From Nitrospirota bacterium (GTDB lineage: Bacteria; Nitrospirota; Nitrospiria; 2-01-FULL-66-17): a stretch of 64,000 nucleotides of DNA. A program made the position numbers and the translations under genes. The stretch lies in contig JBFLXB010000007.1 of assembly GCA_040757335.1 (NCBI GenBank), positions 1 to 64,000 of the forward strand, in the 5' to 3' direction. Positions 1-64,000 of this stretch are shown in pieces. The stretch's first letter is position 1. Every line of letters begins with the position of its first letter. A model generated the notes under the pieces. The model was not told where the DNA came from. It worked only from the letters and a program-made list of their open reading frames with translations, and did no database searches.

Positions 1-245
1 CCCCGGCGCCCACGAGGCGGCAGACGCTGTCTGATGCCTGGGGAGCCCCGCAAGGCCTGAGGCGCGTGCCTCGGCGGCGTCCTCACGATGGGGAATATCC
101 CGATAGGAGCTTTATCCATGCGCTTCGGTGGAGTCGAGGTGGGGCGCGGTGACGTCCAGGGCCGGCGGCGCCGAGTGCAGACCGCCCCTTTCGGTGGGGT
201 CTTCGCCGAGTGGCCCATCGTCCCGGTTCCACCACCCCGCTCATC

Positions 246-278
<33 letters not shown>

Positions 279-301
279 TCCGACTGGTTTCATGCGTAGG
301 C

Positions 302-1612
302 TCACGGTGGGGACCCCAGATGCAGCGTTCGCAGCCGCAGGACTCCGAGTTCACCGAAGATCCGGTCGGCCGGGAAGCGCCGGGTGCCGCGCGTCGGCAC
401 CTTGTGGCGTCGCCTGAGAAAGTGGCGCACGCAGTGGTAGACATACTGGTCCACTGCCCGATATGCCAGGGTGCGCGTTCCGTAGCTGAAGTAGGTGGCC
501 CATCCCCGCAAGGCGCGGTTCAGTCGCGTGACCACCTCGGGCCACGGGGCTTGATTCCCCGGCCGCAGGATCCCTCGCACCGCCTGCTTGACGCGGCGGA
601 CGCTCTTCCGGGATGGCTGCGCGGCCACGTACGTGTGGCCGTCTTTCCGGTAGCGTTCGATCCCAAACCGATACCCGAGGAAGTCGAACGTCTCTCGGCG
701 GGCGTTGCGGATGCCGGTCTTGGTCTCGTTCAGGGTCAGCCCGATCGCTCGCATGACGCTCCGTGTCCACTCCAGGGCCGCCGCCGCGTGGCCGCGGCTG
801 ACGATCACCAGGTCGTCCGCGTAGGTGATGATGCGCGCCCGGTACTGCCAGTCCTTCCCCTGTCGTCGCCACGCCTTGAGAATGCGGTTCATGTAGATGT
901 TGGCCAGCAGCGGGCTGATGACGCCGCCCTGGGGCGTGCCCATCCGGCTCCGCTTGCCGCCTGTCATCGTCCGATTCCCGCGCTCATCGCGATCTTCGAC
1001 CGGCACCTTAAGCCAGTTCTTCACCAGCTTCAACATGCCTCGGTCCACCACCCGCCGCGCCACGCTCTGCATCAGCTCGGTGTGCGGGATGGTCTCGAAG
1101 TACCGCGACAGGTCGGCGTCGACCACGTCCGTAAATCCATGACACAGGGCCGTGTGAACGACCTTCACGGCTTCCTGTGCGCTTCGCCTAGGCCGATAGC
1201 CGTAGGCACTGTCCTCGAAGTCGGCCTCGAAGATCGGTTCCAGCACCAGCTTGGCGGCGGTCTGTACCACTCGATCCCGAATCGTCGGAATCCCGAGCGG
1301 TCGCTCGCCGCCTCCCGGCTTGGGGATCATCACCCGTCGCACGGGGTCTGGCTGGTATGTCTTTTCGTGCAACTGCTGTCTCAGCCCCGCCAACCACGTC
1401 TCCACGCCCTGCGCCTCAATGTCCGCGAACCGCACCCCGTCCACGCCCGGCGCTCCGCCGTGTTGCCGCGAGAGCCGGTATGCATGGGCCAAGATGTCTT
1501 CCCGGTACACCTTGTCGTAGAGCCGGTAGAAGCGGTACGCGGGCTCCGCCTTCGCCTTCGCATACAGCTTCCTCTGGAGCTGCCGGATCAACTCCGGGGT
1601 CTCAAGGCTCAC
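302..1612 (-). CDS. ltrA: Group II intron reverse transcriptase/maturase
   Basis: The 436-aa multifunctional protein would help the host intron fold and splice, and would copy it into new DNA sites. The reverse transcriptase fingers/palm covers roughly residues 50-330, with the catalytic YADD box at 264-267 and the TPQGG...LLANIYMN block at about 226-242. The C-terminal maturase (X) domain includes LNRALRGWATYFSYG. No HNH endonuclease domain follows it, so mobility would be endonuclease-independent. The start is GTG at 1612. The frame is intact with no stops, so the element may still be active. Family assignment is secure; the intron subclass (B, C or other) is not resolved here. Confidence 0.95.
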   Translation of the reverse strand: MSLETPELIRQLQRKLYAKAKAEPAYRFYRLYDKVYREDILAHAYRLSRQHGGAPGVDGVRFADIEAQGVETWLAGLRQQLHEKTYQPDPVRRVMIPKPGGGERPLGIPTIRDRVVQTAAKLVLEPIFEADFEDSAYGYRPRRSAQEAVKVVHTALCHGFTDVVDADLSRYFETIPHTELMQSVARRVVDRGMLKLVKNWLKVPVEDRDERGNRTMTGGKRSRMGTPQGGVISPLLANIYMNRILKAWRRQGKDWQYRARIITYADDLVIVSRGHAAAALEWTRSVMRAIGLTLNETKTGIRNARRETFDFLGYRFGIERYRKDGHTYVAAQPSRKSVRRVKQAVRGILRPGNQAPWPEVVTRLNRALRGWATYFSYGTRTLAYRAVDQYVYHCVRHFLRRRHKVPTRGTRRFPADRIFGELGVLRLRTLHLGSPP

Positions 1613-1881
1613 GCCAATCCCCTTCCGCTCGCTCCGTCCGAAGCCCCCAGAAGTGAGGCCCCTTCCCTCCCCCGGCGTTACCCGGCTTCGTCAGTACTAT
1701 GGGCCTCTCCGACGCCCGCTCGGGCGGTGGCCTCACGCCACATCGAGGGTCGCGACCCCTCACCCGTCCGGGCCTCCCACGTTTCGCACAGGACCTTCCC
1801 CACGTGCCGTCCCCATTACCCCGGTGGACCGCGCAGGGTGCACTCATCGGCTGCTTCCCCCACGCGCGGCGGCCTTCCCCG

Positions 1882-1888
1882 TTATTCA
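1882..1888 (-). other. Group II intron EBS1
   Basis: The minus strand reads TGAATAA. It is perfectly complementary to TTATTCA, the last seven bases of the 5' exon at 2112-2106 (IBS1). This supports the 5' splice junction at 2105/2106 and shows that the intron matches its present insertion site. Confidence 0.8.
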
Positions 1889-2105
1889 GGCGGGTCGGCG
1901 TCCACGACATCACTTTCGAGGCCTGCTCAGGGTTCACTCGCGTTACGGCCCATGACGTTGCGCACCCACCCACGGTGGGCGATGTTCGCCGGGGCTTTGA
2001 CGGCCGGCGTTGCCACCGTCCGCCACCCGGGTCGCTACCCAGTTGAGCCGACCACTACTGGGACGGATCTCTCATCCGCTGGTCCTCTGCGCCTTCGTGG
2101 CGCAC

Positions 2106-2681
2106 TGAATAATGCGGGCTAAGTAGATCGTACAGCCAGTCGCGACTCACTCCGGGGACCACGCTGCTCAAATGGTCTGCCCAAGCATCAAAGCTTTCCT
2201 TTGATACCCCAACAAATGGCAACCCTTTGAGAGTAGTTCCGTCCTTCCAGAGAGCGGACAACCAACCCACAATTTCCTGGAACGTTTCGTCGTCGGGTCG
2301 AGCTTCGGCGGCCCTCTTCCACGACTCGACCAGACCATGACCACCGTCGAATAAGCGGTGTTCCCCGCCACCGATATGCGTGCGGAGATACGTGGCGTCA
2401 AGTGCACGATCGTACACGGTTGCCGCACCCTCCGTGATGCCTTTGCTCCAACGAAGCAATGCATCTGGAGATAAAAAAGCCGCTACCGGGCTTACGTAGT
2501 CAACGGCGTACCCCGCAGCGGACTTACCCACCTCGAGTCCGCGAGCCATGAACTCTGAAACTTTCGCAGCTGTTTGGCTGTCACTTACCGCAGCCCATTC
2601 TTCTCTCGCACGCTTTCCCCACGACTGTGCTTTTTCACGGGCTTTACGCCAGATATCCTTTGAGCGATTGGGCTCGGACAT
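2106..2681 (-). CDS. Integron cassette 5 protein, interrupted by the intron (5' exon, 192 codons)
   Basis: This hypothetical cassette-encoded protein starts at ATG 2681 behind a good AAGGAG ribosome site. It runs in frame for 192 codons up to the intron boundary after ...SPHYS. It is mostly helical and polar, with Lys/Arg-rich heptads at residues 8-35 (KDIWRKAREKAQ...), a Gly/Ala-rich hydrophobic patch around 55-70, and no signal peptide. I recognise no family. Reading past the junction would add 16 intron-encoded codons before a stop at 2055. The true 3' exon must lie beyond the intron, at the extreme left of the window or outside it. Confidence 0.75.
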
Positions 2682-2696
2682 TGGAACTCCTTGTAC

Positions 2697-2789
2697 ACCT
2701 AACGCCAAAACTAACCCGCCGGCCTCCGACATAACGAGCGAAGCGAGCGGCCCCGCTGGCACCCGGTCGGGTTGAGTGCCGGGTTAGGC
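2697..2789 (-). repeat. attC site 4 (between cassettes 4 and 5)
   Basis: On the minus strand the site runs from R'' GCCTAAC to R' GTTAGGT, matching the RYYYAAC and GTTRRRY consensus. Inner arms AACCCG-A-CCGG and CCGG-CGGGTT pair, with an unpaired A as in a canonical folded attC. The centre holds a GAGCGAAGCGAGC-type palindrome. It is nearly identical in plan to the three other sites, as in sedentary chromosomal integrons. Confidence 0.92.
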
Positions 2790-2796
2790 GATTGGA

Positions 2797-3513
2797 TCAA
2801 AACCCAAAGAATCTCATTCTCACCATGGTGAATACCGTACCGAAAATGAGGAAGCCTATGATCCCATATATGAACCAGTTCCACAAAGTGCTGCGAGTTC
2901 TGCTCGTACGAGAGTCGAACGAGCTGTATGGTTTAAAAACGATTCTTGAAACCCAATAGAACACGACGAGGCCAGCCGACACCCAACTCGTGATTAGCCA
3001 GATATTCTGACTTCTTAGGGTCATCGCAGGCGAGAAGAACACGACGAGAGGAGAAAGGGAAAAGACAATGAGCTCTACGACGATTGGGGGGTTATAAAAC
3101 CAATTAAAGTTGCGGTGCGGCTCTAAGAGTCTTTTCAATCCATCGCACAGCGCGGTCGCTAATTCTCTTGCATTCCGTGCATGGCAATTGATAGACAGTT
3201 CTGAAGAGGCTCTGCGACGATGAAAACGCAGTCTGACCATTAACAACTCTTGCTTCGAGTAAAGACGACTGGCCTCGACTGTAATCCCCTGGGTCCGATC
3301 GGAAAACAAGGCTGGGCCAAAGTCAGAGATACTCTTAAGAACCTCGGTACCGAGGCTATCGGTTATAGACAGAGTATATTCATCGCGAAACGCTTCTTGC
3401 TGGTTACCATAAAGATTACCCATGGCAGTCTTGAGGTAATCTTCCAGACCACGGAGTAAATCCTTATCTACGCAGCAAGAAGGGAGGATCATCTCCAATC
3501 TAAACTCTGTCAT
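2797..3513 (-). CDS. Integron cassette 4 protein with C-terminal membrane segments
   Basis: The hypothetical protein is 238 aa. The N-terminal 130 residues look soluble and mixed alpha/beta (MTEFRLEMILPSCCVDKDLL...). They are followed by two or three hydrophobic segments at about residues 148-170, 178-196 and 213-232, so the C-terminus should sit in the inner membrane. GC content is clearly lower than in the housekeeping genes, which is usual for cassette genes of foreign origin. The ORF ends 8 bp before the R'' box of its attC, so ORF and site form one cassette unit (about 2704-3548). I recognise no family. Confidence 0.8.
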   Translation of the reverse strand: MTEFRLEMILPSCCVDKDLLRGLEDYLKTAMGNLYGNQQEAFRDEYTLSITDSLGTEVLKSISDFGPALFSDRTQGITVEASRLYSKQELLMVRLRFHRRRASSELSINCHARNARELATALCDGLKRLLEPHRNFNWFYNPPIVVELIVFSLSPLVVFFSPAMTLRSQNIWLITSWVSAGLVVFYWVSRIVFKPYSSFDSRTSRTRSTLWNWFIYGIIGFLIFGTVFTMVRMRFFGF

Positions 3514-3541
3514 CGCGCCCGCTATGACTCCGATCCGGAAA

Positions 3542-3635
3542 GCCTAACAGCAAAACTAACCCGCCGGCCTCAGAGCCAACGAGCGAAGCGAGTGAGCGCC
3601 GCCAGCAGCCGGTCGGGTTGAGTGACGGGTTAGGC
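3542..3635 (-). repeat. attC site 3 (between cassettes 3 and 4)
   Basis: R'' is GCCTAAC at 3635-3629 and R' is GTTAGGC at 3548-3542. The same AACCCGACCGG / CCGGCGGGTT inner stem is present as in the other sites. The variable centre reads GAGCGAAGCGAGTGAGC on the plus strand. Confidence 0.92.
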
Positions 3636-3640
3636 AGCAC

Positions 3641-3913
3641 TCAGTCATCGTCAGTTGTACTGTCCGACTCGCGGAAGGCGGCTCCGTGAAATCCTCTCGC
3701 CTCACCGACAACAGGAAAGCCGGGATCATTTGGATCTGAGTATCCCGCGGAACCGCGCTTTCGGGCGCGGCGACCGGCGAAAACCAGGAAGAATCCCAGC
3801 AGTATGAGTCCGACTCCAATGGGATAGTAGACGATGGCCACCCAATGACCAAATGGGAAAACCATCGCGCCAATGCCCGCTATCAACACCCCGATAAGTT
3901 CTCGTGGACTCAT
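3641..3913 (-). CDS. Integron cassette 3 small membrane protein
   Basis: The 90-aa protein has two hydrophobic helices, around residues 6-24 (LIGVLIAGIGAMVFPFGHW) and 27-46 (AIVYYPIGVGLILLGFFLVF). They are followed by a basic RRARKR stretch and a polar, acidic tail ending DDD. It should be a two-pass inner-membrane protein with a cytoplasmic tail. The ATG at 3913 lies only 6 nt inside the cassette core site, leaving a very short leader; the longer reading frame would have to cross the recombination point. Function unknown. Confidence 0.75.
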   Translation of the reverse strand: MSPRELIGVLIAGIGAMVFPFGHWVAIVYYPIGVGLILLGFFLVFAGRRARKRGSAGYSDPNDPGFPVVGEARGFHGAAFRESDSTTDDD

Positions 3914-3918
3914 GTGTG

Positions 3919-4012
3919 GCCTAACGCCCGAACTAACCCGCCGGCCCCCGGCACAACGAGCGGGAGCGAGCCGCCCTGCCGGCACCCGGTCGGGTTGAGT
4001 GTCGGGTTAGAC
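3919..4012 (-). repeat. attC site 2 (between cassettes 2 and 3)
   Basis: R'' is GTCTAAC at 4012-4006 and R' is GTTAGGC at 3925-3919, with the same paired inner arms as the neighbouring sites. The central palindrome differs slightly (GAGCGGGAGCGAGCC), showing normal attC variation in the loop only. Confidence 0.92.
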
Positions 4013-4015
4013 CGC

Positions 4016-4555
4016 TTATGGGTCTCGGGGTTTGGCGATGGCACGTGTTTGTGCCTTATGTCCAGGCAAGTTCTCATTCTCCCAGTTAGCGAACGCGTCT
4101 AGACGAAGACCGACAGGTTTCTCCAACCATTGATCAGAGAAGAAGTGTGTCCAGACGTACTCTTTGAGAAATCCAGCTCGGTCAACATCAGCCAGCTGAT
4201 CGAAATATGAGTCCACAGGGGTAGGAGACTTTTCTTTCAGGGAGAGCCAGTACTCAACAAGATTTCTTCGCGCATCCAGCTCTTCCGAGAAGGAATAACG
4301 ATAGACGCCTTGACCCGGAAATGTCCTTATGAACTTCCAATCTATCCACTTTGCCCTCGCGTTTGCGTACACCAGCCACCCGACCAGCACCGATTCGTTT
4401 GTCTTGTCGAGCGTATCATCCACCACGATAACGGATGTTGATGGCTCAAACGACAAAGTGGCTGTCACGCAATAGTGTAGAAACAGAACGGTCAGGAATA
4501 GCAGCCGGCCTCCATAGCGCCATGGAGTGCTCACTATCGATACAGTGGGTAGCAT
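4016..4555 (-). CDS. Integron cassette 2 exported or membrane-anchored protein
   Basis: The 179-aa hypothetical protein has an N-terminal hydrophobic segment at about residues 15-35 (GRLLFLTVLFLHYCVTATLS), either an uncleaved anchor or a signal peptide. The rest is polar and rich in aromatic residues and should be periplasmic. ATG 4555 is preferred over the TTG one codon upstream. The stop codon is 4 bp before the attC. It is AT-richer than the chromosomal genes around it. No family recognised. Confidence 0.75.
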   Translation of the reverse strand: MLPTVSIVSTPWRYGGRLLFLTVLFLHYCVTATLSFEPSTSVIVVDDTLDKTNESVLVGWLVYANARAKWIDWKFIRTFPGQGVYRYSFSEELDARRNLVEYWLSLKEKSPTPVDSYFDQLADVDRAGFLKEYVWTHFFSDQWLEKPVGLRLDAFANWENENLPGHKAQTRAIAKPRDP

Positions 4556-4568
4556 CAACTCAATCGCG

Positions 4569-4662
4569 GTCTAACGCCAGAACTAACCCGCCGGCCTCCG
4601 AGCCGACGAGCGCAGCGAGTGAGCCCCGCTAGTATCCGGTCGGGTTGAGTGCCGGGTTAGAC
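4569..4662 (-). repeat. attC site 1 (between cassettes 1 and 2)
   Basis: R'' is GTCTAAC at 4662-4656 and R' is GTTAGAC at 4575-4569, with the same stem as the other three sites. The stop codon of cassette 1 (TAA, 4659-4657) lies inside the R'' box, a common arrangement in integron cassettes. Confidence 0.92.
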
Positions 4663-4857
4663 CTGCCATCTCGTGAGTAGATTGTTGACTTTGCCGTCGG
4701 CGTGAGCCTTCCGACCACTTGGCAGTACCAAGCACACCGAACCTTCTGGGAGCTGATAGTCGCGCTCAATACGCCGAGTGATGCCGCCCACCGTTGCATC
4801 GACGCGCGCCGCCCTGAACCGCACTGGATTCTGCTTCTTCGGTTTCCTCTTTGCCAT
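4657..4857 (-). CDS. Integron cassette 1 small basic protein
   Basis: The 66-aa hypothetical protein is the first cassette next to the integrase remnant. It starts at ATG 4857 behind GAGGAG. The N-terminus is strongly basic (MAKRKPKKQNPVRFRAARVD) and could contact nucleic acid. The middle region (TRRIERDYQLPEGSVCLVLPSGRKAHADGK is its core) looks like a small beta-rich fold. The cassette spans about 4576-4885. In an active integron this position would be the best expressed, from the promoter near intI. Function unknown. Confidence 0.75.
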   Translation of the reverse strand: MAKRKPKKQNPVRFRAARVDATVGGITRRIERDYQLPEGSVCLVLPSGRKAHADGKVNNLLTRWQV

Positions 4858-4878
4858 TCCGAGTCTCCTCGTGTGGAG

Positions 4879-4992
4879 GTCTAACCATTGATTGACTTGC
4901 CAAATTGCCCTGATAGTGCGATATTGGCGGGGTTTTCAGGCAGTGTTACCCCATACCGTTATCACCGATCAGGGCACCGTGGCTCCAACCTT
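4879..4992. other. Presumed attI region and intI/cassette promoter region
   Basis: A GTTAGAC core (minus strand, 4885-4879) marks the boundary of the first cassette and hence the attI recombination point. The 107 bp from there to the integrase start should hold attI, and possibly the cassette promoter and the intI promoter. I could not identify a convincing -35/-10 pair or a LexA box in it. Confidence 0.55.
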
Positions 4993-5357
4993 ATGCCTGA
5001 CCTGACGGGAAGTCAACGACCCAGGCTCCTGGACGACGTGCGGAACGTGCTCCGCCTTCACCACTATTCCATTCACACCGAACGATCCTACGTGGATTGG
5101 ATCGTCCGGTTTGTTCGTTTTCACCGGATGCGCTCACCACAAGGCGGCGGTTCGACGCGCCGAGTTGACCAAGCCGATCAGCGCGCATACCTTTCGCCAT
5201 TCCTTCGCCACCCATCTCCTTCAGCGCGGAACTGACATCCGAACCATTCAAGCACCTCCTGGGGCACACCGATGTGTCCACCACCATGATCTACACCCAC
5301 GTCCTGCAGCAGGGCGGTCACGGCGTCGTGAGCCCACTGGACGATCTGGGTGCCTGA
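4993..5357 (+). pseudogene. intI: Integron integrase remnant (internal deletion plus frameshift)
   Basis: The N-terminal about 45 codons ([36 protein letters not shown]) match the start of IntI tyrosine recombinases. The sequence then jumps directly to the C-terminal catalytic part ([20 protein letters not shown], with the HxxR box). About 210 residues of the usual 320-340 are missing, including the first catalytic Arg region and the IntI-specific patch. A second lesion follows: after IRTIQ one extra C shifts the frame, and [20 protein letters not shown] with the Tyr nucleophile continues in another frame to TGA 5355-5357. The enzyme must be dead. It is divergent from the cassettes, the standard integron layout. 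Confidence 0.92.
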
Positions 5358-5424
5358 TCATCCTTCCGTTGGCTTAGATGCACGAGGGACCGGCCCCGGG
5401 CGAGGTTTTCGAGAGCCGGAAGAT

Positions 5425-6513
5425 TTATGCGGTGGAGGCGATGACCCCCCCGCCGACCACCACGTTGCCGTCGTAGAACACGATGGACTGGCCCGGAGCG
5501 ACCGCGCGCTGGGTCTGGTCGAACACGACGCGCAGCAGCCCATCGCGATACGGACTGAGCGTGGCACAGGCCTCGGGTGTCTTGTAGCGGTACTTGGCGG
5601 ACACCCTGGTCGGCTCGGTGATGGCGGCCACCGCACCCAGGCGCACGTCCTCGACCTCGCACGCGTTGGTGTACAGGTCCGCCTCGCCACCCAGCACCAC
5701 CAGGTTGCGCTCGGCGTCCAATTCCGTGACGTAGCGCCGCTCGCCGGCAGCCACGCCCAAGCCGCGGCGCTGGCCCACGGTGTAGAACGCCACGCCGCGA
5801 TGGGATCCGAGGGCTTCGCCGCCCACGCCCACCATCGCGCCCGGCTGTTCGGTCTCGGGCAGTTGAGCCGCCACGAACTCCCGGTAGTCCTTCTGCGTGA
5901 CGAAGCAGATTTCCTGGCTCTCCGCGATGTCGTCCACGGGCAAGCCCATGGCCTCGGCCCGCTGCCAGACCTCGGCCTTGGTGAGTCCACCCAGCGGGAA
6001 CAATGTGCGGCGGAGCTGATTCTGCGAGAGCCGATACAGGAAGTAGCTCTGGTCCTTGAGAGGGTCGACGCCCTTGAGTAGGCGATGGCGACCGGAGCGT
6101 GCGTCGTGTTCCACGCGCGCGTAATGCCCGGTGGCCAGCAAATCAGCGCCCATTTCTTCGGCAGCTTCAGAGAGCAGCGCGAACTTTACGCGCTCGTTGC
6201 ACAAGACGCACGGGTTGGGCGTGCGGCCGGCGGCGTACGTAGCGCAAAAATCGTCGATCACCGCGCGACGAAACCGCTCCCGCGCGTCGATCACTCGATG
6301 CGGAATCCCCAGTTCCTTTGCGACGTATTCGGCGATCCCGATCTTGCAGCACGAGCGATCCTGCCAGCGCTTCTCGCGTTCACCCGGCTCGGACCAGGTG
6401 CGCAGCGTCACACCCTCGACACGATACCCGAGAGCGACGAGCATCGATGCCACCACCGCGGAATCCACCCCGCCGCTGAGGCCGACCACAACCTTTTTCC
6501 CTCGGTTCATCAT
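5425..6513 (-). CDS. mnmA: tRNA-specific 2-thiouridylase MnmA
   Basis: The 362-aa enzyme adds sulfur to U34 of tRNA Lys, Glu and Gln using ATP and a relayed persulfide. The PP-loop SGGVDSAVV is at residues 13-21. Catalytic Cys102 lies in RTPNPCVLCN and the second catalytic Cys203 in SQEICFV; the ATGHYAR, DQSYFLY and YTVGQRRGLG blocks are also conserved. Length is normal. With MnmE and MnmG further along the same strand, the window encodes the main xm5s2U34 wobble-modification enzymes. A TATAAT box lies only 11 bp upstream of the first ATG. Confidence 0.97.
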   Translation of the reverse strand: MMNRGKKVVVGLSGGVDSAVVASMLVALGYRVEGVTLRTWSEPGEREKRWQDRSCCKIGIAEYVAKELGIPHRVIDARERFRRAVIDDFCATYAAGRTPNPCVLCNERVKFALLSEAAEEMGADLLATGHYARVEHDARSGRHRLLKGVDPLKDQSYFLYRLSQNQLRRTLFPLGGLTKAEVWQRAEAMGLPVDDIAESQEICFVTQKDYREFVAAQLPETEQPGAMVGVGGEALGSHRGVAFYTVGQRRGLGVAAGERRYVTELDAERNLVVLGGEADLYTNACEVEDVRLGAVAAITEPTRVSAKYRYKTPEACATLSPYRDGLLRVVFDQTQRAVAPGQSIVFYDGNVVVGGGVIASTA

Positions 6514-6524
6514 GCTTGTGTTGG

Positions 6525-6553
6525 ATTATAGGGCAAGCCTAGAGCCTGCCCAA
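6525..6553 (-). promoter_or_regulatory. Candidate mnmA promoter giving a near-leaderless mRNA
   Basis: On the minus strand a perfect TATAAT (6530-6525) lies 17 bp from a weak TTGGGC (6553-6548). The predicted transcription start is about 5 nt before ATG 6513. No Shine-Dalgarno sequence fits in that leader. Confidence 0.5.
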
Positions 6554-6589
6554 GGCGTGTATCTTCGCTATTGTGGGTACTAAATGCAA

Positions 6590-6610
6590 GGGCGGCCACA
6601 GTGGCCGCCC
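6590..6610. terminator. Hairpin between bactofilin and mnmA
   Basis: A perfect 10-bp inverted repeat GGGCGGCCAC-A-GTGGCCGCCC is followed by TTGTT on the plus strand. It lies downstream of the bactofilin gene and upstream of mnmA, both on the minus strand, so it could end transcripts from the parAB side. The T-tract is weak. Confidence 0.5.
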
Positions 6611-6615
6611 TTGTT

Positions 6616-6735
6616 GGCCGCCCAGAAGGCGGCGGATGCAAGGCGGAACGAAGCCTCGCACCGCAGCGTACTGTATCGTACGTGAGGATGCGAGGCTGAA
6701 GTGACAACGCAGCAGCCGCCGCCTTCTGGGCGGCC
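6616..6735. repeat. Palindromic interspersed repeat, copy 1
   Basis: A 120-bp element has perfect 20-bp terminal inverted repeats (6616-6635 and 6716-6735). Each arm is itself a small hairpin, CCGCC-CAGAA-GGCGG. On the minus strand the interior holds CTGCTGCGTTG, CCTCACGTACGA, CAGTACGCT and GCCTTGCAT, all shared in the same order with the second copy at 63503-63627. The arms differ between the copies. Confidence 0.8.
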
Positions 6736-6746
6736 GGCCGCGCCGG

Positions 6747-7169
6747 TTAGTCGTTCGCCGCGATGGCGAGCGGCTCGCGATCCAGCATCACTTCGGTCCG
6801 CGCCTCACCCTTCATTTCGCACTGCCCGTTGAACCGTACGCCGGCTTCGATCATCAGCGCGGGAGTTTTGATCGAGCCGGTGACCACGGCGGGATTGAGC
6901 AATTGGACCTTCTCGGTCGCCGTCACATTGCCTGTGATCTTGCCGCCGCAAACCAGCGTGCCGACCGACACTTCCGCGTCGATCACCGCGGTGTCGCCCA
7001 CCACCAGCGTACCGCTGGAAACGATTTCTCCCTCGATGTGCCCATCGACCCGAACCGTGCCTTCATACGTCACCACGCCTTTGAACCGCGTGCCCTTGCC
7101 CAAAAACGCGATGATCTCGTCGGGATTGCCGCTTCGCTTTTCGCGATCGTCCACTCTCCTGTTCAGCAT
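6747..7169 (-). CDS. Bactofilin
   Basis: The 140-aa polymerising cytoskeletal protein has the bactofilin (DUF583) core at about residues 25-120, a right-handed beta-helix of repeats such as FKGVVTYEGTVRVDGHIEGE and later GKITGNVTATEKVQL. Short polar tails flank it, including a C-terminal MLDREPLAIAAND. Bactofilins act in cell shape, stalk formation and, in Myxococcus, anchoring of the ParABS machinery. The position directly after parB makes a chromosome-segregation role attractive here, but that is inferred from context. Confidence 0.93.
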   Translation of the reverse strand: MLNRRVDDREKRSGNPDEIIAFLGKGTRFKGVVTYEGTVRVDGHIEGEIVSSGTLVVGDTAVIDAEVSVGTLVCGGKITGNVTATEKVQLLNPAVVTGSIKTPALMIEAGVRFNGQCEMKGEARTEVMLDREPLAIAAND

Positions 7170-7212
7170 CTCGTGGTCTCCTCTCTGTACGTGCCTTGCG
7201 GGTCGGGGGCCC

Positions 7213-8091
7213 TCATAGCCCTTTCGATAAACCGGACGCTGCCGGTCCAGCCTCCAGCCATTCTAGCAGACGTTCCAGCTCCTCGCTCGACGCGTACTGG
7301 ATACGGATCTGCCCGGCACGGGCCGTTCCGACAATCGACACTCGCGTGCCGATCGCTCGCCCGAGGCGAAGTTCCAGATCCGCGACTTCCACCGGCACCG
7401 AGCGACGACGGCTCTTGCGCGAGCCCACGCCGGCCAGGGCTTCGGTCTGTCGCACCGACAGTCCTTCGACCATGACGCGGCGGCCCAGCGCGAGCTGTTT
7501 ATCAGGCTCCAGTCCCAACAGAGCCTTGGCGTGGCCGTGGCTTAACCGACCGTCGAGCACTGCGTGCTGAAGTTCCTCCGGGAGTTGCAGCAGCCGTAGG
7601 GTATTGGCGACGCTCGACCGGTCTTTATGCACGCGATGGGCCAGATCATCCTGGGTCAGACCGAACTGCATCATCAGCCGGCGGAACGCATGAGCCGCCT
7701 CCATGGGGTTCAAGTCCTCGCGCTGGAGGTTTTCGACCAGCGCGAGCACCGTGGCATCCTCGGGCGAAGCCTCCTTGATCACCGCCGGAATCTCGGCCAG
7801 CCCCGCCCGTTGTGCGGCGCGCCACCTCCGCTCTCCGGCGATCAACTCATACCCATTCGGTATTTTTCGAACCACCACCGGCTGCAGGACCCCTTGGGAC
7901 TTGAGGGAAGCGGCCAGCTCCTCAAGGGACGACTCGGCAAAGCGCTTGCGCGGCTGGTGCGGGCTTCGCGTGATCAGGTGCACCGGGATCATGACACCCT
8001 GGCCCCGTTCTGGAGGTGGGCTCGCGTCTCCCAAGAGCGCCTCCAGACCCCGTCCCAATGCTTTGCGCTCGCCTCCGGGGCGGGCCTTCAC
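7213..8091 (-). CDS. parB: Chromosome partition protein ParB
   Basis: The 292-aa CTPase clamp loads on parS and spreads over the origin region. The start is GTG 8091, giving the typical N-terminus (RKALGRGLEALL). The CTP-binding/ParB-Srx domain covers about residues 38-130, with the ERRWRAAQRAGL and ENLQREDLNPMEAA motifs. A helix-turn-helix parS-binding domain follows at about 135-200 (LTQDDLAHRVHKDRSSVANT), then a C-terminal dimerisation segment. It lies 23 bp downstream of parA in one operon. Two perfect parS palindromes are nearby. Confidence 0.97.
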   Translation of the reverse strand: MKARPGGERKALGRGLEALLGDASPPPERGQGVMIPVHLITRSPHQPRKRFAESSLEELAASLKSQGVLQPVVVRKIPNGYELIAGERRWRAAQRAGLAEIPAVIKEASPEDATVLALVENLQREDLNPMEAAHAFRRLMMQFGLTQDDLAHRVHKDRSSVANTLRLLQLPEELQHAVLDGRLSHGHAKALLGLEPDKQLALGRRVMVEGLSVRQTEALAGVGSRKSRRRSVPVEVADLELRLGRAIGTRVSIVGTARAGQIRIQYASSEELERLLEWLEAGPAASGLSKGL

Positions 8092-8114
8092 CGCCGAGGC
8101 GGCGTGTTGATGTT

Positions 8115-8906
8115 CTATGCCGTCCGTTTGAGCACCTCCTTGGCAAGCTGCATGTACAACTGCGCGCCGCGCGATGCGATTTGGTACAGCAGGACTGGTC
8201 TGCCGTGGCTTGGGGCCTCGGCAAGCGTCACGTTGCGCGGAACGATCGCATCGAACACCAACTCCCCCAGATGACTTCGCACTTCGGACGCGACTTGCAC
8301 CGACAAATTGTTGCGTGGGTCGTACATGGTCAGCAAGATCCCTTCGATACGCAAATCCGGGTTCACGGATTGCTGCAGATGGCGGATCGTATCAAGCAAT
8401 CGGCTGAGCCCTTCCATCGCATAGTATTCGCACTGCACCGGGATCATGACCGACCGCGCGGCCGTGAGCGCATTCACCGTCAGCAGCCCGAGCGAGGGGG
8501 GGCAATCAATGAACACGAACTCATAGTCGCCCACCACCGGATCCAGCGCCCGCCGGAGAAACAACTCGCGTTCAGGCAGGCCAACCAGCTCGACCTCCGC
8601 GCCGGTCAAATGCACGTCAGCCGGAATCACGTCCAGGAACTGCAGATCGGTCTTTCGGATCGCCTCGGCCGCCTTGCACGCGCCGATGAGCGCGGCGTAG
8701 CTCCCGGCTCCAGGTTCACCGTGCAGACCGACCCCGCTGGTGGCATTGCCTTGGGGATCGAGATCAACGAGGAGGACGCGTCGCTCAGCCACGGCAATGG
8801 ACGCCGCAAGGTTGACGGCAGTGGTGGTTTTTCCCACACCGCCCTTCTGGTTGGCGACTGCGATGACGCGGCTGGCTCCGTCCATGGTCCGCTCAACGGG
8901 CCGCAT
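8115..8906 (-). CDS. parA: Chromosome partition ATPase ParA (Soj)
   Basis: The 263-aa MinD/ParA-type ATPase moves ParB-bound origins by ATP-dependent nonspecific DNA binding. The deviant Walker A KGGVGKTTT is at about residues 20-28, followed by the Walker A' LVDLDPQGN and Walker B FIDCPPSLG boxes. It starts at ATG 8906, and a parS site lies 53 bp upstream of the start, so ParB binding may autoregulate the operon. Order parA-parB-bactofilin. A second ParA-like protein, with a different C-terminus, is encoded at 30304-31449. Confidence 0.97.
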   Translation of the reverse strand: MRPVERTMDGASRVIAVANQKGGVGKTTTAVNLAASIAVAERRVLLVDLDPQGNATSGVGLHGEPGAGSYAALIGACKAAEAIRKTDLQFLDVIPADVHLTGAEVELVGLPERELFLRRALDPVVGDYEFVFIDCPPSLGLLTVNALTAARSVMIPVQCEYYAMEGLSRLLDTIRHLQQSVNPDLRIEGILLTMYDPRNNLSVQVASEVRSHLGELVFDAIVPRNVTLAEAPSHGRPVLLYQIASRGAQLYMQLAKEVLKRTA

Positions 8907-8958
8907 GGTAGCACAACCACGCGATCAAATGATAGACGTGGACAATTTTTGTGAGAGA

Positions 8959-8974
8959 TGTTCCACGTGGAACA
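8959..8974. promoter_or_regulatory. parS site 1
   Basis: The 16-bp perfect palindrome TGTTCCACGTGGAACA is a recognised parS form. It lies between the rsmG 3' end and parA, in the expected parA promoter region. Confidence 0.93.
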
Positions 8975-8987
8975 TCTCGATGTGGTC

Positions 8988-9689
8988 TCACGTGGTCGTA
9001 CGCGCGACCAGCAGAGCAGAGGCGATGTTCGTTTCGGGGAGGTGGTACCGATGGACGACGAACCCTGCTCCAGCGCGATCCGCCTGCTCCCTGGACGCCC
9101 AGATCACGACTCGACCGCCCGAAGCGAGCAACGGCACAGCGAGCGCCTTGGCCATTCGGGGCTCGGTGACCGCGCGCATCAACACACAGTCGAATCGATG
9201 GCCCAGGTCCGTCGGCATCTGTTTGAGCGAAATCGTCGTCTCCACCACGGTCACTCGTTCGAGCTTGAGTAGGGCGCAGACCGTGGTCAGAAACGCAGCA
9301 CGTTTCTGACGCGGCTCGATCAAGGTCATGCGTAGGTCGGGTCGAGCCATCTTGATGGGAAGGCCTGGAAACCCAGCCCCCGATCCTAGATCAGCGACCT
9401 CCGCGCCCGGAGGCACATCTGCCAACACGGCAAGGCCAGCCAAGGAATCGAGCACATGCCTGCTGATCAGTTCTTGGAGATCAGTGGTCCCGGTGAGATT
9501 GATCCTGCGATTCCACTTCTGGAGTTCGACGAGATACCGTTCGAACTGACCGAGTTGGGCTGCAGAAAGGTGCGCGCCCAGTTCAGCGGCGCCACGTTCG
9601 AGGATCTGAAGCGGGGTGACAGCTTTCACCCGAGAGTGATCAGGCGGGCTGGAGCCTGGTGGTTGATCCGCCACGGCGTTCACGTTCAA
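8988..9689 (-). CDS. rsmG: 16S rRNA (guanine-N7) methyltransferase RsmG
   Basis: The enzyme methylates G527 of 16S rRNA with SAM. The class I methyltransferase motif I is VADLGSGAGFPGLPI. RINLTG and the RHVLDSL box of the GidB family precede it, and MRAVTEP follows. The 233-aa frame opens with TTG at 9689 and overlaps mnmG by 50 bp. A GTG at 9629, 8 bp after the mnmG stop, would give 213 aa and is equally plausible; no clear ribosome site decides. It sits in the usual mnmG-rsmG-parA-parB order. Confidence 0.93.
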   Translation of the reverse strand: MNVNAVADQPPGSSPPDHSRVKAVTPLQILERGAAELGAHLSAAQLGQFERYLVELQKWNRRINLTGTTDLQELISRHVLDSLAGLAVLADVPPGAEVADLGSGAGFPGLPIKMARPDLRMTLIEPRQKRAAFLTTVCALLKLERVTVVETTISLKQMPTDLGHRFDCVLMRAVTEPRMAKALAVPLLASGGRVVIWASREQADRAGAGFVVHRYHLPETNIASALLVARTTT

Positions 9690-11520
9690 GCGCCACGAGC
9701 AGAAGCGAGAGCGCGGCTGGTGTCACGCCGGAGATGCGCGAGGCCTGGCCCAGAGAGCGCGGGGAGACAGCAGTCAGTTTCTCGACCACTTCTCGGGACA
9801 GCCCAACGACCTGGGCGAACTGGAATCCGATCGGGATCTTCCGATCCTCAAACTGTTTGAATCTGGCAACGTGCTGCTCTTGCCGCTTTAAGTATCCCTC
9901 GTACTTGATCTCCAGCTCAATCTGCTCTGCCAGCTCGGGATCAAGTGCTGCGAACTCAGGCCACATCTCAGCCAGGTCAGCCAACCCGACTTCCGGGCGC
10001 TTCAGGAACTGAGCTGCTGTAATATCCGACGAAAATCCTGGCCGAGCTGATGATGGCGCGACAGCCGACACACGGGTGCGCGAGAGCTTTGCGATTTGTC
10101 CCTCTATCAAAGCCCGCCGCGCCCTAAACCGCTGGTGGGTCTCAGCATCGATCAGGCCGATCTCTGCTCCGAGGTCCATCAGGCGGACATCCGCATTGTC
10201 GTGCCGAAGCAGCAACCGGTACTCGGCGCGAGACGTAAACATCCGGTACGGCTCGTTCGTGCCCTTGGTGACAAGGTCGTCAATCAACACCCCGATATAG
10301 GCTTGGGAGCGCTCCAACACCACGGATTCGCGCTCCTGCACAGACAGCGCCGCGTTGATACCCGCCATCAGGCCCTGTGCCGCGGCTTCCTCGTATCCCG
10401 ACGTCCCGTTGATCTGGCCCGCGTGGTAAAGGCCCGGCACCAGCTTGGTCTCGAGCGTGGGCCAGAGCTGCGTGGGTGGAACAAAGTCGTATTCAATCGC
10501 GTACCCGGGCTTGATGAACTCCACGCGTTCGAGGCCAGGAATCGTCCGCACGAATCGATGCTGCACATCGACCGGCAGGCTCGTGGAAATCCCGTTCGGA
10601 TAGTAGATGGGAGTATCCAGACCATCCGGTTCCAGGAACACTTGATGGCGCTCTTTGTCGCTGAACCGGTGGATCTTATCTTCGATCGACGGACAATACC
10701 GCGGGCCAGTGCCCTGGATCACACCGGTAAAGAGCGGGGAGCGATCGAGATTGTCGGCGATGATCTGGTGTGTCTCGGCGCTCGTGTAGGTCAGAAAACA
10801 CGGCACCTGCGCCTGGGAAATGCGGTCCGTACGATAGGAAAACGGCCGAGGGGGATCGTCTCCGTGCTGCGGTGTGGTGACGGAAAAATCGATCGTGCGG
10901 CCGTCCAACCGCGGCGGCGTGCCGGTCTTCAGCCGGCCGAGCGTGAACCCCAACGCTTCCAAGCTGCCGGATAGTCCCTCCGCTGCAGGTTCGCCCGCGC
11001 GCCCGGCGGAAAACCGAGTCAGGCCCACATGGATCAGCCCTCGCAGAAACGTGCCGGTCGTGACGATCACGGCCTTTGCGCGATACAGCGTCCCATCCTT
11101 GGTCACCACGCCCTCAACGCGTCCATCGCCCGCTACCACACGATCCACCTGTTCGGGCACGATCGTGAGACTCGGTTGGGCCTCCAGCGTGGCCTGCATG
11201 GCCAGCCGGTATCGCACGCGGTCCGCCTGCGCCCGCAGCGCCCGTACCGCCGGGCCCTTTGATGTATTCAGCATTCGGAACTGAATACCAGTCTCATCAA
11301 TGGTGCGCGCCATCTGCCCGCCAAGCGCATCGATCTCCCGGACCAGATGTCCCTTGGCAATCCCGCCAATGGCCGGATTACACGACATCTGGGCAATGTT
11401 CTCGTAATTCATCGAGAAAAGGAAGGTGTGGCACCCCATCCGAGCCGCTGCCAGCGCCGCCTCACACCCTGCATGGCCGGCGCCGATGACGATGATATCC
11501 AAGTTTAGTCCGGTCTTCAT
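9640..11520 (-). CDS. mnmG: tRNA uridine-5-carboxymethylaminomethyl modification enzyme MnmG
   Basis: This FAD-dependent partner of MnmE installs the cmnm5 group on U34 of several tRNAs. N-terminal Rossmann motif IIVIGAGHAGCEAALAAARM, then the AQMSCNPAIGGIAKGHL and GTFLRGLIHVG signatures, and a C-terminal helical domain that binds MnmE. I use ATG 11520 (626 aa). A GTG 12 codons upstream would place the start inside a parS palindrome and inside the previous gene. It overlaps rsmG at its 3' end if the upstream rsmG start is used. Confidence 0.95.
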   Translation of the reverse strand: MKTGLNLDIIVIGAGHAGCEAALAAARMGCHTFLFSMNYENIAQMSCNPAIGGIAKGHLVREIDALGGQMARTIDETGIQFRMLNTSKGPAVRALRAQADRVRYRLAMQATLEAQPSLTIVPEQVDRVVAGDGRVEGVVTKDGTLYRAKAVIVTTGTFLRGLIHVGLTRFSAGRAGEPAAEGLSGSLEALGFTLGRLKTGTPPRLDGRTIDFSVTTPQHGDDPPRPFSYRTDRISQAQVPCFLTYTSAETHQIIADNLDRSPLFTGVIQGTGPRYCPSIEDKIHRFSDKERHQVFLEPDGLDTPIYYPNGISTSLPVDVQHRFVRTIPGLERVEFIKPGYAIEYDFVPPTQLWPTLETKLVPGLYHAGQINGTSGYEEAAAQGLMAGINAALSVQERESVVLERSQAYIGVLIDDLVTKGTNEPYRMFTSRAEYRLLLRHDNADVRLMDLGAEIGLIDAETHQRFRARRALIEGQIAKLSRTRVSAVAPSSARPGFSSDITAAQFLKRPEVGLADLAEMWPEFAALDPELAEQIELEIKYEGYLKRQEQHVARFKQFEDRKIPIGFQFAQVVGLSREVVEKLTAVSPRSLGQASRISGVTPAALSLLLVALERERRGGSTTRLQPA

Positions 11521-11536
11521 CGCACCACTTTGGCGA

Positions 11537-11734
11537 TCATTCGGTGACTGTTCCACGTGGAACAGTGGTTTTGATCGATTGCATGTCGTAGAAGACGCAG
11601 CACGTTCCAGCTTTGGGTCGCAATGTTGCCCCGCAAGCGCGACATTCGTAGCTGATCAGCCATGCGTCAAGAGGCATTATTTCCTTGATCTCAGCCCGGC
11701 ACTGTGGACACGTGATCGTGGTTGAGGTCATCAT
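11537..11734 (-). CDS. Small zinc-ribbon protein
   Basis: The protein is 64-65 aa. The paired CPQC (about residues 9-12) and CRAC motifs form a predicted zinc ribbon, followed by GTCCVFYDMQS, which resembles the GDCCVFCSYG tail of a widespread family of uncharacterised zinc-ribbon proteins. The start ATG overlaps the mnmE stop (AAATGATG), so translation is coupled. Its last codons (V-P-R-G-T) encode parS site 2, so this gene carries a centromere in its coding sequence. Function unknown. Confidence 0.75.
   Translation of the reverse strand: MMTSTTITCPQCRAEIKEIMPLDAWLISYECRACGATLRPKAGTCCVFYDMQSIKTTVPRGTVTE
11549..11564. promoter_or_regulatory. parS site 2, inside a coding sequence
   Basis: A second perfect TGTTCCACGTGGAACA palindrome, 2.6 kb from site 1. 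It lies in the 3' coding end of the small zinc-ribbon gene and just upstream of mnmG. Confidence 0.93.
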
Positions 11735-13125
11735 TTTCCAACGCAGAATCTGGAAAATATCTCGTTCAACACGTCGTCTGTTGTCACGGTCCCCAAAATC
11801 TCTCCAAGCGAATCGACGGCACCACGCAGATCCAGGGCAAGACACTCGTGAGGGCCGCCCTGATCCAGTGTTTCCTGCAGGTGCACAAGAGCGGATTCGG
11901 CGCGTTTGAGCGCATCGACGTGGCGGAGCTTGGTCACGAATGCACCATCCTTGGCCGCCACGCCTCCGTTGAAACGGGTCACGATTTCGCCGATCAGGGC
12001 TTCGATGCCTTGGCGCGTGACGGTGGAGACCCGGTGGACTGATGTTCCGCCCAGCGCTTCGGAGATCGCGTCGACATCTACACGCTGTGGCCGATCCGCC
12101 TTATTGGCCACCGCGATCACTGGACGCTCTTTCATCTCAGCCAACAGCGCTTGATCATCGTCTGCCAGCGCCTCGGAGCCGTCAAATACAGCCAGGATCA
12201 GATCAGCGGTATCGACCGCGTTCTTTGTGCGGCGAATGCCTTCGACCTCCACCGGGTCGGTCGTCTGACGCAGGCCGGCGGTGTCCGATAATCGCACAGC
12301 AATCCCGCCGAGGTCGGCCACTTCTTCAATCGTATCGCGCGTCGTGCCTGGAATCGGGGTCACGATCGCGCGGTTCTCGCGCAGCAACACGTTGAGCAGG
12401 CTGGACTTGCCCACGTTGGGCCGACCTGCAATCACGATTGATGCTCCTTCGCGGACGATGCGCCCGCGATCGGCTGTGGCCAGCAGCCGCCGGAGTTCGC
12501 ATCGCGCCTCGTCCACCGCTGCCACCAGCGCTTCGCGCGGGAGAAACTCCAAGCCCTCTTCGGAGAAGTCGATGCTCGCCTCGATCTCGACCAGCAGGCC
12601 GACCAACCGCTCTTGCAGGGTGCGGATTTCTGCCGACAGCTCGCCGCGCAAGTGCGCCACCGCGGCGCGCGCACCCGCATCGCTCTGGGCGCGGATCAAG
12701 TCCATCACGGCCTCGGCCTGCGCCAAATCGATGCGGCCGTTGAGGAACGCGCGTCGGGTAAACTCGCCGGGTTGAGCCATGCGCACGTCAGGAGCGAGCA
12801 GCAGGCCGACGACCCGCTTGAGCACGTGCGGTCCACCGTGGCAAGACAGTTCGACCACGTCCTCGCGTGTGTAACTCTTCGGGGCCCGCATCACCGTGAT
12901 GAGGACCTCGTCGACAATACCTTTATGGGATTCATCGATCACGTGGCCGAACGCCACGCGACGATCTTCGAGGGCCTTCACCGGCTGGTTGGACTGCAGG
13001 CGCACCACGCGGTCGGCCGCGGCAATCGCCGCAGGTCCGGACAGACGGATGACGCCGATCGCGGCCTCGCCGGGCGCGGTCGCGATCGCACAGATGGTGT
13101 CAGGCGGAGCTGAACGAGCCGGCAT
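11731..13125 (-). CDS. mnmE: tRNA modification GTPase MnmE
   Basis: The 464-aa GTPase acts with MnmG on wobble uridine. The N-terminal formyl-THF-binding domain (TICAIATAPGEAAIGVIRLS) is followed by a helical region with the G domain inserted: G1 GRPNVGKSS, G2 TTRDT, G3 DTAGL and G4 NKAD. It ends with the diagnostic CxGK motif FCVGK. Length is standard. It lies 12 bp downstream of yidC and is translationally coupled to the following zinc-ribbon gene. Confidence 0.97.
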   Translation of the reverse strand: MPARSAPPDTICAIATAPGEAAIGVIRLSGPAAIAAADRVVRLQSNQPVKALEDRRVAFGHVIDESHKGIVDEVLITVMRAPKSYTREDVVELSCHGGPHVLKRVVGLLLAPDVRMAQPGEFTRRAFLNGRIDLAQAEAVMDLIRAQSDAGARAAVAHLRGELSAEIRTLQERLVGLLVEIEASIDFSEEGLEFLPREALVAAVDEARCELRRLLATADRGRIVREGASIVIAGRPNVGKSSLLNVLLRENRAIVTPIPGTTRDTIEEVADLGGIAVRLSDTAGLRQTTDPVEVEGIRRTKNAVDTADLILAVFDGSEALADDDQALLAEMKERPVIAVANKADRPQRVDVDAISEALGGTSVHRVSTVTRQGIEALIGEIVTRFNGGVAAKDGAFVTKLRHVDALKRAESALVHLQETLDQGGPHECLALDLRGAVDSLGEILGTVTTDDVLNEIFSRFCVGK

Positions 13126-13137
13126 CCGAACCCTCGG

Positions 13138-14802
13138 TCACGTGGACAACCCTTTGGGGATCACGAGGGGTTGCGGCTTATAGTACCGCAGCGTCACGTA
13201 CTGTTGCAGGATGGTCAGAATATTGTTGGTCATCCAGTACAGCACCAACCCGGCGGGAAACGCCAGGAAGAAGAACGTGAAGACGATCGGGAGCATCAGC
13301 ATGATCTTGGCCTGACGGGGATCCATGGTCGTCGGCTGCATCTTCTGCTGAACGAACATGGTCACCCCCATAAGGATCGGCAGCACGTAGTAGGGATCCT
13401 GAACCGACAGGTCGCTGATCCAGCCGACGAACGGCGCCTGCCGCAATTCGATGGAGGTGTAGAGGATGTTGAACAAGGCGATGAAAAACGGGATTTGGAC
13501 CACCATCGGCAAACATCCCCCAAGAGGATTGACCTTGTTGGTCTTGTACAAGCTCATCAACTCTTGGTTCAGCCGCATCTTGTCGTGTTTGTATTTTTTC
13601 TGCAGCGCCTGGGTTTGCGGCTGCAGGGCCGCCATCGCCTTCATGGACACGAAGCTCTTGTGCGATAACGGCGCGAAGGCCGTCTTGATCAGCGTGGTCA
13701 GCAAGATGATCGCGACGCCGTAGTTGCCGGTGAACCCGTGCAGGAACTGCAGGAGCAGGAACAGCGGCTCGGCGATCAGCCGCACGAGCGACCAGCTCCC
13801 GTAGATAAACCACCCGAAGTCGATCGTCTCCTGCAAGCCGATCTGGAGCGCAGCCAGTCGGTCGTACTCTTTGGGGCCTGCATACAGACGGACGGCCACG
13901 GGTTTGCCGTCCGCGGGCGCGGTTTCGCGAAGGCCGATGGTCAGCCGCTTCTCCGCGAATCGCTCGGCGACCACCGTGCCGATGGGCGACGCGGGAATGA
14001 GCGCGGTCAGGAAATACTTGTCCTGCAGCGCGGTCCAACTCACGCGCCCGGGATGCACCGCCGGCTGCTCGAGCTTGGACGGCTTGTCTTGGATGACCCT
14101 GCCATCGACCAGGCTGCTGGGCCCGATATAGCCCACGAACGTCGCGTCGCCCCATTCGCGAATTCCGAAGTTCTCGCCCAACGTCAGGCGATAGCTCCCC
14201 TCGAGTCCCCAGGTCGTCACCTCAACATCCACCAGGTACTCGTCGTGGTGGAACGTCAGTCGTTTGACGAGGACGGCTCCACCGGGCGCTCGCGCTTCGA
14301 ATCGCAGGGTCCCGGTGGGATGGTTCGCGGTCAGGCGTAGATCGTCGCCTTCCAGCGTGAACAAGCCGTCCTGGAAGGTGCGCCGCACCTCCTCGTCACT
14401 CCCGTCGACCACCACCGATAGCGGGCCCAACCCCCCGGCGGGAGGCGGCGTCAACAAGTCGATCGGAGTCTGGTTCTCAGGGCCGTTGGTGTACCGCGCC
14501 AACCGCCACGAGGTGATCACGCCGCCGCGCGTGGACAACGCGGCTCGATACAGATCCGTCTCCACCACGACGGTCCGTTCCGCACCCGCGACGGTGCCAG
14601 ACGGCGCAGGGGGTAAAGCCGCGACCGCCTCCGGCGGCGCCTTAGCGGGCGCATTCCCTCCGGACCCGGGCTCGCTCGTCGAGCTCGCTTGACCCTGCGC
14701 GCCATCACCGGTCGGGGGAGGCGGCGCGGGAGGAAACAGCACCGAGTACCCGATGATGATCGCAATCGACAGAATGAGAAACAGGACGGCGTTGCGTTCC
14801 AT
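13138..14802 (-). CDS. yidC: Membrane protein insertase YidC
   Basis: The 554-aa insertase works with Sec and alone to place proteins in the inner membrane. TM1 is at residues 6-24, followed by a Pro/Ala-rich linker. The large periplasmic beta-sandwich domain (about 70-340) is typical of Gram-negative YidC. The conserved 5-TM core follows from about 350, with NYGVAIILLTTLIKTAFAPL and the GGCLPMVVQIPFFIALF hallmark. The C-terminus is short. It is downstream of yidD in the rpmH-rnpA-yidD-yidC operon. Confidence 0.97.
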   Translation of the reverse strand: MERNAVLFLILSIAIIIGYSVLFPPAPPPPTGDGAQGQASSTSEPGSGGNAPAKAPPEAVAALPPAPSGTVAGAERTVVVETDLYRAALSTRGGVITSWRLARYTNGPENQTPIDLLTPPPAGGLGPLSVVVDGSDEEVRRTFQDGLFTLEGDDLRLTANHPTGTLRFEARAPGGAVLVKRLTFHHDEYLVDVEVTTWGLEGSYRLTLGENFGIREWGDATFVGYIGPSSLVDGRVIQDKPSKLEQPAVHPGRVSWTALQDKYFLTALIPASPIGTVVAERFAEKRLTIGLRETAPADGKPVAVRLYAGPKEYDRLAALQIGLQETIDFGWFIYGSWSLVRLIAEPLFLLLQFLHGFTGNYGVAIILLTTLIKTAFAPLSHKSFVSMKAMAALQPQTQALQKKYKHDKMRLNQELMSLYKTNKVNPLGGCLPMVVQIPFFIALFNILYTSIELRQAPFVGWISDLSVQDPYYVLPILMGVTMFVQQKMQPTTMDPRQAKIMLMLPIVFTFFFLAFPAGLVLYWMTNNILTILQQYVTLRYYKPQPLVIPKGLST

Positions 14803-14858
14803 GGCGTCGGAGAGAAGACGTGCCGGTCAGGTGCCGGCGGCAGGCAGCGGAGCAGTCC

Positions 14859-15113
14859 TCACGGCACCGGATCGTATCCGCCCGCGTGCAGCGGGTGACA
14901 GCGCAGCAGTCGGCGGGCCGTCAGCCACACACCGCGGGCCGCGCCGTGACGGTCCACCGCCTCGGTCGCGTACGCCGAACAGCTCGGGAGGAAGCGACAC
15001 CGTGGCGCGAGCAGCGGAGACACCGCCGCGCGATATCCCCACAGGAGCGCCAGACACGTGGTCGCGGCGGGCTTCTGGCGGAATCGATTCCAGGATGAAC
15101 GCAGCCGTCTCAT
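14859..15113 (-). CDS. yidD: Membrane protein insertion efficiency factor YidD
   Basis: The 84-aa protein of the YidD (DUF37) family assists YidC-dependent insertion. The core [20 protein letters not shown] and [13 protein letters not shown], with Cys and Arg residues typical of the family, is followed by [17 protein letters not shown]. The N-terminus is amphipathic and basic. The start ATG overlaps the rnpA stop, so translation is coupled; yidC follows 56 bp downstream. Confidence 0.95.
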
Positions 15114-15448
15114 CGCTTTTCGGGATGTCTCCAGTTGTCAAACAGCGCGGAGACCCGCTGGCTCAAGGTGACCGAGGACCACACTCCGGCCGGCGCGCGC
15201 GGTAGCAGAATCCAGTCCCAGCCTGGCGGCACGGTGTCGGGGTGCGTGCGAAGCAACTCCCGCAACCGACGCTTGATCCGGTTGCGCGCAACCGCTCCGC
15301 CGAACCGGCGCCCGACGATCACCCCGACCCGGCGCATCTCCCGACCCGGATCCTGGCGAACGCCGATCAGAGTCAGAGGGCCTCGGGAAAGGCGTCGACC
15401 GCGGTCAAAGATCCTTCGGATCTCCACACTGCGTGTGATCCGCCCCAC
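15110..15448 (-). CDS. rnpA: Ribonuclease P protein component
   Basis: The 112-aa basic protein binds the RNase P RNA and helps mature tRNA 5' ends. The N-terminal [19 protein letters not shown] motif is followed by the family signature [18 protein letters not shown] (the RNR motif). It starts at GTG 15448, 14 bp after rpmH. The RNase P RNA gene itself is not in this window. Confidence 0.95.
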
Positions 15449-15462
15449 TGGGCCCGCGCCGT

Positions 15463-15600
15463 TTACACGGTCAGGCGTTTTCTCCCCTTGGCGCGGCGCC
15501 GCTTGAGCACACGACGCCCATCGGTTGTGGACATGCGTTTGCGGAATCCGTGAGTGCGCTTGCGGCGCAATTTGCTGGGCTGCCTGATCGTGACCGACAT
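15463..15600 (-). CDS. rpmH: 50S ribosomal protein L34
   Basis: The 45-aa, very basic ribosomal protein matches the L34 pattern with [11 protein letters not shown] and the [15 protein letters not shown] ending. The N-terminus [15 protein letters not shown] is slightly unlike the usual MKRTYQPS form but keeps the QPSKLRRKR block. It is the first gene of the rnpA-yidD-yidC operon, with a consensus promoter 43 bp upstream. dnaA, usually adjacent, is replaced here by the divergent pyrE. Confidence 0.97.
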
Positions 15601-15642
15601 CGGTGTGGACCCCCGTGCTTGTTATTTCCGAAAAAACGCCAT

Positions 15643-15671
15643 ATTATAGGGAACCCCCCTGGGGGTGTCAA
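15643..15671 (-). promoter_or_regulatory. Consensus sigma70 promoter of rpmH operon
   Basis: On the minus strand TTGACA (15671-15666), a 17-bp spacer and TATAAT (15648-15643) form a full-consensus promoter. The spacer is itself an inverted repeat, CCCCC-A-GGGGG. Transcription would start about 35-40 bp before rpmH. Confidence 0.9.
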
Positions 15672-15693
15672 ACCCTACGACTCGACCACACAG

Positions 15694-16329
15694 ATGCACG
15701 GCACACCAACGAACGCAGCGGACCTCGACGAGCGATCCGCGTCCCTTTCCACGACGACCGCCGCGGATCGCGACACGCTGCTTCGCTTGCTCTTCGAGCG
15801 GGGATTCCGGTTCAGCCAAGAGCCGGCGTTTCGACTGGCGTCCGGTGCCCTCAGTCGGTACTACCTGAACGGCAAACTGGTCACTCTCGATCCCAAAGGC
15901 GCCACACTGGTCGGCCGGCTGGTGTTCGAGCGCGTCCGGGGTACGGATATCCGCGCGATCGGCGGGCTCACCCTGGGCGCCGATCCGATCGCGCTCGCCA
16001 CCGCAATCGCCAGCGAGGCGGCGGGCGCCCCGATCGCCGCTTTTGTGGTCAGGAAGGAACCCAAAGGCCATGGCACCGCCGGGTGGATCGAGGGCCCCCT
16101 GCCCCCCGGAGCGCCGGTCGCCGTGGTGGACGACGTGGTGACCACCGGCGGATCAACCGAAAAGGCGTTGGACGTCTTATTTCAGCTCGGGCATCCGGTT
16201 CGGAAGGTGATCGCTCTCGTTGACCGCGACGAGGGTGGCCGCGAGGCGATCGCTCGACGAGGCGTGCCGTTCGAAAGCCTGTACACCATCAGCGATTTCT
16301 TGGCCCTGTGGAATGCCAGCGCTTCATGA
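15694..16329 (+). CDS. pyrE: Orotate phosphoribosyltransferase
   Basis: The enzyme joins orotate to PRPP in de novo pyrimidine synthesis. The PRPP-binding loop is VAVVDDVVTTGGST at about residues 145-158. Other family features are SGALSRYYLNGK and RKEPKGHGTAGWIEG, the flexible catalytic loop. I chose ATG 15694 (211 aa); the open frame extends upstream to 15550 but would overlap the divergent rpmH gene and its promoter. It is transcribed away from rpmH. Confidence 0.95.
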   Translation: MHGTPTNAADLDERSASLSTTTAADRDTLLRLLFERGFRFSQEPAFRLASGALSRYYLNGKLVTLDPKGATLVGRLVFERVRGTDIRAIGGLTLGADPIALATAIASEAAGAPIAAFVVRKEPKGHGTAGWIEGPLPPGAPVAVVDDVVTTGGSTEKALDVLFQLGHPVRKVIALVDRDEGGREAIARRGVPFESLYTISDFLALWNASAS

Positions 16330-16500
16330 GCCGTCTTATAACCAGTCGGGCTGCGTCAGGCGGTCCGCGGGACGGCTTCTGAGGGCGCCGGCATCCGTGA
16401 GATGCCCGTCCCAAGCCGCAACCGACATCGTGGCCGGCGCGAGGTCCCGCCTCCCTGAACAAGCGGACACTCCGTCGCCTCATCGGAAAGGAAGGGACGT

Positions 16501-17319
16501 GTGAATCGACGCAGGGCTGTTTTGGCACTCGGCTGCCTCGGTGCGTGGTTAGTGATCGCGCCCGCGCAAACCCAGGCTTCGCTTCTGGCTTCCGAGATCG
16601 TACAGAAGTCCGAGGATGTGCATCCCGGAAAGGATCAGCGCGCGAAGTTGACCTTTACGATCAAGGAGGCGGACGGCGGCGAACGGAAATCGGTGCTTCG
16701 CCGCTACTGGAAAAACTACCGCGGACAGAACGGACTGGACTTCAAGGTGCTCGTGTTCAACGAGTATCCCCCGGACGCAAAAGGCAGCTCGTTCATGTTG
16801 TGGTCATACGATCCCCGAAGCGGCAAACCCGCGGACCGGTGGTTGTATATCCCGATCCTCAATAAAGTCAACAAGCTGTTGCCCAATGCGGAGACCGCGG
16901 GGATCGCCAGCTCCGACCTGAACCCAAACGACATGGTGTCCCGTCCGGTCGACCGCGACGTCCACAAGCTGATCGGCGAAGAGGTGGTCGGGAACCGCTC
17001 CTACTACGTGATCGAAAGTACGCCCAAAAAACCAGACCCGTTGTACGCCTACAGTAAAGTCGTCAAATGGATCACCAAAGACGCCTTTTTGAAGGAACGT
17101 GTGGACTACTACGACCTTCACGGGAAGCTGCTCAAAACGCAGTACATCACCTGGAAACCCATCAAAGACGCCTGGGTGTGGGAGAAGGTCGTCATCAACA
17201 ACGCCCAGACCGGTTCCGAGACGTATCTGAGCATCAACGATATTAAAACGGACTCCGGGCTTCAGGATTCCTTTTTCAGCGAACGATCGATGAAACTGGG
17301 GCTCGATCACTTGCCATGA
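16501..17319 (+). CDS. Outer-membrane lipoprotein-sorting (LolA-like) periplasmic protein
   Basis: The 272-aa protein has a signal peptide (residues 1-27, ending QTQAS) and a beta-rich LolA-like domain of the outer-membrane lipoprotein-sorting family. Conserved blocks are FMLWSYDPRSGKPADRWLYI and later NDMVSRPVDRDVHKLIGEEV, where the family usually has a DFSYEDL-like motif. Such proteins bind lipid or lipoprotein acyl chains and often sit beside RND exporters. The GTG start at 16501 is preceded by GGAAGGGACGT. It overlaps the next gene by 4 bp, suggesting a coupled role with that sensor. Confidence 0.85.
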   Translation: MNRRRAVLALGCLGAWLVIAPAQTQASLLASEIVQKSEDVHPGKDQRAKLTFTIKEADGGERKSVLRRYWKNYRGQNGLDFKVLVFNEYPPDAKGSSFMLWSYDPRSGKPADRWLYIPILNKVNKLLPNAETAGIASSDLNPNDMVSRPVDRDVHKLIGEEVVGNRSYYVIESTPKKPDPLYAYSKVVKWITKDAFLKERVDYYDLHGKLLKTQYITWKPIKDAWVWEKVVINNAQTGSETYLSINDIKTDSGLQDSFFSERSMKLGLDHLP

Positions 17320-19145
17320 CCACCGGGGAAACCGGGCGACCCACTCGGTTTCGCCTGCGGCTATGGCGGCCGCGGCTCAAAACTCGCCTCGGATTGTTCA
17401 TGCTGACCGCGGGCCTGGTTTCAGGCGCCGTGGCGCTCGGCTTCATCTATTTCATCGGCACCGCGACGCTCAAGACCGCGATCGGGCGCAGTTTCGAGGA
17501 GCTTGCGTCATCGACCAGCGCCAACATCGACACCCTCTTCAGCCACCACATCGAGGAAGCCCGACTGCTGGCTTCGGCACAGGCCGTCCTGTCCTTGGTC
17601 GAGGAATCCAACGCCTTCTTCAGCAGTGACTCGCCGGAACAGGTCCGCGCCAGAATCCGCGACATCGACGATCGCTGGCGGCACGCCCAGGGCGTCGACG
17701 CGTTCCTCCTCGAAATTCAAGGCAATCGCGCCACCGCGTCGCTGAGGAGGTTCGTGTCCCAGGCACCCGACCCCAAATTGTACGTCGCCATCCTGGTCAC
17801 CAATACCTACGGAGCGCTGGTGGCAGCCGCAGGCCAGCCCGCTCGCTACGACTACAGCGAGGAGGCGTGGTGGACCAAGGCCTCCCAGAACGGAACCGGA
17901 CGCCTCTTCATCAGCGGTCCTGAAGGAATCACCGAAGCCGGAGACTCGGCCATCGTGATCGCCACCCCCATTCTCAAAAACGAACAGGCGATCGGCGTGT
18001 TGGCCGTGGTCACCCGCGCCGACACGCTGCTTCGTGGCGTGACCTCCGCCAAGATCGGAACAACCGACCACACGATGATCGTCACCAAACGCGGAGACGT
18101 GGTGTTCTGTCCGATGGCGCCTGCCAAGAGCCATACCCTGACCGCCGCACAAATCGCCGCGGTTACGCAGGACCGCGCAGGGTGGATCGCCACGCGCGAT
18201 GACGTCCACTACCCCGGACGCGAGGCCCTCAATGGTCACGCCCCAATCATGATCACGCAACGCCTGGACCTCGACAACTTCGGCGGTCAGCCGTGGTACG
18301 TGGTCACCAGCCAAAATCCCTCCGAGAGCTATGCCTCGATTTTCACCCTGCTGCGCTGGATTGCCGTCGCGGGATTGGTCGGCACCCTGATTTTTGCCCT
18401 CCTGGGACTCCTCGCCGCCCGTCGGATTGTCCGACCCATTCAGGTGTTGCAGGCAGGCGCCGACTTGATCGGTCAAGGAAATCTGAACCACCGCATCGAA
18501 ATCGCGACCGGAGACGAAATCGAGGACCTCGCCAACCAATTCAACAAGATGGCGCACAAACTCAAACTGTTTTACATCGGGCTCGAGGAGAACGTCAAAG
18601 AGAAGAGCTGGAAAATCGAACACCAAAATAGAGAGTTGTCGATCCTTTACGCGATCGCCGCTACGCTGAACCAAGCCCTGCCACTGCGGGAGCTGCTCGA
18701 CCTGACCTTGAATAAAATGCTTGACGTCATGGAGGCCGACGGCGGTATTATCTGGATGGCTCAGCCACCGCCTGGGTCATCCCCGATCACGGCGACCAAG
18801 CTGCCGACGCTGTCGCCGGGGCAGATGAGTAGCCTGATCGAGTTGATCCACCACATCAGTCTCCAGGTCCGGCAGACCGGGGAGCTGTGGGCGACCGAGA
18901 ACCTGGCGGTGGACGGCCGTCTGGAAGGGGTGCGATCGAGCGATCCCGGGTTCGTGTCGCTGGCGGGTATTCCCTTGATCGCCCGGGATCATGTACTGGG
19001 CATTTTGTTCCTGCTGTATCGCGATATACGGGCGCTGACGTCGCGGGAGGAAAAGCTGCTGGCGTCCGTTGGGAGCCAGATCGGGGTGACCATCGAACAC
19101 ACGGCGTTGGCTGCGCAGAGTCGGGAGGCCCCATCCTCCCCCTAA
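17316..19145 (+). CDS. Membrane sensor protein: Cache-HAMP-GAF without a transmitter domain
   Basis: The 609-aa protein has TM1 at about residues 25-47, a large periplasmic double-Cache-like sensor (about 50-340, with GTGRLFISGPEG and AIVIATPIL), TM2 at about 347-370 and a HAMP domain (RRIVRPIQVLQAGADLIGQG). A short coiled coil and a cytoplasmic GAF domain (about 440-600) follow. There is no kinase, methyl-accepting, GGDEF or PP2C domain, so it must signal through a partner. It is co-transcribed with the LolA-like gene, and the ECF sigma factor gene starts 54 bp downstream, making the sigma/anti-sigma pair a candidate output. Confidence 0.82.
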   Translation: MTTGETGRPTRFRLRLWRPRLKTRLGLFMLTAGLVSGAVALGFIYFIGTATLKTAIGRSFEELASSTSANIDTLFSHHIEEARLLASAQAVLSLVEESNAFFSSDSPEQVRARIRDIDDRWRHAQGVDAFLLEIQGNRATASLRRFVSQAPDPKLYVAILVTNTYGALVAAAGQPARYDYSEEAWWTKASQNGTGRLFISGPEGITEAGDSAIVIATPILKNEQAIGVLAVVTRADTLLRGVTSAKIGTTDHTMIVTKRGDVVFCPMAPAKSHTLTAAQIAAVTQDRAGWIATRDDVHYPGREALNGHAPIMITQRLDLDNFGGQPWYVVTSQNPSESYASIFTLLRWIAVAGLVGTLIFALLGLLAARRIVRPIQVLQAGADLIGQGNLNHRIEIATGDEIEDLANQFNKMAHKLKLFYIGLEENVKEKSWKIEHQNRELSILYAIAATLNQALPLRELLDLTLNKMLDVMEADGGIIWMAQPPPGSSPITATKLPTLSPGQMSSLIELIHHISLQVRQTGELWATENLAVDGRLEGVRSSDPGFVSLAGIPLIARDHVLGILFLLYRDIRALTSREEKLLASVGSQIGVTIEHTALAAQSREAPSSP

Positions 19146-19159
19146 ACGCTCGATCCGAC

Positions 19160-19175
19160 AGGAGAATATTCTCCT
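19160..19175. promoter_or_regulatory. 16-bp palindrome upstream of the ECF sigma gene
   Basis: A perfect inverted repeat AGGAGAATATTCTCCT lies 24 bp before the sigma-factor ATG, in the 54-bp gap after the sensor gene. It could be an operator; as RNA it could also form a hairpin hiding the GGAG. Confidence 0.5.
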
Positions 19176-19199
19176 AGTACGAATGGTCTAAATTGTACA

Positions 19200-19796
19200 A
19201 TGCTTGGCTTTAACGGACCAGAGCAGGCCAGGAAAACCGAGTTCGAAGAGCTAACGCTCCCGTATCTCGACTCGCTCTACGGGTTCGCCATGATCCTGAC
19301 GGCCAACAGCGACGATGCCCACGACCTTGTCCAGGACTCGTATCTGCGGGCGTTTCGCTTTTATCATCGCTACGAACACATCGCCAACTATAAGGCCTGG
19401 TTGTTCACCTTGACCAAAAACCTGTTCATCAACCGATATCACCAACGGGCCCGTGAGATCTCCTTGTCGGACATCGATATCGTTGACGATGAACCGTACG
19501 AATCACCCGCCCCGTTGTTGCTGTTTGCGTACGATCGTCACGAACGGGGCGTTTTCCGGCGCGACATCCAGCTGGCCCTCATCGCGTTGCCTGACAAATT
19601 GCGGCTCGCCGTGCTGCTCAAAGACGTCGAGGGCTTCGATTACAAAGAAATCGCGGAGATCATGGGGTGTCCACTGGGCACAGTGATGTCGCGACTGTCT
19701 CGAGGCCGCAACCTGCTCAAGAAGTCGCTACGGGATTACTGGCACCCCGGCGAAGGTCGGCAGGCCGACCGCCCCGCCCACAGGGACGCGTCCTGA
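19200..19796 (+). CDS. ECF-type RNA polymerase sigma factor
   Basis: The protein is 198 aa. Sigma region 2 (residues 15-80, with DDAHDLVQDSYLRAFRFYH and the NYKAWLFTLTKNLFINRYH helix) directs -10 recognition. Region 4 (residues 120-180, LRLAVLLKDVEGFDYKEIAE followed by GTVMSRLSRGRNLLKK) contacts -35. There is no sigma region 3. The stop overlaps the ATG of the anti-sigma gene, the standard ECF/anti-sigma arrangement. No clear Shine-Dalgarno precedes the ATG. Confidence 0.93.
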   Translation: MLGFNGPEQARKTEFEELTLPYLDSLYGFAMILTANSDDAHDLVQDSYLRAFRFYHRYEHIANYKAWLFTLTKNLFINRYHQRAREISLSDIDIVDDEPYESPAPLLLFAYDRHERGVFRRDIQLALIALPDKLRLAVLLKDVEGFDYKEIAEIMGCPLGTVMSRLSRGRNLLKKSLRDYWHPGEGRQADRPAHRDAS

Positions 19797-20626
19797 TGTA
19801 CGACTGCTCCACCATCATGAAGTTGGTGCACGCCTACCTCGACGGTCAATTGGACGTCAAAGAATCGCTTCGCGTCGAATCGCATCTCCAAGAGTGCCAG
19901 GACTGCCGAGAGAACTTTCTCGCCGAGAAAGAATTCCAGAGCCTAGTGCATCGCAGCGTGACCGTCGCCCCGGCGCCTGAATTCACTTCCCGGTGCCTGC
20001 AGGCGGCATTGGACCGAGAAGTCAGACATCGCGTTCGAGCGCAGCGTTTTCGTCGTCTGCCGTGGATGGCAGCCGCGATCGCGCTGACCGCTGCCGTGGC
20101 CGTATTCGTGGCAATGAGCGAGTCGAAAGCCCGCGTGCCCCGCCTGGTCACACTCGCGGTCGATGCGCACGCCACCTATCTGCGCGACCCGGCCGCGCTG
20201 GACGTCACGAGTACGGATGGCACGGTGGTGTCCTCATGGCTGTCAAACCAACTACCCTTTGAAGTGGCTATACCCAGCAGAGGACTGCCCGGGTTTGAAT
20301 TGGTCGGCGGGAAAGTCATCGCCGATTCCCAGACGCCAGCCGCGTACCTCGCCTACGGAACAGGCGGGGAGACCGTCTCGCTTCTCATGATGCCTCCCCA
20401 GGAAACTCGTCTGACCGGGCGGGAGGTCATCAGCTTCCGCAATATCCTGTTTCACCCCGCCGACGTGTCCGGCTACCACACCTTAGAGTGGTCCGACAAC
20501 CGGTACACCTACGTCCTCGTATCCTCGAGTCGCAGGGCCGTGGATCAGGCGTGCCTTCTCTGCCACCAGTCAAGCGCCGGTCGCGAACTCGTCTCAGGCT
20601 TCGCGAACGGCCTTAACGGAATCTGA
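19796..20626 (+). CDS. Membrane anti-sigma factor with a periplasmic CxxCH motif
   Basis: The protein is 276 aa. The N-terminal zinc-binding anti-sigma domain (residues 1-45) has the H-x3-C-x2-C signature in HLQECQDC, which should hold the ECF factor at the membrane. A single TM segment lies at about residues 90-106 (WMAAAIALTAAVAVFVAM). A roughly 165-residue periplasmic domain follows. Near its end is CLLCH, the exact CxxCH attachment signature for heme c, which is not usual in this family. If haem is attached, the protein could be a redox or haem sensor that frees the sigma factor. That sensing role is inference. Confidence 0.85.
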   Translation: MYDCSTIMKLVHAYLDGQLDVKESLRVESHLQECQDCRENFLAEKEFQSLVHRSVTVAPAPEFTSRCLQAALDREVRHRVRAQRFRRLPWMAAAIALTAAVAVFVAMSESKARVPRLVTLAVDAHATYLRDPAALDVTSTDGTVVSSWLSNQLPFEVAIPSRGLPGFELVGGKVIADSQTPAAYLAYGTGGETVSLLMMPPQETRLTGREVISFRNILFHPADVSGYHTLEWSDNRYTYVLVSSSRRAVDQACLLCHQSSAGRELVSGFANGLNGI

Positions 20627-20758
20627 TCACCACCAGCGATTCGTTTTCTGCCTAACTGATCTTCCTCGACCCATCGCAGAACTCTCCCTGTCGCGGGGAC
20701 CGAGGTCGGTTGCTGGAGCTTGTGCGGATCAGGATGCACGCACGGGCGTGCGGCGATG

Positions 20759-22027
<1,269 letters not shown>

Positions 22028-22063
22028 CCTCTCACGCGGCGCCCGCCTTCAGTAACGGTCCGC

Positions 22064-22660
22064 TTAGGTTTTCGCCCCGACTGGAACCCGCTCGAGGACG
22101 CCGTCGATGAGGCCGTATGCCTTGGCTTCTTCACCCGACAGGAAGTAGTCCCGCTCCGTGTCCAACTGGATCCGCTCCAATGACTGACCGGTGTGTTTGG
22201 CCAGAATTTGATTGAGCCGCTCGCGCGTCCGGAGGATCTCTTTGGCGTGAATACCGATGTCCGTGGCCTGCCCTTGGAACCCGCCGAGCGGCTGGTGGAT
22301 CATGATCCGCGCATTCGGCAAGGCGAAGCGTTTCCCGTGAGCCCCGGCCGCGAGCAGCAAGGCCCCCATGCTCGAGGCTTGGCCGATGCAGATAGTGGAC
22401 ACGTCGGACTTAATGTACTGCATCGTGTCGTAGATGGCGAGGCCCGCCGTCACCAACCCGCCGGGGCTGTTCACGTACATGCTGATGTCCTTCGCCGGGT
22501 CTTCCGCTTCAAGGAAGAGCAACTGCGCGATGATCAGGTTCGCGGACACGTCGTCGATCGGCGCGCCGACAATAATGATCCGATCCTTCAGGAGGCGTGA
22601 GTAGATATCGTACGCTCGCTCGCCTCGGTTCGTCTGCTCAATCACCATCGGTACCAGCAT
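22064..22660 (-). CDS. clpP: ATP-dependent Clp protease proteolytic subunit ClpP
   Basis: The 198-aa serine peptidase forms the 14-mer barrel. Catalytic Ser is in [11 protein letters not shown], His in MIHQPLGG and Asp in DTERDYFLS. The N-terminus [20 protein letters not shown] is canonical. It sits 36 bp before clpX and 44 bp after tig; the three genes form a protein quality-control operon. Confidence 0.98.
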
Positions 22661-22704
22661 GCTGCGCTCCTTACGAACTCAAAAGGGAAATCCCTCTCCC
22701 GTGA

Positions 22705-24018
22705 CTACCTAGGCTCCTGACCGCCGGTGGAGCCGTCTTCTTCCCTGACCTCCGCGTGCTCGATCAACCAATCGAGGGCCTTCTCTCGTCGCAACGTGGC
22801 GCGAAGCCCGACGAACTCCCCGCTGTCGCCGGCCAAGATGCGACGCATCTCCCGGACGTCGGAGCGAGTTTCGGCTGCCAGACGCTGTACCTCGTGTTCA
22901 ATTTCGTCCGATCCCACATCGAGCGCTTCCCGCTCGGCGATGGCTTCCAGCAGGAGGTCGCCCTTGACGCGTTCTTCCGCAGCGACCGCCGCCTGGCGCG
23001 TTAACGTTTCCGGGTCCACCCCGGGAACCGGTCGGGCTTGCGCGGCGGCTTCGAAGTGACGCTCCATCCGGTCACGGATCAACGCCGCCTCCCGTTGGAC
23101 CAGGCTGGGCGGCAAGTCCACCTGATGTCGATCCACCAGGGCCTTGAGGAGGGCTCGGCGTTCCTCGGCGCGTTGGTCGGCTTCTTTCCGCCGGGTGATC
23201 TCGGAGCGCACCCGATCGCGCAGCACCGCCAGCGATTCCACTCCAACGTCCTTGGCCAATTCGTCATCCAACGCAGGCAACACCTGTCGCTTCACGTCCA
23301 CCACGGTCACTCGAAACAGCACCCGCTGACCGGCCAGCTGCGGGTTATGGTGATCGGCAGGATACGTCACCTCGGCATCGAAGTGGTCCCCCCGGCGGCG
23401 ACCGCTGAGCGCGGTTTCGATTTCCGGTACCACGGATTTCGCCCCGACGTGAACCACGTAGGCTTTAGCCCCGGCGTCAGGCAACGGTTTGCCGTCAACG
23501 GAGCCCTCAAAGTCGACGATCGCGAAATCACCCTCCGCGACGGTGTGACCCTCGTCGGTGCTCACCAACTCCGCTTGGCGTAAGCGGAGATTCTCGATCG
23601 CCGCGTCCACCTCGGGCACATCGACCACGACGCGACGCCGCTGGAGCGGCAGACCTCGATAGGGCTGCAACGCGATCGCCGGTCGCACTTCGACCACCGC
23701 TCGAAACGACAGGGGGGCGTCTCTGGACACCGAGAGCTGGTCAATCGTGGGGAGCTGGACCGGCACCAAACCGGCTTGCTTGATCGCTTGGTCGTAGAAC
23801 CGCGGGACCAACCGGTTGACCACGTCGTCGGTCACCTCGCGGTGAAAACGTTTTTCGAGAACCGCCAGGGGCACCTTGCCCGGTCGAAAGCCCGCGACCT
23901 TGACCCGACGCCCCAACTCCGCGTAAGCCGACGCGAACTCGTCCCCCACCACTGATGGTTCAACTTCGACGGAAAGCGCGCGTTTGACTGGGGAGAGGTG
24001 TTCTACCGAAACCTTCAT
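22705..24018 (-). CDS. tig: Trigger factor
   Basis: The 437-aa ribosome-bound chaperone and prolyl isomerase has an N-terminal ribosome-binding domain with the FRPGKVPLAVLEKRF signature (around residue 43). An FKBP-type PPIase domain follows at about 155-240 (EGDFAIVDFEGSVDGKPLPD), then a helical C-terminal arm with many charged residues. It is first in the tig-clpP-clpX operon. A tRNA gene cluster begins 70 bp upstream. Confidence 0.96.
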   Translation of the reverse strand: MKVSVEHLSPVKRALSVEVEPSVVGDEFASAYAELGRRVKVAGFRPGKVPLAVLEKRFHREVTDDVVNRLVPRFYDQAIKQAGLVPVQLPTIDQLSVSRDAPLSFRAVVEVRPAIALQPYRGLPLQRRRVVVDVPEVDAAIENLRLRQAELVSTDEGHTVAEGDFAIVDFEGSVDGKPLPDAGAKAYVVHVGAKSVVPEIETALSGRRRGDHFDAEVTYPADHHNPQLAGQRVLFRVTVVDVKRQVLPALDDELAKDVGVESLAVLRDRVRSEITRRKEADQRAEERRALLKALVDRHQVDLPPSLVQREAALIRDRMERHFEAAAQARPVPGVDPETLTRQAAVAAEERVKGDLLLEAIAEREALDVGSDEIEHEVQRLAAETRSDVREMRRILAGDSGEFVGLRATLRREKALDWLIEHAEVREEDGSTGGQEPR

Positions 24019-24089
24019 ATCCGGTCAGAGCGATGGCACCGCAGGGTGACTACTGGTCCAAACGGACACGATCACACGCGAGCGGATCG

Positions 24090-24175
24090 TGGTGCGAGAG
24101 GGGGGACTTGAACCCCCACGGGGGTGACCCACCAGATCCTAAGTCTGGCGCGTCTGCCAGTTCCGCCACTCTCGC
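24090..24175 (-). tRNA. tRNA-Leu (UAG)
   Basis: The cloverleaf has acceptor GCGAGAG/CTCTCGC, a long variable arm and anticodon loop ACTTAGG with anticodon TAG. The T-arm is GGGGGTTCAAGTCCCCC. CCA is encoded. Confidence 0.95.
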
Positions 24176-24297
24176 ATGCATCGAGTACTACAATTCCCTT
24201 CCGTCGGTCCACGTCAATCCACCAGCCGCGGCGCCCATACATCTCTACAAGTCGTGTTACTGAGTCCTGCGGCATCAGGCGTCGCTAAGAGGCGGGT

Positions 24298-24373
<76 letters not shown>

Positions 24374-24387
24374 ACGAAACTGGACAA

Positions 24388-24463
24388 TGGCGCGCCTGGA
24401 GGGAATTGAACCCCCGACACATGGCTCCGGAGGCCATTGCTCTATCCGCTGAGCTACAGGCGC
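24388..24463 (-). tRNA. tRNA-Arg (CCG)
   Basis: A full cloverleaf with acceptor GCGCCTG/CAGGCGC, anticodon loop CTCCGGA (anticodon CCG) and an encoded CCA. It is the first of three clustered tRNA genes on this strand. Confidence 0.95.
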
Positions 24464-24651
24464 AGGACCCAGCACCGCGCGGGCGGCTGCGGGCTTTCGC
24501 GCCAACCGGCACCCCGCTCCACCATACGCCCTTGAAAAGCGCGCGTATTCTACCGGAGCCCTCGGCGGTTTGTCAAAATCATCGATCGTCGGCCACCAAG
24601 TCAGCAGCATCGTCTCCTGAGCCGCACACGGCAGCCTGTGGTCTCGCGTGT

Positions 24652-27006
24652 TCAGATTCCGCGGTCGATCTGCCGGAATCGAGAGACGTTGGTGGTGGGT
24701 CCCGAGACCGCAGTGGGCTCAGTATCCCGCACGAAAATCTCGATCTTCGCCGACTGGCCCGGCGCGGCCAGCCCGCCGGTTTCGGGGTCCACCTTCGCGA
24801 ACACGATGCCGTCCGGAATCGGGAACGCTTGAACCGGAAGCTGGGTGAACGCTTCCTTCATGAAGGTGATCCAGATCGGCAGGGCCACGGAGGCGCCGGC
24901 TTCACGGTCCCCCAGCGAACGGCGGTCGTCGAACCCGACCCACACACCGACCGCCAGGTTCGGCGCGTACCCGACAAACCACGCATCACCAAACTCGTTC
25001 GTCGTCCCGGTCTTACCGGCCACCGGCCGACCCAGCACGCGAGCGCGAATTCCGGTTCCGGACTGGACCACGTCTTCAAGCATGTTGGTGACGATATAGG
25101 CCGTCTCGCGGGACACCACCGCGGCCGGGGCCGGCTCGTAGTAGGCCAGCACCGTGCCCCCGTGATCGGTGACGGATCGCAACCCGACCGGCTCCACACG
25201 GTGCCCTTCCGCGGCAAACACGCCCAGCGCGGACGTCAGCTCCAACAATCCGACGCTCGAAGAACCCAACGCCAGCGACAGGTCCTTCGTCAACGGGCTC
25301 GTGATGCCGAGACGGCGCGCGAAGTCGACCGTCGACTGGATGCCCACTTGTTCCAGCAGCTTGACTGTCGCCACGTTCCGAGAGTGAATGAGTGCATCAC
25401 GCATCGAGATCGGCCCGTAAAAGCGATCTTCATAATTGGTGGGCTTCCAGACGCGCTGGAGGACGGGATCATCGTACATCACCGGCGAATCCACCAGGAT
25501 CGATGACGGCGTCCACCCTTTGTCGATCGCGGCGGCATAGATGAACGGCTTAAATGCCGAGCCGGGTTGTCGACGAGCCGACACCGCGCGGTTGAACTCG
25601 CTCCGCTTGAAGTCGTAGCCGCCCACCATGGCACGAATGGCCCCGGTTCTGGGGTCGACCGCAATCAGCGCCCCCTCTACCAGCGGCTCCTGTTCCAGGG
25701 CGAGCGAAAACGCGCCGTTGGATTCCCGTCGTTTGACGCGAACCAAGATGCGGTCTCCCGCCGCGAGAATCTTGTTCAAGGGCGCCTGTGGGCGCAGCTC
25801 GGCCGTGACAAAATCCGGCGGCCGTAAGCGTTTGCGCGCCCATGCGCCGTCCTCGATCGCCAACACGCCCGACCCGCCCGTCGCCAGGTCGACAACAGCC
25901 TGCTGCGGCCCCACCTTCGCGACCACTCCCTCCACGATGTCGCCCGGCTTGGGCGGCGGCGCGGTCAGGCGTCCGCCGGAGGAACCCGTCTCGGCCTCCG
26001 GCGTCTCCCCGCTGCGCCCCAAGGGCCCTCGGTAACCTTGGCGTTTGTCGATGGCCCGGAGTCCGTCCCGAAGCGCGTCCACCGCGGCCTTCTGCATATC
26101 GACGTTGAGCGTGGTGTAGACGTTGAGGCCCCCCTTGTAGACCATCTCCTCACCGTACGTCGCGGTCAGTTGTTGGCGAAGGTACTCCAGAAAGTACGGG
26201 GCGATGGCTTCCTGCGGTTGGTATTTGGCAAAGTACAGGTCCTGCTCGTACACGTCGCGAAATTCCTGGTCGGTCAGGAACCCTTCGTCGAGCATTCGCT
26301 TGAGCACGACGCCTTGGCGCTGTTTCGCGCGGTCGGGACTGAAGTACGGGGAATAGTTGTTGGGGGCTTTGGGCAACCCCGCGACAAACGCCATTTCAGC
26401 CAGCGTCAACTCGCCGACGTCTTTTGCGAAGTAGGTGCGGGAAGCGGCCTGGACGCCATAGGCTCCGTGGCCGAAATAAATCTGGTTGAGATACATCTCC
26501 AGGATTTCGTCTTTCGACAGCAGTCGCTCGATCTTGAGCGCCAGGAGGATCTCTTTGGCCTTGCGACTCAGAGTTTTCTCTTGGGTAAGGAACAATGACC
26601 GTGCCAGTTGCTGCGTAATCGTACTTGCGCCTTCGCGCAACTGCATCGAGACCAGGTCCACCACCACGGCCTTGATGATCCGGATCATGTCCAGGCCCTC
26701 GTGCTGATAGAACCGTGAGTCTTCCACCGCGATCACGGCGTTGATCAGCCCCTTGGGGATTCTGGCCAGTGGGGTGAGCACTCGCTTTTCGACAAAGAAC
26801 TGCCCAATCTGGCGGTTGTCGTCCGCATACACCCGCGTGACGAGACTGGGCTGGTAGGATCGCAGCGCGCCGATGTCGGGGAGGTTGCGCGAGAGCGCCC
26901 AGACTGCTGCACCCCCCGCCACGGCTGCCACCAGGATCAGGACACCCGCGGCCATCACCCACGGTGCGAGGCCCCTCCACGTTCGCCGCAATCGATCGAT
27001 GTTCAC
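24652..27006 (-). CDS. mrcA: Class A penicillin-binding protein 1A
   Basis: The bifunctional peptidoglycan synthase is 784 aa. A TM anchor at about residues 15-38 precedes the GT51 glycosyltransferase domain, with the catalytic Glu in AVEDSRFYQHEG and EGASTITQQLARSLF. An OB-like insert follows, then the transpeptidase domain with SAFK (catalytic Ser), SRN and KTGTT motifs. GTG 27006, five bases after the comM stop, is preferred; the frame is open upstream but lies inside comM. It is probably co-transcribed with comM. Confidence 0.95.
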   Translation of the reverse strand: MNIDRLRRTWRGLAPWVMAAGVLILVAAVAGGAAVWALSRNLPDIGALRSYQPSLVTRVYADDNRQIGQFFVEKRVLTPLARIPKGLINAVIAVEDSRFYQHEGLDMIRIIKAVVVDLVSMQLREGASTITQQLARSLFLTQEKTLSRKAKEILLALKIERLLSKDEILEMYLNQIYFGHGAYGVQAASRTYFAKDVGELTLAEMAFVAGLPKAPNNYSPYFSPDRAKQRQGVVLKRMLDEGFLTDQEFRDVYEQDLYFAKYQPQEAIAPYFLEYLRQQLTATYGEEMVYKGGLNVYTTLNVDMQKAAVDALRDGLRAIDKRQGYRGPLGRSGETPEAETGSSGGRLTAPPPKPGDIVEGVVAKVGPQQAVVDLATGGSGVLAIEDGAWARKRLRPPDFVTAELRPQAPLNKILAAGDRILVRVKRRESNGAFSLALEQEPLVEGALIAVDPRTGAIRAMVGGYDFKRSEFNRAVSARRQPGSAFKPFIYAAAIDKGWTPSSILVDSPVMYDDPVLQRVWKPTNYEDRFYGPISMRDALIHSRNVATVKLLEQVGIQSTVDFARRLGITSPLTKDLSLALGSSSVGLLELTSALGVFAAEGHRVEPVGLRSVTDHGGTVLAYYEPAPAAVVSRETAYIVTNMLEDVVQSGTGIRARVLGRPVAGKTGTTNEFGDAWFVGYAPNLAVGVWVGFDDRRSLGDREAGASVALPIWITFMKEAFTQLPVQAFPIPDGIVFAKVDPETGGLAAPGQSAKIEIFVRDTEPTAVSGPTTNVSRFRQIDRGI

Positions 27007-27013
27007 GTCCGAC

Positions 27014-28540
27014 TCAGTGTGCCAAACGGCGATCCAGATTCCGATACTGGATCGCCTCCGCGACGTGGCCCGGCAACACGCGCTCCTGCTCAGCAAGGTC
27101 CGCGATCGTCCGGGCAACTTTGAGAATCCGGTGGTAGGCGCGCGCGGAAAGCCCCAGACGAGCCATGGCGTGCTCGATCAGGCGACGCGACTCGGGGCCG
27201 ATTTCGCAGTACCGCTTCAACAGGCGGGGACGCAACTGGGCGTTGCAGAACAGGCCGTCACTCCTGTACCGATCTTGCTGCCGGGCCCGCGCGTTAGCGA
27301 CCCGGGTGCGCACCGCGGCCGAGTCTTCGCGCACGCGATCACTGGCGAGGTCTCCGAACGGCACGGCCGGCACTTCAAGGTGCAAGTCGATTCGATCCAA
27401 CAACGGCCCGGACACTCGCGTGCGATATCGCTGGATCTGGGTCGGCGTGCAGGCACACGGGTGGGCGCGGTCCGAGAAATACCCGCAGGGGCACGGGTTC
27501 ATGGCCGCCACCAACATGAACCCTGCGGGATACGTCACGGAGGCCGATGAGCGGGCGATCGTCACTTTGCCGTGTTCCAGCGGCTGGCGCAGCACTTCGA
27601 GCACATTGCGTTTGAACTCCGGGAGTTCGTCGAGGAACAAGACGCCGTGGTGAGCCAGACTGACCTCCCCTGGCTTGGGAACTTGGCCGCCGCCGATCAA
27701 CCCGGCGTCTGAAATCGTGTGATGGGGGGCTTGAAACGGGCGCCCGGACAGAAGCGGGGTCTCGGGTGACAACAGGCCCATGACGCTGTGGATCTTTGTA
27801 CACTCAAGGGCCTCATCGAGGCTCATCCGCGGCAGAATCGCCCCCAACGCCCTGGCCAGCATCGTTTTGCCGGACCCGGGAGGCCCGACCATCAGGACAT
27901 TGTGCCCTCCCGCCGCAGCGACCTCCAACGCGCGTTTGGCATGCTCTTGGCCCTTCACGTCGGCGAAGTCGTCGGCGTCGGCGAGGGAGCGGGGCGGTGA
28001 CGCCCCGGTCTCGGCGGGACGGAGCGGCTGCCGACCCTCCAGAAACTCGATCACCTGGGGCAACGTGCTGACGCCGTATACCGGGAGGCCGTCCACGATA
28101 GCCGCTTCGCGTGCATTGTCCTGAGGAAGGATCATCCCCCGAAGACCCGCTTTCTTGGCTGCTAACGCCATGGGAAGGGCGCCACGAACCGGACGAATCT
28201 GCCCATCCAACGAGAGCTCGCCGACGAACGCATAGGGGGCGACCCGATGGGGCGCGAGCGCCTCTTCCGCCACGAGAATGCCCACGGCCATGGCGAGATC
28301 GAACGCCGAACCCTCCTTCTTGACGTCGGCCGGTGCCAGGTTGACCGTGATCCGCTTGATGGGAAAGTTCAGGCCGGTATTTTTCATCGCGGCGCGCACG
28401 CGGTCCTTGGCTTCTTTGACCGCCAGATCGGGCAACCCCACGATGGAAAACATCGGCAGTCCCTGTGCGATGTCCACCTCCACATCCACCAGGTACCCGT
28501 CGAGGCCAAACACCGCGCTGCTCTGCACCTTCGCCAGCAT
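27014..28540 (-). CDS. comM: ComM/YifB family Mg-chelatase-like AAA+ helicase
   Basis: The 508-aa protein starts at ATG 28540 (MLAKVQSSAVFGLDGYLVDV). The N-terminal ChlI/Lon-like domain is followed by an AAA+ core with Walker A GPPGSGKTMLA and the YPAGFMLVAAMNPCPCGYF block, and a C-terminal helical domain (LSARAYHRILKVARTIADL). ComM is a hexameric helicase that extends branch migration during uptake of transforming DNA. No other competence gene is in the window. The frame upstream of 28540 lacks family similarity and was not used. Confidence 0.94.
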   Translation of the reverse strand: MLAKVQSSAVFGLDGYLVDVEVDIAQGLPMFSIVGLPDLAVKEAKDRVRAAMKNTGLNFPIKRITVNLAPADVKKEGSAFDLAMAVGILVAEEALAPHRVAPYAFVGELSLDGQIRPVRGALPMALAAKKAGLRGMILPQDNAREAAIVDGLPVYGVSTLPQVIEFLEGRQPLRPAETGASPPRSLADADDFADVKGQEHAKRALEVAAAGGHNVLMVGPPGSGKTMLARALGAILPRMSLDEALECTKIHSVMGLLSPETPLLSGRPFQAPHHTISDAGLIGGGQVPKPGEVSLAHHGVLFLDELPEFKRNVLEVLRQPLEHGKVTIARSSASVTYPAGFMLVAAMNPCPCGYFSDRAHPCACTPTQIQRYRTRVSGPLLDRIDLHLEVPAVPFGDLASDRVREDSAAVRTRVANARARQQDRYRSDGLFCNAQLRPRLLKRYCEIGPESRRLIEHAMARLGLSARAYHRILKVARTIADLAEQERVLPGHVAEAIQYRNLDRRLAH

Positions 28541-28668
28541 CGACGTCCTTCGAGCAGTGGATCGCCAACACACACGGTCAGGTAGGACCGCCCCGCGCAG
28601 ACTGCTGCGTGAGGCGAGGGAGTGTACCACAGGAAACCGAAATTTGGCAGACAGGAGGAACGAGGGGT

Positions 28669-29214
28669 TCAGCGGCCTTGGACCCCGACCGTGGTCCCAA
28701 CCTGGGTGTTCTGTGTCTGGGTGGTGTCGTTCGCGCCCAACGCCGACTCTACCGTAAAGCTGCCTTCCACCGGGCGAGAGGTCTTGGCGTCGTGGTCGAT
28801 CAACGTCACGCTGAACTGCAGGGCGCCCAACTCCGGGATCGTAAGCGGCACACGAACCTCCCAACGCCCCTGGGTCGCGCCCTCGATCCCGGGCGCCAGC
28901 ACCCCGAGATCGAACTCGTTGTAGCTTTGCCGCCCGGACGTGGGACCGTTGATATCCACGATCAGTGTCTCCAGCCGGTTGGCGAAGCGGAAGACCACCG
29001 TCACATCGACGGTGACCAAATACTGCGTCGGTTCTCCCGACGGCGTCATCAGCGCCGGGGTGCTGTACTGCTCCAACCCCACAAAAGTCAACTCGGGGAC
29101 GCTGTCGTCGAGCGCCGTCGGATCAGTCGGCGTGCCACATCCTGCGGCCAGGATGGTCGCTGCCAACACGCCCAGGCCCTGTAAAACAGCCCCCGGAAGA
29201 CCGCCGTGACGCAC
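28669..29214 (-). CDS. Predicted lipoprotein
   Basis: The 181-aa protein has a signal peptide with lipobox ILAAGC, so the mature N-terminus is a lipidated Cys at about residue 26. The mature part is all-beta in appearance, with alternating hydrophobic strands (YLVTVDVTVVFRFANRLETL) and a Thr/Gln-rich end. I recognise no family. It starts at GTG 29214. It lies between patatin and comM on the same strand, with about 100-bp gaps on either side. Confidence 0.75.
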   Translation of the reverse strand: MRHGGLPGAVLQGLGVLAATILAAGCGTPTDPTALDDSVPELTFVGLEQYSTPALMTPSGEPTQYLVTVDVTVVFRFANRLETLIVDINGPTSGRQSYNEFDLGVLAPGIEGATQGRWEVRVPLTIPELGALQFSVTLIDHDAKTSRPVEGSFTVESALGANDTTQTQNTQVGTTVGVQGR

Positions 29215-29313
29215 GAAACCACTCTAAACCACACGAGGGAGCGGAGTAAAGTGGCGCACCGAACCGCTGGGCTTGGGGCCTTCTCAACTGCATCGCTAAC
29301 AAGGACTAACGGA

Positions 29314-30234
29314 CTAGATGTACGGGCAGAAGTCTCCCTGCAGCGTGCCGATCGGGTGGGCCACCGGGGTCTGGCTGAGCGCCGCCGAGCCGTCTTCAAA
29401 ACCCAGTTCCAACGCGCGGTTGATCTGGAGTTTCTTGTGAAAGTCCATGAATCCCAGGCCCAGGGTTTTGGACGGCGTAATCACGGTGAGGTCCACGAAC
29501 TTGTAGCCGCTGCCTTGTGCCGTCAGATTGATGCGACGAGCCAACTCGATGTCGACGAGCAGATTCGAGCGCTGGGCCAGGTTCATCACCTGAATGGCCC
29601 ACTCCAGGTTGTTGCGCGCGGCCCGTCGATGATCATCGGGATGGTCGCACACCACGGCATAGATACGTTCGGCGCCGGCCGAAATGGCCGGCTTCAACGG
29701 CCAGACCGTTGCCCCTAGATCAACGTATTCTTGTCCGTTCATCTCGACCGGCGGAAACACGAGCGGAATCGAGGTACTCGCCAGCAGCGCACGGTGCAAA
29801 TCCGGAAAGTGGTTGTCGAATCGCTCGACCCGGTGCAGGGTTTGGTTGTAGCAGGTCACGATCAGCGTGCGGGAACTGGATCGAATCTTGTCGAGCCTCA
29901 CGTTCTCGCGAATCAGGCGCGCAAGGGGCTCGGAACTGTACGCAGGATACCGATAGGGACGAATGAACGACAGAAAGAACTGCACCCGCGATCGCAGCCC
30001 GTAGACGTGGGACGGCGTCAGATGCCGCCAGATCTCGGCGAGCCGCGCCTCTTCACCCGCGACCACCATTGCGGCCACCAGAGCGCCGACCGAGGTCCCG
30101 GACACGATCTCCGGACAAACTCCGTGCTGGGCGAACGCAAGCGCGACGCCCGCATTATATGCGCCGCGGGCTCCGCCGCCGGAGAAAACAATCGCAGTCT
30201 TCGAAGGAATCGCGCCCACCGTGCCGTTCGCCAC
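29314..30234 (-). CDS. Patatin-like phospholipase
   Basis: The 306-aa acyl hydrolase of the RssA/NTE type has the oxyanion loop GGGARGAYNAG (residues 15-25) and the nucleophile elbow GTSVG (about 44-48). The dyad Asp lies in YVDLGATVWP, where most relatives have DGG or DGA, so this is a slightly altered Asp motif. There is no signal peptide, so it should act on the cytoplasmic face of membrane lipids. It starts at GTG 30234. It is downstream of the ParA-CBM gene on the same strand. Confidence 0.9.
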   Translation of the reverse strand: MANGTVGAIPSKTAIVFSGGGARGAYNAGVALAFAQHGVCPEIVSGTSVGALVAAMVVAGEEARLAEIWRHLTPSHVYGLRSRVQFFLSFIRPYRYPAYSSEPLARLIRENVRLDKIRSSSRTLIVTCYNQTLHRVERFDNHFPDLHRALLASTSIPLVFPPVEMNGQEYVDLGATVWPLKPAISAGAERIYAVVCDHPDDHRRAARNNLEWAIQVMNLAQRSNLLVDIELARRINLTAQGSGYKFVDLTVITPSKTLGLGFMDFHKKLQINRALELGFEDGSAALSQTPVAHPIGTLQGDFCPYI

Positions 30235-30303
30235 TTAAAACGTACCGTCGCGCCAACCGCTTGTCAACGCCCGGCGGGACGATCACAGCGGGCGGACCTC
30301 CGC

Positions 30304-31449
30304 CTACACGTTCACCGCACGGCTCTCGGTGGTGGCTTGTCCGGCCACGCTGGCTGATGCCGAACTCCTCACCAGCGTCACCGTCAGTCCGTCGACCACA
30401 ACCACTGAACTCTGGCCCCCCAGGCTGTCCTGCACCACCAAGCCATTGCTGGGATCCTCACGCCATTCGTCGTCGATCACGAATTTATATTGGTAGCTGC
30501 CTGGCGCGAGGAACACGAACTTTTTCCAGACGCCCCCCTCTTCCTTCAGGCTCAACACGTCGCGATCGGGCACCCAGCTGTTGAAGTCTCCCGCCAGCTT
30601 GACGTCGTGTGCGCCCAACGCCCGGATCGAAAACAACACGCCGGACTTGGACTGCGGGCCCAATGCCACCGCTGCGTCCGCTGCGCGGGGCTTGGTCTTC
30701 TCCGAGGCGATCACCTCCCGAGCCAACGCCATATAATCTTTGAATCCGGCCGAATCCGGCGCATACTCGGTGATCGGAAGCCCCAAGCTCACGGCCTCTC
30801 GAAGCTTGTCGTTCAGGTTGATCGTCGTGGCCATCGTGATCGGAGCGAACCGCTCCCTGATCTTCGTGAGCACTTCTTTCGCGTAACCGGCGCGGCGGTC
30901 GAATTTGGTCGGAAGGATCCGCACCGCGATCTCATGGCCAATCTTTTCGCTGATCAGCTTAATCGTTTCGGACAGCTTCACGACCCCTTGGAGGGAAAAG
31001 AAGCTGGTCTCAACCGGGACAATCGCCTCCTGGCAAGCGATGAGCGCGTTGAACGTCAGCAAGCCAACGCTGGGCGGGCAGTCGATCAGGATGTAATCGA
31101 ACCCATCAGCCAGCGTGGCAATCCGCGCGGCGAGCTGACGCTCTCGTTCCGGGGTACCTGCCAGAAACTGTTCGATTGCGCTGAGCGCGATGTTCGATGG
31201 GGCCAGCGACAAGTTGGGCAGAATCTGCCTGACCACGTCCTCAAGGGGAGTTTCGCCGATCAACACCTCGTACATTCCGCGTTCGGCTTCCTCCGGTTTG
31301 ATGCTCAACCCCAACGTCGCATGGGCCTGGGGATCAAGGTCAATGAGCAAGACACTGCGCGATTGCGCGGCAAGGCACGCCGCCAGATTGATGGCCGTGG
31401 TCGTCTTTCCACACCCACCCTTTTGGTTCACGATTGCCATCACACGCAT
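30304..31449 (-). CDS. ParA-family ATPase fused to a glycogen-binding-like (CBM48/AMPK) domain
   Basis: The protein is 381 aa. Residues 1-255 form a ParA/Soj ATPase with deviant Walker A KGGCGKTTT, LIDLDPQAH and LIDCPPSVG. After a linker, residues about 280-360 form an immunoglobulin-like early-set domain with VKLAGDFNSWVPD, GVWKKFVFLAPGSYQYKFVI and DEWREDP, the pattern of AMPK-beta/isoamylase carbohydrate-binding modules. Tryptophans that stack on glucans are present. It is separate from the origin parAB pair. It might position a glycogen-associated cargo; that is inference. ATG 31449 was chosen because the ATPase fold starts there. Confidence 0.9.
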   Translation of the reverse strand: MRVMAIVNQKGGCGKTTTAINLAACLAAQSRSVLLIDLDPQAHATLGLSIKPEEAERGMYEVLIGETPLEDVVRQILPNLSLAPSNIALSAIEQFLAGTPERERQLAARIATLADGFDYILIDCPPSVGLLTFNALIACQEAIVPVETSFFSLQGVVKLSETIKLISEKIGHEIAVRILPTKFDRRAGYAKEVLTKIRERFAPITMATTINLNDKLREAVSLGLPITEYAPDSAGFKDYMALAREVIASEKTKPRAADAAVALGPQSKSGVLFSIRALGAHDVKLAGDFNSWVPDRDVLSLKEEGGVWKKFVFLAPGSYQYKFVIDDEWREDPSNGLVVQDSLGGQSSVVVVDGLTVTLVRSSASASVAGQATTESRAVNV

Positions 31450-31768
31450 GGTCCAGCCTCCCTGGTGGCAAGCGGCCCTCTCCGGAGCCGCATCACACAA
31501 ACCCTCGCATCACCCGTCGCTAAATAGCACATAGCTCTACTAATTTGTGTCTCTGCTCTCACCTCCTTCCCCTTGATCCCCGACTCTCTCGCCGTCATAA
31601 CTCGTCAATAATGCGTTATATTTTCTATACTGATCTAACAGGTACAGGTTCGTAACACAGCAGACTAGCGTTGTCAAGAATAAAAGTAACTAACTTGAGA
31701 TTTGTGCTGATCGAAATCCACGGGGACTCGGACGGTTAGACTGTTTGGGAAGAACGAGAGAGAACGCG
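31450..31768. other. 319-bp intergenic region between bioB and the ParA-CBM gene
   Basis: No gene is seen. The middle part (about 31600-31720) is AT-rich. On the minus strand a TTGACA (31678-31673) lies 17 bp from TACGAA, and an alternative TATAGA/TATAAC box lies further on. This is probably the promoter region of the leftward ParA-CBM gene and those following it. Confidence 0.55.
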
Positions 31769-32758
31769 CTAGACCGGGTGCGGCGAGGGAAGTCGATCGA
31801 CCTCAAACCCGAGATCCTGGACCATCGCCACCGCGTCGGCGGCGGACTGACCACCGGTTGTCAGGTAACCGTTGATGAAGAGCGAATTCCCGGGATACAA
31901 CGCCAGCGGCTGCAGACTGCGCAGGTTGACCTCCCGCCCGCCCGCAACGCGAATCTCGGTTTTCGGCAGCAGGAAACGGAACAGGCAGAGGATCTTGAGG
32001 CACCGCCAGGGGGTCAAGACATGCGTCTCTGCGAGCGGAGTTCCGGGAATCGGGTTCAGGAAGTTGACCGGGACAGAATCGACGCGCAACGCGCGCAACG
32101 CACGCGCCACGTCCACCAGGTCCTGATCGCTCTCGCCCATTCCTGCCAAGACACCGCTGCAGGTGGAGAGCCCCGCGGTTTGCACTGCTTCGACCGTAGC
32201 CACGCGGTCCGCATAGGCATGGGTGGAACAGATCGCTGCGTAGTGTCGCTCACTGGTATTCAGGTTGTGATTCACCCGATCAACGCCGACCTGCTTGAGG
32301 CGTTGCGCCTTGTCGCGATCCAGCAATCCAAGAGAACAACAGACCTCGATCGGCACCGAGGTTTTGATCGCTTGTACCGCACGGGTTACGTCGTCCAGCT
32401 CGTGATCCGTGGCGCCTCGACCGCTGATAACGATACAGAAGCGATGGGCCCCTGATTGATAGGCTCGTCTCGCGGCGTCGCGAATTTCTCCGGCGGACCT
32501 GAGAGGATAGCGCTCGATGTCCGAGGTAGCGACCGAGGACTGCGAACAATACCCGCAGTCTTCAGGACAGAGACCGCTTTTGGCGTTCATGAGCACATGA
32601 AACTGCACGCGCCGGCCGAAGGTCGCTTTGCGCACACGGAACGCGGCGTCCAACATGTTGGGGAGATCGTCAAGCGGGGCTGCGAGCAGTTGAAGGCCCT
32701 CTTCTTCAGTCAGAACTGCTCCGCCCAATGAGCGCTCTGCAATGCGTTCGTAGTCCAT
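31769..32758 (-). CDS. bioB: Biotin synthase
   Basis: The 329-aa radical-SAM enzyme inserts sulfur into dethiobiotin. The CPEDCGYC cluster motif binds the 4Fe-4S/SAM centre, with VLMNAKSGL before it and CSSLGLLD, NHNLNTS and VPVNFLNPIPGTPL after it; these include ligands of the second cluster. ATG 32758 was chosen because it follows GAGGGGCCAGGG and fits the promoter at 32792-32820; an upstream start at 32791 would overlap the -10 box. No other biotin gene is adjacent. Confidence 0.95.
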   Translation of the reverse strand: MDYERIAERSLGGAVLTEEEGLQLLAAPLDDLPNMLDAAFRVRKATFGRRVQFHVLMNAKSGLCPEDCGYCSQSSVATSDIERYPLRSAGEIRDAARRAYQSGAHRFCIVISGRGATDHELDDVTRAVQAIKTSVPIEVCCSLGLLDRDKAQRLKQVGVDRVNHNLNTSERHYAAICSTHAYADRVATVEAVQTAGLSTCSGVLAGMGESDQDLVDVARALRALRVDSVPVNFLNPIPGTPLAETHVLTPWRCLKILCLFRFLLPKTEIRVAGGREVNLRSLQPLALYPGNSLFINGYLTTGGQSAADAVAMVQDLGFEVDRLPSPHPV

Positions 32759-32791
32759 CCCTGGCCCCTCTGAAGCGAAACGTGCGGGCAA

Positions 32792-32820
32792 GCTATACCC
32801 CTTTTGGAGTTTTTTTTCAA
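32792..32820 (-). promoter_or_regulatory. bioB promoter
   Basis: On the minus strand TTGAAA (32820-32815), a 17-bp spacer and TATAGC (32797-32792) form a good sigma70-type promoter 33 bp upstream of the bioB ATG. Confidence 0.65.
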
Positions 32821-32894
32821 CACAATCTTAGGGTTATAGCCTATCCGGTTAGCGCCCTACGAATATCCGATGGATCTCACTGGTTTTTATCGGT

Positions 32895-33839
32895 GTGAGG
32901 AGCCCGAATCTGATCGGTCTTGGGGTGGGTGCCTGCCTCCTTGCGGCATGCGGAGCAGGGCTACCGCCCGAAGAGGACTCGGGGGCGCAGGCCGCGGGTC
33001 CACTAGGGTGCGAATCAGTCGGCCAAGGGATTGATTTTCCAATTGATAACAACGCGGGAACGATTTTCTGGGCCGCAGATCCTCGGATCAATCCAGCGGA
33101 TGCTACGGTCCAGTCTCAGATCAAGTTCTTGTTCGATATCCCCCAGGGTCAGTTGCCCACCGGGGTGTCCTCGGCCCGAATACGGATCAGCCCGGTTCGC
33201 AACAACCTTCTCCCGGCTGGGGGCCATGTTGATACCGCCTTTGAGATCAGCGCCATCGAACCGACCGACTTGACGGGTTTTACCGGAACTGGGGATGTAA
33301 CCCTGAGGCTGACCGTGCGGTACGATCCGGTCGCGTGCGAGATCCCGGCCGAGACCGAGCCGAACCTCGTGCTCGGGCGCTTTACCGCCAGCGGAGCATG
33401 GCAAGAGGTGTGTGGGGATCCCGCGAACGTCGGGTTGGCGATCAGCGAGGTCTCGTGTTCGGACGGCGACCTCAGCTTCGGGATCTTCGGCGTCATCCCG
33501 AAGCCCGGGGTGACCCTGGAGGACCCGACACCGCCTGTCTTTCCTCAAGGTAGTTTGTCGCTGACCCTCCGCAGTCGCTGTGACACCTGCCCGGTCCCAT
33601 CCATCGAACTCGAATGGGGTCCGGCGTCCGATGGCAGCGGCAGTGGGATCCTCGGTTACTGGATCTACGTGGACGGGGTCCGGAACACATTTACGTCGGA
33701 TATCGCGACCAACCCCGTGCGCTTCACCCTCCAGTCGTCTGGAACCACGTTGGACACCACGCAGGAGCACCTCTACCAGGTTCAGGCCGTCGACAACGCC
33801 GGGAACGTTTCGACCCTGTTCGGCGCCCTGCGGACTTAA
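32895..33839 (+). CDS. Predicted lipoprotein with a C-terminal fibronectin III-like domain
   Basis: The 314-aa protein has a signal peptide with lipobox LLAACG, so Cys at about residue 19 is lipidated. The mature part has a beta-sandwich of about 150 residues with the conserved-looking pairs TFEISAIEPTDLTGFTGTGD. The last 90 residues (SIELEWGPASDGSGSGILGY) resemble a fibronectin type III domain of extracellular proteins. It starts at GTG 32895 and is divergent from bioB. Surface or outer-membrane location is likely; function unknown. Confidence 0.75.
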   Translation: MRSPNLIGLGVGACLLAACGAGLPPEEDSGAQAAGPLGCESVGQGIDFPIDNNAGTIFWAADPRINPADATVQSQIKFLFDIPQGQLPTGVSSARIRISPVRNNLLPAGGHVDTAFEISAIEPTDLTGFTGTGDVTLRLTVRYDPVACEIPAETEPNLVLGRFTASGAWQEVCGDPANVGLAISEVSCSDGDLSFGIFGVIPKPGVTLEDPTPPVFPQGSLSLTLRSRCDTCPVPSIELEWGPASDGSGSGILGYWIYVDGVRNTFTSDIATNPVRFTLQSSGTTLDTTQEHLYQVQAVDNAGNVSTLFGALRT

Positions 33840-33934
33840 CGCGGCGCGAGGTGTTGCGTTCGCGACGATCCGTTCGCTACCATACAGCCTGACAACCTGA
33901 CTTCATTGACCGTGCGCCCCCTCCGGCCGGCGTC

Positions 33935-35911
33935 ATGCGACCAGCGATCGTGAGCACCGCGACCCCATCCAACGTGACGACCTGGTCCAGGATCCTGAGA
34001 CGGGGCTCCGCACAGCGGCTGACCGCCGAGGCGCTGCTCGGCGCGGCCGCGTTCCTCATGGTCGTCGCGTCGCCCGGGTACGCCGAGTCCGACGCGGAGC
34101 GCCACGCCCGGGCGCTCAAGCAGGCGATCGTTGCATTTGCCGCGTCCGCGCTCACCTTGCGCGAGGCTCCGGTATCTCCTCCGGCCCACCTCGAGATGTT
34201 GTTCGGGGTTCAGAGCCGCGGCGAGCCGGTTCACGCACACCACCTTCCTGGTTGGCTCAAGGTTTCGCTGGATGGGCTGCCGGCGGTCGAACACGCCTAT
34301 ACTGATCGAGAGTGGCATGCGCTTGCCGATGGTGGTCTCCACCTGCTTCTGACCGCGCCCAACACGTCGGGATCACGCACCCTCACGGTCCACTTTAAGG
34401 GCATCGACCGGAACGGGAAACCCTACCTGCGAACCAAGACGTTTTCCTTCGAGGCGTCTCGCCCCTCGGACCACCGTGTGCTGTGGTTCCGCGCCGCAGC
34501 GAACGAAGAGCCGAGTCTCTCGCTCGACACGCTCGGCGAATCGCTGCTGCGATCGCCGACGACCGGGCAGCCGACGGATGAACCGTTCTATCGAATCGGC
34601 CTGTTCGAATCTGCCTCCGGAAGTCACGCCACGGCCGCCGCCTATTTTCTGGCCGCGCTCGAGCCCAGGGTCTCCGGCGCTCATCAAACCGAGGCCCGCC
34701 TTCGCTTGGCGGAATCGTACGCCGAAGTCGGCGCACCCGAGGAGGCCGAAGCGCTCCTTGAACAGGTCGCGACCGAAAACACGGATCCCGTGGTGCGCGC
34801 GCGGGCCTGGCTGTTCGTCGAACGGATCGCGGCGCGTGAGGGTCGTCACCGCCGGGTGCTCGAGGCCCATGCGCGCATCGGCCCGGCGCTCCCGCCCGAG
34901 CTCGCTGGCGAAGCGCATACGCTGGCTGGACTCAGCGCGCTGGCCCTGCGCGCGTACCCGCAGGCAGGGGGGCTCTTTCGTGCGGTGCCGAAGTCGAGTC
35001 CGGACGCTCCGTTGGCGCTGTTCGGACAAGCCCAAGCGCTTGCGGGCCAAGGTGACGCCTACACGGCCGGGACCTTGTTTGCCAAGCTCGGCGACACGCG
35101 CGCCCTGTTCAACCCGGTGCAATCGCGGGTCACCGAATACGCGCACGCCGCGTTGGGGTTACAGCTGGTCGCACAGGGGCGATACGAAGAAGCCGTCGCT
35201 CAGCTTGGACGCGTGCCGTCCGATCATCCGTTGTCGGAGTCCACGCTGTTCGCCATCGGCTGGTGCCTGCGGGAAACCGGTGAACACGTCAAGGCCATCG
35301 CGGTGTTTGACGATCTCTTGGCCCGCGCACCCGGCGGGCGTTACGCGCACGAAGCCCGACTCGCCACGGCCGCCTCCTATGCCGACCTCCGCGCCACCAC
35401 TCGCTCCGTCGCCGCGTACCGCGCGGCCTTGGACGCGTTGACCGCGTCCAGCGCCGCGCTCGATCAGTGGAACGCCGTCGTGCGCGATCCGGTGTGGGAC
35501 CCGTTGGCTCAAGATCAGTCCGCCGTGCCCGCTGACGCCCGCACCATGGTGCTGGAGGATCCCGCGATTGTCCGGGCGGTGGCGCGGTATCGCTGGCTGG
35601 TTCGGTTTGGACAGGAATTGCGGCGCGCCCTGGACCGATTTCCGGGGTTTTTGGCGGCCCCCCAAGGCCCAGCCACGTTGGGAAGCCGCCTTCAGACGGT
35701 TGACGGATCGCACCTGATCAGCCGGGGACAGGACCTGATTGCTCGGCTCGATGTCGTAAAGAAGGAGTCTCGCGACGCCCTGTCGATGCTGATCACCCAA
35801 ACCCTGGCCCGCGAACAGGAGCGGCTCGAAGAGTGGTCGGTTGCCGCCAGCCTGGGGATCGCACGTAACCTCCGCGACGATGTCAGCGGGGAGGTCCTGA
35901 CCCTTGAGTAG
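33935..35911 (+). CDS. Secreted TPR protein (first gene of the envelope-machine operon)
   Basis: The 658-aa protein has an N-terminal hydrophobic signal segment (about residues 33-51, ending SPGYAES). Many degenerate tetratricopeptide repeats follow from residue about 210 onward, with alternating Ala/Leu helices such as FRAVPKSSPDAPLALFGQAQ. It should act as a periplasmic scaffold. The stop overlaps the next TPR gene by 8 bp, and eight genes follow in tight order. Similar TPR proteins occur with TolQR modules in Myxococcus-type gliding/envelope loci. Confidence 0.82.
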   Translation: MRPAIVSTATPSNVTTWSRILRRGSAQRLTAEALLGAAAFLMVVASPGYAESDAERHARALKQAIVAFAASALTLREAPVSPPAHLEMLFGVQSRGEPVHAHHLPGWLKVSLDGLPAVEHAYTDREWHALADGGLHLLLTAPNTSGSRTLTVHFKGIDRNGKPYLRTKTFSFEASRPSDHRVLWFRAAANEEPSLSLDTLGESLLRSPTTGQPTDEPFYRIGLFESASGSHATAAAYFLAALEPRVSGAHQTEARLRLAESYAEVGAPEEAEALLEQVATENTDPVVRARAWLFVERIAAREGRHRRVLEAHARIGPALPPELAGEAHTLAGLSALALRAYPQAGGLFRAVPKSSPDAPLALFGQAQALAGQGDAYTAGTLFAKLGDTRALFNPVQSRVTEYAHAALGLQLVAQGRYEEAVAQLGRVPSDHPLSESTLFAIGWCLRETGEHVKAIAVFDDLLARAPGGRYAHEARLATAASYADLRATTRSVAAYRAALDALTASSAALDQWNAVVRDPVWDPLAQDQSAVPADARTMVLEDPAIVRAVARYRWLVRFGQELRRALDRFPGFLAAPQGPATLGSRLQTVDGSHLISRGQDLIARLDVVKKESRDALSMLITQTLAREQERLEEWSVAASLGIARNLRDDVSGEVLTLE

Positions 35912-38768
35912 CGGTTCACGTTGTCCCCAACGCTACTGGTCGGTATTGGCCGTGGGTGCCCTGGCGTTGACGCTCGGCCTGCCGGCTCAGGGACAGTCGG
36001 CCCAGGACCAGCCGATCGTGATCGATCCCGCCAAGCGCCGGGCCATCACACAAGAAGTGCTGTCGAGCCAACGAGATCCGCGAGGGAGAGAGCAGAAGCT
36101 GGAAGCGCTCCGGGCGTATGAGCGGTTCGTGATGGAGGATTTGGTGGGGCGATCCGCGCTGCGCGCGGAGGCCATGCACAACTTGGGCGATCTGTACTCC
36201 GAGATCGAAACCGCGACCGAGCGCACCGCGCGTGGGCGGAGCAGCAGCGTGCCCAGCCCTTCGCGTGCCAAGTCGATCGCGGTCTACGAGCGGCTGCTGG
36301 CGCTCTACCCCGGTCGCGCCGAAAACGACGGGGCCCTGTATCAATTGGCACGAGCGTATTGGGAGACCGGGCGGTTGGATGACGCCGCAGCACGCCTGCG
36401 CCGAATTCTCACGGAACACTCCAAGAGCGCGTACGCCTCCGAAGCCGCCTTTCGACTGGGGCTTCGCGCCTTTTCGGTTCGCGACTTCTCCGGCGCGGCC
36501 GACCTGTTCGCAAAGGCCGCGCGCGGACACGATCCCGAGCTCGTGGCAGCGGCCCGGTTCCACCTGGGGTGGACGCTCCTCAACCTTCAGGAATATCGCT
36601 CGGCCGCCGACGCCTTTGCGTCGATCCTCGACACCGCGGCCACCAAACGCCGGGCAACCCCGAACAGCTTCACCCTGTCCGAATTTCCCGAGGCCGAAGC
36701 CACGTTCCTGTCCGAGGTCGTGAAAGCGTTGCTGCTTGCGTTCGACTACTTGGGCGGGCCCGACGCCATGGCCGCCTATTTCAAGGCGGGTGAGCGGCGC
36801 CCCTACGAAGAGACTCTTTACCGAACGCTCGGCGGGCTTTATCAAGAGCAGGACCGCACCGCCGACGAGGTCGCGGCGTATGAGACGTTTCTAACCGTGG
36901 CACCGCTGCACCGAGAGGCGCCGCGGTTTCAGGTTGCGGTCGCCGAGACGTACGCGCGCGCGAAGCGCCAAGCCGCGGTGATCCAGGCGCGTGAGCGGCT
37001 CGCGGAGCGATATGGTTCCGGTACCCCCTGGGCCCGCGCCAATCCCGAGGCCGCCAAACAGGTGGCCCAACCGCTCGTCAAAGACGCGCTCTACCAGCTG
37101 GCGCTCTATGAACACGCCCAGGCCCAGAACACGCGGCGGGTTGCCGCGTGGGAGAAAGCCGTGGGGCGCCACGATCGCTTCCTCGCGTCGTTTCCCAGGG
37201 ACGTGAACGCCGCGCGGGTGACGTGGCTGCGCGGCGAAGCCTTGTTCGAACTCCAGCGATATGCCGAGGCAGCCGACGCGTACCAGCGCAGCGCGTACGA
37301 CTACCCCCTGCACGCTCAGACACGGGAAGCGGCGTACGCCGCGGTCGCGGCCAGGGAGCGTCTTATCCCCGCCGACGGCGCCGTAGCGCCGGACGCCGCA
37401 GAACGCCTCGCGGCCACGGCGTCGCGGTTCGTCGAAACCTTCCCGGACGACGGGCGCAATCCAGACCTCCTCATGAAAGCGGCTCAGTCCGCGGAGCGCG
37501 CGAATCGAACCGACTTGGCCGACTCGCTGGCGCGCCGGCTCGTCGAGCGCTACCCCACGAGTCGGTGGGCCGCGCCGGCGCAACGGATTATCGGGCAGTC
37601 TCTGTACGACAAGGGCCGGTTCCTGGAGGCAGAACAAACCTTTCGCCGCGCCCGCACCGACGCCGCGGACTCAGAGATGGCCGCGTTGAACGCGCTCGCC
37701 GCCTCCGCGTTGTACCAACGCGCCACCCAGGACCGACGCGACGGCCGCACCGTGGACGCCCTCAACGAATTTATCCGGGTCGCATCGGATTACCCGTCCA
37801 CGTCGTTGGCCCCCTCCGCGTTGGCCGAAGCGGCACAGATCAGCGACACGTCCGGTCGGTCCACGGATGCCGCGGCACTGCGACGGCGCCTCGTGGACAC
37901 GTACCCCAACAGTGCCGAGGCACCGGCCGCTCTCCGGATGCTCGCCGGAGCGGCCGAAGCATCCGGCGACCTGGCGGGCGCCATCGAATGGTACGAGCGC
38001 CTGGCGGCCCGCAGTGAGCCCGCCGCGCGGGACGAGTTGGCCTGGACGGTCGCGGCGCTCGCCGAACGGGCGTCCGATTGGAAGCGCGCCGAGTCGACCC
38101 TTGGCGCTTTGGCCGCACGGTCGGATCTGCCGGCCGCTCAAACGGTCGAAGCAGGGTTTCGCGCCGCGGACGCCGCTGCGCGGCAGGGCCGAGGAGCCGC
38201 CGGCGCGGGCTTCCGCGAGGCAGCCCTTGCGCGGTACCGCACGTGGCGAACCCAGGACCCGGCTCGCGAGCTCACGAGGGCCGACGTCCTGGCGGCGCAG
38301 GCACTCGTGGAATTGGGCGATCAACGCGCAGCCGCGTGCGCGGCGATCCACTTGCGCGAACCCCTCGAACGGACGTTGTCCGACAAACGCGCGGCGCTCG
38401 ACGCGTCCCTGGACGCCTATACCGAAGCGGTCACGGTGCGGGTGCCGGAAACCACGACCGCGGCCACCCATAAAATCGGCACGGCGTTGGATGAGTTTTT
38501 CCAGGCACTCCTGGCCTCCGAACGCCCGAGCGGACTGACCGACGAGCAACGCGAACAATACACGTTTCTGCTCGAGGAACAGGCCGCCCCGTTCGAAGAG
38601 CGTGCGGTCAGCGCCTACGAGGCCAACGTCCGACGCGCGCAGGAACTCGGCCTGTACGACGGCTGGATCGCCAAGAGCTACGAGCGACTGGCCGCGCTGA
38701 GACCTGTTCGGTACCACCGACCCGAGGCTCCCGAGTTGGTGCACAGCGATTGGGATCGCGCGCCATGA
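35904..38768 (+). CDS. Large secreted TPR protein
   Basis: The 954-aa protein starts with TTG 35904 behind a strong GGAGG at 8-9 bp spacing. It has a signal peptide (residues 12-31, ending PAQGQSA) and then TPR units almost to the end, for example ALYQLARAYWETGRLDDAAA and EALFELQRYAEAADAYQRSA. Composition is Ala/Arg-rich. It should be a long periplasmic solenoid able to bridge envelope layers or bind partner proteins. It overlaps the following lipoprotein gene by 4 bp. Confidence 0.85.
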   Translation: MSSGSRCPQRYWSVLAVGALALTLGLPAQGQSAQDQPIVIDPAKRRAITQEVLSSQRDPRGREQKLEALRAYERFVMEDLVGRSALRAEAMHNLGDLYSEIETATERTARGRSSSVPSPSRAKSIAVYERLLALYPGRAENDGALYQLARAYWETGRLDDAAARLRRILTEHSKSAYASEAAFRLGLRAFSVRDFSGAADLFAKAARGHDPELVAAARFHLGWTLLNLQEYRSAADAFASILDTAATKRRATPNSFTLSEFPEAEATFLSEVVKALLLAFDYLGGPDAMAAYFKAGERRPYEETLYRTLGGLYQEQDRTADEVAAYETFLTVAPLHREAPRFQVAVAETYARAKRQAAVIQARERLAERYGSGTPWARANPEAAKQVAQPLVKDALYQLALYEHAQAQNTRRVAAWEKAVGRHDRFLASFPRDVNAARVTWLRGEALFELQRYAEAADAYQRSAYDYPLHAQTREAAYAAVAARERLIPADGAVAPDAAERLAATASRFVETFPDDGRNPDLLMKAAQSAERANRTDLADSLARRLVERYPTSRWAAPAQRIIGQSLYDKGRFLEAEQTFRRARTDAADSEMAALNALAASALYQRATQDRRDGRTVDALNEFIRVASDYPSTSLAPSALAEAAQISDTSGRSTDAAALRRRLVDTYPNSAEAPAALRMLAGAAEASGDLAGAIEWYERLAARSEPAARDELAWTVAALAERASDWKRAESTLGALAARSDLPAAQTVEAGFRAADAAARQGRGAAGAGFREAALARYRTWRTQDPARELTRADVLAAQALVELGDQRAAACAAIHLREPLERTLSDKRAALDASLDAYTEAVTVRVPETTTAATHKIGTALDEFFQALLASERPSGLTDEQREQYTFLLEEQAAPFEERAVSAYEANVRRAQELGLYDGWIAKSYERLAALRPVRYHRPEAPELVHSDWDRAP

Positions 38769-39370
38769 CCCGGTGGATCATGCGGGCGCTCTTCGCGGCC
38801 GGCTGCGTGCTGCTGCCGGCGTGCAGCGGGTCCGCGGTACGTCCGGACCCGCCGGCGGACGCGCCCCGGGCGCCCGATGCGCAGGCGCTCTTCGCCCGCG
38901 CGTTGGCCGCTCAGCAGGCCGGCGAACGCGATCGAGCGGAAGCGTTGTGGAAACAGGTGATCGCGGCCGCTCCTGAGCACGCCGCCCCGCATACCAATCT
39001 CGGCATCGTGTACCGCACGAGCGGACGACTGGAGGACGCGATTCACGAGTACGAGACCGCCATCCGGCTCGACCCCGCCGATGCGGTGACGTATCACAAT
39101 CTCGGCCTGGCCCAGCGCGCCCGCGGGGCCTGGACCGATGCGGAGCGAGCCTACCTCCGCGCCCTGGAGCTGCGCCCGCAACAGGTCGAGACGCATTATA
39201 ATCTGGCCATTTTGTACGAACTCTTCCTCGATCGACCGGAGGATGCGTTGACGGAGTATCGCGCGGTACTGTCGCTCGGCGGTCCTGAGGCGGACGCGGT
39301 GGGGCAGTGGATTCGAACCCTTGAGCGGCGGCTCGCGCTGCGCGAACCGGCCGTTTCGGGAGCGCCGTGA
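38765..39370 (+). CDS. TPR lipoprotein
   Basis: The protein is 201 aa. The signal peptide has lipobox LLPACS (Cys at about residue 19). Three or four canonical TPR units follow (HTNLGIVYRTSGRLEDAIHE, VTYHNLGLAQRARGAWTDAE, THYNLAILYEL). It is likely tethered to the outer membrane, where it could recruit the TonB-like protein encoded downstream. In Myxococcus gliding loci a small TPR lipoprotein plays a comparable part; here this is analogy only. Confidence 0.85.
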   Translation: MTRWIMRALFAAGCVLLPACSGSAVRPDPPADAPRAPDAQALFARALAAQQAGERDRAEALWKQVIAAAPEHAAPHTNLGIVYRTSGRLEDAIHEYETAIRLDPADAVTYHNLGLAQRARGAWTDAERAYLRALELRPQQVETHYNLAILYELFLDRPEDALTEYRAVLSLGGPEADAVGQWIRTLERRLALREPAVSGAP

Positions 39371-39720
39371 CCCCGCATACGCTCATTACGGTGATCGCGA
39401 CCGCCGGCCTGATCACCACGGCCGCGCTCACGCCCGCGCTGGCGGCCCCGTCGGGTCAGGCTCCACCGGCCGCCCAGGCGCCGGTCACCCGCGATCAGCC
39501 CGCGTCCAAGACCAAAACCAAGCCCCGCCGCGTCATCATCTTCGGGACCACCATCGTCGGGGACGTCCTGAAACCCCCGATCGAGAAAACGGTTCCCTGG
39601 CAGCGTCCCGCCGCGTTTCAATCCAACGCCGCCCCGCTCGCCCACGACTTTCTGACCGAACTATTGACGCCGCTCGACCGTGATGCGATTCTTCAGGACG
39701 CTGGAGACCACGCGCGTTGA
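39367..39720 (+). CDS. Small secreted protein of the envelope-machine operon
   Basis: The 117-aa protein starts at GTG 39367 and overlaps the previous gene by 4 bp. A signal peptide (about residues 1-27, ending PALA) is followed by a Pro/Ala/Lys-rich linker and a conserved-looking segment RRVIIFGTTIVGDVLKPPIE. I recognise no family by name. Its constant position between the TPR lipoprotein and the TolQ homologue suggests a structural role in the same complex. Confidence 0.7.
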   Translation: MTPHTLITVIATAGLITTAALTPALAAPSGQAPPAAQAPVTRDQPASKTKTKPRRVIIFGTTIVGDVLKPPIEKTVPWQRPAAFQSNAAPLAHDFLTELLTPLDRDAILQDAGDHAR

Positions 39721-39757
39721 ACTCCGCCGGCGTCTCACGTCCCACAAAGGAGTCTTG

Positions 39758-40399
39758 ATGGAAATCGTTCAGTTTCTGGTCGCCAACTTCAAAGCCGGCG
39801 GAATCTTCATGTACGGCATTCTGTCCGTTCTGGTGCTCGGGACCGCGATCGTGGTGGAGCGCGCGCTGGCGTTGCTGATCCGGGGACGCGTCAACGCGCG
39901 GGCGTTGTGGCAGGACCTCGACGCCTTGATCGCGCACGATAAGCTCGCGGACGCGCTGCAACGCGCCCAAGCCGTGTCAGCCCCGCTCGCGCGTGTCTTG
40001 GCCGCTGGCCTGGCAGCGGCCCAGCGAGGAGAAGGCCGCGAGAGCGTCGACCGGCACCTCGAGGAGACCATCCGCGAGGTCCTGCCCCAGCTCGAAAAGC
40101 GCATTCACTATCTGTACACGCTCTCCAATGTCGCGACGCTGATCGGCTTGCTGGGCACGGTCGTGGGGTTGATCACGGCGTTCACGGCCGTCTCGCTCGC
40201 TGATCCGGCTCAAAAAGCCGCGTTGCTCGCCAACGGAATTTCCCTCGCGCTCAACAACACCGCGTTCGGCTTGATGGTCGCCATCCTGCTGATGCTCGCC
40301 TACTCCTTCATGCAGTCACGCGCCGCGCGGCTCGGAGACGAGATCGACGAGTTCTCCCTTCGCCTGGCCAATCGGTTGAGCGACCGGGCGGGACGCTGA
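39758..40399 (+). CDS. MotA/TolQ/ExbB-type proton channel protein
   Basis: The 213-aa protein starts at ATG 39758 behind AAAGGAG. TM1 lies at about residues 13-35. After a cytoplasmic loop with ARVLAAGLAAAQRGEGRESV, the family hallmark NVATLIGLLGTVVGLITAFTAV forms TM2, and TM3 is LALNNTAFGLMVAILLMLAY. TolQ-type pentamers surround a TolR dimer and convert proton flow into force. It is followed by two TolR-like genes and a TonB-like gene in one operon. Confidence 0.93.
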   Translation: MEIVQFLVANFKAGGIFMYGILSVLVLGTAIVVERALALLIRGRVNARALWQDLDALIAHDKLADALQRAQAVSAPLARVLAAGLAAAQRGEGRESVDRHLEETIREVLPQLEKRIHYLYTLSNVATLIGLLGTVVGLITAFTAVSLADPAQKAALLANGISLALNNTAFGLMVAILLMLAYSFMQSRAARLGDEIDEFSLRLANRLSDRAGR

Positions 40400-40935
40400 T
40401 GGTCCCACGGCTCGCCACCCGCCGGCGCCGTCCGGTCGCAGACGAAGCGATTCACATCGTGGCGCTGTGGAATTTGATGATCATTCTCATTCCGTTTCTG
40501 TTGCTGTCCGCCGTCTTTTCGCAGACGTCGATCCTCAACCTGTACCTGCCTCCGCCCGCGGCGGCGCCCGCGCCGAACCAGACCGCTCCCGACAGCGTCG
40601 CGAAGCCCGTGGTCTCGATCCTGCGCGACGGATACGTGTTGAGCGACGGACCGCAGGTCATCGCCGCGGTTCCGTTCGATGAGGACGGCCGCTACAACAC
40701 GCGCAAGCTCACCGAGCTCCTGGTCGCCATCAAACAGTCGATCCCGACCCAACAGGATATCGTGATTCTGAGCGAAGCCGAGACCTCGTACGAAACGATC
40801 GTCCAGACCATGGATGCGGCGCGGGAATGGGTCTCGCGCGAAGACGATCACGCGGCGGTCCAACCGCTGTTCCCGAACATCGCCCTGGGGCGGGTAGGCG
40901 GCGCAGGCGCGGCGCCGGTGCAGAGCACGCCGTGA
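40399..40935 (+). CDS. ExbD/TolR-family protein 1
   Basis: The 178-aa protein has a single N-terminal TM segment at about residues 24-42 (LWNLMIILIPFLLLSAVFSQ). The ExbD/TolR proton-binding Asp in the TM helix is not evident (ALWNLMIILIP occupies that place), so this copy may be structural. The periplasmic domain carries SILRDGYVLSDG and a TPTQQDIVILSEAETSYETI-like TolR C-terminal fold. It overlaps TolQ (TGATG) and the second TolR gene. Confidence 0.85.
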   Translation: MVPRLATRRRRPVADEAIHIVALWNLMIILIPFLLLSAVFSQTSILNLYLPPPAAAPAPNQTAPDSVAKPVVSILRDGYVLSDGPQVIAAVPFDEDGRYNTRKLTELLVAIKQSIPTQQDIVILSEAETSYETIVQTMDAAREWVSREDDHAAVQPLFPNIALGRVGGAGAAPVQSTP

Positions 40936-41423
40936 AACACGAACCTGGCGTGCGCCGTCATCTCGAACCTCCGAGACTCAACCTGACCGCCATGGTCGAC
41001 GTGTTCACCGTGCTGTTGGTCTTCCTGCTCAAAAGCTACTCCGCGGAGGGGACGCTGACAGCCGCGGCGCAAAACCTGGAGCTGCCCGCATCCACCTCGA
41101 GTCTGACTCCGCAGCCCACGATCACGATCACGATCTCTGAAGACACCCTGTTCGTCGACGACGAACGGGTGGGGGCGCTCGTCGAGCTCACCGCCGGGGA
41201 TGCTCCCTATATTCCGGAACTCGGGCAGGCCCTCAAGGCTCGCGTGGACAAGGCGCGACTCATCGCGGGAAGTAACCCGTCGCATTCGTTTCAGGGTCGG
41301 GTCACGATCCTCGGGGACAAGAACACCCCGTTCGCCACACTTGAGCGAGTCATGTACACCGCCTCGCTCAGCGAGTTCGGCGACATCGCGTTGGCGGTGT
41401 ACCAGAAAGGGAGAAGCGGGTGA
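40932..41423 (+). CDS. ExbD/TolR-family protein 2
   Basis: The 163-aa protein starts at GTG 40932, overlapping the previous stop. The TM segment LNLTAMVDVFTVLLVFLLKSY keeps the Asp (MVD) that carries protons in ExbD/TolR. A periplasmic domain with ITISEDTLFVDDERVG and a VMYTASLSEFGDIALAVYQK ending follows. Paired with TolR 1, which lacks that Asp, it would give a hetero-TolR motor as in Myxococcus AglR-AglQ-AglS. Confidence 0.9.
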   Translation: MKHEPGVRRHLEPPRLNLTAMVDVFTVLLVFLLKSYSAEGTLTAAAQNLELPASTSSLTPQPTITITISEDTLFVDDERVGALVELTAGDAPYIPELGQALKARVDKARLIAGSNPSHSFQGRVTILGDKNTPFATLERVMYTASLSEFGDIALAVYQKGRSG

Positions 41424-42490
41424 GGAGCCGGTGGCTGGCCGGAGTCGAGCCAGAGGACCGAGAGTTTCTCCTGGTTCTCGGCGCGTGCACGCTCGCGTAC
41501 GGCCTTGCGGTCTGGGGTCTGTCCTTCGTGCCCACGCCGACGCGGTCATCAACCGATGTGGCCAGCCTGCCTCCTCGGATCGCCAAGCTCATTATGGAGG
41601 CGCCTCCGCCCCCCCCGGTCGCGCTCAAGCCGCCCGAACCCGTGGCAACGTCCCCAGCGCCCGCCAAAGCCACTCCTCAAAAAGCTCCGAGCAAGGCCAA
41701 GACCGAGGCCAAGCCTGCTCCGGCCCGCGAGGTACCGCCTCCTCCCGAGCCTGTTCCGTTGTCCGAGGAGGAGCTGCAGGCACGCGCCGCCGCCGCGCTC
41801 GAGGAGGCCCGGTTGCGCCTGGAAGCCGAAACCGCGGCGCGCCGCGAGCAAGCCCGCGCCGTCGCCAAGCAGAGTGGTCTCCTCAAAGCGCTGGCGGACG
41901 CGGGCGGGGGAGGAGGCGTGGGCCAAGGGCCTGCGCTGGACCGCGTTTTAGGGGACGTGGCCGTGCTCAGCAACCCGGCGTTGCCGCCGAGCGGGTCGGC
42001 TGGTTCAGGAGCGGGGTTGGGCCAAGGAACTGGTCAAGGGGTGGGACCCGGGTCTGGAGGCAGTCGCTTGAGCGTGGACGAGATCGTCGCCGGGCTGAAA
42101 GGAGACGGGACCGGTGAGGCCGTGGTGCTCGCGGGAAAAGCCACTGCTCGGGTGAGCAGCGCACTCAGTGTAGAGGAAGAATTACTGGCCAAGCGGAGCG
42201 ACGAATCGATCTACAAGATGCTCAAGACCCTGGACCCATGGCTGAAACTCAAATACCACGCCGCGCTCAAGGATCACCCCGGGCTGGGGGACTTTTTGAG
42301 CGTGCGCTTTACCATTACCCCTGAGGGCGATGTGGTCGACTGCCAGGTCCGCGAAAGCCGCCTCGGCTATCCGCCGTTGGAAGAGACGGTCCTGAAGCGG
42401 ATCTGCCTCCTCAAGTTCCCGCCCCTCACCCAAGGCATCGGAGAAGTCATCGACGCGACCTACACGATCGACTTTACGCGCTTTAGCTAG
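41420..42490 (+). CDS. TonB-like protein with AgmX/PglI-type C-terminal domain
   Basis: The 356-aa protein starts at GTG 41420. An N-terminal TM (about residues 17-36) precedes a Pro/Ala/Lys-rich periplasm-spanning region and a Glu/Ala/Arg coiled coil (about 110-150). A Gly-rich flexible stretch (about 160-215) follows. The C-terminal TonB-like domain (LSVRFTITPEGDVVDCQVRE, then a paired Cys in RICLLKFPP) resembles the AgmX/PglI tail of myxobacterial proteins. It should carry force from the TolQR motor to an outer-membrane or TPR partner. Last gene of the operon; its 3' end overlaps rimO tail to tail. Confidence 0.85.
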   Translation: MRSRWLAGVEPEDREFLLVLGACTLAYGLAVWGLSFVPTPTRSSTDVASLPPRIAKLIMEAPPPPPVALKPPEPVATSPAPAKATPQKAPSKAKTEAKPAPAREVPPPPEPVPLSEEELQARAAAALEEARLRLEAETAARREQARAVAKQSGLLKALADAGGGGGVGQGPALDRVLGDVAVLSNPALPPSGSAGSGAGLGQGTGQGVGPGSGGSRLSVDEIVAGLKGDGTGEAVVLAGKATARVSSALSVEEELLAKRSDESIYKMLKTLDPWLKLKYHAALKDHPGLGDFLSVRFTITPEGDVVDCQVRESRLGYPPLEETVLKRICLLKFPPLTQGIGEVIDATYTIDFTRFS

Positions 42491-43940
42491 ACCCGCGCGC
42501 CCCGATGACGGGGAGGTGCCTTGACGGCACGATCGGCCGGGCAACCAGGTCGTATCCCAGGGCCTCGGTGATTTCCACCTCGACAAAATCTCCCGGCTCG
42601 CCGGCCATCTCCTCCAGATACACCACGCCGTCGATTTCAGGCGCCTGCGTGGCGAGGCGGGCTTCCAGCGCGAACTGATCGTCTTGCGCGGGCCCTTCGA
42701 TCATCGCTGTGCGGCGGAGCCCGACCGTGGCGTCACCCCGGGCCTGCGAGATCCCCAGCTGCAGATCAAGGAGCCGCTGACGCCGCTCGGCTTTGATCTC
42801 GGCTGACACCGGATCGCCCAGCTTGGCCGCAGCGGTTCCTTCCTCCTTCGAATAGGTGAAGACCGCGATCCGGTCGAACCGCTGTTCTTCCACAAACGCT
42901 GCGAGGCGGTCGAACTCACGCTCGGTTTCCCCTGGAAACCCCACGATGAAGGACGTGCGGATCGCCACATTGGGAACCCGGTCCCGGAACACGTCCAGTG
43001 TGCGACGGATCTCGGCGCTGCCCCCACCGCGGTTCATGCTGCGAAGAATACGATCGTCGATGTGCTGGACCGGCATTTCCACGTAGGGCACGAGTTTCGG
43101 TTCCTCAACGAACAGGTCGACCAGGCCCGCCGGCAACTTATGCGGGTACAGGTACATGAGGCGGATCCATTGCAGGTCGTCGATCTTGCCCAATTCACGG
43201 ACCAAGGCGATGAGGTCGCCCTTGCGCCCGTGGTCCATCCCGAATGCTGGAAGGTCCTGGGCGATCAAATTGATCTCGCGAACACCCTCGGCCGCCAGGT
43301 GTTGGGCCTCAGCGACCACCGAGCCGATGGTCCGGCTGGCAAGATCGCCGCGAAAGCTGGGAATCGCACAGAACGCGCACCGCTTGTCGCAGCCTTCGGA
43401 GATCTTGACGTACGCCCAGTGCCGTGGACCCAGCCGCCGCCGCAGCGTCGTCGCGTCGTAGAGGAACGTGGGGTGTTCGAACCACGAGCGCGCGGCGGCC
43501 TTGGCGGTTCCCAGCCGCGACCGGACGATCTCGGCAATCTGGGGGAAGTCCCCGGTCCCGACAATCGCATCGAGTTCCGGCAATTCCCGAATGAGTTCCC
43601 CTTGATAGCGCTGCGTGAGACACCCGGTGGCGATGAGGGTGCGGCACCGCCCGGACTTCTTGAGTTCGCCCAGCTCGATGATCGTGTTGATGGACTCTTC
43701 CCTGGCAGCATCGATGAACCCGCAGGTGTTGACGATCACGACGTCGGCGCGTCGTTCATCGCTGACCACGCGCAACCCCGCCTCGGCGAGCTGCCCCAAC
43801 ATCACCTCCGAGTCGACTTGGTTTTTGGGACAGCCCAGGGTGACCAGAGCGACCGTCCGACGGTCGCTCGTGGGCCCACGATCCGACCGCCCGATCCTGG
43901 AACGACGGTGACGCAATGATCCGGTCCCGCGTGCTGGCAT
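42483..43940 (-). CDS. rimO: Ribosomal protein S12 methylthiotransferase RimO
   Basis: The 485-aa radical-SAM enzyme adds a methylthio group to an Asp of ribosomal protein S12. The N-terminal UPF0004 domain (VALVTLGCPKNQVDSEVMLG, with cluster cysteines) precedes the radical-SAM motif CDKRCAFC and a C-terminal TRAM domain. NQVDSE distinguishes RimO from MiaB. The N-terminal about 28 residues are an Arg-rich extension. It lies directly after the beta-propeller lipoprotein gene with no gap. Confidence 0.95.
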   Translation of the reverse strand: MPARGTGSLRHRRSRIGRSDRGPTSDRRTVALVTLGCPKNQVDSEVMLGQLAEAGLRVVSDERRADVVIVNTCGFIDAAREESINTIIELGELKKSGRCRTLIATGCLTQRYQGELIRELPELDAIVGTGDFPQIAEIVRSRLGTAKAAARSWFEHPTFLYDATTLRRRLGPRHWAYVKISEGCDKRCAFCAIPSFRGDLASRTIGSVVAEAQHLAAEGVREINLIAQDLPAFGMDHGRKGDLIALVRELGKIDDLQWIRLMYLYPHKLPAGLVDLFVEEPKLVPYVEMPVQHIDDRILRSMNRGGGSAEIRRTLDVFRDRVPNVAIRTSFIVGFPGETEREFDRLAAFVEEQRFDRIAVFTYSKEEGTAAAKLGDPVSAEIKAERRQRLLDLQLGISQARGDATVGLRRTAMIEGPAQDDQFALEARLATQAPEIDGVVYLEEMAGEPGDFVEVEITEALGYDLVARPIVPSRHLPVIGARGSS

Positions 43941-45017
43941 CTATTTCGCGCGCCTCACGCGCGCCACGCCCCCTTTGTAGCCCATCCATACCGAGCGATC
44001 AGGGTCGACCGCCACGGCGTACACATCGCCTTGGACGTAACGGTGATCTGCCGGCACCGTCGTCCAGGTTCGTCCATCGTAGGTCGACAGACCGTGGTTG
44101 GTCCCGAACCACAGACGGCCCGTAGGGTCTTGGGCAATGGCGTAGACCACGTTCCCAGCGAGCCCGTCCTCGGTGGTGTAGTTGGTCCAGGTGGTGCCAT
44201 CGAAGCGGGCGACCCCGCCGCCCCAGGTGCCGATCCACTTCACGCCCCGCGGATCGACCAGCAGGGAGAACACGTAGTTCTCGTTGTACGTCTCGCGCCC
44301 CTCAGGGTCCAGCGCGGTCAGATCGTGTCGGTGCGTCGTGCCGCCCGTCAACGACCCGAAGCCGGTATTGTCGCTCGGATCCAAGCGCTGCGTGTTCGGC
44401 GCGCCCAGTCCGTCGCGATGGGTCCAGCTCGTCCAGGTGGCGCCGTCGAACCGGCTCACCCCGCCCTCGGTTCCGAACCACACCGAATCGTCACGATCCA
44501 CCGCAACGGCGTACACCCAGCGGTTGACCAACCCGTCCTCGACGCGGTACGACGTGAATCCGCGTCCGTCGTATCGGCTGACGCCGTTCCACGTCCCGAT
44601 CCACATCGTGCCATCGCGCTGATACGCGATGTCGTAAACCCACGGGTCCGCGAGTCCGTCGTTGACGTGAAACGTCTTGGTCCGATCGCCGTCCACCCGC
44701 GCCAGGCCCCCGCTATTGGTCCCGAACCAGGTCACGCCGTGCTGGTCAACGGACACGGTGAAGGCATAGTTCACCAGCAGGCCGTGCTGGGTCGTAAAAT
44801 GGCCGACCTTCCGCCCGGCCGCTCGATCGATCTTTAACACGCCCTCCGACGACGCGACCCACAAAAACGGGCCGTCGATCGCCAATGCGCGCACAAACGC
44901 GTGCTCGTCGGTTTCAAAACTTTCCACCACGCGGTAATTCTCAGACGACCGGGGCGTACACGAGAGAGCGAACAGGGCGATGAGCAGCGCCCCTAGGACT
45001 CTGCGCGGAGCCGTCAC
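43941..45017 (-). CDS. Beta-propeller lipoprotein (two-component-regulator propeller type)
   Basis: The protein is 358 aa from GTG 45017. The signal peptide ends in lipobox FALSC (Cys at about residue 20). At least six repeats follow of the ligand-binding-propeller type, such as DGVTWFGTNSGGLARVDGDR-like units and GTMWIGTWNGVSRYDGRGFT, each about 45-60 residues with the WxGTxxGV core. These repeats usually form the periplasmic sensor of large hybrid kinases, but here the protein stops after the propeller. It may be a free-standing outer-membrane or periplasmic sensor part. Confidence 0.88.
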   Translation of the reverse strand: MTAPRRVLGALLIALFALSCTPRSSENYRVVESFETDEHAFVRALAIDGPFLWVASSEGVLKIDRAAGRKVGHFTTQHGLLVNYAFTVSVDQHGVTWFGTNSGGLARVDGDRTKTFHVNDGLADPWVYDIAYQRDGTMWIGTWNGVSRYDGRGFTSYRVEDGLVNRWVYAVAVDRDDSVWFGTEGGVSRFDGATWTSWTHRDGLGAPNTQRLDPSDNTGFGSLTGGTTHRHDLTALDPEGRETYNENYVFSLLVDPRGVKWIGTWGGGVARFDGTTWTNYTTEDGLAGNVVYAIAQDPTGRLWFGTNHGLSTYDGRTWTTVPADHRYVQGDVYAVAVDPDRSVWMGYKGGVARVRRAK

Positions 45018-45199
45018 GACAGACGCAATAGTTCGATGTGATGCTCCGAGAGGAGGGGCCAGGTATCCATGCAAGGTGTACTCGCGTGCCAACCCACGTT
45101 ACCATAGCCCCGCGGCGCAGAGCAAGACGGAGCGCGCCGAGACCGCCTCACCGTTCACAACTTGACCTGCCCCGGCCTCCAGCTATCCTAGGGACGCTT

Positions 45200-46684
45200 A
45201 TGCGCCTCCGAACCGGTCCGCTCCCTACCATTGACGTGCCCATTGAACACGATTTGCGGCAGATCGAACGCAGGGAATGGCACCTGTGGGTACTGACGCT
45301 CATCCTGCTTCTCGTCTTCGTCGGGGTGATCGTGCTCACTTCATACATCCTGCTCGAACACGAACCCGAGAGCTCGGGCCTTTTCCACCTGATGGTCTAT
45401 CGGGGTTTGCCCGGGCTTGTGGTGCTGATGGCGCTGTTTTGCGCCTACATTCTTCACACGCGCGTGACGTTCGGGCGCATGCGGCGCCTCTTTGAAAAAC
45501 AAGCCATGCGCGACGCGTTGACCGGCTTGCTCAACCGGCAATACGTGGGCGACCGCCTCGGCGAAGAACTGGCGCGTGCCGAGCGAAACCGCGGCGAGTT
45601 CGGCATCTTGCTCTGCGATCTCGACCATTTCAAGGCCGTCAACGACAGCCACGGTCATCACGCCGGGGACGAGGTGCTCAAAGAGGTCAGCAAGGCGGTG
45701 CTCGAAGCCACCAGGGGCTCGGACCTCGTCTTTCGCTGGGGTGGGGACGAGATCCTGGTGGTGTTGGCCCGGACCACTCGAGACGGCGTGCTCACGGCTG
45801 CGGATCGTATCCGCAAAGGCGTCAAGGCCGTGGGAGACCGCCGCCACGTGATGTTGGACGTCAGCGTCGGGGCGGCTTTGTATCCCGAGCACGCCCAAAC
45901 CGTCGACGCGCTGATCCGGCTCGCGGACCGCGCCCTGTACATCGCGAAGCGCGGCGGGGACAAGGTGCATATCGGAGAGGAAGAGTATCGATTGGACGAT
46001 CAGGCGGTGCAGGTCGTATTCCAAGCGGTGGTGGATCGGACCACCAACAAGGTATTGGGACACGAGGCTCTCAGCCGCGATCCCCAAGGGAAACTGAGTA
46101 TCGGCGAGCTCTTCCGGCGGTATCAGGCCGTGGGGCAGCTCAATGAACTCAAGTGCCTCTGCTTTCGCCTCCAACTCAACGCCGCAGCCGCGGCCGGGCT
46201 CAACCGCGTGTTTCTCAACGTAGACTTCGCGGTCCTGGATCTCCTCGAGGTCGTACCCAAACCGGCGGGGATCGAGGTGATTCTGGAAATTTCCGAGGCC
46301 GAGGCCGTTCGCGACGTGGAGCGCCACCTCCAGACCACCAGCGTGTGGCGGGCCCAGGGCTACAAGTTCGCCATCGACGATTTCGGAGCCGGGTTCATCT
46401 CGCTCCCGTTCATCGCGCGCCTGATCCCGGACTACATCAAAATGGACCGTTCCACGATCGTGCAGGCACGCGCTTCTCGGCAGTTTCTGACGTTTCTGCG
46501 CGATCTGGTGGTGGCGCTGCGCAATTACTCGAAGGAAGGCATTATCGCGGAGGGCATCGAGACTCCCGAGGAACTGCAGGTCGTGCGCGATCTTGGCATC
46601 GGCCCGGTTCAGGGCTTCCTGCTCGCCGAGCCGCAAACGCTGGTCGCCCGTCCCGACCACCGCGTGACCCGCCCGGCGGCGTAG
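45200..46684 (+). CDS. GGDEF-EAL protein (cyclic-di-GMP turnover)
   Basis: The 494-aa membrane protein has TM segments at about residues 30-52 and 62-85. The GGDEF domain (about 100-260) has WGGDEI at its active site; Ile replaces the usual Phe, so cyclase activity is uncertain. The EAL domain (about 265-485) keeps the signature EAL, the AIDDFGAG and KMDRS metal/base residues and the EGIET Glu, so phosphodiesterase activity is likely. It lies 1.3 kb from the PilZ/kinase region and could set c-di-GMP for those PilZ proteins. Confidence 0.92.
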   Translation: MRLRTGPLPTIDVPIEHDLRQIERREWHLWVLTLILLLVFVGVIVLTSYILLEHEPESSGLFHLMVYRGLPGLVVLMALFCAYILHTRVTFGRMRRLFEKQAMRDALTGLLNRQYVGDRLGEELARAERNRGEFGILLCDLDHFKAVNDSHGHHAGDEVLKEVSKAVLEATRGSDLVFRWGGDEILVVLARTTRDGVLTAADRIRKGVKAVGDRRHVMLDVSVGAALYPEHAQTVDALIRLADRALYIAKRGGDKVHIGEEEYRLDDQAVQVVFQAVVDRTTNKVLGHEALSRDPQGKLSIGELFRRYQAVGQLNELKCLCFRLQLNAAAAAGLNRVFLNVDFAVLDLLEVVPKPAGIEVILEISEAEAVRDVERHLQTTSVWRAQGYKFAIDDFGAGFISLPFIARLIPDYIKMDRSTIVQARASRQFLTFLRDLVVALRNYSKEGIIAEGIETPEELQVVRDLGIGPVQGFLLAEPQTLVARPDHRVTRPAA

Positions 46685-46708
46685 CACCCCGCCTCAACCC
46701 TCACAAGC

Positions 46709-46785
46709 TGGCGCGCCTGGCTGGAATCGAACCAGCGACCCACAGCTTAGAAGGCTGTTGCTCTATCCGACTGAGCTACAGGCGC
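46709..46785 (-). tRNA. tRNA-Arg (UCU)
   Basis: A full cloverleaf with acceptor GCGCCTG/CAGGCGC, anticodon loop CTTCTAA (anticodon TCT), T-arm GCTGGTTCGATTCCAGC and an encoded CCA. Confidence 0.95.
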
Positions 46786-46855
46786 GCATGGGTGAAAGAC
46801 GAGGGGAGAGGGGGGTGAGCGGTGAAGGCCCCGTCACCCCGTCGTCTCTAAGCAA

Positions 46856-46929
<74 letters not shown>

Positions 46930-47023
46930 TTGAATTCCTTCCCGCCGAGTCCGGCATCGATACGGATATCAGCATACCACGAACGTGCGCCAAGGCGTCG
47001 AGACAGAGCCTTCGCTCAGGGCC

Positions 47024-47746
47024 CTACAATGCGAGCGCTGGACCGAGCGCGGCTTTCTGGTACGCCGCCAGTCTCTTGATGCCGGTCGCTGCTAACTGCG
47101 TGAGGTCCACCAAATCGGCGGCTGAAAACGGCGTGCGTTCCGCGGTTCCCTGCACCTCGATGAACCCACCCGAACCCGTCATGACCACGTTCATGTCCAC
47201 GTCGGCCTGGGAATCTTCGACGTAGGTCAAGTCCAGCACCTGCCGTCCGCCGACCACCCCGACGCTCACCGCCGCGACGTATTCCTTAACCGGCATCCTC
47301 GAAAACAATCCGCCCGCCATGCCTTTGCGGCACGCCGCCACCAGTGCGACGAACGCACCCGTAATAGACGCCGTCCGCGTCCCGCCGTCGGCCTGGATCA
47401 CGTCGCAGTCAATCCAGATCGTCCGCTCCCCCATGGCGGCAAAGTCCATGACCGCGCGCAGCGATCGCCCCACCAACCGCTGGATTTCCTGGGTCCTGCC
47501 CCCGATTTTGGTCCGCTCCCGCTGGGTACGCTCCGCGGTGGCGCGAGGGAGCATGGCGTATTCGGCCGACACCCATCCGGCGCCTTTGCCCTTGAGGAAC
47601 GGGGGCACGCGGTCCTCGATGGTGGCGGTACAGACCACCTTGGTCTCACCCATTTCGATGAGCGCCGAACCTTCGGCCGGTTTGATGAAGCCCGGCGTGA
47701 TGATGACCGGGCGAAGTTGTTTGGGCGTTCGTCCGTCGGGCCGCAC
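47024..47746 (-). CDS. rph: Ribonuclease PH
   Basis: The 240-aa phosphorolytic 3'-5' exonuclease trims tRNA 3' ends. GTG 47746 gives the canonical N-terminus [13 protein letters not shown]. The conserved [30 protein letters not shown] and [20 protein letters not shown] blocks are present, with phosphate-binding residues. Length matches the family. The open frame continues upstream without family similarity. Confidence 0.96.
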
Positions 47747-47965
47747 AAGGGTCCCCAAAACGTACAGCGCGCCACAAGGGGGCGCGCCATCCCATGGGCC
47801 GCAGGCCACCTCACACGTGGCGCAGCAAAGTGGGGGCCATTATAGGAAAGGTGGGGCGAAAGAGCAAACCCGGAGCGCGCCAAAGGCGCGCTTGAAAATT
47901 GACGCCGTCGGCGCCCCTACGGGTGGCGCGCCATGCCATGAGCGCTGCGGCAACCGGCCTGCTGA
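47747..47965. other. 219-bp intergenic region between the REC-kinase gene and rph
   Basis: No gene seen. A GCGCGCC-AAA-GGCGCGC hairpin (about 47875-47891) is followed by TTGAAAATT and may be a terminator. Two imperfect copies of a roughly 25-bp stretch (GGCGCGCCAT...CCATG...GC.GCGG) lie about 140 bp apart, near 47787 and 47927. Confidence 0.45.
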
Positions 47966-49180
47966 TCAGGCCGCGGCTGGTATGGGAAAGTCGTCGTCCC
48001 GCCGCCGATTCGCTTGCCGGCGGTCGTAGCTGACCGGATCAAGCGGGATGGAGACGATAAACGTGGTCTGACGCCCGAGTTCAGACTCCACCGAAATCGT
48101 GCCCCGGTGTTCTTCGATCACCTGGTGGCAGGCCAGGAGTCCTAACCCGCTGCCTTCGTGGCCTTTGGTCGTGAAGAACGGGGTGAACAGCTTTTCAATA
48201 TTTTCAGGCGGAATGCCTACCCCGGTGTCCGTGACGCGAACCGTTGCATGCGGAACCCCGCGAACAGTCACGGCACGGGTGCTGACGGTCAGGGTTCCAC
48301 CCGAGGGCATCGCCTGGATCCCGTTGAGCATCAGATTTAAGAACACCTGCTTCATTCGTTCCGAGTCCATACGCACCGGCTGCAAAGACGGATCCCCCTT
48401 CACGTCAACCGATACCCCAAGTGACCGGGCCTGGGGCTCCAAAAACGTCGCCATTTGGGCGAGCAGCGCGTTGAGGTCTCCTGCTTCGATCTTGAGCTCC
48501 GACTCGCCGGTAAACTTGGCGTAAGAGAGCAGTTGCCGGATCAACCCCCGGATGCGCTCGACCTCATTGACCGTCACCCGATACAACGTGCCCCAGTATT
48601 CCTCATCGGCTTGCGCGTCCTTCCGCTTGGACGGCAGCATTTGCAGAAACGTCGAAATCGGCACCAGGGGATTGTTGATCTCGTGAGCCAGGCCAGCCGC
48701 AAGCGTGCCGACGGCGCTCAGGCGGTTGGCGCGAGCCATCCGTTTCATGGTCTCGATCTTTTCCGCGTAGAGTCGGTCGCGTTCTTTGACCAGCACATAG
48801 CGCTCGATCCCTTCCCGAAACGCCATGCGCACTTCGCGCTCGTCGTAGGGTTTGGTGAGGTAGCGACAGACGTTGCCCAAGTTGATCGCGTCCACCACGC
48901 TCTCGAGGTCGGAATACGCCGTCAACAACATGCGCACCGTCTCGGGATAGGCTGCCCGCACCCGGGCGAGAAATTGCGTGCCCACCATGTCCGGCATGCG
49001 TTGATCGGACAGGACCAGCGCCACGTCGCGCGTGCCGAGGATATCAAGCCCTTCCGCTGCACTTGCCGCCGAGAGAATCGTGAACTCCCGCTTGAACTGC
49101 CGACGCAGCGTTTCCAACGCATACGGCTCGTCATCCACGTACAAAATCGGGTACGCCTTGTAGTCCAAATCCTCAAACAT
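47966..49180 (-). CDS. Response regulator-histidine kinase (REC-HisKA-HATPase)
   Basis: The 404-aa soluble protein has an N-terminal receiver domain with phospho-acceptor Asp59 (LSDQRMPD) and the LTKPYD Lys. It is followed by a coiled coil and a HisKA domain with His166 in GLAHEINNP. The HATPase domain carries N-box NLMLNGIQAM, G1 DTGVGIP and G2 GSGLGL. REC at the N-terminus of a kinase is the layout of Ralstonia PhcR/PhcQ. It lies 21 bp downstream of the hybrid kinase gene. There is no DNA-binding domain, so the final target is elsewhere. Confidence 0.93.
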   Translation of the reverse strand: MFEDLDYKAYPILYVDDEPYALETLRRQFKREFTILSAASAAEGLDILGTRDVALVLSDQRMPDMVGTQFLARVRAAYPETVRMLLTAYSDLESVVDAINLGNVCRYLTKPYDEREVRMAFREGIERYVLVKERDRLYAEKIETMKRMARANRLSAVGTLAAGLAHEINNPLVPISTFLQMLPSKRKDAQADEEYWGTLYRVTVNEVERIRGLIRQLLSYAKFTGESELKIEAGDLNALLAQMATFLEPQARSLGVSVDVKGDPSLQPVRMDSERMKQVFLNLMLNGIQAMPSGGTLTVSTRAVTVRGVPHATVRVTDTGVGIPPENIEKLFTPFFTTKGHEGSGLGLLACHQVIEEHRGTISVESELGRQTTFIVSIPLDPVSYDRRQANRRRDDDFPIPAAA

Positions 49181-49201
49181 TGCGGACTCCCGACTCCAGC
49201 T

Positions 49202-51916
49202 CTACGCGGCCTGCGACAACACCTGCGCCAACGGCAACACGACGGTAAACTCCGCGCCGTGGCCGGGCTCGCTTTTCACGTCGATCCGTCCTCCAACGTC
49301 CTGGACGATTTGATAGCTCACGGACAAGCCGAGCCCGGTGCCCTGGCCGACCGGCTTGGTCGTGAAAAACGGCTCGAACAACCGCGGCATATGTTCGGGC
49401 TTGATCCCCGGCCCGGAATCGCGCACGGTCACGGTCACCATATGTTCGTGGTCGCGAGACTCCACCCAGATCTCCCCGGATGGGCCCACGGCCTGGACCG
49501 CATTCTGCAGCAGGTTCATCCACACTTGGTTGAGTTTACCAGGAACTGCCAAAACCGGGGCGCTGGACTGCATGTCCGTGTGCAGGACGATCTGTTTACC
49601 CATCGTCGGACGGACGAGCCCAAGCGTCGACTCCAGTCCATCCCGAACCGAAACCGCGACCTTTTGATTCTGATCTTTACGAACAAACGTTTTGAGTTGC
49701 CCGATGATTTGCTCCGTGCGCGACACACCGTTTTTGACGATGCCCAACGACGCATCCACATCTTCCACCGCCTCAACCGCCTCCGCCTCGGCATGCTCTC
49801 GCACCAGCAGCGGCTTCAGCTCGTCCCACGCGGTTTGGAGCACACTCAGGCTGTTTTTGGCGAAGTTGATCGGGTTATTCATCTCATGCGCCATTCCAGC
49901 GACCAACATCCCCAGGCCCGCCATTTTCTCGGATTGCACCAGCTGCGCCTGCGTGGCCTTCAACTCCTCGAGCGCAGCTTCCAATGCTTCGTTGCGCTGC
50001 TGGATTTCTCTTTCCAACCGCCGAAGCTCTAAGAGCGATTTGATCTTGGCGCGCAACTCCTGGGCGTTAAACGGCTTGGTCAAATAGTCGTCGGCCCCGT
50101 GCTCCAAGCCTTCGATCTTCATCGCCATGTCGGCGCGCGCCGTGAGCAGGATGATCGGGATGTGCATGGTACGAGGGTCTTTGCGGATTTCTCGGCAGAG
50201 CTGATAGCCATCCATTTCCGGCATCATGACGTCGGAAACGATCACATCCGGAAGCTGCTCTGCCGCAACCCGCACCCCCTCGATTCCATTGGCGGCCTTG
50301 AGTACGCGGTATTCCCCCTGCAGCTCGAATGCGATAAATTCCCGCATATCGGGGTTGTCCTCCACGACGAGGAGCTGCCGACCGTTCGCTGGGGAGAGAC
50401 TGGTTTCCGCCATAACAGTGGGTTCCGTGGGTATACCGACCCCTTGGCGGTCGGCGGCTACACGCAGCGTTTGCGTCCAGTCGGCTGACCCGACATCGTC
50501 GCCCTCGGGCTGAGAAGCCTTCTCCTTGTCGGTTGCATTGTTCGGACCTTCCAGGAGTAACGGGACTGTGAACGTGAACGTTGACCCCCGCGTGGGTTCG
50601 CTTTCAACCTGGATCCGTCCGCCATGCAACTCCACGATCTCTTTGGCAAGAGCCAGACCAATACCTGTGCCCTCGTAACGGCGGTTGGTAGCAGAATCCA
50701 CCTGGGAAAACCTTTTGAAGAGCTTAGGCAGGTCTTTTTCCGCAATGCCGATGCCAGTGTCCGTGACCTGAACTCGCAACTGTCCATCAGCCGACCGGCC
50801 CCACGACAGGGTGACCCGACCACCGGAGTCGGTGAACTTGATTGCGTTAAACATCAAATTCAACACGACCTTCTCCAGACGATCTCGATCAAAGTAGACG
50901 CGGGGAGGCAATGGTGATTCGCCACGACCTGCAAGCTCAATGCGCTTTTTCTCCGCCATCGGCGCGACCGAGGCCACAAGCCCCCGGAAAAACGTCTCCA
51001 GGTTTCCCTGCCGGAACTCAAGTCTCATGCGCCCAGCGTCTAACTTGGTTAAATCGAGCAGGTTGTTGATCTGCTTAAGCAACCTTAGCCCGTTTTGATG
51101 CATCACCGTCGCGTGGCGCTTCACTCCATCAGATATCGGACCTGCCTCTCCCTTAAGCAATGACTCCAATGGCGCGAGAATTAGCGTAAGAGGCGTTCTT
51201 AACTCGTGACTAACCGTTGCGAAAAATTGTGTCTTGGCCGCATCGAGTTGTTTGAGTTCGTCAACTGCAGTTGCCAGTTGACTTCGCGTCTTCTCGAGCG
51301 TCTCATTGCTCCGCGTTAGTTCATGGCGTCCCAAGAATTCTCGGTACCTGAGACGATGCGAGAAAAAGCTGGCCGTCAATGCGATGATCATCGTCATCGT
51401 AAGAAAGAATGTGTTGTTCAGAAAGAGGGGCAGATTTTTCACGCTCTCGAACAACGCCAAAGGAACGAAATACGCGCTATAGATCACCGCATAGACTAAT
51501 GCGGTTCTCCCAATGCTCCAAGGCATAAGCAGACTGAACGCCAAAAACATCAGATTTAGTCCCGCATAGTACGTACTCGTATACCCCCCTGTCATCACGA
51601 CCATGGCCTCGATTATGAGGCTCATCGGCAGAATACTCGCGGCTCCCAACGCGTACATTGCCCGGTCGGCGACAGAGGTGTAGCAAAGGAGAAGTACAGC
51701 CAGATTGATCGAAGCACTCACAAGACGAAGGGCTAGGAACAAACCGAAATGCTCTGGAGCTACAACCGAGTCGAGTATCGCAAAGGCCGGGAAGAAAGGA
51801 ATGGCTAGTGCACAAATGATCTTGATTCGCGAAAGGCTAATGGCGTGGGTCTCCGACTCGAACGACCCGCTGAGAATACGGTCACCCTCCGGCTCGCGAG
51901 AGTCCGATGCTAACAT
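49202..51916 (-). CDS. Six-TM hybrid sensor with two histidine kinase modules
   Basis: The 904-aa protein has six predicted TM helices in residues about 31-186 with very short loops and no periplasmic domain, suiting a membrane-soluble ligand. Kinase 1 has His237 (ATVSHELRTP) and an ATPase domain with NLMFNAIKF, DTGIGIA and GTGIGL. A receiver domain with Asp562 (VSDVMMPE) follows. Kinase 2 has His677 (GMAHEMNNP) and its own ATPase domain with DSGPGIK and GTGLGL. The six-TM input resembles CqsS/LqsS/PhcS quorum sensors. It overlaps the upstream enzyme gene by 7 bp, indicating co-expression. Confidence 0.92.
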   Translation of the reverse strand: MLASDSREPEGDRILSGSFESETHAISLSRIKIICALAIPFFPAFAILDSVVAPEHFGLFLALRLVSASINLAVLLLCYTSVADRAMYALGAASILPMSLIIEAMVVMTGGYTSTYYAGLNLMFLAFSLLMPWSIGRTALVYAVIYSAYFVPLALFESVKNLPLFLNNTFFLTMTMIIALTASFFSHRLRYREFLGRHELTRSNETLEKTRSQLATAVDELKQLDAAKTQFFATVSHELRTPLTLILAPLESLLKGEAGPISDGVKRHATVMHQNGLRLLKQINNLLDLTKLDAGRMRLEFRQGNLETFFRGLVASVAPMAEKKRIELAGRGESPLPPRVYFDRDRLEKVVLNLMFNAIKFTDSGGRVTLSWGRSADGQLRVQVTDTGIGIAEKDLPKLFKRFSQVDSATNRRYEGTGIGLALAKEIVELHGGRIQVESEPTRGSTFTFTVPLLLEGPNNATDKEKASQPEGDDVGSADWTQTLRVAADRQGVGIPTEPTVMAETSLSPANGRQLLVVEDNPDMREFIAFELQGEYRVLKAANGIEGVRVAAEQLPDVIVSDVMMPEMDGYQLCREIRKDPRTMHIPIILLTARADMAMKIEGLEHGADDYLTKPFNAQELRAKIKSLLELRRLEREIQQRNEALEAALEELKATQAQLVQSEKMAGLGMLVAGMAHEMNNPINFAKNSLSVLQTAWDELKPLLVREHAEAEAVEAVEDVDASLGIVKNGVSRTEQIIGQLKTFVRKDQNQKVAVSVRDGLESTLGLVRPTMGKQIVLHTDMQSSAPVLAVPGKLNQVWMNLLQNAVQAVGPSGEIWVESRDHEHMVTVTVRDSGPGIKPEHMPRLFEPFFTTKPVGQGTGLGLSVSYQIVQDVGGRIDVKSEPGHGAEFTVVLPLAQVLSQAA

Positions 51917-54810
51917 CGGCGCCCGACAATAATTACCCCTTGTGGAGGATCTCCAAAGGTCGGACAGAGGTCGACGACTAAAAACCCGGCCTCCTCTACG
52001 AATGTCCTTAATTCGGATTCGCTGAAAAAGCGGAACAACCGTTGCTCTTCGAGATCAGTTAGCCGGGCTGCCGAATTGATGTAAGATTGCAGAGCGATCA
52101 GTATCGTATCCCGATCCAGTTCGGTAAAGTAAGGAAGATAGCTTCCTGCTTTAATCTTTTCGACGAGTCGATGGACTGGCAGTGACATATCCGTGTCTGG
52201 CAAGAGCGTCGAAGCCACCAACAAACCACCGGGGCGGAGGAGCCGTGCGCATTCCCTCAATACCAGTTCTGGTTCGTGGACATACGAGAGGAATAGGCTC
52301 GCGAGAATCTTTGAAACGCTTCCTGATTTAAAGGGAATGCGGTCACTATAGACCCCTAGATCGAGATTCGCTTCCACATACGAAAATGTCGCTTCGGACG
52401 CCACACTCGTATTCCGTAGATGTTTATTCCGCGCGGCATCAAGCGCTCGGCGCACAAAATCGATCAAAACAATCCTGGGGCCTTCAATCGCCCTTTGCCC
52501 CCGCTCGCTGCTCCGTTCAAGGTACCGGAGCCCAAAGTTCCCGGTACCGCCTCCAAGATCCACCACCAAGTCCGTCGGGCTGATATCGAGCAGTTCAATC
52601 TGGCGATCCATTAGCCCAAGGTACTCATCGGTCAATGTTATGATGTCGAATCCAATTTCGCCGGGTTTGGAGCCTAGCAAGTAAGACCGCCAATACCGCC
52701 TCAAATCGAGGTGCGGCTGTTGCACCCGTCCCCACTCGGAGCGTTCGAACTCCAGACGCTCGCTTTCGGATGGAATCCGTGGAGTAATCTGCGTGCCATA
52801 GTGGTCAGTCCAGATCAGACTGGTGATCAACCCGAATACGTCCAGCGCATCCTCGCCGCTTCTTACAATATGCCCGCACGGCACCTCATATACGTGCCGC
52901 CGAGCACTGGTTCGTATGCTCATTATGTCAAGCACACGGCGCCTATTGATCCAATAGTCATATTTCCCATAGATCCAGGTAACAGGAGTCGCTATTCTTG
53001 CCAGATCTCGGCGGGCGTCTTGGAGATACGCCATGCGGTTTAGAATAACGTCGCGGCAGAATCGGTCAAGGTCTACCAATTGACCAAGCACTTCCTTCAC
53101 TCCGAGATGTTCTCCGTTTTCAAAATCCACCAGGTAGTCGATCCCTCCTGTAGAGTTTCTCATGAGGTCGTCAGAATCTGATGCTCCCATGCAACTGATC
53201 CACTGACGTATAGTCGAGTTCTCTGACTCCGCGAGGAAGCGGCGCGCGGCAATCGAGGCCATACTAAAGGTGACAAGCGTTATGGTCTGGGGGGAGAAGA
53301 ACGGCGTCGAAGTTGCGTAGCGAACGGTTTCCCGAATATCGTCAGCAAGTTGAGATAAGGTGTAACATCCCATCTCCCCACAGTAGCCTGGGTCTGCTAG
53401 ATTGGTGCTTTCCCCGACGCTACTGATCCCGTCAAACCTAATTACCACAAGGTCCCGTCCCTGGTGCCGAAAGGTTTCGATGAGCGTCCGCGCCAGGAGC
53501 CCGGTTGTTTCCTTTCTTCGAGCAAACGCGGGAGGAATAATCACCACCGGAGCTTCGTGGAGCACGCCTTGCGGGGGGGGCCATGGTCCGGTGGCGTTCA
53601 CATATGCGGCGATTTCGTTGCCACGTTCGGTTCGATAGCGGACGGGATGTGCTCCAGAGGCAACGGCCGTGTGCTTCAGAAGGCGCTTACTGATAGTCTC
53701 CATGACTCGTCTTGTGCTACGAATGAGTGGTGCCGTGAAGGGGACGAGAGGGCGCCGAGCCTGAAGGTCGATTACGTCCACGTTGAGTTGGCATCTGTCG
53801 ATGTGGAATTGAACTCCGACTCGAAAATCGCCTGAGCGGAACGGACTCGCATAGACGACACTGGCTTGCTGGGCCGAACTGACGCCCTTCTCAGTCCGAA
53901 CCAAGAGGGCGGGTAGAAAGTCACCTGGACTTGGCACGTCCGCCCCGGAGCCCACGACAAACGAAGCACCCGAGTCGGTCGCCTCCAGCAGCTGGCGCTT
54001 TACTGGCATCAAATTCGCTGCATCGCTGCCGATCTCGACCACTCCAGTCATATCGAGTGTTGGGAGTCGACGCGGCTCCACCCGCCGTTCCGCAAACAGC
54101 ACTACCTCCGGCTCGATAATCCTGAGCTCTTGTCCCTGCATCGACACAACATATGATTCGAAGTAAAACCACTGTGCGGCGGAACGAATCCTCCCGTACA
54201 CAAGATCGTATCGATTCCACGCAGTTCGCGCTGACGGAGCCGCCAAATTCAGGACCAGGTCACCAGCGAACCTATCTGTCAAAGTCGCTGGCTGCGAGAG
54301 GTCGCGACCGCGCCATAAAAGCTCGACTGCTGCTTTTTCTCTAGCCGCCCTCTGAAATAGCGTGACCACGATGTGTGCGTTCCTCAGCGGCTTCAAGTTA
54401 GTTTCAGTGGCACCCCCTTTTTCCGCTAATCGACGCTGGATCTGTTTCACCGCAACAGCAACGTGCTGGTCTAAGAGATACGCCGTCCAGACCGAAAGAT
54501 TCGAACTCTGCGTCTCCCGAAACCGGACTCCAATGCCAGCTCCTTCACCGTGGGCAGGACCCGCTCGGCGAACTACTTCGCCCGTAAACTCAACGCAAAC
54601 GCGTCCGGATGGAAGCGTAAGCCGTCCCCGTATCACCGCATCACGTGGGTCCAGAGTTTCGTTTGAAAGGAATAGCCCCGCTGCACTCAGATTCCGCACA
54701 TCAGCCGAAGGACAGCCCGCTCCCACTAAGTCTGTGATGGGGAGTAAGCACCGCTTTCTCTGTGCCACGCGGCGATCGAGACTTGCCTTCTCAGGGTCTT
54801 CGCGGATCAT
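51910..54810 (-). CDS. Tandem PilZ / LuxD-like alpha-beta hydrolase / SAM-methyltransferase fusion
   Basis: The protein is 966 aa. PilZ 1 (residues about 12-100) has RVAQR (RxxxR) and NLSAAG (NxSxxG). PilZ 2 (about 240-340) has RVEPR and a shifted EATDSG box, ending VGVQF. Residues about 390-670 are an alpha/beta hydrolase with PPAFARRKET, VIRFDGISSVGES, Ser516 (TFSMAS), Asp618 (YGKYDYW) and His647 (PCGHIV). This resembles the LuxD acyl-ACP thioesterase/transferase. Residues about 735-966 are a class I methyltransferase (VDLGGGTGNFG). The start ATG overlaps the stop of a truncated transposase, so the native 5' end may have been altered by insertion. Enzyme roles are inferred from motifs. Confidence 0.88.
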   Translation of the reverse strand: MIREDPEKASLDRRVAQRKRCLLPITDLVGAGCPSADVRNLSAAGLFLSNETLDPRDAVIRGRLTLPSGRVCVEFTGEVVRRAGPAHGEGAGIGVRFRETQSSNLSVWTAYLLDQHVAVAVKQIQRRLAEKGGATETNLKPLRNAHIVVTLFQRAAREKAAVELLWRGRDLSQPATLTDRFAGDLVLNLAAPSARTAWNRYDLVYGRIRSAAQWFYFESYVVSMQGQELRIIEPEVVLFAERRVEPRRLPTLDMTGVVEIGSDAANLMPVKRQLLEATDSGASFVVGSGADVPSPGDFLPALLVRTEKGVSSAQQASVVYASPFRSGDFRVGVQFHIDRCQLNVDVIDLQARRPLVPFTAPLIRSTRRVMETISKRLLKHTAVASGAHPVRYRTERGNEIAAYVNATGPWPPPQGVLHEAPVVIIPPAFARRKETTGLLARTLIETFRHQGRDLVVIRFDGISSVGESTNLADPGYCGEMGCYTLSQLADDIRETVRYATSTPFFSPQTITLVTFSMASIAARRFLAESENSTIRQWISCMGASDSDDLMRNSTGGIDYLVDFENGEHLGVKEVLGQLVDLDRFCRDVILNRMAYLQDARRDLARIATPVTWIYGKYDYWINRRRVLDIMSIRTSARRHVYEVPCGHIVRSGEDALDVFGLITSLIWTDHYGTQITPRIPSESERLEFERSEWGRVQQPHLDLRRYWRSYLLGSKPGEIGFDIITLTDEYLGLMDRQIELLDISPTDLVVDLGGGTGNFGLRYLERSSERGQRAIEGPRIVLIDFVRRALDAARNKHLRNTSVASEATFSYVEANLDLGVYSDRIPFKSGSVSKILASLFLSYVHEPELVLRECARLLRPGGLLVASTLLPDTDMSLPVHRLVEKIKAGSYLPYFTELDRDTILIALQSYINSAARLTDLEEQRLFRFFSESELRTFVEEAGFLVVDLCPTFGDPPQGVIIVGRRC

Positions 54811-55799
54811 AGTGGGTTCTTTTCCGCACTTCGAGGCAATGGATGAAGGAACGCGGCCACGATCTTGAGCTTCAGGTACTCCTCGTCCCGGTAGCCGTAG
54901 GCCCGGCGCTGGAGGACGCGGATCTTGTTGTTGAGCCCCTCGACCAAGCCGAGGCTCACCTTGTTCTCGGGGTGGCAATAGGAGACGATCCCCTCCCAGT
55001 GCCGCTCGATCATCGCCGCGAACCGTTCGTAGGGCTTCAGCCGCTGCCACTTCAAGCTCGCCTTCCAGCGCTCGAAGAAGGCGCGGGCCCAGCCCGGGGT
55101 CTGGTAGCTCCAGAGTTGCCCGAAGGACTCCTTGAGCAGGTAGGCGGTGTTGAGCCGCTTGTTGGCCTTGAGCAGCTTACGCAGGTTCGCCCGCCCGTCG
55201 TGGGAGAGGTGCTCACGGCGGGAGAGCAGCGTGTAGCGCTGCCCCTTGATGAAGGCGCGGTCCTTGTTGGCCAGCCGCCGATATTCGCGGCGCCGCACCT
55301 CATCGAGCGCATCGCCGAGATGGCGCATGATGTGGAACTTATCAAAGACGATTCGGGCATTCGGCGCATTCTTGGCCAAGGAGTTCCGGAAGGGCTTCCA
55401 CATGTCCATCGCGGCGAGCTCGATGCGCGCCACCTTGTTCGCGCCCAACGCGGCGAAGAAGCCGTCCAGGTCCGCCTCAGTGCGGCCCCGGCCGCCCACC
55501 CAGATCGGCCGACCGCGCTCGAGGTCGCTCACCACCACCCGGTAGTCGTGGCCTTTGCGGATGGCGATCTCGTCGACGCCGATGGCCCGCGGCGCCGGGA
55601 GCCCGGCCTGCTCAACCTGTTGCTGCATGTAGATGGTGTCCAGGGCCTTCACCGTGCTGTCGTGAAGCCGCTCCAGCTCAGCGACCGCGGTGTTCGTCAT
55701 CTCGCGGCAGAGCGCGCCGACGTGCAGGGCGAACCGCTGCGTGTAGCGCGGATTCTTCGCCAGCCAGTCGAGCCGCTCTACGCAATCGAGGCGAGCCGC
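54807..55799 (-). pseudogene. Truncated ISL3-family transposase
   Basis: The reading frame is open for about 330 codons from 55799, with the first ATG at 55700. It matches the catalytic part of ISL3-type DDE transposases: VDEIAIRKGHDYRVVVSDLE (first Asp), MDMWKPFRNSL, FDKFHIMRHLGDALDEVRR and the C-terminal Glu region in GLVEGLNNKIRVLQRRAYGY. The N-terminal zinc finger/HTH portion (about 80-100 residues) is missing; an in-frame TAA sits at 55802-55800, at the junction with the acyl-CoA dehydrogenase gene. The C-terminus runs through the inferred IS end (GTGCGGAAAAGAACC) into the start of the PilZ-fusion gene. Confidence 0.88.
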
Positions 55800-55803
55800 T
55801 TAT
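54811..55803. mobile_element. ISL3-family insertion sequence remnant
   Basis: The left end GGTTCTTTTCCGCAC (about 54814-54828) resembles ISL3 terminal repeats. The corresponding right-end repeat is not found near 55800, and no target duplication is evident. The element is therefore a one-ended remnant lying between two PilZ-enzyme genes. Confidence 0.6.
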
Positions 55804-55813
55804 AGGATTCAGG

Positions 55814-57304
55814 TCAAAAACCGTAGTCTTTGGCGAGATCTCGGTACACGATCATTTTATGTATAGGCGATGGACCCTCGTAGAGCTGCATCAATTTGGC
55901 ATCGCGCATCAGTTTTTCCATCGGAAAGTCCTTCGAATAGCCGTAACCGCCAAAAAGATCCAGCGCTTCGCTTGTGACCCTCATCACCATATCGCCCGCG
56001 AAATCTTTGGCCATGGAGGAGGCCTTCGCGAATGACCGACCTGCGTCATGAGCGCACGCCGCACGCCAAGTCAAAAGGCGTGCGGCATCAATCTCACGCG
56101 CGAGGTCAGCTAATCGAAATTTTACATACTGGAACTCCGCCAACGGTTGATCGAATTGGATGCGTTTCTGTACGTGCCGTAGCGCGTGTTCCCACGCGGA
56201 GCGCGCGATACCCACCGCTCCGGCGGCAACGTTGATCCGAGACCGCGCGATCGAAGACAGTGCGACTTTGTATCCGCCTCCCTCCTGACCGAGCCGCTGG
56301 TCTTCCGGGATTTCCAAGTTCTCAAAGAAAATCTCGTTGGCGTTCGCCGCGCGCTGTCCCATCTTGTCTAGAGCCTTCCCCAACCTGATGCCCTTCGATC
56401 GTGCAGAAACGACGAACGCTGTAATTCCTTTGGTGCCCAGGCTGGGATCGAGGGTTGCGAAGATGACGTAATAATCGGCTACCGCTCCGTTCGTAATAAA
56501 ACACTTCGAGCCGTTCAAGACATAGACGGCTCCTTTTTTCTCGGCACGTGTCGCAATCCGGCTGGGATCCGATCCGGCATCCGGTTCCGTGAAACAGAAC
56601 GAGTAGAGGCTCAACCGTTCGCAATACGGCTTAAGAAATCGCGCTTTCTGCTCATCTGTTCCGGCGAGCAGGAGCGGGCCTACGCCGAGGAGGTTCACCA
56701 TGATGGAAGTGCCCATGGCCATGCACCCAGCACCGAGTTCTTCGGTGATCAGCGCAGTTTCGAAAAGTCCCCATCCTGACCCCCCGTACTCTTTCGGAAT
56801 ATATCCTGTAAAGAACCCTTCGCTAAATGCCTTGCGGACTACGTCCCATGGATACTCACCTGAGCGATCGTAGTTGGCAGCGACCGGTCGAATCGATTCG
56901 TCGGCAAAGCGACGCGCAGCGGCTTGAATTGCCCCTTGCTCAGCGCTTAACTCAAAGCTCACCCCTTTCGCGACGCCTGCTGCTGGTTGCGTGAACTCGA
57001 CTCCAATCTTCAGGTGCCGTGTCTGTCCCGCAATTGGTGATACGTGCCTGACGATTGCAGCCCTCGTCTCAACCCTTTCGCCTTCAACGATCTGCACCTT
57101 GGGAAGAGGGGTTCCGGGAAGAAAGTAGCTCCGATCAAGAGGGCTTCGGAACGAGAAACCCAGTGGGCTTCTGTCAAGAAGTGGCCACGAAGCCGAAGGT
57201 GGACTGCCGTATGGAAGGCTCAGCTCAATATGATGCGGCAGGCGTGCTAGATCATGTTGGTGTCTAGGAACCGCACGGCGCTCTTGGAAGTAACCTGTCG
57301 TCAC
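55814..57304 (-). CDS. Acyl-CoA dehydrogenase with N-terminal PilZ domain
   Basis: The protein is 496 aa. Residues about 5-108 are a PilZ domain with both c-di-GMP motifs, RAVPR (RxxxR) and DRSPLG (DxSxxG), ending IGVEFT. Residues about 118-496 are a complete acyl-CoA dehydrogenase: FCFTEPDAGSDPSRI (FAD/substrate loop), KCFITNGAVADYYVI, the QFDQPLAEFQ segment and catalytic Glu476 in LYEGPSPIHK. Such enzymes form an alpha-beta double bond in acyl-CoA. Direct fusion to PilZ suggests that c-di-GMP gates fatty-acyl oxidation. It lies 47 bp downstream of the FadL porin gene. I know of no common enzyme with this architecture. Confidence 0.93.
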   Translation of the reverse strand: MTTGYFQERRAVPRHQHDLARLPHHIELSLPYGSPPSASWPLLDRSPLGFSFRSPLDRSYFLPGTPLPKVQIVEGERVETRAAIVRHVSPIAGQTRHLKIGVEFTQPAAGVAKGVSFELSAEQGAIQAAARRFADESIRPVAANYDRSGEYPWDVVRKAFSEGFFTGYIPKEYGGSGWGLFETALITEELGAGCMAMGTSIMVNLLGVGPLLLAGTDEQKARFLKPYCERLSLYSFCFTEPDAGSDPSRIATRAEKKGAVYVLNGSKCFITNGAVADYYVIFATLDPSLGTKGITAFVVSARSKGIRLGKALDKMGQRAANANEIFFENLEIPEDQRLGQEGGGYKVALSSIARSRINVAAGAVGIARSAWEHALRHVQKRIQFDQPLAEFQYVKFRLADLAREIDAARLLTWRAACAHDAGRSFAKASSMAKDFAGDMVMRVTSEALDLFGGYGYSKDFPMEKLMRDAKLMQLYEGPSPIHKMIVYRDLAKDYGF

Positions 57305-57351
57305 ACAAGATCCTCTCAGCAGACAGCTGCCACAGGTATCACCGATCCCTC

Positions 57352-58770
57352 TTAAAAACTGAACCGAACACTCAGCACCACCGAGTGAACGACCGTGCGG
57401 TACGTCCCATTTGCTCGGGCGTCGATCGCAGGTATCGCTGGAGGGGAGCCTGCCGAACTGAAGTTGCTTCCATACTGATTGTCTTTTACTCGTTGGAACA
57501 GTATCAGGTGGTAACCGAGGTCAGCGCTCCACCGCGATGCTTTATACCCGGCACCAGCCGAAAACCAGTGCCGCGTCCCATCTGGCAAGATCGGGCTAAC
57601 CGTATTGTCTGGAATCGGAGAATAATCGAGCGTGTAGCCACCTCGCACAGCAAAGTTCGACCATTCGTACTGCGTCCCTACCCCATAGGCCATCGCATCG
57701 TCCCAAAGCAGCAGCGTCGTATCAGTGCCTGGAGGTGGCAACCCTTCGTCAAACCTAATGACCAGCTGGTCGATAGTTGACCAGCCGGTCCAAATAGCCT
57801 CTCCCTCAATATTCCACTGTGGTATAGGTCGAAAGAGCACGCCAGCCCGAACCGATGGCGGCAAAGTTATCGTGGTCTCTGCCTCACCGTCAGGGAAAAA
57901 CGGCGTGAAAGGCCCAGATGGGATTGTGAAGTCGGCCTCAAGGTCATTGAGATCAGCCCGCACCTCGCTCCGGTACGTGAGGCCAATTTGCCATCGGTCG
58001 TTGGGCGCAATAGTAGTTCCCAGGTTGTAGCCGAAGCCCACCGCATCTCCCTCTACTTCGACAGCACCCTCTGGATTTCCGGGCACCGGCCCGAATCCCG
58101 CATCTTCTCCGACTCGAGACAAGTTGATCTGTCGTCGCTCCGTCAACTTTACATAAGCTACGTTCACACCCCCTGCCACTGCGGCCTTCGGGTTTATCTG
58201 CCAGGATACCGTCGGGGTTAACATCGTGGCCTGGACACCAACATACGTGATCTGAAACCGGCCGTCCCAATCCGTGGGCCAATCCGTTGCGACTCCGAAC
58301 GGAGTATAGAGGCCGAGTCCTGCGGTCAAGTCGTGACCGATTGGCGCTGTGACGTACAATTGCGGCAGGAAAAACGCTTGGGGCTCCTCTTCCGCGCCTT
58401 GGCCTGTTTGAAGCGGGCTGTACTCGGTGTCAGGAACGATCACGGTTGTACCCACTAACACCTCCGAGGTACGGAGCTGGGAGATCCCTGCCGGGTTGTA
58501 GTAGATCGCTGAGGGGTCGTCTGCCTGTGCAGTAAACGCCCCTCCCTTCCCACTCGCCGCAGCACCCTGTGCGGTAACCGCGAATCCGGCGCCAAGTGCG
58601 CTCTGGGTAAAGAACGCTCCGCTGCAAGTCAGCACGAGAGCGTGCGCTACTACGCATCGGCTGCTCCGCAACAATGCCCAGCCACCACGAAGACCAACCA
58701 AACATTCGAGAAAACGACGGCAATTCCTTCCGAGTGCGTACGCTTCGGTACACGTCGTTTTGTAGGCCAT
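57352..58770 (-). CDS. FadL/OmpP1-family outer-membrane lipid porin
   Basis: The 472-aa protein has a long signal region (about residues 1-61, hydrophobic 40-58, ending SALG). The mature N-terminus GFAVTAQGAAASGKGGAFTA and DDPSAIYYNPAGISQL are the FadL hatch signatures. Amphipathic beta strands run to a C-terminal Phe (VVLSVRFSF), the outer-membrane insertion signal. FadL proteins take up long-chain fatty acids or other hydrophobics. It is first of the leftward lipid/PilZ/kinase cluster. Confidence 0.93.
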   Translation of the reverse strand: MAYKTTCTEAYALGRNCRRFLECLVGLRGGWALLRSSRCVVAHALVLTCSGAFFTQSALGAGFAVTAQGAAASGKGGAFTAQADDPSAIYYNPAGISQLRTSEVLVGTTVIVPDTEYSPLQTGQGAEEEPQAFFLPQLYVTAPIGHDLTAGLGLYTPFGVATDWPTDWDGRFQITYVGVQATMLTPTVSWQINPKAAVAGGVNVAYVKLTERRQINLSRVGEDAGFGPVPGNPEGAVEVEGDAVGFGYNLGTTIAPNDRWQIGLTYRSEVRADLNDLEADFTIPSGPFTPFFPDGEAETTITLPPSVRAGVLFRPIPQWNIEGEAIWTGWSTIDQLVIRFDEGLPPPGTDTTLLLWDDAMAYGVGTQYEWSNFAVRGGYTLDYSPIPDNTVSPILPDGTRHWFSAGAGYKASRWSADLGYHLILFQRVKDNQYGSNFSSAGSPPAIPAIDARANGTYRTVVHSVVLSVRFSF

Positions 58771-59073
58771 CGCGCTCCCTCGCTCCCCGAAGACCTTCCC
58801 TGGCCAACTGGGGTCCGCCGGATTTTTAAAGTATATATCTCTTCTTTAAACGGACGCAAGAGAATATTCGGATGTGGCATATCCCGAGCTGCGGTAAAGG
58901 CACACCGGTGCCCATACCGACACCCGTGGCGGTCTAGACCCAATACCTACGGATTAGGGCTGGGGATACGAAGGCTCGGTTCTGGAGGTGTGCGCAGACC
59001 GTGGGACGGCTGTTGTGGGGAACGACCCGTCAACGCAAACGAAGGACGACTTTAGATCTATACGACAAGATTT
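58771..59073. other. 303-bp region upstream of the FadL gene
   Basis: No gene seen. An AT-rich tract (about 58822-58853, with TTTTTAAAGTATATATCTC) stands out in GC-rich DNA about 60-80 bp upstream of the porin start and may hold its promoter. The right part leads into the degraded ssrA copy. Confidence 0.4.
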
Positions 59074-59362
59074 TGGTGGGGGCGGCGGGAATTGCACCCG
59101 CGTCCGAAGACCGTCAGCTCTCAGTGCCTACGTGCGTAGCCCCGTTTCAGATTCGCCACCGCCGATGCCCGGGGCGGGCGCGACGACCGCTAGCTTGAGT
59201 CGCTCTCGCGGGCCTCCCTCAAGCGGGGAGGACCAGCCAGCCTGTTTGTCGGCGCCGTTTCGTAGGACAGGCCGCCTACGGTGAAACGACGCGCGGCTTC
59301 AGCCGCGAGTGCCAGTTCTTGATTGGCAGTGGTCGGCGTTTGATCGCCTCGCGCTTGTCGGC
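59074..59362 (-). pseudogene. Degraded second copy of ssrA (3' part) joined to an smpB fragment
   Basis: 59074-59330 matches the 3' three-quarters of the tmRNA gene at 63154-63410 with only about five differences over 257 bp: CCA end, T-arm, pseudoknots and tag region. The tag stop TAA is changed (GCTTAA to GCTGAA), one base is deleted, and the 5' tRNA-like half is absent. Immediately beyond, 59334-59362 matches the smpB 3' coding region (DKREAIKRR). The copy is thus an internal deletion of an smpB-ssrA unit in the same orientation as the intact one. Confidence 0.9.
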
Positions 59363-59461
59363 TGCGCATATATGCCGGGGGCACCCGACATTGACAAGCC
59401 GAACGAAATGCCTCTATGATTGCATCATTATGATGAAACATATGACGCATCGAGGTCACCG

Positions 59462-59722
59462 ATGAAGGCGATCACGTTAAGGAACCTTCCGGCCCCAATT
59501 GCTCGTCTCATCCAGCTAAAAGCCAAACAGGACAAGAAAAGTATCAACAAAACCGTCGTGGGTTTGTTAGAGGAGTGCACGGGGGTTCGGGGGCCGAAAC
59601 CCGAAAAGCCCGAGTATCACGATCTGGATAGCCTGGCGGGATCCTGGACGACCGAAGAGGCGGCCAGGTTTGAGCAGGCCTTGGCGCAGCAGCGCGAGAT
59701 CGACCCCGATGTGTGGAAATGA
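59462..59722 (+). CDS. Ribbon-helix-helix antitoxin (VapB-like)
   Basis: The 86-aa protein starts at ATG 59462. The N-terminal RHH fold is MKAITLRNLPAPIARLIQLK followed by the helix KSINKTVVGLLEE. The C-terminal part, with DLDSLAGSWTTEEAARFEQ, is acidic and should wrap the toxin, as in FitA/StbC-type antitoxins. The stop overlaps the toxin start (AAATGATG), the usual coupling for a type II module. It probably autoregulates the operon. It lies between the two ssrA copies. Confidence 0.88.
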   Translation: MKAITLRNLPAPIARLIQLKAKQDKKSINKTVVGLLEECTGVRGPKPEKPEYHDLDSLAGSWTTEEAARFEQALAQQREIDPDVWK

Positions 59723-60120
59723 TGCGGGCGATGCTCGATACGTCGGCCTACTCCGCCTTCATGAGAGGTCACGCCGACATCCACCGCGTCCTCCAGCAGG
59801 TCGACGAGATCTGCTTCTGTCCGATCATTCTGGGAGAACTGCTCGCAGGCTTTTCGAGAGGTGGTCACAAGAAAAGGAACGAGAAGGAGCTGGAGCGGTT
59901 TCTCGCATCGCCGCGCGTCGCACTCGTGAACTTGGACCAAGAGACGGCTGAGCGATACGCCGTCATTCTGAATTCGTTGTGGAAAGCAGGAACCCCCATC
60001 CCGACCAATGACCTCTGGATTGCTGCGAGCGCGATGCAACACGGACTGCGCGTGGTCACCACGGACGCCCATTTTCAGAAAGTGACTCAGGTCATCGTGG
60101 ATCACTTTCCGCCCCAGTAG
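59719..60120 (+). CDS. PIN-domain toxin (VapC-like ribonuclease)
   Basis: The 133-aa protein carries a PIN domain with the four acidic metal ligands: Asp in MLDTSAYSAF (about residue 9), Glu in IILGELLAGF (about 42), Asp in PTNDLWIAASA (about 100) and Asp in TTDAHFQ (about 118). VapC proteins cut specific RNAs when not held by the antitoxin. The frame is intact, and length is normal. It is followed 100 bp later by the SNF2 helicase gene on the same strand. Confidence 0.92.
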   Translation: MMRAMLDTSAYSAFMRGHADIHRVLQQVDEICFCPIILGELLAGFSRGGHKKRNEKELERFLASPRVALVNLDQETAERYAVILNSLWKAGTPIPTNDLWIAASAMQHGLRVVTTDAHFQKVTQVIVDHFPPQ

Positions 60121-60220
60121 CGCCCTCTCTATGGCGGGTGTGTGTTCATCCCGCAAGAGTGGTCCCCTCGCTCAAAGCGGCCCTTGTGCCCGACCGCCCG
60201 AATCCCCTAAGATCCGCGCC

Positions 60221-62944
<2,724 letters not shown>

Positions 62945-63153
62945 ACCGCCCTCCGTGATCAAACGATCCAAACTCCGTAAGGACTTCGCGCGCCTGCTCA
63001 CTCAGGACGCGGTGGCGCACGCCAACGGGGTGCCGGTCACGTACGTTAAAGCCCTGGCGCAATGGCTTCCGAGCTCGCCGAACGCGGTGACGGCCGAGCA
63101 GCATGCTGCTCGGCCGTCACGGAACCGCGTCTTCTGCGAACGGTCTCACAAAA
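62945..63153. other. 209-bp region between the SNF2 gene and ssrA with a 34-bp perfect palindrome
   Basis: A short frame opening at 62955 shows no convincing family and runs into ssrA. A perfect inverted repeat covers 63087-63120 (GTGACGGCCGAGCAGCA and its complement). It could terminate the SNF2 message or the convergent ssrA transcript, but no T-run follows on either strand. Confidence 0.6.
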
Positions 63154-63499
63154 TGGTGGAGGCGGCGGGAATTGCACCCGCGTCCGAAGACCGTCGGCTC
63201 TCAGTGCCTACGTGCGTAGCCCCGTTTCAGATTCGCCACCGTCGATGCCCGGGGCGGGCGCGACGACCGCTAGCTTGAGTCGCTCTCGCCGGGCCTCCCT
63301 CAAGCGGGGAGGACCAGCCAGCCTGTTTGTCGGCGCCGTTTCGTAGGACAGGCCGCCTACGGTGAAACGACGCGCGGCTTAAGCCGCGAGTGCCAGTTCT
63401 TGATTGGCAGTTGTGACATTCCCAGTTGTTTTACGAGCCCTCTGGGACCTCGGCACGCCACTCAGAACGTCGGAATCTCCGTCGAGCCTATTCGCCCCC
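63154..63499 (-). ncRNA. ssrA: Transfer-messenger RNA (tmRNA)
   Basis: About 346 nt including CCA. The 5' GGGGGCGAATAGGCTCGACG and 3' CGCCTCC-A-CCA ends pair as the tRNA-Ala-like acceptor, and the T-arm is GCGGGTGCAATTCCCGC. The tag reading frame ends ANQELALAA followed by TAA, the Leu-Ala-Ala ending expected for ClpXP recognition. The resume codon is not certain (possibly GGG, giving GNVTTANQELALAA). smpB lies 139 bp upstream on the same strand, and clpXP is also in the window. Confidence 0.95.
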
Positions 63500-63502
63500 C
63501 TT

Positions 63503-63627
63503 CGTTTGGGCCGGAATCGGCCCATCTGCTGCGTTGCGCCCTCCGCTCCGTTCCTCACGTACGAACCAGTACGCTCCGGTACGGTGCTCGGCTGCGCCTT
63601 GCATCTGGGCCGATTCCGGCCCAAACG
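63503..63627. repeat. Palindromic interspersed repeat, copy 2
   Basis: A 125-bp element has perfect 21-bp terminal inverted repeats (63503-63523 and 63607-63627). Each arm contains a GGGCCG-GAAT-CGGCCC hairpin. The core shares CTGCTGCGTTG, CCTCACGTACGA, CAGTACGCT and GCCTTGCAT in order with copy 1 (6616-6735). It is inserted between ssrA and smpB. Confidence 0.8.
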
Positions 63628-63638
63628 CCGTCCTTTCG

Positions 63639-64000
63639 CTAACTCCTCTGTCGCTCACGAACGCCGCGCCGAATTTCGCGGTCCGCTTCGCGGCGTTTGA
63701 TCGACTCGCGCTTGTCCGGGCCGGTTTTGCCCTTGGCCAGCGCCAACTCGACCTTCGCGCGACCGGCTTTATTAAAATACAGTTTCAGCGGGATGATCGT
63801 CAACCCGCGCTCTTGTGTTTTCCCCAGCAGGCGCTGAATTTCCTGCCGGTGCAGCAGCAGTTTACGCACGCGCAAAGGGTCGTGGTTTTGGATGTTCCCA
63901 TGGCTATAGGGTTGAATGTGGGCGTGGTACAAGAGCACTTCGCCGTTCTCAATGCGCGCGAAGCTGTCCTGGAGACTGGCCTTGCCCTCGCGGAGGGCCT
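63639..64000 (-). CDS. smpB: SsrA-binding protein SmpB (5' end beyond the window)
   Basis: About 120 C-terminal residues are visible. The frame is open to the window edge, reading LREGKASLQDSFARIENGEV and then LLYHAHIQPYSHGNIQNHDP, the central SmpB beta-barrel signature. RTRKLLLHR-like RVRKLLLHRQEIQRL and TIIPLKLYFNKAGRAKVELA follow, with the basic C-terminal tail DKRESIKRREADREIRR that enters the ribosomal mRNA channel. About 35-40 N-terminal residues lie outside. SmpB delivers tmRNA to stalled ribosomes and is encoded next to ssrA here. Confidence 0.96.
   Translation of the reverse strand, partial: ALREGKASLQDSFARIENGEVLLYHAHIQPYSHGNIQNHDPLRVRKLLLHRQEIQRLLGKTQERGLTIIPLKLYFNKAGRAKVELALAKGKTGPDKRESIKRREADREIRRGVRERQRS

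Follow-up and report, generated by a model that had tools for sequence, protein, structure and literature searches.

Within the window (i.e., the whole stretch of 64,000 nucleotides analysed, from a Nitrospirota bacterium), five genes are located on the reverse strand between positions 47966 and 58770, exactly where the initial annotation had placed them (Table 1). They encode a FadL-type transporter, a PilZ-acyl-CoA dehydrogenase (ACAD), a PilZ-PilZ-LuxD-methyltransferase (LuxD-MT), whose true start is the ATG at 54810, a hybrid sensor kinase, and a second kinase bearing a REC domain. The 7-bp overlap claimed between the enzyme and kinase genes was found as well, and no DNA-binding output protein was detected at the locus.

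Table 1. Coordinates of the genes, domains, and other features of the locus.
Feature	Coordinates	Strand	Evidence or detail
FadL/OmpP1-type outer-membrane transporter, 472 aa	57352..58770	-	PF03349 (Toluene_X) 2.2e-62
PilZ-ACAD, 496 aa, GTG start	55814..57304	-	three ACAD domains, to 1.8e-42
ISL3-family transposase remnant, 5' part missing	54809..55700	-	PF01610 8e-72
LuxD-MT, 966 aa, candidate acyl signal synthase	51910..54810	-	PilZ 1.3e-8, methyltransferase 2.2e-10
PilZ domain 1 of LuxD-MT, residues 12-105	54496..54777	-	PF07238 1.3e-8; RVAQR, NLSAAG
Second, degenerate PilZ-like domain, ~residues 241-346	53773..54090	-	profile comparison
LuxD-type acyl-ACP thioesterase domain, ~residues 386-690	52741..53655	-	triad Ser516, Asp618, His647
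SAM-dependent class I methyltransferase domain, ~residues 740-950	51961..52593	-	PF13489 2.2e-10
Synthase stop/kinase start overlap, 7 bp (translational coupling)	51910..51916	-	
Hybrid sensor kinase, 904 aa	49202..51916	-	6 TM (MASE8-like)-HisKA (His237)-HATPase-REC-HisKA (His677)-HATPase
REC-HisKA-HATPase relay kinase, 404 aa	47966..49180	-	domain search

The ISL3-family remnant lying between the ACAD and LuxD-MT genes was absent from the initial gene list. It covers only positions 88-369 of the NF033550 model, so that the N-terminal portion of the family model (about 87 residues) is missing; it is single-copy in the draft genome and is absent from the orthologous loci L039, L040, and L041. 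In these three relatives, the ACAD gene is located directly upstream of LuxD-MT and is contiguous with it (a 4-bp overlap, 25 bp, and 34 bp), and it is because of the inserted remnant that the two genes are 1 kb apart in this genome. The ancestral operon is split by the remnant. The recurrence of the gene order in independent genomes is far above chance.

The FadL gene, initially considered a component of the locus, does not belong to its conserved core: it does not adjoin the loci L039-L041, and it was found only in the window's own family, i.e., in the window and beside L137, a locus containing a PilZ-fused alpha-oxoamine synthase. The TA/helicase genes located upstream are, like FadL, not conserved.

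PilZ-Fused Enzymes

The assignment of PilZ domains to both enzymes was confirmed, since the two proteins keep the RxxxR and (D/N)xSxxG c-di-GMP motifs, and binding of the nucleotide is predicted. These motifs are RVAQR (residue 14) and NLSAAG (residue 40) in LuxD-MT, and RAVPR (residue 10) and DRSPLG (residue 44) in the ACAD protein, whose N-terminal PilZ domain is missed by Pfam. The latter protein consists of a PilZ domain (about residues 1-112) followed by the ACAD portion (121-490), and its N-terminal segment matched the PilZ profile with a probability of 84-95%, versus at most 1.4% for the controls. Both domains proposed for it are therefore borne out; its PilZ domain, present in only two of the four orthologues, is not part of the conserved core. 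The second PilZ-like domain of LuxD-MT matched the PilZ profile with a probability of 96% when a profile of five orthologous segments was used, and of 2% when the window segment was compared alone; the AlphaFold model of residues 1-390 (pLDDT 51) is too poor to judge it.

The LuxD assignment stood up in both sequence and fold, the best match being in each case the myristoyl-ACP thioesterase of V. harveyi (1THT), whose Ser-Asp-His triad is kept. This structure is the best PDB match of the LuxD-MT family profile (9e-35), and it occupies the first two ranks of the Foldseek search performed with the AlphaFold model. The Pfam LuxD family (PF02273) is matched by 21 of 25 LuxD-MT family members, the window member alone giving no such match. 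Columns S131, D233, and H262 of the orthologue alignment are invariant and coincide with the positions of the nucleophile, acid, and histidine in 1THT; in some paralogues (e.g., L050) the nucleophile has been lost. The domain can thus be placed in the fatty-acyl-ACP thioesterase family, and hydrolysis of acyl-ACP is predicted. In the methyltransferase domain, the DxGxGxG motif is invariant, and the best fold matches are RebM, AtmM, Coq5, and UbiG. The enzyme probably cuts and methylates fatty acids. A single ORF of 1641 aa in L048 was considered as a possible synthase-kinase fusion; a frameshift is visible in the alignment where its methyltransferase domain ends, and for this reason L048 was not used as evidence of fusion.

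Kinase Pair and Its Association with PilZ-Fused Enzymes

The six-TM input proposed for the hybrid kinase is recognizable as six hydropathy peaks (averaged over eight homologues) at residues 34-182; it is a bare transmembrane domain, with no periplasmic domain. Orthologues of this kinase are 51-56% identical. Its score against MASE8 (PF20968) is 15.1 bits vs. a cut-off of 26.2, all four orthologues matching weakly, and the homologous kinase of L134 passes the cut-off (26.9 bits). The REC-HisKA-HATPase kinase, devoid of a DNA-binding domain, has the same length (404 aa) in all four orthologous loci, and REC-kinase partners are present both in L039-L041 and in the loci where the enzyme has been swapped.

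The co-occurrence of enzyme and kinase suggested as a check in the initial annotation was observed: a histidine kinase is located in the operon at 53 of the 58 readable PilZ-LuxD-MT loci, so that the outcome set beforehand as refuting, i.e., kinases never accompanying the enzymes, is not what these genomes contain. The pairing concerns 28/31 loci in Nitrospirota, 19/19 in Myxococcota, 6/6 in Spirochaetota, and 0/2 in Acidobacteriota; hence, no kinase was found beside the LuxD-MT genes at the two readable acidobacterial loci, nor at three loci of Nitrospirota (L090, L091, and L099). In several loci, synthase and kinase genes overlap by 4-7 bp (4 bp in Nannocystis and other Myxococcota). The coupling of enzyme and kinase genes is well supported.

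A survey centred on the kinase retrieved 23 homologues in the class at E<=1e-160, for 20 of which the genomic context was readable; in all 20, the gene of a PilZ-fused enzyme adjoins the kinase gene or belongs to the same cluster. The identity of this enzyme varies: besides LuxD-MT, it may be a PhcB-type methyltransferase (L134, L135, and L136), an alpha-oxoamine synthase (L137, from the window's family, and L143), a KAS III, a FabF accompanied by an ACP-PilZ-thioesterase, an ACAD with an aldehyde dehydrogenase, or an HMG-CoA reductase. Most of the swapped enzymes use acyl-CoA or acyl-ACP; HMG-CoA reductase fits poorly with a simple fatty-acid signal. In the Spirochaete loci, an acyl ligase gene is located between LuxD-MT and the kinase, together with an ACP in L109, and in related loci (Nannocystis, Spirochaetes) kinases or regulators carry an HD-GYP c-di-GMP phosphodiesterase domain. 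No exporter is conserved among the loci. In the same genome, no such enzyme-kinase module was detected in the examined neighbourhoods of other long PilZ genes, and a plasmid search with LuxD-MT led nowhere.

Relationship to Phc and Other Signalling Systems

In the Phc system, the signal is a secreted 3-hydroxy fatty-acid methyl ester and the target is the LysR-type regulator PhcA; we know of no phcA target for the window system. The two systems share a methyltransferase synthase followed by a multi-TM kinase and then by REC proteins lacking a DNA-binding domain, but the window synthase combines LuxD with an unrelated methyltransferase and PilZ c-di-GMP motifs, and the window kinase is a two-kinase hybrid. 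Comparisons were performed with a Phc-type operon harboured by a Paraburkholderia plasmid (L152). The L152 methyltransferase (468 aa) is PhcB-like by length (464-468 aa in Ralstonia; PMC8578825), operon order, Arg22, and homology to the PilZ-methyltransferases. The likeness to Phc initially proposed holds for the signalling proteins: the transmembrane family of the window kinase aligns with the L152 PhcS-like kinase (hhalign 99.1%, 192 columns), the REC domain of the window REC-kinase shares 37% identity with the PhcQ-like regulator over 171 aa, and the phosphorylated histidine is at position 237 in the window kinase, 233 in that of L152, and 230 in Ralstonia PhcS (PMC11960443). It does not extend to the methyltransferase, which gave no alignment with the L152 PhcB-like protein (best E 0.76); the window synthase is therefore an analogue, not a homologue, of the Phc one. 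The case for a degenerate N-terminal PilZ domain in the L152 PhcB-like protein is weak (16-26% with a profile, 0.2% alone).

An acyl-using synthase adjoining a multi-TM kinase is also typical of CqsA/CqsS and LqsA/LqsS, although the window locus lacks a PLP-dependent alpha-oxoamine synthase. At L137, the kinase pair follows a PilZ-fused enzyme of the CqsA superfamily (2wk8, 6e-38), which resembles serine palmitoyltransferase and BioF/Kbl more closely than it does CqsA (NF005526, 230 bits vs. a cut-off of 428). The LuxD of the lux operon has the same acyl-ACP thioesterase domain, fold, and triad, whereas that of the window is fused to PilZ and methyltransferase domains, with no LuxC/LuxE or luciferase. 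Leptospira LvrA/LvrB likewise consist of an HK-REC and a REC-HK; the first kinase has LvrA as its best named match, and the second also matches LvrB; however, the scores (335/1200 and 118/500 bits) are far under the NCBIfam cut-offs, and a synthase does not enter the definition of that system. The RpfF/RpfC/RpfG (DSF) system comprises an acyl signal, a multi-TM hybrid kinase, and an HD-GYP output, the latter being found also in the kinases of Nannocystis and Spirochaetes. RpfF has a crotonase fold, and to our knowledge c-di-GMP does not act on it through a fused PilZ domain.

A Candidate c-di-GMP-Gated Synthase-Sensor Module

The signalling interpretation put forward initially retains the enzyme-kinase coupling, the LuxD family, the PilZ motifs, and the Phc-type sensor homology, and loses the PhcB-type methyltransferase and FadL as a core component. 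On balance, we consider it probable that the locus is a synthase-sensor module, in which c-di-GMP would gate the synthesis of an acyl signal, and the neighbouring kinase would detect this signal and pass the information on to the REC-kinase. The domains, the motifs, the conserved order, the swapping of enzymes around a constant kinase pair, and the sensor and REC homology to Phc-type proteins are observed; from them we infer catalysis, product, ligand, c-di-GMP effect, phosphotransfer, and diffusibility. LuxD would take a fatty-acyl chain from acyl-ACP and the methyltransferase would methylate the product; the resulting acyl signal might be a fatty-acid methyl ester, and a 2,3-double bond may be introduced beforehand by the ACAD. 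The PilZ domains, by binding c-di-GMP, would switch or localise the enzymes, so that signal production would be confined to a single c-di-GMP state. The six-TM input of the coupled kinase would read the signal, or the membrane state caused by it, and phosphate would pass from the REC domain of this kinase to the second REC-kinase and then to regulators whose genes lie outside the locus. A feedback loop would be closed, in related loci, by the HD-GYP phosphodiesterase output.

The locus might alternatively serve membrane-lipid homeostasis. The PilZ enzymes would then adjust lipids of the membrane or envelope, through chain release, methylation, and desaturation, according to c-di-GMP, and the six-TM kinase would respond, like DesK, to physical properties of the membrane rather than to a signal molecule. 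The bare input domain would suit this role, as would FadL and ACAD (fatty-acid turnover) and the swapped HMG-CoA reductase and FabF (bulk-lipid enzymes). This explanation appears unlikely, given that dedicated fusions are coupled to the kinase by 4-7 bp overlaps, that chemistries as unlike as alpha-oxoamine synthase and methyltransferase surround one kinase type, and that a homologous transmembrane domain is present in the kinase encoded by a Phc-type operon, a system sensing a secreted methyl ester (PMC11960443). Even less probable is that the genes make a lipid natural product or a component of the cell envelope and are only placed under the control of an adjacent two-component system, the kinase of which would respond to an unrelated cue. 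Some loci do have partners of the KAS III, acyl ligase, ACP, radical SAM, or HMGR type, and PilZ could have no other role than to tie production to biofilm growth, but most loci consist of synthase and kinase alone, genes for tailoring, transport, or resistance being absent; in addition, the REC-kinase lacks a DNA-binding domain, and the kinase stays constant across the various enzymes. A fortuitous grouping of lipid and signalling genes that have nothing to do with one another, partly brought together by the IS element, would account for the ISL3 remnant and for the poor conservation of FadL and the TA/helicase genes, but was rejected as extremely improbable because the arrangement recurs in several phyla: three relatives have this order with no IS, and the synthase adjoins a kinase in many families of Nitrospirota, as well as in Myxococcota and Spirochaetota.

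More tentatively, the synthase-sensor module might represent a widespread and undescribed modular class, in which a constant relay of multi-TM kinase and REC-kinase is combined with interchangeable PilZ-fused, mostly acyl-using biosynthetic enzymes; c-di-GMP would directly gate the production of autoinducers differing in chemistry, c-di-GMP would in turn be influenced by the output of the kinase, and Phc-type systems would be one branch. Full-text searches of a collection of papers returned none on LuxD-methyltransferase fusions with kinases, and no PilZ-fused signal synthase is described in the PilZ, PhcB, and CqsA literature that was spot-checked. The pairing, found in three phyla, appears to represent a family of fat-based chemical signalling systems that has not been described before. 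Usually, c-di-GMP levels are the target of quorum sensing; since these candidate signal synthases carry c-di-GMP receptor domains, control would also run from c-di-GMP to the signal, the sensor being encoded in the same operon as the synthase. The pattern provides a starting point for studying how Nitrospirota, Myxococcota, and uncultured lineages communicate, would make new lipid autoinducers predictable from the enzyme type, and places the poorly understood Phc and alpha-hydroxyketone systems in one testable modular frame.

Variation of the PilZ-fused enzymes beside a constant relay

The strongest result is that the kinase relay remains constant while the PilZ-fused enzyme varies. A search of 197 genomes of the class with the six-TM kinase of the window gave matches in 23 places at E<=1e-160, three of them at contig ends (G046, G044:C325 and G026:C242); in all the remaining 20, a PilZ-fused enzyme (PilZ having no separate scan in L140-L143) stands beside the kinase in the same cluster, directly upstream in 17 and directly downstream in three (one case each in L135, L144 and L146). 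The enzyme types are listed in the table, those of L140, L142, L143 and L146 being assigned from similarity to Pfam-typed homologues. The L144 enzymes may turn a fatty acid into an alkene or aldehyde-type product.

Starting from the enzyme, LuxD-methyltransferase (LuxD-MT) fusions were found in 92/396 genomes of the phylum Nitrospirota, in up to 38/237 Myxococcota (many matches at first look span the LuxD part only, the methyltransferase being also there in 5/5 such contexts read), in 5/247 Spirochaetota and in two acidobacterial MAGs. The co-occurrence of enzyme and kinase suggested by the initial annotation is borne out, a histidine kinase following in the operon in 53 of the 58 readable neighbourhoods, with L112 left out because it shares a contig with L041 (Nitrospirota 28/31, counting the window and leaving out L052, where the contig ends; Myxococcota 19/19; Spirochaetota 6/6; Acidobacteriota 0/2). 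In Nannocystis the two genes overlap by 4 bp, and some of the kinases sit within an overlong naive ORF, their kinase domains being present. Most Nitrospirota loci outside the window's type have HisKA_7TM, or GAF alone, as kinase input, and a sigma-54 response regulator and a REC-HD-GYP protein often come next to it downstream; HD-GYP is carried by the kinase itself in Nannocystis and Spirochaetes. In the latter (L109, L113, L191-L194), an acyl ligase comes after the synthase; L109 also has a 94-aa ORF that we read as an acyl carrier protein.

Features of the window and of the compared loci
Feature	Locus	Position	Strand	Remarks
GGDEF-EAL protein	window	45038-46684	+	GGDEF 3.6e-42, EAL 1.1e-27; 1.3 kb off the locus, tRNA and RNase PH genes in between; possible local c-di-GMP enzyme
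ISL3 transposase remnant	window	54809-55700	-	N-terminal part missing (5'-truncated); between PilZ-ACAD and PilZ-LuxD-MT genes
Probable toxin-antitoxin pair	window	59420-60120	+	PIN-domain protein; directly upstream of FadL
Three PilZ fusions in a row	L144	9562-19856		flanked by two hybrid kinases
Third kinase, sigma-54 regulator, REC-HD-GYP regulator	L134	12440-17030		3' of REC-kinase; similar to those at LuxD-MT loci elsewhere in Nitrospirota; both operon types meet here
PhcB-like methyltransferase	L152	6854-8260		first ~95 residues align with pre-MT segment of PilZ-MTs
PilZ-KAS III fusion	L053	7158-8756		between LuxD-MT and kinase; two PilZ acyl enzymes per operon
PilZ-KAS III fusion	L092	6933-8498		as in L053
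Kinase partner: LuxD-MT	window, L039-L041
Kinase partner: PhcB-type MT	L134, L135, L136
Kinase partner: alpha-oxoamine synthase	L137, L143
Kinase partner: HMG-CoA reductase	L139-L142
Kinase partner: KAS III	L145, L146
Kinase partner: FabF-type KAS + ACP-PilZ-thioesterase	L138
Kinase partners: heme-oxygenase-like enzyme, ACAD, aldehyde dehydrogenase	L144			each PilZ-bearing

Synthase domains and locus structure

All five genes initially annotated are there; the enzyme start (ATG 54810, product of 966 aa) and the intervening transposase needed correcting. The ISL3 remnant, single-copy in the draft genome, splits ACAD and LuxD-MT in this genome only and is probably a late insertion, since three relatives (G005, G011, G025) have ACAD, PilZ-LuxD-MT, six-TM hybrid kinase and 404-aa REC-kinase uninterrupted.

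The profile of 25 LuxD-MT sequences has as best PDB match the V. harveyi myristoyl-ACP thioesterase 1THT (9e-35), which also gives the top two Foldseek matches of the AlphaFold model (pLDDT 85), and PF02273 is matched by 21/25 sequences. The triad positions Ser516, Asp618 and His647 are invariant among orthologues, as is the SAM motif of the methyltransferase, whose fold is generic (RebM, AtmM, Coq5, UbiG). The first PilZ domain bears the motifs RVAQR and NLSAAG, and a second PilZ-like domain lies upstream of LuxD (96%, family profile). The PilZ of ACAD (RAVPR and DRSPLG), backed by profile comparison with controls, is absent from the orthologous loci L039 and L040.

A second LuxD-MT type of ~1400 aa occurs in L050, L089, L093, L094 and L096-L098; the L050 member has PAS and PilZ domains and a substituted LuxD nucleophile serine. 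Its LuxD domain is likely non-catalytic or altered.

Relation to Phc quorum sensing

On a plasmid of Paraburkholderia (L152), the PilZ-methyltransferase of L135 finds, and matches at 2e-44, a methyltransferase of 468 aa; next in line are a kinase of 445 aa and two REC proteins. This operon agrees with phc in gene order and PhcB length (464-468 aa; PMC8578825); its kinase has the phospho-His at 233, that of Ralstonia PhcS being at 230 (PMC11960443), and residue 22 of its methyltransferase is Arg. Paraburkholderia is reported to have homologues of PhcB and PhcQ, and R22 of PhcB is named as conserved (PMC6989110).

The TM part of the L152 kinase, which weakly matches MASE8, aligns with the TM family of the window kinase (hhalign 99.1%), and an L152 REC protein matches the window REC-kinase; the L152 methyltransferase gave no match to the window PilZ-LuxD-MT in direct comparison. 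For these reasons, judging from sequence, the window sensor and relay are Phc-related and the synthase is a replacement. The likeness to Phc initially noted thus stands for sensor and relay, not for the synthase, as compared with the Paraburkholderia operon rather than Ralstonia sequences. PhcB itself possibly contains a degenerate PilZ (weak profile match of the L152 protein, 16-26%), within which the R22C adaptive mutation (PMC6989110) would map.

Proposed acyl signalling

That the locus is a coherent functional unit is held with high confidence. PilZ-LuxD-MT would synthesize an acyl signal under the control of c-di-GMP, the binding of which is likely; the signal would be sensed by the six-TM kinase coupled to the synthase and relayed onward to the REC-kinase. 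The product is probably acyl-derived, and its sensing by the adjoining kinase is somewhat favoured; diffusion from cell to cell is a slightly less than even prospect, and a methyl ester is a tentative guess. FadL, initially counted as a locus member, is present in the window, its association with the locus being only local; it may import a hydrophobic signal, and in Sinorhizobium extracellular long-chain AHLs are affected by FadL (PMC9938287). The main rival reading is membrane-lipid homeostasis, and the fact least compatible with a fatty-acid signal is that HMG-CoA reductase is among the kinase partners.

In the literature searched, LuxD-methyltransferase fusions together with kinases are nowhere described, which is weak evidence of absence since most subscription papers are not covered; within the same coverage, the related literature found describes no PilZ-fused signal synthase, and a quorum-sensing review of 2026 mentions neither PilZ, LuxD nor Nitrospira. 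We place the locus with the known synthase-sensor quorum systems of the Phc/Cqs type, and call it a variant of them.
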